Below, in pieces: positions 1 to 25,884 of a stretch of 25,884 nucleotides of DNA; positions within the stretch are counted from its first letter, which is position 1; each line of letters starts with the position of its first letter. The stretch is from a virus, in IMG/VR virus record IMGVR_UViG_3300025070_000202, positions 1 through 25,884 of that record. One strand, 5' to 3'. The notes under the pieces are model-generated. The model saw only the letters and a program-made list of their open reading frames with translations. It did no database searches and was not told where the DNA came from. The translations under genes were made by a program, and so were the position numbers.

Positions 1-784
1 TATTAGGCGGTATGCTGCCATTAATGCCATCTCCAAAGATGATGATTGCTTCCTCAGTAGAGAGAAACTTGTAGATAAATACATTATCTGTTGATTCAGT
101 TCCTAAGAATGAAGTTCTACCCTCATAAGTTACACCACCAACATTTACTGTAATCCCCTCACTGTCTATACATACTGGGCTTTGGCCTAGTAAAAAAGTC
201 TGACTAGCTGTGCCATTACTTGGAAAACTGTCCTGTTCTCTCCGCCCTGCTGTAAAGATTAATTCGTCTTTAACAGTAGGAACAACACCCTCAATCCTTT
301 GAACCCTTGCGGCCTCACTTCCTACACAATAGATGCCAGGAGTAGCTAAAGTAACTGGTTGACTTAGTGTGTATTCTAAAGAATCTAATTGCTCTGTGCT
401 GTCTGTAAACACCTTGAAGTTAGCATCAAGTATTACATTATTTTGACTGGTCTCGATAACCATATTCACTGTAGCTGGAGAGGCAGGCTTAAGCTCATAC
501 CCAATCAACCTAAGAATGTTAACTACAGACTCTCTTGTTTGTGCTGTGGCCAAGTAAGACTCATTCTGCACTCGGTCTAATTGATAAGACAAAATGTCAG
601 CTATATAAGATACCGCCTCGATTAAGGTAACCCCAATGTCTCCAGGTTGGCGGTCAGTCCACTCTGGAGTAAGCTGAGTCGCAAGGTTTAGTAACTCATT
701 GCGAATACCCTCATAATCCCTAGCTGTGTAATCAATCTGAATCGGAAGTCCACCTAGTGACTTTGGTTGGTTTCTTAATGGCAT
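1..784 (-). CDS. Baseplate J/gp6-like baseplate wedge protein (3' end outside window)
   Basis: I translated this frame by hand from the ATG at 782-784; it stays open for 261 codons to the left edge, so the C-terminus is missing. The start has a good AGGAGAG ribosome site. Residues about 45-75 include PGDIGVTLIEAVSYIADILS followed by a QLDRVQNE stretch, the usual N-terminal signature of baseplate J-like and T4 gp6-like wedge proteins. Near the window edge is IFGDGINGSIPPN, resembling the FGDG..G..P segment of the J family. In that family the protein forms the ring that joins the inner baseplate to the tail fibres. It follows the gp25-like gene by 10 bases, the order found in many contractile tails. 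The family call is confident; the full length is unknown. Confidence 0.88.
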   Translation of the reverse strand, partial: MPLRNQPKSLGGLPIQIDYTARDYEGIRNELLNLATQLTPEWTDRQPGDIGVTLIEAVSYIADILSYQLDRVQNESYLATAQTRESVVNILRLIGYELKPASPATVNMVIETSQNNVILDANFKVFTDSTEQLDSLEYTLSQPVTLATPGIYCVGSEAARVQRIEGVVPTVKDELIFTAGRREQDSFPSNGTASQTFLLGQSPVCIDSEGITVNVGGVTYEGRTSFLGTESTDNVFIYKFLSTEEAIIIFGDGINGSIPPN

Positions 785-794
785 GGCTTCTCTC

Positions 795-1160
795 CTATAT
801 AAACAATGTTAGGTTGTCGTACTCAGTGCTTGTATTTATTTGAAAGGTCAAATCTACCTTTAATTGTCCATCTCTTTTGGGCTGAGTTATATCTATGTCC
901 AATATAGTCACTCGGTCTTCACCTGCCTCAATCCCTAGACGAAGTTGGTGCTTAAGCAAACTTGCTTGTCCTGAGTTTATATTTCTAAATAAGTGAGTAT
1001 ACCCTAAAGTGCCAACACTTGGACTCATTAATCGCTCACCAATTGCTGTTAAAGCAATCGCCTTAATATTTTCTTTGATCTTAATCACACCATCAGAAGT
1101 ACCTAATGAACCTCTGGGTGTAAACTTTAGGGGAAACGATAATCCTTTTAGTGATGGCAT
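795..1160 (-). CDS. gp25-like baseplate wedge protein
   Basis: This 121-aa protein has the size and layout of the T4 gp25 / P2 gpW family of baseplate wedge proteins, which share a fold with phage lysozyme but are not enzymes. Visible features are an N-terminal strand region (LSFPLKF), the segment IKENIKAIALTAIGERLMSP, then GTLGYTHLF and a C-terminal beta segment DGQLKVDLTFQI. The family uses this part to start sheath assembly on the baseplate. The ATG has AGGAG seven bases upstream. It sits between an unassigned 506-aa structural gene and the J-like gene, which fits a wedge role. The family call rests on pattern recognition, not a search. Confidence 0.85.
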   Translation of the reverse strand: MPSLKGLSFPLKFTPRGSLGTSDGVIKIKENIKAIALTAIGERLMSPSVGTLGYTHLFRNINSGQASLLKHQLRLGIEAGEDRVTILDIDITQPKRDGQLKVDLTFQINTSTEYDNLTLFI

Positions 1161-1174
1161 TAGCTATCTCCTAC

Positions 1175-2695
1175 TTATGATTTGTTCAGTCTATCCTCAA
1201 ATGGGTCAAACTTCTTTTGTACTTCTTCGGCATCTACTGTCTTCATGAATAGGTTGATAACCCTTTGCAGATTCTGAAAATCTGCTCTAGGATCACTTAC
1301 GCCAAGATGTAGCAGCAGCGCACCACTAAAGACAGCACTCTCGCCTACCTCTCTAGCGAGAACACTTAAAGGTGCTTTCTGTTGGCTCTGATTGTGATTA
1401 GGCTCAAGTAAATCGCTATTCGGGTAATTTGGGTGCAAGGGTGAATTGATCAAAGCATTTGCAAAGTCTCTATCTTTACCTGTACCCACACAAGTCACCA
1501 TCTTTGTACCACCGCCCAAAGCAAACAAAGCAATCAAAGATGCAATAGTTTGGGTAACCCTTTGTGCAGTATCAGCAATACGCTGTACTCGTCTTTGGGT
1601 AGCTGCAATAATGGCCTTAAACTTATCTAATTGACTTCTACCTTTTTCTATATTCACAATTAGACTATTCAAGTCTGTTACCAAATCTCTTATGTAGGCA
1701 AAGTCAGTGAGCTGTAGTGAACCCTCAAAGTCTGGTGCTTGGCCTGACATTGATACATTATATGATGTACCTATCCTTATTGTTGAATATATTTCAGCCT
1801 TAAGATCTTTGTTATCTACTACAAAAGCATAATCTTCTTTAAAGTATTTATTCTTTACTAGGTCAGCTTCTTCTTTAGTACGAAAAGACCCAACACTAAA
1901 GTTGTATATCCCAACAGTGGTATTTTCCTCTGCTTCTTTGAGGATATACATGCCTAAATCTTGATCTCCGCTTTTAGAGTTTATATACCCAGCAAACTTA
2001 TTTTCATCGCTTTCACTTGGTACACTATTGAGAGTAAAGTCTTGGAACAGAATATAATAATCACCTATCCCATACCTATTGGTATTATATCTTTCTTCTA
2101 TACGAGCATATCTAGCATCTAGATCAAATGAAAAGTCACTACCCAAACCTTTAAATAACTTAGCAATCTCTCCAAACTTATTTTGAAGTTGCTGTAGATT
2201 AGGCGCACTAAACAACACCACTAAAGCTGCCCCAAAGGTGTCTTGAACAGTAATAGGTCTATTAAGGTCTTTTTGATCTAAATAAGCCATGCCCAAATCA
2301 TACATGATCTCATTAGGTTTTCTTCTCGTCTTATAACTAGTAGGGAAATGGAATAAAGGATTCGCAGACACTCCAGTAAATAAATTAATAAAAGACTCAA
2401 GCGCCTCTCTAATAATGACAGCTAAGGCTGAGAATCCATCTACTGCCACACCTAAAGCAATGGCAACTATATCTGCAAGCGCATCAACTACATCAATCAC
2501 GTTATTAAGGAAACTTGTTAATGACTCAAGACCACTCAATGCTTCTTCTATAAAGTCTAGCCCAAGTGCCTCTTGTACTTCCTCAAGCCCAAAACCACGA
2601 CCCCACTTTACCTCAAAGTCCGATGGCTTACTATTTATGTAGTCCTCGAAGTCAGCGTATCTTGGTAGCCCCTTTTTTTGCGCCTTGATTGTCAT
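1175..2695 (-). CDS. Large tail/baseplate-region protein of unknown function with hydrophobic helices
   Basis: A 506-aa protein that I do not recognise. The ATG at 2695 has AAGGA six bases upstream, inside the 3' end of the preceding gene (44-base overlap). Residues about 62-108 form a long hydrophobic Ala/Val/Ile/Leu stretch, and residues 383-394 form a second short one after a basic, Gln/Arg-rich helix (about 361-382). The middle (about 190-330) is polar, rich in Tyr, Asp and Asn, and looks globular. Position between spike and gp25-like genes suggests a virion component, perhaps part of the baseplate or something that meets the host membrane during injection. That role is inference from position only. 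Confidence 0.7.
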   Translation of the reverse strand: MTIKAQKKGLPRYADFEDYINSKPSDFEVKWGRGFGLEEVQEALGLDFIEEALSGLESLTSFLNNVIDVVDALADIVAIALGVAVDGFSALAVIIREALESFINLFTGVSANPLFHFPTSYKTRRKPNEIMYDLGMAYLDQKDLNRPITVQDTFGAALVVLFSAPNLQQLQNKFGEIAKLFKGLGSDFSFDLDARYARIEERYNTNRYGIGDYYILFQDFTLNSVPSESDENKFAGYINSKSGDQDLGMYILKEAEENTTVGIYNFSVGSFRTKEEADLVKNKYFKEDYAFVVDNKDLKAEIYSTIRIGTSYNVSMSGQAPDFEGSLQLTDFAYIRDLVTDLNSLIVNIEKGRSQLDKFKAIIAATQRRVQRIADTAQRVTQTIASLIALFALGGGTKMVTCVGTGKDRDFANALINSPLHPNYPNSDLLEPNHNQSQQKAPLSVLAREVGESAVFSGALLLHLGVSDPRADFQNLQRVINLFMKTVDAEEVQKKFDPFEDRLNKS

Positions 2696-2957
2696 GGTTA
2701 ATCCTTGTGATATGCGATTTCAATAAGCTCACAGCAGAGATTAATTCTCTCTTTGCGCTTGCCCATACTATAAACTCTAAAGTGTCATTAATGGTTGATT
2801 TTACTATTGTAGTGTCCGTTCGTCTACCATTCAGTATATCATTAAGTCCATGCCAACGCTCGGTAAGTTCTAAAGCATATTCCTCAGCACTTATTCCACG
2901 CTTATCCCAGGGTGCTGGCAAAGAGTCTTCAAGCTTCTTTAAATCTAATTCGTTCAT
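2652..2957 (-). CDS. Small protein of unknown function in the baseplate operon
   Basis: A 101-aa protein without a family I recognise. It starts at an ATG with GAGGG just upstream. The sequence is mostly charged helix: an acidic N-terminal part (KKLEDSLPAPWDKRG), a central ELTERWHGLNDI segment, and a basic tail ending in KKGATKIR. It overlaps the next gene by 44 bases, which suggests translational coupling. The overlap contains a run of seven A on the coding strand (2673-2679), discussed under findings. It could be a small wedge component or an assembly factor; the sequence does not decide. Confidence 0.65.
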   Translation of the reverse strand: MNELDLKKLEDSLPAPWDKRGISAEEYALELTERWHGLNDILNGRRTDTTIVKSTINDTLEFIVWASAKRELISAVSLLKSHITRINHDNQGAKKGATKIR

Positions 2958-2981
2958 AATCCCTCAAAAGTTTTTGGAAAC

Positions 2982-3311
2982 TCAAGATAGTGTACCTATA
3001 CCTGTACCAGTTCCTGTACCTGTACCTGCCACTGGTACAGGATTAGATTGTGCAGCAGCGGTTCCTACTACATTTATCGTTCCAGGAGCATGAGCAGTAG
3101 TTACACTTGTATTTACATTGGTGTTGATAGTGGCTGTCAAAATCCAAGCATGGATAGCTTGGGCATAACCCAAAGACTTCTCCTGTATGCTGGATTGTGT
3201 TTCCGCATCTAAGGTAGGCGGAACAACACCTTTCTCTGAGTAAGCCTTGTTAATTTGATTTATATCTACTTGGGCCAAAGCTGTAGCTAAAGCTTGTACG
3301 TTTAATGCCAT
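2982..3311 (-). CDS. Small structural-like protein with Gly-Thr repeat tail
   Basis: This 109-aa protein starts at an ATG with AAGGTG upstream, four bases after the spike gene. The N-terminal half is helical (NVQALATALAQVDINQINKA...), and the middle is Thr/Asn/Val-rich (LTATINTNVNTSVTTAH), as in beta-structured virion proteins. The C-terminus is PVPVAG followed by six Gly-Thr-type dipeptides encoded by hexamer repeats (2991-3026). Its place directly after the gp5/VgrG-like gene suggests a baseplate or spike-associated part. I see no PAAR motif, so it is not an obvious spike tip. Function unknown. Confidence 0.65.
   Translation of the reverse strand: MALNVQALATALAQVDINQINKAYSEKGVVPPTLDAETQSSIQEKSLGYAQAIHAWILTATINTNVNTSVTTAHAPGTINVVGTAAAQSNPVPVAGTGTGTGTGIGTLS
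2991..3026 (-). repeat. Imperfect hexanucleotide repeat in a coding region
   Basis: On the coding strand there are six tandem hexamers: GGTACA, GGTACA, GGAACT, GGTACA, GGTATA, GGTACA. They encode a Gly-Thr run with one Ile in place of Thr. Because the unit is six bases, gain or loss of a unit would change length but not frame. Confidence 0.85.
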
Positions 3312-3315
3312 GTCA

Positions 3316-4701
3316 TCACACCTTACTTAAGAATACACAGTCCGAAGTAATTAACGGACTCACTGGGTTCATGAATGTTTGCCTAGCGGCAGTCAAGGCA
3401 ACTTGAGCAGTAGTCGAAGCTATACCTAGAACTGGATTAGGACCACCAAAACCTGGAGTTACCCCACCAGTTGAGGTTAGCACAAAGAAAGCATCTAAGG
3501 CAGTCAGAATACTCTCCATAAATAATCTCATTTGTGTACCCAAGATAGCAGGCTCTTTAACCAAAGGTACGCTACCTACACCAAGTAAACTCTCTAAAGA
3601 CGTTAGGTTACCTAAGTACACTTGACCACCAGTCAAAGCAGGAAGCCCACCTCTCATAGAGACACCATACTTCTGTAGACCTGCCAAATCAGCACTAAAT
3701 AAACTCATATTGCCATTGAGTGCCTGTAATGTAAGTGAGTCCTGTAAAAAGATACCTGTTGGTACAGTCACAGAGTTGGTGGCACTTAGCAATCCCTTAC
3801 CTGCTGAAATTAAGTCCATATCCCCAAAGGCAGACAAAGAAATGTCTCCACCTGCATTGACCTCAAACAGGTTATCCATCGAGGCTCTTAGTACTGTAGA
3901 GGTAACCTCTATCGCACCATTTATATCAGCATTGAGACTACCTAATGATACTGAGGACTCGCCTGTAATACTCGTTGTACTCTTACCGCTAACTGTATCT
4001 GTTACATCGCCCTCAACTACTCGTTCACTCCCACCTGTAGTCTTTCGGCTTTTATTGATCACAACTTCTTCTCGATGACCTGAGCGAGTCAGTATTCTAC
4101 CCTCGGTCACAAGGTTTATTGAACCATCTGGCATAATCTCAATATGAGCGCCACTTGAGTGATGAATCTGTACTCTCTCTGCACCCTCAGTATCGTCAAA
4201 CTCTAGCATGTGACCTGTCTTAGTCCGCAGTATGGTCACCTCTCCATAATCACCCTCAAATGAGGTAGCAGGTACTCCATAAGCACCTTTTAGCCCACCA
4301 TAGTCAGAACCATCATAGTCACCTCTAGCGTGAGCTGGGGCAGTACTAGGTTCTTTTTGAAAGTCAGAGCTTTGCTCTATTGGTGAACCATCACTAAAGT
4401 GACCATCTTTAACCATGTCAAAGTAACCACCAGCATAAATAGGATATGCAGGTAAGCCCTCTTCACACTCAATCCATACCAAAGACCCAATAGGCGGTAC
4501 TGAGAAGAAACCACAATCTCGCCCACCATAGAATGGGTAACAAGGCATACACCAAGGACTTTTACTTACACCATAAAGCTCTGTATTCTCAACCTTGATA
4601 CGACCTCTACGCTCTGGGTCTTGGTTTTCTACCACGACTGCTCTGCGCTTACCATAGAAGCGACCATAATACCTTTGTTCATATTCTTGCTGGTCTATCA
4701 T
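3316..4701 (-). CDS. gp5/VgrG-like baseplate central spike protein
   Basis: A 461-aa protein with an N-terminal OB-fold type domain: after YYGRFYGKRRAVVVENQDPE comes RRGRIKVENTELYG, then PWCMPCYPF and PPIGSLVWIECEEG at about residues 50-85. This matches the gp5/VgrG N-terminal domain family. A linker follows, then the segment around residues 150-215 (TKTGHMLEFDDTEG, VQIHHSSGAHIEIMPDGSI) that resembles the start of the trimeric beta-helix. The rest is Ser/Thr/Gly/Asn-rich, as expected for the spike shaft. I see no lysozyme domain, unlike T4 gp5. Its ATG shares one base with the TAA of the hub gene (TAATG), so the two are probably translationally coupled. It should sit under the hub and puncture the outer envelope. 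Confidence 0.87.
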   Translation of the reverse strand: MIDQQEYEQRYYGRFYGKRRAVVVENQDPERRGRIKVENTELYGVSKSPWCMPCYPFYGGRDCGFFSVPPIGSLVWIECEEGLPAYPIYAGGYFDMVKDGHFSDGSPIEQSSDFQKEPSTAPAHARGDYDGSDYGGLKGAYGVPATSFEGDYGEVTILRTKTGHMLEFDDTEGAERVQIHHSSGAHIEIMPDGSINLVTEGRILTRSGHREEVVINKSRKTTGGSERVVEGDVTDTVSGKSTTSITGESSVSLGSLNADINGAIEVTSTVLRASMDNLFEVNAGGDISLSAFGDMDLISAGKGLLSATNSVTVPTGIFLQDSLTLQALNGNMSLFSADLAGLQKYGVSMRGGLPALTGGQVYLGNLTSLESLLGVGSVPLVKEPAILGTQMRLFMESILTALDAFFVLTSTGGVTPGFGGPNPVLGIASTTAQVALTAARQTFMNPVSPLITSDCVFLSKV

Positions 4702-7046
4702 TACATTCCTGTCTCAAACCGAACCATTGTAGGCGAGATCATTGCCATTGTTAATTCTCTATTCCGCAGTTCAGAAGACTTTTCACTTAAGGTTTTTGAT
4801 TCCTCATCAACAAGAGCGTCTAATGCTTGTTTATTAATTTGAAAAGCAGGTACTTCCGCACCTGCCGCAACCCTAGTAGTGTTAGTAGGCTTCTTACTAT
4901 TAGATCTCTTCTTTGCTGAAGTGGAGTATTTATCGACCATTCTTTGTGAAGCCTTTTTACACTGAATACTTGTATGGAATCCATTAGAGTCAATTGTATG
5001 CTCCTCTGAGAACACATAGTAAAAACCATTGATCTTTTTATGTAAGTCTACAATTTCAATAATAGTTCCAACTCTCATAGTCCAGTCACCTGCCTTAAGG
5101 TCTATACTTAACTTAGTCCTAGTTATCCTACGACTTGGCCTACCTACCCCACTGGATTGAGCTTTGGGTTTGAATGATGAATTAGGGTTATCGCTTTCAC
5201 CACTAGCTGTATCTGATACTTTACCCTCGTTAGATTTATTTCCATTCGCTTTAGTAGGGTCTACTCGTACTAAGGCTATAGCGGAAACTTCACCAAAGCT
5301 TCTTGAAGCGACTCTTAGGCTATTATTTTCAAATGACCTATTTTTGAATTGGAGTAGCTTTGCTTCGTATTCTTCAAGTAACTTTCTGAACTTTGGTCTA
5401 AGCTTTCTTCTGTCTCCCTTGTAGTTCAAAAGATCAGATCTTATTCTCAAAGTCTCTACGATCTCATCTGTAGTTTCTTCACCCTCTGGTGTGTCAATGC
5501 TACCCACTGGTACAGACTCTACTGTAGTACTTGTAAGCTTATCGCTCTTAGTGGCTGCTGTTTTTTTAGGCAAGGGCTTACTTTCTACAGCTCTATTCAA
5601 ATCTGAATATACTCTTACGGAAACCTCATTATTCTCGTCTAAACCTGTACTTAGTAAAACTACAGGCTTGCTTCGATTTTTTACTGCTTGGTTATACTCA
5701 AATATATTTAACTTTTTATCTTCATAAGCTAGATTTTTAGGTAGGGTCACAACCCTCTCTATGAGCATTGCCCAGCTATCAACTTCCATAGAATCATAAT
5801 GATGTCCTATACTAGCCTCTACAGCACTAACCTTATATCCCTTTTCTGGTTTCCAAACTTGCTCTGCGTTACTAATAGCTTGGGCAACGCTTCCAATACT
5901 ATTTTCATCAATAACACCGCCTCGTTTTCTAGGGTCTTTGACTTTTTTAGTAGAGAATACCCACTTCCCCCAAGCCCTATTCCTATCAGTACCTATAATC
6001 AATTCTTTTGTTTGATTATTTGTATCTACATAAGGGATTAAGCCCTCAATCGCATACCGCAAAGTATTACCCTCTACTACACTTAGCCCTTTAGGTTTTT
6101 GATTAATTCTCACAACTGTATTCGGAGATACACCTTTTTTAATAGGGTGCTTTGTCTCAACATCTAACTTAGCTATATTCGAGGTAGGGTAACCATAAGT
6201 CATTTTTACTGGCGTAGCCTTGCCTTGCTTTACAAGTTCATACTTGAATGGGGTTGATAGCTTTATCTCGCCTACCTCTGGGTCAAAGTAAAAGTCTACA
6301 TCATTCTTTACAGTATCTTTATATATTGCTTGTCCTAAATTGCCACCTGCTGCAATCAAAGGTGGCCCACCTTTATCATCTAAGAAATAATTATATTCTT
6401 CGTCTAATAACTCTTTTTTATTAACACTTATGTTTACCAAAGAAGCTATTTGATCAATTGCTAACTTTCCCTCAGCATTTGAGAAGACCTCTGCTGTGCT
6501 TGTAGCAAATAACCTTGCACCCATAATTCCTGTTACCTGGAGTAAAGCAGTTCCCTCATCAAATGATATGTCACGCTCTGTGACTCTGAACGGACCCCAT
6601 TGGGTATGGTTGCTACTGTAGCCCCACTTAACAAAGAACTCTGCCCCAATAATGAACTCATTTATTGAACGCCCAGAGTCTTTTTTATTGTCCCTAAAGT
6701 CAGGAACGTATAAAACAAAATCTACCTTTGGGTACTTCTTTTTCTCGTTAGATAAACTAATGCTTTTCAAGCCCTTATGGATAGGGTTCAACCTATCATT
6801 CTTTGGGCCTTTACGGAGATCTTTTTTAAGAGTAATCCATACATAAGGGTCAAGGTTAGTCTCTCCCACTAAAGAGTGAAAAGGAAGACTCTGGTTTCTT
6901 TCTTTCATCATCTGCACTTGAGGCTTTAACCTTGCAGGCTCATACCTGTTGCTAGTTTTTTGCTTAGTGCGTCTTTTTCTTTTTGGGGTACGCTTCTTCT
7001 CTTTTGATATGGTTGTTTTTTTTCTAACTTGTGGTGTTGTACCCAT
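4701..7046 (-). CDS. gpD/gp27-like baseplate hub protein
   Basis: A 781-aa protein placed directly before the spike gene, where the hub gene of contractile tails usually lies. Residues 100-190 (KVDFVLYVPDF, FFVKWGY, GPFRVTERDISFDEGTALLQV) look like the first beta-barrel of the gpD/gp27 hub family, and residues about 580-690 (RKLRPKFRKLLEEYEAKLLQF, KAGDWTMRVGTIIEIV) like a later helix and barrel. It is much longer than T4 gp27 (about 390 aa). The first 35 residues are very basic (KKTTISKEKKRTPKRKRRTK), and there are low-complexity Ser/Thr/Glu linkers around 500-545 and 625-650. The ATG at 7046 has AGGAG upstream, so the basic tail is likely translated. A trimer of this type links tube and spike. 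Confidence 0.78.
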   Translation of the reverse strand: MGTTPQVRKKTTISKEKKRTPKRKRRTKQKTSNRYEPARLKPQVQMMKERNQSLPFHSLVGETNLDPYVWITLKKDLRKGPKNDRLNPIHKGLKSISLSNEKKKYPKVDFVLYVPDFRDNKKDSGRSINEFIIGAEFFVKWGYSSNHTQWGPFRVTERDISFDEGTALLQVTGIMGARLFATSTAEVFSNAEGKLAIDQIASLVNISVNKKELLDEEYNYFLDDKGGPPLIAAGGNLGQAIYKDTVKNDVDFYFDPEVGEIKLSTPFKYELVKQGKATPVKMTYGYPTSNIAKLDVETKHPIKKGVSPNTVVRINQKPKGLSVVEGNTLRYAIEGLIPYVDTNNQTKELIIGTDRNRAWGKWVFSTKKVKDPRKRGGVIDENSIGSVAQAISNAEQVWKPEKGYKVSAVEASIGHHYDSMEVDSWAMLIERVVTLPKNLAYEDKKLNIFEYNQAVKNRSKPVVLLSTGLDENNEVSVRVYSDLNRAVESKPLPKKTAATKSDKLTSTTVESVPVGSIDTPEGEETTDEIVETLRIRSDLLNYKGDRRKLRPKFRKLLEEYEAKLLQFKNRSFENNSLRVASRSFGEVSAIALVRVDPTKANGNKSNEGKVSDTASGESDNPNSSFKPKAQSSGVGRPSRRITRTKLSIDLKAGDWTMRVGTIIEIVDLHKKINGFYYVFSEEHTIDSNGFHTSIQCKKASQRMVDKYSTSAKKRSNSKKPTNTTRVAAGAEVPAFQINKQALDALVDEESKTLSEKSSELRNRELTMAMISPTMVRFETGM

Positions 7047-7057
7047 AACAAGACTCC

Positions 7058-7387
7058 TTAGTAAGCATTAACCTCTGAGTTAGGTGGAATAACAACTTGG
7101 TCACCCTCTTTTAGGTTATTAGCGTCTAGCAATGGATTATAGTCAGCAATAAACCACCATAGTCGAGCATCTTTGTAATACTTGAGAGCTAAGTTATGCA
7201 TATTCTCTCCTTGCCTAATAGTATGACTAATTAGCTCTAACTGAGAGGAATAACTGGTAGGGCGCAAAAGTGTAGTGACTATCTCTCTCTCAGGTGCAGA
7301 CTCTATATCCCTTGCTTCTTCTTTGTACTCATAATAAACCACAAAGCCATACTCTTTATATCTGCTTTTTCTAGTAATGATACTCAT
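7058..7387 (-). CDS. LysM-domain baseplate/tube-base protein
   Basis: I chose the ATG at 7387 (109 aa); a GTG twelve bases upstream is also possible but no better supported. Residues about 54-101 form a LysM module: SHTIRQGENMHNLALKYY, then WWFIADYNPLLDANNLKEG and DQVVIPP. In contractile tails a LysM protein (T4 gp53, P2 gpX-like, or the C-terminal part of eCIS Afp7) works in the baseplate rather than binding cell wall. It begins one base after the stop of the CIS-tube-like gene, so the two may be made together. The N-terminal 50 residues are mixed beta and charged. No strong ribosome site is visible, which also suggests coupling. Confidence 0.85.
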   Translation of the reverse strand: MSIITRKSRYKEYGFVVYYEYKEEARDIESAPEREIVTTLLRPTSYSSQLELISHTIRQGENMHNLALKYYKDARLWWFIADYNPLLDANNLKEGDQVVIPPNSEVNAY

Positions 7388-7388
7388 A

Positions 7389-7889
7389 CTACTGCCCACT
7401 TATAAGATTTAAATTAATAACATCATCAACTAAAGATTGGCTTATGACTGTAAAAGTAATTGAAGCCCTTAAGTGAATGGGGGTCATATCTTGTTTAGCG
7501 TACTGCTCAACAGTAAGGTCTACACTGTTTACAACCCCAATAAAAACTCCATAGTCCATAAGGTTCAACATGTATTTATGAGGACTTACTTGGCCGTAAT
7601 ACTCAGGTTTGTTTATTGACTTAGGTAGGGTAAGCTTTCTTAAACTGTGTAGCTGTTTCTCTAAACCATTATGGTTAAACATAAATAGCTCAAAACTAAT
7701 CTCAGTTGGCTCTACCATACCAAACTGCGCCAAAGGCAGTACTTGGCCTTGTGCTTGAGAGAAGTGGTGCAGTACCGATCTCTTTTCACTAATCGTAGTA
7801 GGGTTAAATTGAAATTCTAAAACATGAGTGCCATCAAGAGAACTTATTTCCCCTTTCGATGGAGTGTCTGTACCTCGGTCAGTAATCAT
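7389..7889 (-). CDS. CIS-tube-like tail tube initiator / baseplate protein
   Basis: A 166-aa protein with the signature LEFQFNPTTISEKR at residues 24-37, followed by LPLAQFGMVEPTEISFELFM and a C-terminal beta part ending in ASITFTVISQ. The FNP motif near the N-terminus is typical of the CIS tube family, which includes the N-terminal part of Afp7/PVC7. These proteins form the adaptor between spike hub and tail tube. In extracellular injection systems this domain and LysM lie in one polypeptide; here the LysM is a separate gene just downstream. The ATG has AGAGGA nine bases upstream. The family call is by motif and gene order. Confidence 0.78.
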   Translation of the reverse strand: MITDRGTDTPSKGEISSLDGTHVLEFQFNPTTISEKRSVLHHFSQAQGQVLPLAQFGMVEPTEISFELFMFNHNGLEKQLHSLRKLTLPKSINKPEYYGQVSPHKYMLNLMDYGVFIGVVNSVDLTVEQYAKQDMTPIHLRASITFTVISQSLVDDVINLNLISGQ

Positions 7890-7902
7890 TTTTATTTATC
7901 CT

Positions 7903-10900
7903 CTATCGCCCTGTACCTGCTGTATTATAATTTAACCCCTTACCTGACTGACGTTTAGTTTTCTCAGCAAGTCTTTTTGGATCATTAGCAACAACCGTTT
8001 GATTCTTAATATGAATAGTTGTTGAATTGTCATTTACTGGGGTACTCGGCATATATGTAGTAGCCATCGCACTCGGTGGCCTAACCATCGGTTGAGCAGT
8101 TGCCCCTGTACCAATGTATGGCCTTAAATATGTACCGCCCCCACCTAAAGGACTTGCGGTAACTAGATTAGTACCTGTCATCGAAGCTGTTGGCTGTGTT
8201 GTCAAAGGTGTTGTTAAGTCTAAAGGCTTAGGCTTGACTTTAGAGAAAGCTGAGTACAACAGATATATTGCATACAAAGCTGTATATAAAGGCCACCATG
8301 CGGCAGCCATAACAATAGCTGACTTTATGTTAGCAAGAGTTAAAAGCCTAACCCCTTGTATAATCATTTGAAAGCCATTTACGAGTTGAGGAACAAAAGC
8401 GAGTATTGTACCAAACAGCATTGTCATATTACCTGTAGAAGAAGCCAATTCGTTCCCTGTGATCTCTCCAAACATAGTCATCATTCCACCTAATGACGCT
8501 ATAGCCATACCAACGCCTTGAAACCCATTTATCATTTGCATTTGAGTCTTGCCATGTTTTTTTGCGGCTACTCCTGCTTGGACTAATGTCTGCTGATACT
8601 TTTGGGTCTGACCAGTTAGTTCGTAGTATTTAAGTTTTAATCTATCTAAATAAGAAATGTTTACTTTATTTACATTGATAGTTTGACTTGTAATTTTTTG
8701 CATAGCTTGCTGACTTTTAACGAAGCTATGAACCCCTTGACCTAAACTTATAAACTTGTTTTTCAGACCCATTAAGGTCATTGCAAACATTTTCCAAGCA
8801 CCCGACAGTAAGAAGCCAGAGATAATCACACCTAGAACAGTGCCAATACCCTTTAAGACCGAAGTCATAAAAGAACCCTCATCTGATACAAAGCCAAATA
8901 AGGTAGCTATTGCTCTCACAGGCATAAGTAGTAAGTCTAAAGTATAGTATAAAGTATCAAAAACCGCTCCCAAAGTAAGCATTATTGGCTGAATGGCACT
9001 CTCACCAATAACAGCGATCCCCTTAGCTAGATTCTTAATATGATCTGTTATTCTAGCAATCGTACTAACGGTTTCCTTACTGCCCTCAAGCTCCATCTTT
9101 ACTAAAGATCTACGACCCTCTGCACCTAGTTCCTTATTTATTCTCTGCAAGTGATCAAAGAAGTCTCTTGATTGCCTTTTCTTTAGATAGAACTGAGATT
9201 GGCTTAGTTTTGCTGTTCCCATTTCATGGGCTAAAATCTCTTGATCAATCTTACGTTTTTGATCTCTAAATCTGTAGAAGTCATTAGTCAATTCCTCTAA
9301 AGACTTTTTACCACTAAGAGAAGAAAAAGCTAACTGAATAATCCCACCTGTAGCCCTAGCTACATCACCAATCTTCTCTAAGACTATCTTGAAGCCCTCT
9401 CCAATACCCTCTGCTCCAGAGAAGTATCTCATTAAGGCCACCACAGAGATACCCAAGATACCTAATGCACCAATCATCTGCATCATGACTGTTAAGGTAG
9501 GTACTAAGAACATACTACCAAAGGCTCTCATTGTAGCACCGAACCCTGTAGCAGCGCCTTTTGTATTTTTTAAAGAATGTGTCAAAGCAATACTAAAGGT
9601 GGCCATCGCTGTTAAGGTAAACCCTAAAGTTGTGCCTACACCTGTTAAGAACTGCATCATACGGCCAATAAAAGAGATAGACGAAGCTAAGCTATCATTG
9701 TTCTTCATTAGCTTATTTGTAGCAGTCAAAGTCTCTTTATATGTATCTAAGATCGCATTAGCGTATATGTCATGCTGGAAGATTGTATTAGATAAAGCAT
9801 CCTCTGCTGAGTTCACTAACTCTATTCGCTTCTCTAAGGTCTTAAGAGCTTCTGCTTGTGACTTGGCAAGCTCTCCATTGTTTTTAGATATGGTTGCCAC
9901 TAACTCTTGGAAAACTTTCCCCGCATCGCCAACTTTCTTACCAGATTGCTCAGCTAATTTCACTATAGCCTGGAGCATAAATTGAGCAGACTGAGTACCA
10001 AAAGCTTGTTTAGCAATCGCATCAGCTTCTGCCCCTTGTGCTTCTTTTAAGACAGCGTAACGACTAACCAAAGTCTCCATAAGTTGAGATATACTTTTCT
10101 GCTCAAACTTACCTGTTTTCTTATCAAAGTTCATTAGCTGGTTCTTAACAAAAGCATCCCTAGCTACACTTACATTACTAAACTGTTGCCCTAATCTTTT
10201 TTGAATCTGAGACTTACTCATAGATTGGACACCAAAGAATTGCAGTAAAGACTCACGCTTCATACTAAAGCGACCCTCTACTTTCATGCCCTTTAGTTGT
10301 CTTAGTTGCCCTTTGCTAACAACCCCGACTAACCCAAGTATAGACCTTGAGAATTGATCAACCTGTTGGGCAGACTCCGCTCCTCCCAACCCCATTCCTC
10401 TTGTAGCAGCAGCTAAACCCATTAACTCAGCTTCCCGACTAACACCTGTAGTCTCTGCGAATCTTGAATAACTTGCCCTTAGACTACCAAGTACTTGCTG
10501 TAAGTCTCTAAAGCCAATCTTGGTTTTCTGAGAGGTCTTCAATAACATATTTAAGTTGTCATCTACTTCCTCTACAGAACCACCCAAAGTACCAAGAGTC
10601 AAAGTAGCTATATCCACCGCTTGTCCTAAATCAAGCTGTCCACCCGAAGCTGTAGCTAACTGCAAAGTTCCATTTAACATCTTCATGGCCTCTGCACCAG
10701 TACGGCCACTTTGTACTAAAGCAGTAAAAGCATTAGCTACTTGCTTTTTTGTAAACTCAGTCGTCATGGCAAGGTCATCTATACGATTCTTGAACATATC
10801 GAACTCTTGAAACCTTGCCCTAAACATAGGGTCAGTTGCGCTTTCACCTGCTAACCCCATTGTTACCCTAAGTTGAGTCATTGCAGTCTCAGACTCGATG

Positions 10901-11172
10901 AACCTCTTAGTCATATTATCGAATAAGTTGTTTATCCGAACATTGGTATTTAGTAACCAAGTACTTAACTGTACAAGACCTGCCTGTATATTCGCTAAAC
11001 CCTGTTGACTTGTTTTAGTCTGCTTTTGGTGCTTTGTTTGGCTTTGAGAAGATCTATTAAAAGACTTTGTGAGATTCTCAATTGCAGTAGTTACGCCCCT
11101 AATCTGATTAGAGGCTTGTCTAGTACCTGCTATTTGGAGATTAATTGCTGCGGTTAAGTTTTGTATTGACAT
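7903..11172 (-). CDS. Tail tape measure protein
   Basis: At 1089 aa this is the longest gene in the window, directly after the tail assembly chaperone, the usual tape measure position. Residues about 135-410 match the TP901-type tape measure core (VANAFTALVQSGRTGAEAMK, VDIATLTLGTLGG, FRDLQQVLGSLRASYSRFAE, LMGLAAATRGMGLGGAE). Residues 425-485 are a coiled-coil-like region. Strong hydrophobic segments lie at about 508-530 and 554-582, with further ones in the last 330 residues, including a Trp/Tyr-rich helix (AAAWWPLYTALYAIYLLYSA). In this family the protein fills the tube lumen, sets tail length and can help DNA cross the inner membrane. At about 1.5 A per residue the tail would be about 160 nm, an inference. 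The ATG has AGGAGA upstream, next to the frameshift product's TAG. Confidence 0.95.
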   Translation of the reverse strand: MSIQNLTAAINLQIAGTRQASNQIRGVTTAIENLTKSFNRSSQSQTKHQKQTKTSQQGLANIQAGLVQLSTWLLNTNVRINNLFDNMTKRFIESETAMTQLRVTMGLAGESATDPMFRARFQEFDMFKNRIDDLAMTTEFTKKQVANAFTALVQSGRTGAEAMKMLNGTLQLATASGGQLDLGQAVDIATLTLGTLGGSVEEVDDNLNMLLKTSQKTKIGFRDLQQVLGSLRASYSRFAETTGVSREAELMGLAAATRGMGLGGAESAQQVDQFSRSILGLVGVVSKGQLRQLKGMKVEGRFSMKRESLLQFFGVQSMSKSQIQKRLGQQFSNVSVARDAFVKNQLMNFDKKTGKFEQKSISQLMETLVSRYAVLKEAQGAEADAIAKQAFGTQSAQFMLQAIVKLAEQSGKKVGDAGKVFQELVATISKNNGELAKSQAEALKTLEKRIELVNSAEDALSNTIFQHDIYANAILDTYKETLTATNKLMKNNDSLASSISFIGRMMQFLTGVGTTLGFTLTAMATFSIALTHSLKNTKGAATGFGATMRAFGSMFLVPTLTVMMQMIGALGILGISVVALMRYFSGAEGIGEGFKIVLEKIGDVARATGGIIQLAFSSLSGKKSLEELTNDFYRFRDQKRKIDQEILAHEMGTAKLSQSQFYLKKRQSRDFFDHLQRINKELGAEGRRSLVKMELEGSKETVSTIARITDHIKNLAKGIAVIGESAIQPIMLTLGAVFDTLYYTLDLLLMPVRAIATLFGFVSDEGSFMTSVLKGIGTVLGVIISGFLLSGAWKMFAMTLMGLKNKFISLGQGVHSFVKSQQAMQKITSQTINVNKVNISYLDRLKLKYYELTGQTQKYQQTLVQAGVAAKKHGKTQMQMINGFQGVGMAIASLGGMMTMFGEITGNELASSTGNMTMLFGTILAFVPQLVNGFQMIIQGVRLLTLANIKSAIVMAAAWWPLYTALYAIYLLYSAFSKVKPKPLDLTTPLTTQPTASMTGTNLVTASPLGGGGTYLRPYIGTGATAQPMVRPPSAMATTYMPSTPVNDNSTTIHIKNQTVVANDPKRLAEKTKRQSGKGLNYNTAGTGR

Positions 11173-11174
11173 AA

Positions 11175-12148
11175 CTATCTCCTGGCTCGGCTGGCTTCTC
11201 GCTCTTTGTCTATTATTTCTTCATATAACTCTAAGTATAAAGCTCTCTGTCTCGTTGGTAAACTAAGTATATCACATCTAGTCCAATGCCACCGCTCTGC
11301 AATAGCAACTACTGTACGAATTAACGAAGTTTGCGTTTTCTCCGCCCATTTGTCCCAACGCTTGATCGCTTCTGGGTCTTTCGTTGACCCAAATTGGAAA
11401 AACCCACCGTATTCACCTCTGAGTCAAACTCATGACCGCAAGCATCACAGCACATCTCAATCTTAGTCTCTACACCAACCATATTCTCTACTATGGCATC
11501 AGCTAAAGCACCTCGATCTCTTACGCTTAATCTTCTTACCTCATCGCTGCTAGGAATACTATCTCTGCCATCTACGCTTCTTAAGCCTATAGCAATAAGA
11601 TTTGTTCCCATCTCATTCTCAGGTAGCGATGCTAAACGTTCCTGAGCAACCCCCTTTGGGAATCCCCAACGAACCCTTTTGTTATACTGTTGAGTATCTT
11701 GGTTATAAAAACCTCTTGGTAAATCAACAGTAATCTCTACTGGCTCATTCTCATCCCACTCATATACATCTAACTCTTTTAGGTTGACCAGTTTGTCTAC
11801 CTCAGAATCGCATGATGGGCAGTTCACATTCATAAGCAACTCAGAGTCGCCACTAATAGTCCTAATGCACATAATAAGAAAGTCTCTGTCCGCTACATAC
11901 ATGTTACGAACATACTTCTCATCAATTAAACCCAAAGGGTCACGCTTCTGCTCAAGTACTCCCTCAATAGATTGAATACAGCGTCTAAGAAGAAGAGTGA
12001 TTGCCTTTGCGCCATTATTGCGAACTTTGCGAGATGAGAGGTTTTCTTCATCAATACCAGTCATCTCATCAATGACTATATTGCGGTATCGAATACCATC
12101 AATCTCAAGTCCAATAGGTAGAGCTACTCTATCGTTATCAGTAATCAT
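11175..12148 (-). CDS. Tail assembly chaperone, made as a 275-aa protein and a -1 frameshift 324-aa fusion
   Basis: The zero frame runs from the ATG at 12148 to a TAA at 11321 (275 aa). Two CxxC pairs (C110/C113 and C234/C237, plus C233) suggest a zinc ribbon; VADRDFLIMCIRTISG just before the first pair recalls the T4 gp26-type family, a tentative match. At codons 249-250 the RNA reads G GGT TTT, a canonical -1 slippery heptamer. Beyond it the zero frame gives a short basic tail, while the -1 frame is open for 74 codons (FQFGSTKDPEAIKRWDKWAE ... AIAERWHWTRCDILSLPTRQ ...) to a TAG at 11175-11177, two bases before the tape measure ATG. This matches the lambda G/GT arrangement in which both products help fold the tape measure and recruit tube subunits. 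The fusion is predicted, not shown. Confidence 0.85.
11399..11405 (-). promoter_or_regulatory. Programmed -1 ribosomal frameshift site (GGGTTTT)
   Basis: The coding strand reads G GGT TTT in the frame of the chaperone gene, fitting X XXY YYZ with X=G, Y=T, Z=T. Re-pairing one base back lets the ribosome continue at TTC (11399-11397) into the 74-codon -1 extension. I did not find a clear downstream pseudoknot by eye, nor an obvious upstream Shine-Dalgarno-like stimulator. Confidence 0.85.
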
Positions 12149-12182
12149 ATTATTATCCTGTGTTATTAAAGTTGTTGGAAAC

Positions 12183-12190
12183 TATTTATA
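12183..12190 (-). promoter_or_regulatory. T4-type late promoter core (TATAAATA)
   Basis: The minus strand reads CCCTATAAATAGTTTCC in the 68-base gap between the tube and chaperone genes. TATAAATA is the exact -10 element of T4 late promoters, read by the phage sigma factor gp55. It lies about 35 bases upstream of the chaperone ATG. I saw no other perfect copy between genes in this window. Whether this phage has a gp55-like factor cannot be seen here, so the element could also work as a plain sigma-70 -10 box or be chance. Confidence 0.5.
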
Positions 12191-12216
12191 GGGTATATCT
12201 TTAAGGTGAGCTTTAA

Positions 12217-12732
12217 TTAAGCGAGTAGGTTTGTCTCTTGAATGCCATGATGTTGAAGCACTAGAGTGCTGATTACAACGTCATTTGAGGTAGCGTCAAA
12301 GTCACCAATGGTGTACTCGCTAGGCCATGCATCTTTAAGGATGTATGACTTAACCTGTTGAGCTTGTTTATTGAACAAAGTGATCTTAATGTCACGCCTA
12401 TAAGACTGTGCGCCAATGTCAGCAAGGCCACTAGAGGTAACTCCATCGCCACCACCGCTAACAACGTCACAAACATCTTTCATCCAAGTGTTAAAAGCAT
12501 CATCGCTAGAGATACCACGCTCTAAGGTCACAGAGTCATAAGACATCATACCTGCTAACTTCTCCATGCGATCCGCCATGTTACCCTCACGATACTCAAC
12601 TACCTCTACAGAGGATTGCATACCTGTGACTTTTTGGAATGAGGCTCTAGCAGCGAAGTAGTTTTCACCTTGTCCAATGATCTCTACAGAGAACTTAAAC
12701 CCTCTATATACGTCTTTTGTTAAACTTGCCAT
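12217..12732 (-). CDS. Tail tube protein
   Basis: A 171-aa protein of the T4 gp19-like tube family, which forms the hexameric rings around the tape measure and DNA path. The typical order is present: FKFSVEIIGQG at residues 12-22, FQKVTGMQSSVEVVEYREGN at about 32-51, MEKLAGMMSYDSVTLERG at about 56-73, then a loop and the C-terminal strands IKITLFNKQAQ and YILKDAWPSEYTIGDFDA. It lies between the sheath and chaperone genes, and its ATG has GGAG eight bases upstream. Confidence 0.92.
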   Translation of the reverse strand: MASLTKDVYRGFKFSVEIIGQGENYFAARASFQKVTGMQSSVEVVEYREGNMADRMEKLAGMMSYDSVTLERGISSDDAFNTWMKDVCDVVSGGGDGVTSSGLADIGAQSYRRDIKITLFNKQAQQVKSYILKDAWPSEYTIGDFDATSNDVVISTLVLQHHGIQETNLLA

Positions 12733-12743
12733 TATCTATCTCC

Positions 12744-14570
12744 TTAGCCTGCTTGTACTTGGCTGAACTTGAAAACAATGAACTCAGCAGGGCGAAGTAG
12801 GGCTACACCAATCTCGCCAATTAGGATTCCTTGTTTGATATAATCTGCGGTATTGTTCGATGAATCAATCTTTACGAAGAAAGCTTCCTGGATAGAGTTA
12901 CCTGCAAGCTCTCCAGCTTCAAAACGCTTAGTTAAGAATGATTCAATCTGTGAGGTAAGGCTTGCCCAAAGAACAGGACCATTGTTACGGAACAAGCTAT
13001 CTTCGCCAATGCTCTTAACTCGCTTCTCGATGAAGTTCATCATTCTGCGAACATTGATGTAACGGAAGTCTAAGGTACTGCTAAGAGTACGAGCGCCTAG
13101 TACATTTACTGACACACCGCCTTGCGCACGATCTACTACTCGCAAGCAGTTAACACCCATAACATTAAGTGGACCATGCTGTGCTTCGCTAACTTCTACC
13201 TCTAATTTGCGAATGCCCTCTAAGCGACCAAAGTCACCAAAGCCAGCAGGAGCTGAGCTTACACCACCAGTAGGCGCACCAATAGCATCTACTCGGCTGT
13301 AAAGACCTGCAATCGCACCACTTGGTGGGATAGTAATAGACCCTGCTCCCTTTTTAACAGTAATATGTGGATAGTAAAGTGCGCCCCAGTATGAATCTAA
13401 ACCAAGATCTTCCTTTACATATTTCCCAATAGAACCTGTGCCTGTAGCATCTGCTGTTTTACCACTTGGTGCATCTAAGATCGCAAACATATCCATGCGA
13501 CCCTCAACGTACTTAAGCATTTTAATGTGGGTAATGTTAGAGCTAGCTGCTGGGAAGATGCCTGTAGCACTGATTGATGTAGGAACACAAAGTAGGTTCA
13601 CAGCATCTTTAGCATCAAGTGTATCAAGCGCATTTTGTAAATCAGTAGCAATTGCAAAACCAGTTAGCTCATTTTCACCATTAGTATCAAGACCAAGTTC
13701 GTTCCCTATTACGCTTGAAGCAATCTCTTTTTCGACCGATAAAAGAGAAGAACCTACTTTTAGGTCTTGAACCTTAACATACTCAGAACCGACTTGTTCA
13801 TCATTAATAACAGTCTCAAAGTAGAGGTCGCTGTCAGGGTCTACTGATAAACGACTATAAGATTCTACTTCAACGTCATCATATAAAACAGAAAGATCAT
13901 AAGCTATGACCTTTACGTCTGCACCGCTACCAACTGCGACAGTGCTAGCAGAAGTAAAAGTAAGAGTGCGAATAATAGCACCACTACTATCAAGACCACT
14001 CTCTATTTTAGACACCTTAAGGTATGTGTCATTAGTATTATCATCTATTTTTACAATGTCACCAACATTGATACCATTCGCACTTGATACCTTTATATCA
14101 AGGTCACCTGCAGTTAAAGCGTCTGAGCTTGTTGTTTCCACCCCAACCTCACTCAACTTTACTTCAATTTTTCTACCTTTTGCTCCATGACTATCAGAGC
14201 CACGATAGCCAGCAAAAAACTTAAGGAGTCCTGTAGGTGTGCCATGATTATTATTAATAGTAGTGTTTGCTGGTGTAGCGTTAGGGCTTGCACCGCCAAC
14301 TTGAGAGCTACTTACCGCACGAACGATATAGCAGCCTGCACCACCATTCTCAAAGAATGATCGAACACTGTAAAAGATAGATTCGCCATCTACAGCTTTA
14401 TCGCCAAAGATACGCTGAAAAGCTGCAAAACTATCAATGAAAATTGCCTTATCACTTGGGCCACGTAAAGTTGCACCAACAAACGAAGCAATACTAGTAG
14501 AAACACCTTGTGGTGCTAGTTCGGGAGTTAAAATCTCCTCGATATAAACGTCTGGCCTAGTGTAAGCCAT
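12744..14570 (-). CDS. Tail sheath protein
   Basis: A 608-aa contractile tail sheath protein. The N-terminus has YTRPDVYIEEI, then TSIASFVGATLRGPSDKAIF and a FFENGGAGCYIVRAV segment, all typical of the conserved sheath core. Residues about 105-260 are an extra Asp/Ser/Val-rich region, likely the variable outer domain. The C-terminal core is clear from about residue 450: VNCLRVVDRAQGGVSVNVLG, then YINVRRMMNFIEKRVKSIG, a LTKRFEAGELAG segment and the terminal strand with RPAEFIVFKFSQ. Sheath subunits stack on the tube and shorten to drive it into the cell. It follows the likely tail terminator gene by eight bases and has AGGTGA upstream of its ATG. Confidence 0.95.
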   Translation of the reverse strand: MAYTRPDVYIEEILTPELAPQGVSTSIASFVGATLRGPSDKAIFIDSFAAFQRIFGDKAVDGESIFYSVRSFFENGGAGCYIVRAVSSSQVGGASPNATPANTTINNNHGTPTGLLKFFAGYRGSDSHGAKGRKIEVKLSEVGVETTSSDALTAGDLDIKVSSANGINVGDIVKIDDNTNDTYLKVSKIESGLDSSGAIIRTLTFTSASTVAVGSGADVKVIAYDLSVLYDDVEVESYSRLSVDPDSDLYFETVINDEQVGSEYVKVQDLKVGSSLLSVEKEIASSVIGNELGLDTNGENELTGFAIATDLQNALDTLDAKDAVNLLCVPTSISATGIFPAASSNITHIKMLKYVEGRMDMFAILDAPSGKTADATGTGSIGKYVKEDLGLDSYWGALYYPHITVKKGAGSITIPPSGAIAGLYSRVDAIGAPTGGVSSAPAGFGDFGRLEGIRKLEVEVSEAQHGPLNVMGVNCLRVVDRAQGGVSVNVLGARTLSSTLDFRYINVRRMMNFIEKRVKSIGEDSLFRNNGPVLWASLTSQIESFLTKRFEAGELAGNSIQEAFFVKIDSSNNTADYIKQGILIGEIGVALLRPAEFIVFKFSQVQAG

Positions 14571-14578
14571 AATTCACC

Positions 14579-15298
14579 TCACTTTTTAGGAAGAAACCAA
14601 TAACTTTGGTCATCAAATGCTATCACACGATTCTTTGTCTTATTCGCTTCTTCTGCATTAATAGCAGACTTGGGTGCATTATATACATATTTTGTGCGAC
14701 TTGTACTTGTAGGTTCAATAATTTTAGGAATAGTTTTCACTAAATTAGATTCTATTCTAACCTCATTTACACCTTTTTGGTAGTTATCATTATCGGTGTC
14801 CTCTATGTCAGCCTTAATTGAGTAAACCCAAGTCTTCTCATAAATGACTGTATCAATGTTCACTGAGTCCGATACTGTGAATGACTGTCTGAATACATGG
14901 TAAGCTCCACCCTCAACCTCGATGGTATCTCTAGGTAAGAAGCGAGACTCTATCCACCTAGTAAGCTCTCTGTCCTCAACCGCACTTAAAGAGAATGATT
15001 TTACTTCATAACTAATGTCATAAAACTCAGCCATTCTACGTTTAATAAATGTAGGTGGACTTGTTGTGTAATCTACATCAACTACCCTATCAGCATCTGA
15101 GTCATACATATCTACATCAGGACTCATGCCATTGAAGACAACTGAGATACTAGGATAACGCTCATCTGGAGATTCTTCTATGTCAGGATAATCTAAGAAT
15201 ACAGGTACAGGGTTAATTCGCTCATTGCGATCTTTTAAAGCCTTACCAGCAAACTTTCTTACAAAGGCATCCTCAAGCTTCCAAAATGCAATAGCCAT
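14579..15298 (-). CDS. Probable tail terminator / tail completion protein
   Basis: A 239-aa protein that I assign mainly by position, between the HK97-gp10-like gene and the sheath, where a tail terminator often lies. The N-terminal part (MAIAFWKLEDAFVRKF, PVPVFLDYPDIEES, RYPSISVVFNG) and the strands and helices around 85-165 (YDISYEVKSFSL, ELTRWIESRF, YHVFRQSF, IYEKTWVYSIKADIE) fit the alpha/beta fold of tail terminators such as lambda gpU-like proteins. The last 60 residues are polar and may be flexible. Its ATG shares one base with the upstream TAA (TAATG), so it is probably coupled. The terminator caps the tube and joins tail to head. Confidence 0.62.
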   Translation of the reverse strand: MAIAFWKLEDAFVRKFAGKALKDRNERINPVPVFLDYPDIEESPDERYPSISVVFNGMSPDVDMYDSDADRVVDVDYTTSPPTFIKRRMAEFYDISYEVKSFSLSAVEDRELTRWIESRFLPRDTIEVEGGAYHVFRQSFTVSDSVNIDTVIYEKTWVYSIKADIEDTDNDNYQKGVNEVRIESNLVKTIPKIIEPTSTSRTKYVYNAPKSAINAEEANKTKNRVIAFDDQSYWFLPKK

Positions 15299-15930
15299 TA
15301 TATATTACCCTGTTCTACATCGTCAGCTTGACCCTTTAAGAAAGCATCAATAGCGAAAGCCATACCTATTTGACTATTCTCTAACCACTTCTGCACAATC
15401 CTACCATGATGACCATTATCAAAAAATGGCAAACAGGTATCATCTAAACCTTGTAGTACACCACGCTTAGAAGACTTAGAGCGATACACATAACCATCAT
15501 GGTATACTCTTGGGGTCTTGCCCATTCTATTGTGGTAATTTATCTGCTTAACTCGGTTACGCTTAGGTACAATCTCAACACCCAGCTTATCTTTACTACC
15601 ACTTACAGAGTAGCGATAACCATGCTCCACAATTCTTGTTAGTGGGTCAGGTATTTGTTTATGTGGCTTATGATTGTGGCCATTAGGTTGAGACTCAAAA
15701 GCCTTTGTACCTATTAGCCCCTGTAAGCCATTTTGAAGCTGTTCTATTAACTTTGGTATACGATGTTCGAGTCTAGCCTTAAACATTGGTCTAAGCTTAT
15801 TTAAGAGCTGACTATTTGTTATATTCATTTGTCTCTTAACACGACCAAACTCTTTATAACTTACATTAACCTTTACACCAAAGTAAGTACCTGAGATTCT
15901 CATCGAAAATGGAGTCTTCTTACTAGGCAT
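15298..15930 (-). CDS. Neck / tail-completion protein, possibly HK97 gp10-like
   Basis: I start this gene at the ATG at 15930 (210 aa) because it has AGGAG seven bases upstream. A TTG 21 bases further upstream would extend the frame but has no better site. The protein is basic: an N-terminal strand (FSMRISGTYFGVKVNVS), a helix (NITNSQLLNKLRPMFKARLE) and then a region rich in His, Arg and Tyr. This recalls HK97 gp10-like neck proteins, but the match is weak. It overlaps the upstream gene by eight bases. Gene order places it between the connector proteins and the terminator, so a head-tail joining role is likely. Confidence 0.6.
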   Translation of the reverse strand: MPSKKTPFSMRISGTYFGVKVNVSYKEFGRVKRQMNITNSQLLNKLRPMFKARLEHRIPKLIEQLQNGLQGLIGTKAFESQPNGHNHKPHKQIPDPLTRIVEHGYRYSVSGSKDKLGVEIVPKRNRVKQINYHNRMGKTPRVYHDGYVYRSKSSKRGVLQGLDDTCLPFFDNGHHGRIVQKWLENSQIGMAFAIDAFLKGQADDVEQGNI

Positions 15931-16360
15931 AATCAGTCTCCTTTTCTCCAAGCTTCTCTCTTAGTATAAGATACACTAAAAGTGGCTCTGTTCCAATTCG
16001 ACCAGTTAGCGCACTTTGAGTGATTCTCCATACCCTGTTATCAAAGACAATTAGATCACTTGTAGTAAGCATCTTATTTACAGGTGTAGAGTTACCAAAG
16101 TATTCCTTAAGAAACGATACTGGGATAGTAATCTCTGCCTCTCTTTGTGAGGATTCACCTATGCGCCCTAATGATTCTTCTTCGGGCATTCTTGCTACCG
16201 AAGCCTTTATCTCAAAAGGTGCTTCATACAGCTTCTTGCGCTGGCGATAAATACCACCTGTTGCACTTGGGATATACTTAACAATTTGCACAATCTCACC
16301 ATAGTTATGGTGTTGACGCTCTAAAGCCTTTTGCGCCACCTTGATTGCCTTAATGCTCAT
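15923..16360 (-). CDS. Head-tail connector / head completion protein (by position)
   Basis: A 145-aa protein with a mostly beta character after an N-terminal helix (IKAIKVAQKALERQHHNYGE). The segments VQIVKYIPSATGGIYRQRKK, FEIKASVARMPEE, REAEITIPVSFLKEYF and DLIVFDNRVWRITQS fit the small beta-barrel of neck stopper proteins of the SPP1 gp16 / HK97 type, a fold-level guess. Its ATG overlaps the preceding stop as ATGA (16357-16360), so it is probably translated by re-initiation. It would close the portal channel after DNA packaging. Confidence 0.55.
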   Translation of the reverse strand: MSIKAIKVAQKALERQHHNYGEIVQIVKYIPSATGGIYRQRKKLYEAPFEIKASVARMPEEESLGRIGESSQREAEITIPVSFLKEYFGNSTPVNKMLTTSDLIVFDNRVWRITQSALTGRIGTEPLLVYLILREKLGEKETDYA

Positions 16361-17145
16361 TGTACCACTACACTCGCTGTCTCACTATAAGAGACAAGAT
16401 CATTCGAGTTGTATATCGCTAATCGGTAGTACCAAGTTCCTTGCCCTGGAGTATCGTTGAACCGATTATCATGGTTGTCACTTGAGGCATATACGCCAAA
16501 AGTTGTTGGAAACTGCTGAGAGGTACTTCTTTGAAGCTCATAGTAATTGAAGTACTCATCATAAACGATACCCCAAGTTACACTGACCACTCCATTTGCC
16601 ACCGACAAAGCAAAACCCTCTGGTACAGGGATAGGCTTGTCATATACATAAGGCATTCGCCTACCTGTTCTAAGAGATCTTCTTGACATAGTGTATTGCT
16701 GAATCTCAGCACCCTCGTCACCTCTATCTCTCAATCTCGCTAGAGCCTCTAAATACTCATTCTCTAGCTTCTCCGCTAGACGTAACCAAAACTTTGGTCC
16801 ATCTAGTGGCATCTGTTGTCTCTGCACTGTCAGTTGCGGTACAGTGACAATTTGGTCGGGTACATTTGGGAAGTCCTCTACATCACCTGTAGCTCCCTCT
16901 GCACCCCGAACATAACACATATTCACAGTACCTCTAAGCTCAGCTAAGTACTCATACTTTACTGGCAAGGTCTGTATGCTATATCCACTATCTAAGTCTA
17001 GGTTCATTCGACCTAAACCACTCTCAATACTATCAATGTAGTAAGAGTCTAAATATAAAGGCCGACCATCTTCTCTCGATGTATGACTAACATTATCATG
17101 CACTCTAGCTCTTATTCTTCTAATGAGTGAGTTTGTATCAGCCAT
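16357..17145 (-). CDS. Head-tail adaptor-like protein with C-terminal fibronectin-III-like domain
   Basis: A 262-aa protein in two parts. Residues 1-150 are helical, starting NSLIRRIRARVHDNVS and with LRLAEKLENEYLEALARLRD at about 121-140. This fits connector proteins of the gp15/gp6 adaptor type, which dock on the portal. Residues about 172-262 look like a fibronectin type III domain: PVPEGFALSVANGVVSVTWG, then YFNYYELQRSTSQ, a loop and GTWYYRLAIYNSNDLVSYSE before TASVVV. Fibronectin-III and Ig-like domains are common as surface decorations on phage structural proteins. The gene starts at an ATG preceded by a G-rich stretch and follows the 103-aa gene by 20 bases. Confidence 0.7.
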   Translation of the reverse strand: MADTNSLIRRIRARVHDNVSHTSREDGRPLYLDSYYIDSIESGLGRMNLDLDSGYSIQTLPVKYEYLAELRGTVNMCYVRGAEGATGDVEDFPNVPDQIVTVPQLTVQRQQMPLDGPKFWLRLAEKLENEYLEALARLRDRGDEGAEIQQYTMSRRSLRTGRRMPYVYDKPIPVPEGFALSVANGVVSVTWGIVYDEYFNYYELQRSTSQQFPTTFGVYASSDNHDNRFNDTPGQGTWYYRLAIYNSNDLVSYSETASVVVQ

Positions 17146-17165
17146 AATCAGCCCCCATATTATAT

Positions 17166-17477
17166 TTAAATCGCTCGGCCTAAACTAATTAGCCATTCCG
17201 CCAAAGGCGCAGGGAAAGTGTAAACCTCACCTGACTTAATCTCATATCGCATATTATTATACTGACCTCTTACAGAAGCAGTAGCCTTAATCTTGATATT
17301 TTTAACTGGTGCGGTCTTCGCCTCTACAACCTTTGGAATCTCAGCTTTAGCAACTACAGGTTCTGCTTTGGGTACGTCTACCTTTGGCTTCTCTACATTT
17401 GCTGTGGCAACCACTACAGAAGCGATCTCTTTAGCTGCTTGTTTTACTTCGTCTGTGCTTTTCTTCTTCTTTGACAT
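17166..17477 (-). CDS. Small Lys/Ala/Pro/Val-rich head-region protein
   Basis: A 103-aa protein just after the major capsid gene, with AAGGGG eight bases upstream of its ATG. Residues 1-18 are basic and helical, residues about 25-60 are a repetitive Ala/Pro/Val/Lys linker (VPKAEPVVAKAEIPKVVEAK), and residues about 62-103 form a small domain (ATASVRGQYNNMRYEIKSGE, then FPAPLAEWLISLGRAI). Small proteins with a low-complexity N-terminus and this kind of C-terminal end occur next to capsid genes in many phages. A minor head or connector-associated role is possible, but I cannot name the family. Confidence 0.65.
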   Translation of the reverse strand: MSKKKKSTDEVKQAAKEIASVVVATANVEKPKVDVPKAEPVVAKAEIPKVVEAKTAPVKNIKIKATASVRGQYNNMRYEIKSGEVYTFPAPLAEWLISLGRAI

Positions 17478-17498
17478 TATTCGCCCCTTAAATAGTTA

Positions 17499-17520
17499 TT
17501 CTACTTGGAATTAAGCAGAA
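17499..17520 (-). other. Possible RNA hairpin at the end of the capsid gene
   Basis: The coding strand can form an eight-base-pair stem (TTCTGCTT with AAGTAGAA, one G-T pair) with a six-base loop, spanning the capsid stop codon. No clear T-run follows, so it is not a standard rho-independent terminator. It might slow decay of the capsid mRNA or weaken read-through. The stem is AT-rich and could be chance. Confidence 0.3.
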
Positions 17521-18542
17521 GTGATGGTTACTGCGTATTCTGGCTTAAGAACATCAACACCAAAGATTGAGTACCAAGCTAGACCATGAGTACGACCAAA
17601 GTCTTCTACACCGTTGTCACGAAGCTCAACTGGTAGGCTGTCTGCAATGTATAGGCATTGATCACCAAACACGCAAGCTTTGTAAGCTTTAACATTATTT
17701 GCAATACCATTAGTATCATCACCAATAAGGCTTGCATCGTAACCTGGAGCCGAAGAAGCCGCTGCACCATTAGGCGCATGAGTAGTAACGATGAAGATAA
17801 CGTCTTCCCAACGACCAATTTCACCATTGAATAGGTTACGAGTACCAACGTATTGGTGAGCATTGATCCAATCAGGATCACGCTTTAGATAACTTGCTTG
17901 GTGTGGGTGTAGGAAACAAACATAATAATCACCAAAGAACTTAGGTGCATTATTAGTTTGTAGAATCTCTACTGCGTTACGGATTGATTCAATGTCAAAA
18001 GTCTCATTTGCATTGATAAGGCTGTCTGCCACTTGACCTGTTATATTTCCATCGGTAGTGAAATTATGTCCTGCTGGAAGATTACCAGCAGTAATCGCAT
18101 TAGCTACACCATTGAATAAAGCATCACGAAGTGCAATGTCACGAGTAACTGCATAGTCACGACCAAGTAGAGTTGCTGACTCAGCCATAACGTCATCCCA
18201 TGAAAGACGAAGTAGCTTTTCAGAAACTTTGATAGCGTTACCCCATTCAGCAACTGTGATGGATTTTTGAGTAGCTGCCATTGTTTGAGCAGCGAGACTA
18301 TCGCTTTCATCTAACTTATTGTTGGTAGCTGAACGTAAGATGTCATCATAGATAGTAAACTTAACAACTTCGCCTGGAGAAGCTAGTAGTTCTTGTCTAC
18401 GAACAGCAAACTCTTCAAAGCGCATAATGCCTTGAGCATTATGCAAGATGTCTAAGCTGAATACGTCTAATAGGGCTTCGGGTAATTTAACAATGTCACC
18501 GCTGGTGTTTACACCTGAGATTTTATTATACACTGATGGCAT
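17511..18542 (-). CDS. Major capsid protein (HK97 fold, N4-gp56-like)
   Basis: A 343-aa protein in the major capsid position, directly after the scaffold gene. The sequence resembles the N4-gp56 family of capsid proteins: FTIYDDILRSATNNKLDESD at about 62-81, then ITVAEWGNAIKVSEKLLRLS, DYAVTRDIALRDALFNG, YYVCFLHPHQASYLKRDPDW at about 206-225, and GEIGRWEDVIFIVT. The length is a little below the family's usual 350-400 aa. HK97-fold subunits build the icosahedral shell around a scaffold. The ATG has TTAGGAG eight bases upstream, a strong site that fits high expression. I see no prohead protease gene in the head module. Confidence 0.9.
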   Translation of the reverse strand: MPSVYNKISGVNTSGDIVKLPEALLDVFSLDILHNAQGIMRFEEFAVRRQELLASPGEVVKFTIYDDILRSATNNKLDESDSLAAQTMAATQKSITVAEWGNAIKVSEKLLRLSWDDVMAESATLLGRDYAVTRDIALRDALFNGVANAITAGNLPAGHNFTTDGNITGQVADSLINANETFDIESIRNAVEILQTNNAPKFFGDYYVCFLHPHQASYLKRDPDWINAHQYVGTRNLFNGEIGRWEDVIFIVTTHAPNGAAASSAPGYDASLIGDDTNGIANNVKAYKACVFGDQCLYIADSLPVELRDNGVEDFGRTHGLAWYSIFGVDVLKPEYAVTITSA

Positions 18543-18577
18543 AATTGACTCCTAACTAATAAATATAAAGTAAATGT

Positions 18578-19303
18578 TTATCTGCGAACTGCATCCATAG
18601 CTTGCGCCATGAGTTTTTGACGATACGCACTGTATTCGTCACGACTCATCTTAGAGATACGATAGCGATCAGCATTTGCAACTTGAGGTTGACTAGCTTC
18701 GGGTGACATAGGTCTAGGAACATCCTGTGCCTTTTCACTACGAAGTCGGTCTTCAAGCTCTTGTCTTACTGACTGCTCTCTCTCTTTGAGCATTGAAATA
18801 GAAGCATCAATCTCCTCTGGAGTATTGCCACTTACCATTTCAGGAAATAGTAAACCGCTCTTTTCAATTTGCTTTTGCTTATAAGATTTGACCTCGCTTT
18901 GACGAACTCTCGCCTCAGCCTGTTGAGACACTGTCTCTAACTGCTTCTTTAGTAGGTCATTCTGCTCTGCAAGCAAATCGATCTGCTTGTTTACTTTTTC
19001 AATGTCGCTCATACTTGAGTCCTGTATTGTAGAAAGTTTTTCTTTCGCTAGTTTTAAATCCTCTAGCACCTTATCTCGCTCGGCTTGAACTGATTCGGCT
19101 TGGGCTTTATTCTTCTCAATGGATTTATAAAGCTTATCCTTTTCCTCACGCCTTACCTTATTGAGCATTTCATCAAGTTGCGCCTTAGTGAAAACTTCCT
19201 CAGTAGTTTTCGGTGCTTCTTTGCTCTCGGTAGATTGGGTAGATTGTGTACTCGCTTGACTTTCTTCTATGTTCGCTGGCTTGGTATCTGTCATGTCACT
19301 CAT
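18578..19303 (-). CDS. Capsid scaffold protein
   Basis: A 241-aa highly charged protein directly before the major capsid gene. The first 30 residues are Ser/Thr/Gln/Glu-rich and disordered; residues about 35-190 are long helices with heptad-like patterning (KAQLDEMLNKVRREEKDKLY, IEKVNKQIDLLAEQNDLLKK), as in gp20/DUF4355-type scaffolds. The C-terminus (DRYRISKMSRDEYSAYRQKL) is a basic helical end of the kind that binds capsid subunits in other phages. Scaffolds fill the procapsid and leave before packaging. An ATG nine bases downstream of the chosen start is equally possible. Confidence 0.85.
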   Translation of the reverse strand: MSDMTDTKPANIEESQASTQSTQSTESKEAPKTTEEVFTKAQLDEMLNKVRREEKDKLYKSIEKNKAQAESVQAERDKVLEDLKLAKEKLSTIQDSSMSDIEKVNKQIDLLAEQNDLLKKQLETVSQQAEARVRQSEVKSYKQKQIEKSGLLFPEMVSGNTPEEIDASISMLKEREQSVRQELEDRLRSEKAQDVPRPMSPEASQPQVANADRYRISKMSRDEYSAYRQKLMAQAMDAVRR

Positions 19304-19350
19304 TTGTCTATATGCCCTTATTGTTAGTAGCTAGGTGCGATTGGAGTTAA

Positions 19351-19554
19351 TTAGCGTAAGATGTCAACTTTTGGCGCTCTACGAGCATGTTGACCAGGAG
19401 CGTTTTCCATCATAACTTGGCGACCATCTTGGACTTTAGCCTTGTTAGGTTGGTTACGCATATCGAAGTATTGGCTCATTCCACGATCTTTAGTAGATGC
19501 GTCTTGGCCAGGTCGATTCATTGGTTGTGCATTGTGAGTTTTGTACATTGGCAT
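19351..19554 (-). CDS. 67-aa protein between MuF-like and scaffold genes
   Basis: A small protein I do not recognise, rich in Met, Gln, Asn, Arg and Pro (MPMYKTHNAQPMNRPGQDAS..., ending RRAPKVDILR). It looks unstructured. A GGAGA site lies six to ten bases upstream of the ATG, and the frame uses codons like its neighbours, so I think it is real. It is preceded by an 84-base AT-rich gap. It may be a minor head or assembly protein; nothing in the sequence proves it. Confidence 0.6.
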   Translation of the reverse strand: MPMYKTHNAQPMNRPGQDASTKDRGMSQYFDMRNQPNKAKVQDGRQVMMENAPGQHARRAPKVDILR

Positions 19555-19638
19555 GATTAATCTCCAATCAATGTATTTGAAAAATAAAGTTATCCAATAG
19601 GGATTATCTATTATATCATACAGATTATCAAACTAAAA
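19555..19638. other. AT-rich intergenic gap between MuF-like and 67-aa genes
   Basis: Apart from the frameshift region, this is the longest non-coding gap in the head and tail modules (84 bases). On the minus strand it contains GATATAATAG, a good sigma-70-type -10 box, and two copies of GATAATC about 14 bases apart. No convincing -35 box at the right spacing is visible. A promoter for the scaffold-capsid genes is possible. Confidence 0.3.
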
Positions 19639-20607
19639 TCAGACAACTAGTGGTTCTAAGCTACACATACAATTAGGGTGTGGCAAGTCGGGGACACTAG
19701 AATCTGAATACAAACCACTTAATGAGCCACTGAAATCATTAGGTAAAATACCTGAAACATCCGCACCTGTGCTTACGGATAAGACCTCACATATCTCAGT
19801 CCCACCATAGTCCTTGTGGCTTGCGCTAAGTCTCCAGTAGAACAGGTTTATACCGATTGATCTCATGACCTCAATAGTAGCTGATTGCATAGCTCTGTTT
19901 TGCTCTGTCCTGTTTATCCTAGTAATAGACTTAGCCACACAAGACTTGTTTGAGCCTTTGGGGTCTACTAAAGATTTCTTAAGGCTTGGTCTTTTCTCTA
20001 TTCGCTTTAGTAAGCCTGAGTCAATAAGTTTGGTTAACTCTGCTTCCATCTTAGCACCAACCCCACCTAACCTTTGAGCTGTATTCATACCACTCTTACC
20101 TGTGGGTTGGTTATAGACCTGCAAAGCCTTGCGCCTAGCAATCTGATTGATAGTAGACATAGGTAATCGATCTCTATTGGGTAAAGATCTTCTTACACCA
20201 ATAAGGTAGGTCTTCACAGAACCCTCAAGGTTTTCCAAGATCTGATCTCTTGCACCTCTTACAGTACCTCTTACTACTTGCTCCAACTCTCTTGCTAAAG
20301 CAGTCTTATCAGGCGGTCTTAGCTCCCCAGTAGTTCTGTTACGCTTACTATCATACCTACCAAAGACAGCATCTGCTCTCTTGATGCCATCAAGCATCAA
20401 AGTCCTTACCTTGCCATCTTGGGTTGGTAACCTATTCAAGATACGCCTTTTAGCATCTGCTATCTCATAGTTGCGCTCACCTTTCTTCACCGAAGCAGGT
20501 TGAGCTTGGACAGTCATAGTTCCACCACTGGCTGTCCTTACTGTATGCGTACTTGATAGTAAACCCTTGCCCTTAATAGATTGGGCTTTGAACTTCTTCC
20601 TAGCCAT
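19639..20607 (-). CDS. MuF-like minor head protein
   Basis: A 322-aa protein right after the portal, overlapping its stop by eight bases, the usual place for MuF / SPP1 gp7-like proteins. The C-terminal domain has the family pattern: a helix with NRTEQNRAMQSATIEVMRSI at about 231-250, FYWRLSASHKDYGGTEICEV at about 255-274, and the conserved PHPNCMC near the end (residues 309-315). The N-terminal 200 residues are basic and helical. Proteins of this family bind the portal inside the head and take part in procapsid assembly or early DNA injection. No toxin or enzyme domain is fused to the C-terminus; the protein ends shortly after the HPNC motif. Confidence 0.87.
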   Translation of the reverse strand: MARKKFKAQSIKGKGLLSSTHTVRTASGGTMTVQAQPASVKKGERNYEIADAKRRILNRLPTQDGKVRTLMLDGIKRADAVFGRYDSKRNRTTGELRPPDKTALARELEQVVRGTVRGARDQILENLEGSVKTYLIGVRRSLPNRDRLPMSTINQIARRKALQVYNQPTGKSGMNTAQRLGGVGAKMEAELTKLIDSGLLKRIEKRPSLKKSLVDPKGSNKSCVAKSITRINRTEQNRAMQSATIEVMRSIGINLFYWRLSASHKDYGGTEICEVLSVSTGADVSGILPNDFSGSLSGLYSDSSVPDLPHPNCMCSLEPLVV

Positions 20608-22204
20608 TCATTGCTTCCGTTGTCTTTGTATTAGAAATCGACTCACCAACTGAGTCGGGATTCGGCCTCTTTGGGTTAGGATTACCGCTTCGCTCTTTGG
20701 GTGGCTCTAAGGATTCAAACTTAGGCATCTCCACCTCGGGTGCTTCTGCTTCTTCCATGAACTTTTGCCCAATAGAGAACTCTAACTCTGCGAGTTGTTC
20801 TCTTTCTTCCTCGATGTCCTCTTTGATCTTTTCAATCTCACGCTGCGACATACCCATTTTTTGCATCTCGAAACGCTTAGATGATAAACCAATGTCAAGT
20901 CGCTTAGTGGCTCGATCAAGCTCAATACTCTCATCTCTCGGTAGAGGGCTTGGGAATATAATCTCATTGCGATACTTGTTATTCTCGTTAAGTAAATCGA
21001 AAGCCCTACCAAAGTCATTATTGGCTAGTGCTGTAATCTTCATGATCAAGCGATTGATTAGCCTCAAGCCAGCACCATAAGTCTGTACCTTAACTTGCCT
21101 AGACTCTAACATTGGCATATACCTCATCGATACGGATGCTCCTGTCTCTCGGTTATTTATGTTACTCGTCAACGCAATCTCTGGTACACCACCAATCTCA
21201 TGCATAGCTTTCTTGATTCTATCCAAGTAATCCATGCTTGGGCTTAGCTCACCATTCAATGCTAGGTTCTCTACCTCTGCATTCTCAGGTAAGCCCCACA
21301 TACGATTAGCACCACGCTCTAACTGAGTGAGCTTAGCACCCTTAACAATAGTTACAGGTGAACCATGATAATTAATAACATCACTTATATCAGTAGCTTT
21401 CTCATTGTACTCACGCTGTAAGGAGATTACATCGCTAAGGTCAGAACGGCCATAGAACTCTCCAGCTATTGGGTAGTTCGGGATATGTACGATTGGTATT
21501 TCACCTAGTGGGTTCTTCTTTTCACGCTCACCACCATTCGGTGAATACTCAATTACCTTGTTAGCGTACCAACGCTCTCCATACCATTCCACATTGTTAG
21601 AGGGCATATCTCCAAATCGATTAGTTGATGAAGCGTCACCATTCTTAAATCTTGGGAATAAAACTAAGACAGAATTAACCTTTTTACGGTCAACGCCATG
21701 TGGTCCACCAAATGAGGGGAATACATACTGACTAGGTAATACATCTACCCTAGCATAAGGACTCTCGATGGGGTCACTATCTTCCCAAGACACTCTCACA
21801 AAGACATCACCTGTAATCGAACCCATCTGCGCCATCTCAAAGGCCACTAACTCTTTACGGTTTTTGTCCCAAGTATTCTCAAGCATAAGACGAACAAACT
21901 CTCTATCCTCATCTTCTTTGCTTGCTGTGGCAGGGTCATCAGGAATTGTTACTGTAAAACCATTCTTCATTAGAAAGTTTACACTAGCATCTACAAACCT
22001 GCGGCAATAATTCATTGTCACAAAAGGCTCATTAACATCTCTAGTATGGTCCCAATGCTTACCCCTATAGAATCTCATAAACTCTCTATATCGTCTAAGA
22101 CGCTCTGAGTGTTCTAGTTCTGTCGAGGTGACTAACTGATACACGTTTGAATCTGAACTACCATAAGGAGTTCCAGCAATAATTCCTCTGCTACTAAGCG
22201 CCAT
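20600..22204 (-). CDS. Portal protein (SPP1 gp6-like)
   Basis: A 534-aa portal protein. The N-terminal half carries RYREFMRFYRGKHWDH at about 38-53, VTMNYCRRFVDASVNFLMKN at about 63-82, and MAQMGSITGDVFVRVSWED, all typical of Gp6-type portals. The middle has SDLSDVISLQREYNEKATDI, the long helix region, and the C-terminal 130 residues include a coiled coil (MSQREIEKIKEDIEEEREQL) and a Pro/Glu/Asn-rich end. Twelve copies form the ring through which DNA enters and leaves. The ATG has GAGGTG five bases upstream. It is preceded by the small HTH gene and followed by MuF, consistent with a packaging module. Confidence 0.92.
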   Translation of the reverse strand: MALSSRGIIAGTPYGSSDSNVYQLVTSTELEHSERLRRYREFMRFYRGKHWDHTRDVNEPFVTMNYCRRFVDASVNFLMKNGFTVTIPDDPATASKEDEDREFVRLMLENTWDKNRKELVAFEMAQMGSITGDVFVRVSWEDSDPIESPYARVDVLPSQYVFPSFGGPHGVDRKKVNSVLVLFPRFKNGDASSTNRFGDMPSNNVEWYGERWYANKVIEYSPNGGEREKKNPLGEIPIVHIPNYPIAGEFYGRSDLSDVISLQREYNEKATDISDVINYHGSPVTIVKGAKLTQLERGANRMWGLPENAEVENLALNGELSPSMDYLDRIKKAMHEIGGVPEIALTSNINNRETGASVSMRYMPMLESRQVKVQTYGAGLRLINRLIMKITALANNDFGRAFDLLNENNKYRNEIIFPSPLPRDESIELDRATKRLDIGLSSKRFEMQKMGMSQREIEKIKEDIEEEREQLAELEFSIGQKFMEEAEAPEVEMPKFESLEPPKERSGNPNPKRPNPDSVGESISNTKTTEAMNG

Positions 22205-22212
22205 ATTTCACC

Positions 22213-22434
22213 TCAATCCCACTTTCTGTGAACAATAGTCTCTCTGTCCTTGCGTATGCCTGTACGAGCTTTTGGTGCGCTCATTTTAATCTGTATTGAA
22301 GATTTTAGCCACTCTCCTACACACTTTGGAGTCTGATCAAGTAAATCACCTTTAGAGATTGCTTTTTTTACGAGTCGCTCACTTAGCCCACTCAACTCAC
22401 TTATTTGCTCTATTGTCAACAGATTACCATCCAT
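22213..22434 (-). CDS. Small helix-turn-helix protein, possible terminase small subunit or regulator
   Basis: I start this at the ATG at 22434 (73 aa), which has AAGGAG eight bases upstream; a longer frame from 22503 would overlap terminase by 80 bases without a better site. Residues 5-30 (LLTIEQISELSGLSERLVKK) form a MerR/AlpA/Nu1-type helix-turn-helix. The rest is basic and ends RKDRETIVHRKWD. Phage small terminases of the Nu1 type bind DNA through such a domain, but they normally precede the large subunit, while this gene follows it. It could also be a transcription regulator. It overlaps the terminase stop by 11 bases. Confidence 0.65.
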   Translation of the reverse strand: MDGNLLTIEQISELSGLSERLVKKAISKGDLLDQTPKCVGEWLKSSIQIKMSAPKARTGIRKDRETIVHRKWD

Positions 22435-24133
22435 CAAACTTTCTCCTTGATCGACCACCCCTAATTTGGGCTGAGTAACGTCTTCGGGTATCTCCAACTG
22501 CATTACCCATAAATGGGTTATCCGCAGTCTCAGCAGAGATCATCTTTCGGTTTACTAAATAACATAAAAGCATCAAAGAGTCGCTATAGTCATCGTGTCC
22601 ACCAGAACCTGTTTTCTTCTTACCACTGGTAGGAGCATGGACATCCATGTACTTCCCTCTCCAGTCTTTTTGGAGATCATACATCTCTCTCACAAACTTT
22701 TGCCAACGCTTGTACCCTCTGGAGTGATCACTGCCTGGGTAAGTAAGCCTTTGCGTCTTAATCTCTTGATACAGGATTGTATAGCCCTCATGCTTAGTCC
22801 TTTGACTAAATACAAAGGGCTTTACGTCAATACCATGATCATATAGGTCTGCTTTCAAGCGATCAAAAATTGGGTCACCTCGACCTGTCGCATCGACTAT
22901 AATTGAGCCTATCTTGTAATTCCCTAAGAACTGTAAGATCTGTGGGTACTGTGTCTCATGATCATCGCCTTGTATCTCTAACCAATTCACAATATGAGTA
23001 TGGTATCTATCCTCACCTGCAAACATAATCGGATTCTCCCACCATACCTTAGCCACTGTCACAACAGTTGAGTCATTGCTGCGCCCAATGTCTATCGAGG
23101 CCACCATATTCTCGGTCATGTTATCATTATAATAATGACTCTCATTCCTCTTGAAGTGAACGTACTTCCCTTTTTTCTTTACCCTAAGCTTGTCAGTCTT
23201 TTTAATAGCACAAGCATCTAAGATCTCTGGAGCAATAAAGTGACCTCTCTCCAACATCCAATGAAGCCTGTAGCTCATTCGGAACTCATCAGACTCATAC
23301 CCTAGACGCTCAATCTCTTTTTCTATATAAGCACCATATCTTGGGTTGTATCTCGCTGGGTGTTCATAATCATACTGAAAGTGGCTAGGTAGCTCATTCC
23401 TACCTAGTGATGCGGTCTTCTTTCTATTCCGCTCACAAGCATCAAAGAACTCATTCTTCTGTTGATTAGGTGTACCAATCTTAATCATAGTCGCATTCGT
23501 ACTTGCGCCCATTGGGTGTATACTCTTACGGATTTTGTAGTTAGATATATCCTGAGTTTCCTCACAAATTATTAAGTGATAGGTTTTACCCTCGATGTTA
23601 GCTTGTGGGCCTGCACTATTCGCATCGACAAAACTGCCATTAGGTAACCTAAGAACTTTACGACCACCCTGTAGGTCAATACCAAGCTCTGGGTCTTTTA
23701 GCACCTGCATCATTGTCTCAGATTGCATACGATTCGCCATGCGACTATGCATCACACCTGCTAACTCATAGTTGGGTGCAAAGATACCTACCCAAAGTCC
23801 TCGCTTAAACTTGTTAATCCTATCGTCTTCTCTAATACCTGGTGTCTTTGCCAAAGTCGGCAAGATTACACTTAAGCCCACAACCACTACTGATACCGAT
23901 TCGGTCTTACCACTCTGCCTCGCAAATAAGGCAGTGATCTCATCACCATCTTCCAAGATTACAGATTGACAAATACGTCTAGCGAACTCCTCTTGGTATG
24001 GGTAAAGCTGAATACCTGTTGCTTCTAAGCAGAACTGGAAACACTTCTCTGATATATCTAAAAGTTCTTCCCTAGATAGAATATGTTTGGGTGCTTTTGG
24101 TTTCCTACCCCTTGTCTTTTTCTGTATCTCCAA
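22424..24133 (-). CDS. Terminase large subunit (packaging ATPase and nuclease)
   Basis: A 569-aa terminase that cuts concatemeric DNA and pumps it into the procapsid. The ATPase has a Walker A-type ARQSGKT at 71-77, a Walker B HLIICEE at 186-192, and a coupling motif KIGTPNQ at 218-224. The C-terminal RNase H-like nuclease shows D348 (ASIDIGRSND), D414 (IIVDATGRGD) and the final acidic cluster GGHDDYSDS at 511-519. The only usable start is a TTG at 24133, five bases after the upstream stop; no ATG or GTG lies in frame between the previous stop codon and that TTG. The ribosome site is weak. All motifs are intact. The family is certain; the exact start is less so. Confidence 0.95.
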   Translation of the reverse strand: MEIQKKTRGRKPKAPKHILSREELLDISEKCFQFCLEATGIQLYPYQEEFARRICQSVILEDGDEITALFARQSGKTESVSVVVVGLSVILPTLAKTPGIREDDRINKFKRGLWVGIFAPNYELAGVMHSRMANRMQSETMMQVLKDPELGIDLQGGRKVLRLPNGSFVDANSAGPQANIEGKTYHLIICEETQDISNYKIRKSIHPMGASTNATMIKIGTPNQQKNEFFDACERNRKKTASLGRNELPSHFQYDYEHPARYNPRYGAYIEKEIERLGYESDEFRMSYRLHWMLERGHFIAPEILDACAIKKTDKLRVKKKGKYVHFKRNESHYYNDNMTENMVASIDIGRSNDSTVVTVAKVWWENPIMFAGEDRYHTHIVNWLEIQGDDHETQYPQILQFLGNYKIGSIIVDATGRGDPIFDRLKADLYDHGIDVKPFVFSQRTKHEGYTILYQEIKTQRLTYPGSDHSRGYKRWQKFVREMYDLQKDWRGKYMDVHAPTSGKKKTGSGGHDDYSDSLMLLCYLVNRKMISAETADNPFMGNAVGDTRRRYSAQIRGGRSRRKFDGW

Positions 24134-24138
24134 AACGA

Positions 24139-24630
24139 TTACTTCTTTCTTTTTCTCATCTGCTCTTTGGCTTTTTTGTATAACTCTTTATCTGCTGTCT
24201 TACTAGTCTTACCACCCTGCACAAAACTCAATACCCTAGCACGACTCCATGCTGCTTGACTTGCACCTGGTATGTGACCTGTTGCCCAAGCTCTTGCACC
24301 ACGCTCGTGAACAGTCCTAAGAATGGGTAATGGGTAACCAGTGGACTTTGCTACTGCCTTTAAGTAAGGCTCTTTACCCTTGCCAACCGTATTATCTTCG
24401 ATCTTCTTCTTAAGACCACTCTTTTTAGCTTGGGTTGTGTACTTAGATGGCTTAGTCTTTGCTTTCGCATCACCTTTCATAGGTGAATAACTAGGCTTAC
24501 CCTTAGATGAGGCTTTAGCCCTTTTCCTAATTTGAGCTTCACGCTCTTTCTTCTCTTTAGCCGAAAGGCCAGCAGTGTACTTCTTAGGAACTTTAGACTT
24601 AGATTTAGACTTACTTGGTTTTCTAGCCAT
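24139..24630 (-). CDS. DUF5824-like basic protein
   Basis: I start at the ATG at 24630 (163 aa); a GTG nine bases upstream would add three residues. The N-terminal 80 residues are Lys/Ser/Ala-rich and likely disordered. Residues about 85-150 form a small domain: YLKAVAKSTGYPLPILRTVH, ERGARAWATGHIPGASQAAW and ARVLSFVQGG, matching the DUF5824 pattern found in phage proteins. Its function is not established. It is the first gene of the leftward packaging and structural run, downstream of an AT-rich promoter region, and five bases before terminase. It might bind DNA or the terminase complex, an inference from charge and place. Confidence 0.75.
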   Translation of the reverse strand: MARKPSKSKSKSKVPKKYTAGLSAKEKKEREAQIRKRAKASSKGKPSYSPMKGDAKAKTKPSKYTTQAKKSGLKKKIEDNTVGKGKEPYLKAVAKSTGYPLPILRTVHERGARAWATGHIPGASQAAWSRARVLSFVQGGKTSKTADKELYKKAKEQMRKRKK

Positions 24631-24639
24631 AACATTCAC

Positions 24640-24717
24640 CCTTGATCTTATATATATACTTAGTCTTATATATATATACTATATAAGGCACGACTCCAAA
24701 AAGGAACGACAACTAAC
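24640..24717. promoter_or_regulatory. Divergent AT-rich promoter region with TA repeats
   Basis: This 78-base gap separates the leftward structural genes from the rightward DUF3310 gene. It contains two direct copies of TCTTATATATATACT-like sequence (24646-24660 and 24664-24680, the second with one extra TA) and an inverted repeat CTTATATA / TATATAAG (24665-24672 and 24680-24687). On either strand there are TATATA-type -10 candidates; the minus strand shows TATATATATAAGA twice. A two-way promoter is likely from the gene layout; the precise start sites are not visible. Confidence 0.55.
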
Positions 24718-25017
24718 ATGACAACTAAAGAACAATTTATCACGCAGCTCCAAAATGAGCAGACCCCCTATCAAGAGTTTCCAAAAACTTTTTCAGAGCA
24801 TTCAGACGAAAATGTGGACCACCCAAACCACTATAGACCTGGTATTTATGAAGCTATAAACGTAATTAATGCTTGGAAGTTAAACTTCTCGTTGGGCAAT
24901 GCAGTAAAATACATTTGCAGAGCAGGACACAAAGACCCAAATAGAGAAATCGAAGACCTTAAGAAAGCTCTGTTCTATATCCAAAGCGAAATAGAGCGTA
25001 TCGAAGCTCAAAGATAA
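24718..25017 (+). CDS. DUF3310-family protein
   Basis: The only plus-strand gene in the window, 99 aa. The domain from about residue 33 is typical: VDHPNHYRPGIYEAINVINA, then LGNAVKYICRAGHKDPNRE and DLKKALFYIQSEIE. DUF3310 proteins are common in phages, often near nucleotide metabolism genes; their biochemical role is not settled. The ATG has AAGGA upstream and the gene reads away from the AT-rich region. It ends in a ten-base convergent overlap with the 108-aa minus-strand gene. Opposite orientation suggests expression at a different time from the structural genes. Confidence 0.88.
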   Translation: MTTKEQFITQLQNEQTPYQEFPKTFSEHSDENVDHPNHYRPGIYEAINVINAWKLNFSLGNAVKYICRAGHKDPNREIEDLKKALFYIQSEIERIEAQR

Positions 25018-25334
25018 TCCTCATATACACCATAAAGATCATCTAGCTGCTCCATAACATCTTCTAGGTCTTCACCCACTACCCAGTTAGACCAATACCC
25101 ACCAAGATCTAACCTAGCAAACACTCCCTCTACCCTAGTCGCAGAAGTCATAGGCTTGATAAAGTCTTCATGTAACTCAATCGCATCCTCAATGGCCTTT
25201 AAATGCTCCTCAGATAGCACTTTACCAACTTTAGGTAACTCTAGGCTTAAATCTAGCTCTCTATCCGTTAGAGCTAGTTCTCCGCCTGCATGTGTAACCT
25301 TTACACCATCGGCCACTTTCTTCTCTATATTCAT
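25008..25334 (-). CDS. Acidic 108-aa protein of unknown function
   Basis: A protein rich in Glu, Asp and Leu (GELALTDRELDLSLELPKVG, HLKAIEDAIELHEDFI), ending in an acidic stretch (LEDVMEQLDDLYGVYEDYL). I do not recognise a family. Its ATG overlaps the stop of the 59-aa gene (ATGA), and its last ten bases overlap the end of the convergent DUF3310 gene. It belongs to the small operon with the MazG-like gene, so it is likely an early or accessory protein rather than a virion part. Confidence 0.65.
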   Translation of the reverse strand: MNIEKKVADGVKVTHAGGELALTDRELDLSLELPKVGKVLSEEHLKAIEDAIELHEDFIKPMTSATRVEGVFARLDLGGYWSNWVVGEDLEDVMEQLDDLYGVYEDYL

Positions 25335-25510
25335 TTGTAGTAACCTTTAGATTTACCCTTTGGCTTAGGTTTAGATTTACCCTTGCCTTTACCCTTTGAA
25401 GCCATAGTGGCTCTCACAGCCCTACCTTGTCGCTCTGCTTCCTCTTTAGTTTTGTATATTTTGCCTGTTTTACCCCAACGGTAGCCACCTTTAACTTTGT
25501 TAACTGGCAT
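25331..25510 (-). CDS. 59-aa Lys/Gly-rich small protein
   Basis: I found this by translating the gap between its neighbours. It starts MPVNKVKGGYRWGKTGKIYK, continues TKEEAERQGRAVRATMASKG, and ends in a tail of Lys, Gly, Ser and Pro (residues 39-59). Short phage proteins with a KGGYRWG...GKIY.TKE.AE.Q..A start are familiar to me from other genomes, but have no known function. The ATG shares one base with the MazG-like gene's TAA (TAATG), and its TGA overlaps the next ATG (ATGA), so three genes form one tightly coupled chain. The tail may bind nucleic acid. Confidence 0.75.
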   Translation of the reverse strand: MPVNKVKGGYRWGKTGKIYKTKEEAERQGRAVRATMASKGKGKGKSKPKPKGKSKGYYK

Positions 25511-25836
25511 TATCGGTTATCTCCACTCCCAGAGATCACGCCTCTGTTCTTGCGACTTGATAATTTTTCAACATTCTTCAAGGCTACAAAGTCTAAAGCT
25601 AGATTCAACTCAAGACTAAGGTTAGCTAAATACCAAAGTACATCACCAAGCTCTTTAGCTAAAGCTGTTCTGTCCTCTGCGCTTACAACGCCACCCTTGT
25701 CACGAATGATCTTTTTAATCTTGTCCGCTACTTCTCCAGCTTCCCCTGTTAGACCTAGCGCACAATAAACCAACCCTTGATCTTTAGGATAAAGTGCTGT
25801 TTCTCTCGCTTTACTTTGATAGTTATTTAATTCCAT
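25510..25836 (-). CDS. MazG-like nucleotide pyrophosphohydrolase
   Basis: A 108-aa protein of the MazG family, which splits pyrophosphate from nucleoside triphosphates. Visible motifs are LGLTGEAGEVADKIKK at 27-42, with the metal-binding E32 and E35, and KELGDVLWYLANLS at 61-74, with E62 and D65. A single MazG domain of this length is usual for phage copies. Such enzymes may adjust the host nucleotide pool or alarmone level during infection. The ATG has AGAGG upstream and overlaps the end of the gene cut by the window edge by 14 bases. Confidence 0.88.
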   Translation of the reverse strand: MELNNYQSKARETALYPKDQGLVYCALGLTGEAGEVADKIKKIIRDKGGVVSAEDRTALAKELGDVLWYLANLSLELNLALDFVALKNVEKLSSRKNRGVISGSGDNR

Positions 25837-25884
25837 CTAGTATACCTCTTGTTACTTGCAGCTCGATAACCTCAATGGCCATCT
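25823..25884 (-). CDS. C-terminal fragment of a gene cut by the window edge
   Basis: An open frame comes in from the right edge and ends at a TAA at 25823-25825, giving ...MAIEVIELQVTRGILDGIK. It overlaps the MazG-like start by 14 bases, as expected for coupled phage genes. Only about 20 codons are visible, so no function can be given, and it could be a chance frame. Confidence 0.45.
   Translation of the reverse strand, partial: MAIEVIELQVTRGILDGIK

Follow-up and report, generated by a model that had tools for sequence, protein, structure and literature searches.

A predicted -1 ribosomal frameshift linking short and long forms of a T4-type tail assembly chaperone in an uncultured contractile-tailed phage

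The window (the whole stretch of DNA analyzed here, a virus record of 25,884 bases in which 24 genes were examined) carries on its minus strand the structural genes of a contractile-tailed phage. They comprise the terminase, portal, major head protein, tail sheath, tail tube and chaperone genes, together with tape measure, CIS-tube-like, LysM-like, hub protein, gp5-like spike and gp25-like wedge genes. The large terminase subunit (22424-24133) is nearest to that of Streptomyces phage BRock and its relatives (35%); it also matches a Bacteroides phage and Bacillus phage G, though more weakly. A DUF5824 protein (24139-24639, E 7.8e-19) is encoded directly upstream of the terminase gene. The chaperone gene sits between the tail tube and tape measure genes, and the features of this region are as follows.

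12744..14570, minus strand: tail sheath protein (contractile tail); phrog_23, E 5.1e-44
12217..12732, minus strand: tail tube protein, T4 gp19-like; PF06841, E 9.7e-34
11321..12148, minus strand: zero-frame ORF, predicted short form of the tail assembly chaperone (TAC-N), 275 aa; PF12322 and phrog_150 matches
11415..11419, minus strand: GAGGT, Shine-Dalgarno-like candidate upstream stimulator, 9 nt 5' of the heptamer
11399..11405, minus strand: predicted slippery heptamer G GGT TTT, in frame; sequence and same-place heptamers in relatives with the -1 layout
11371..11393, minus strand: candidate stimulatory hairpin UUUGGGUC-AACGAAA-GACCCAGA, 8 pairs, 7-nt loop; RNA folding
11321..11398, minus strand: dual-coded overlap of the zero-frame 25-residue basic tail and the first third of the -1 extension
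11175..11398, minus strand: -1 frame extension (TAC-C), 74 codons and a stop at 11177-11175; sequence and wobble positions in the -1 frame
7903..11172, minus strand: tape measure protein, 1089 aa; phrog_4704 tape measure, E 4.6e-17; PhageMin_Tail

In the zero frame, the first G of the heptamer closes codon 248, and the next two codons, 249 and 250, are GGT and TTT. After this site, the zero frame encodes a 25-residue basic C-terminal tail, SNLGQRKTQKRSSVGTNGRRKRKLR. The first codon of the -1 extension reuses base 11399, so that the fusion of the zero frame with the 74-aa extension amounts to 324 aa. The extension ends just before the tape measure gene: two bases separate its stop from the ATG starting at 11172. 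An earlier note on this DNA had reported an in-frame G GGT TTT at 11399-11405, a -1 frame open for 74 codons with its stop two bases before the tape-measure ATG, a short basic tail closing the zero frame, and a fusion of 324 aa. The heptamer was recovered base-exact on the minus strand, and the coordinates agreed with the remaining points.

An in-frame GGGTTTT is expected from composition about 0.018 times per such gene, and the probability of a 74-codon open frame is about 0.005 under a first-order Markov model of the region. Among the other 23 of the 24 window genes, none possessed an in-frame X XXY YYZ whose -1 frame passes the gene end by more than 30 nt. The combination of the heptamer and the open -1 frame is far beyond chance. 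A chance origin is untenable because the arrangement is conserved in 19 relatives.

The comparison set consisted of the window and 19 distinct relatives with the -1 layout. In all 19, an in-frame X XXY YYZ (GGGTTTT, TTTTTTC or AAATTTT) lies at the same place and is followed by a homologous -1 extension. The eight near contigs (L003-L010, 53-87% identity) carry GGGTTTT in the same frame, 24-25 codons ahead of the zero-frame stop, and their extensions of 73-77 codons end 2-6 bases before an ATG. A second in-frame heptamer of the window gene, T TTG GGT at 11393, from which the -1 frame is open too, is not kept in L008-L010 and was rejected. An alignment-based search added eight further distinct contigs of 33-54% identity, each with an in-frame heptamer and a homologous -1 extension; six of them have T TTT TTC, L028 has A AAT TTT, and L026, whose extension is truncated where the contig ends, has G GGT TTT. 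The huge uncultured phage LR756511 has GGGTTTT and the same plan. Its contig relatives L050 and L052 also share this plan, with AAATTTT overlapping TTTTTTC in the former and TTTTTTC in the latter. The alignment of the -1 extensions shows little conserved sequence. No host or prophage relative was confirmed among 84,980 prokaryote genomes. An alignment of relatives had been proposed in the earlier note as a check, and both an in-frame heptamer and the open -1 frame were kept throughout the 19 relatives.

Since the window derives from a metagenomic contig, the two frames might reflect a sequencing or assembly error, or a decaying gene. However, 19 other distinct sequences, the most distant with only 25-35% identity, have the same arrangement, and frame-specific selection is seen on both sides of the site (see below). 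This explanation is already refuted by the relatives, and its probability is practically negligible.

The T-runs of 5-6 found in most members raise another explanation, in which the long form arises by transcriptional slippage on the T-run and not by ribosomal slippage. However, the run is only 5 in the window and 4 in L028 (AAATTTTA), and the conserved item is the in-frame tandem X XXY YYZ, including its leading GGG or AAA. We consider transcriptional slippage very unlikely.

Variable sites were counted in six ungapped near sequences. Before the site, 93% of the zero-frame third positions are variable. After the zero-frame stop, 64% of the zero-frame second positions, which correspond to the -1 wobble positions, are variable, as compared with 18% and 25% for the other two positions. 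Thus, the most variable codon position moves from the zero-frame wobble to the -1 wobble across the site. Pairwise changes after the zero-frame stop were 226 synonymous and 136 nonsynonymous in the -1 frame, and 59/303 and 29/333 in the other frames; changes in this part are mainly synonymous in the -1 frame only. The wobble switch and the synonymous excess indicate, therefore, that protein is made from the -1 frame. In the earlier note, the extension was said to look like a real domain, and it is seen here to be under clear selection.

No ATG, GTG or TTG is present in the extension of the window or in those of six of the eight near relatives. Because a start codon is absent, translation of the extension must come from upstream. 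In addition, sequence conservation in the -1 reading starts at the heptamer, inside the upstream gene. Both observations argue against the extension being a separate gene with its own start and without fusion. Although the counterpart is annotated as its own CDS in GiJojo-type Streptomyces phages, there is only a slight chance that this is the case here.

The 25-codon overlap shows partial constraint in both frames, and the basic tail (11321-11398, zero frame), which is GRRKRK-like, is also kept in the near relatives. It might be supposed from these observations that function resides in the tail and that the open -1 frame merely accompanies it as a by-product. However, the -1 frame is under protein-like selection for about 49 codons beyond the zero-frame end, the distant members L030 and L034 have only a short zero-frame remainder past the site, and the tail is predicted to be disordered. 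This supposition is highly improbable. Based on the comparison, a slip of ribosomes by one base backward, shortly before the gene ends, is very probable.

Two candidate stimulatory elements were found around the heptamer. The candidate hairpin starts 5 nt past it, and folds in the window, L003, L004 and L007; it is shortened or altered in L005 and L006, and absent in L008 and L009. Given the weak statistics, a stimulatory role of the hairpin can only be suggested. Of 11 aligned sequences, 9 retain GAGGT; this conservation is only suggestive, because GAGGT also encodes a conserved Glu-Val. In the aligned sequences, neither element appears as a family-wide feature. A search for a downstream RNA pseudoknot or stem common to the family gave no consensus structure (-1.8 kcal/mol), and the hairpin was confined to near relatives.

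The zero-frame product matches Pfam PF12322 (T4_baseplate) with 37.5 bits (cut-off 24.5, E 2.6e-9), as well as phrog_150 baseplate hub. T4 gp26 (8.8e-64) and gp51 (3.9e-52), evidently encoded by a short and a long gene, both match PF12322 over the whole profile. By these profile matches, the window gene is a member of the T4-type tail assembly chaperone family PF12322 (gp26/gp51), and a chaperone role of its product is suggested by family and gene position. The locus of T4 genes 26 and 51 in our set is L015:5803-7229.

The earlier note had proposed a lambda-like tail chaperone frameshift. The kind of event, a frameshift in a tail chaperone, agrees with our results. The lambda-like assignment does not: neither the phage nor its chaperone is lambda-like, because the gene has a tail sheath and a T4 gp19-like tube as its neighbors, and its product belongs to PF12322. 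The lambda chaperone belongs to a different family, and its heptamer is GGGAAAG. In the profile libraries, the window chaperone gave no match to the lambda G/T families, and its only clear matches were PF12322 and phrog_150 baseplate hub.

The zero-frame product contains two CxxC zinc-ribbon-like motifs (C110/C113 and C234/C237), whose cysteines are invariant in 17 sequences. In its AlphaFold model (pLDDT 82.9), a compact domain is predicted up to residue 250, and residues 251-275, exactly the post-slip part, are disordered. A fold search of BFVD gave 55 matches with E <= 1e-3, including 'baseplate hub assembly protein, T4-like' and Aeromonas phage 25 gp26; the same chaperone domain gave no match in the PDB. 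The -1 extension is predicted to be all-helical, and its fold search against BFVD gave nothing significant. Among the non-significant extension matches, A0A343LED7 and A0A8S5UGS2 have accessions adjoining those of the chaperone-domain matches A0A343LED6 and A0A8S5UGS1, hinting that the extension there is perhaps annotated as a neighboring gene.

Beyond the family domain, T4 gp51 continues for about 48 residues, and there is a resemblance between its end and the -1 extension (IPAERGFVLKLIEKD against LPTRQRALYLELYEEI). In a comparison of the extension with the gp51 C-terminus, hhalign gave an E of 7.5e-4 at a probability of only 26% over 35 columns, and HMMER gave no significant match. Significant sequence homology between the two was thus not established by either program.

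The window gene resembles lambda gpG/gpGT in having a -1 frameshift, here a predicted one, near the end of the chaperone gene and upstream of the tape measure (PMC5009743). In lambda, the tape measure is bound by gpG in many copies and by gpGT in few, the tail tube protein being recruited through the T part (PMC5009743). However, the lambda tail is non-contractile, whereas the window phage is contractile-tailed. In the Pakpunavirus phage Adele and other Vandenendeviridae/Andersonviridae, contractile tails are combined with a conserved -1 frameshift at GTTTTT, proposed on the same type of evidence (PMC12846349). These phages belong to other families than the window phage.

Tail-chaperone frameshifting is a classical device of many phages. 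As for T4 itself, it was for long named as the exception to it (PMC5009743), and its gp51 was described as essential, with an unknown function (PMC3004832). According to a passage of PMC10885494 that cites Vladimirov et al. 2022 (doi 10.1016/j.virol.2021.11.003), some T4-like phages have one short and one long gene in place of the frameshift. Poly-T slippery signals in the TAC-N genes of T4-like phages are mentioned in a passage of PMC12846349, citing the same work. As far as these passages describe them, the TAC-N and TAC-NC of T4-like phages share with the window phage a contractile tail and short and long chaperone forms. T4 uses two genes (26 and 51) without a frameshift, whereas the window lineage, an uncultured group far from T4, has one gene for which we infer a -1 frameshift. 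The abstract of Vladimirov, Gautam and Davidson (2022) reportedly states that several T4-like groups keep frameshifting and that the T4 group uses two genes. On the strength of such passages, the -1 frameshift device is already described for T4-like phages, and the window gene is a well-supported further case.

Based on these results, we consider it highly likely that one gene directs the synthesis of a short and a long T4-type (PF12322) tail assembly chaperone through a -1 frameshift on G GGT TTT. Sequence comparison thus strongly supports the earlier proposal that the tail assembly chaperone gene preceding the tape measure undergoes programmed -1 frameshifting. We infer the slip, its frequency and the roles of the two chaperone forms as follows. 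Most ribosomes would stay in the zero frame and produce the 275-aa short form, composed of a folded domain of about 250 residues and a disordered basic tail. A minority would slip by -1 on G GGT TTT and pair anew with GGG and TTT. Their product would be the long form of 324 aa, in which the 74 C-terminal residues would make up a helical domain. If lambda G/GT is taken as a guide, the nascent tape measure may be coated by many short forms and few long ones, and the tail tube (or hub) subunit may be recruited by the C-terminal domain of the long form. Both forms would be absent from the finished virion.

For this uncultured group of contractile-tailed phages, the results amount to an annotation fix, as a selected 74-aa domain escapes gene callers. 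The gp26/gp51 family gains a deep and diverse set of relatives with a predicted -1 frameshift. Tests of how short and long chaperones act can profit from a relative that has one gene and a clean heptamer, although the principle is already established.

The nearest isolates of the window phage are the five Streptomyces phages GiJojo, pSt2308, LuckySocke, Alone3 and BRock, with the following loci.

L012:5836-6943, L013:5869-6943, L041:1339-2446, L042:1492-2575, L043:1522-2602: five Streptomyces phage loci

As in the window, these phages possess a PF12322 chaperone gene between the tail tube and tape measure genes, with a homologous extension downstream. However, their extension is in the +1 frame, whereas that of the window is in the -1 frame. 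In the annotations, it is given as a separate gene or left out. The +1 junction GAACTCTRATTA, in which CTC is followed by TGA or TAA, is invariant in the five phages; the GiJojo junction reads GAACTCTGATTA. Judging from this invariant junction, these Streptomyces phages probably use a +1 frameshift at the stop codon (CTC TGA/TAA).

One chaperone family might therefore reach its short and long forms by three routes, namely a -1 frameshift on diverse heptamers (the window lineage), a +1 frameshift at a stop codon (Streptomyces phages of the GiJojo/BRock group) and duplication into two genes (T4 gp26 and gp51); we give this reading about an even chance. Of these routes, the first and the third are known from T4-like phages, and the +1 route in the PF12322 family may be undescribed. 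If all three routes are true, the family records switches of recoding direction as well as an escape from recoding. The +1 junction of the Streptomyces phages is the least ordinary thing seen in this analysis.
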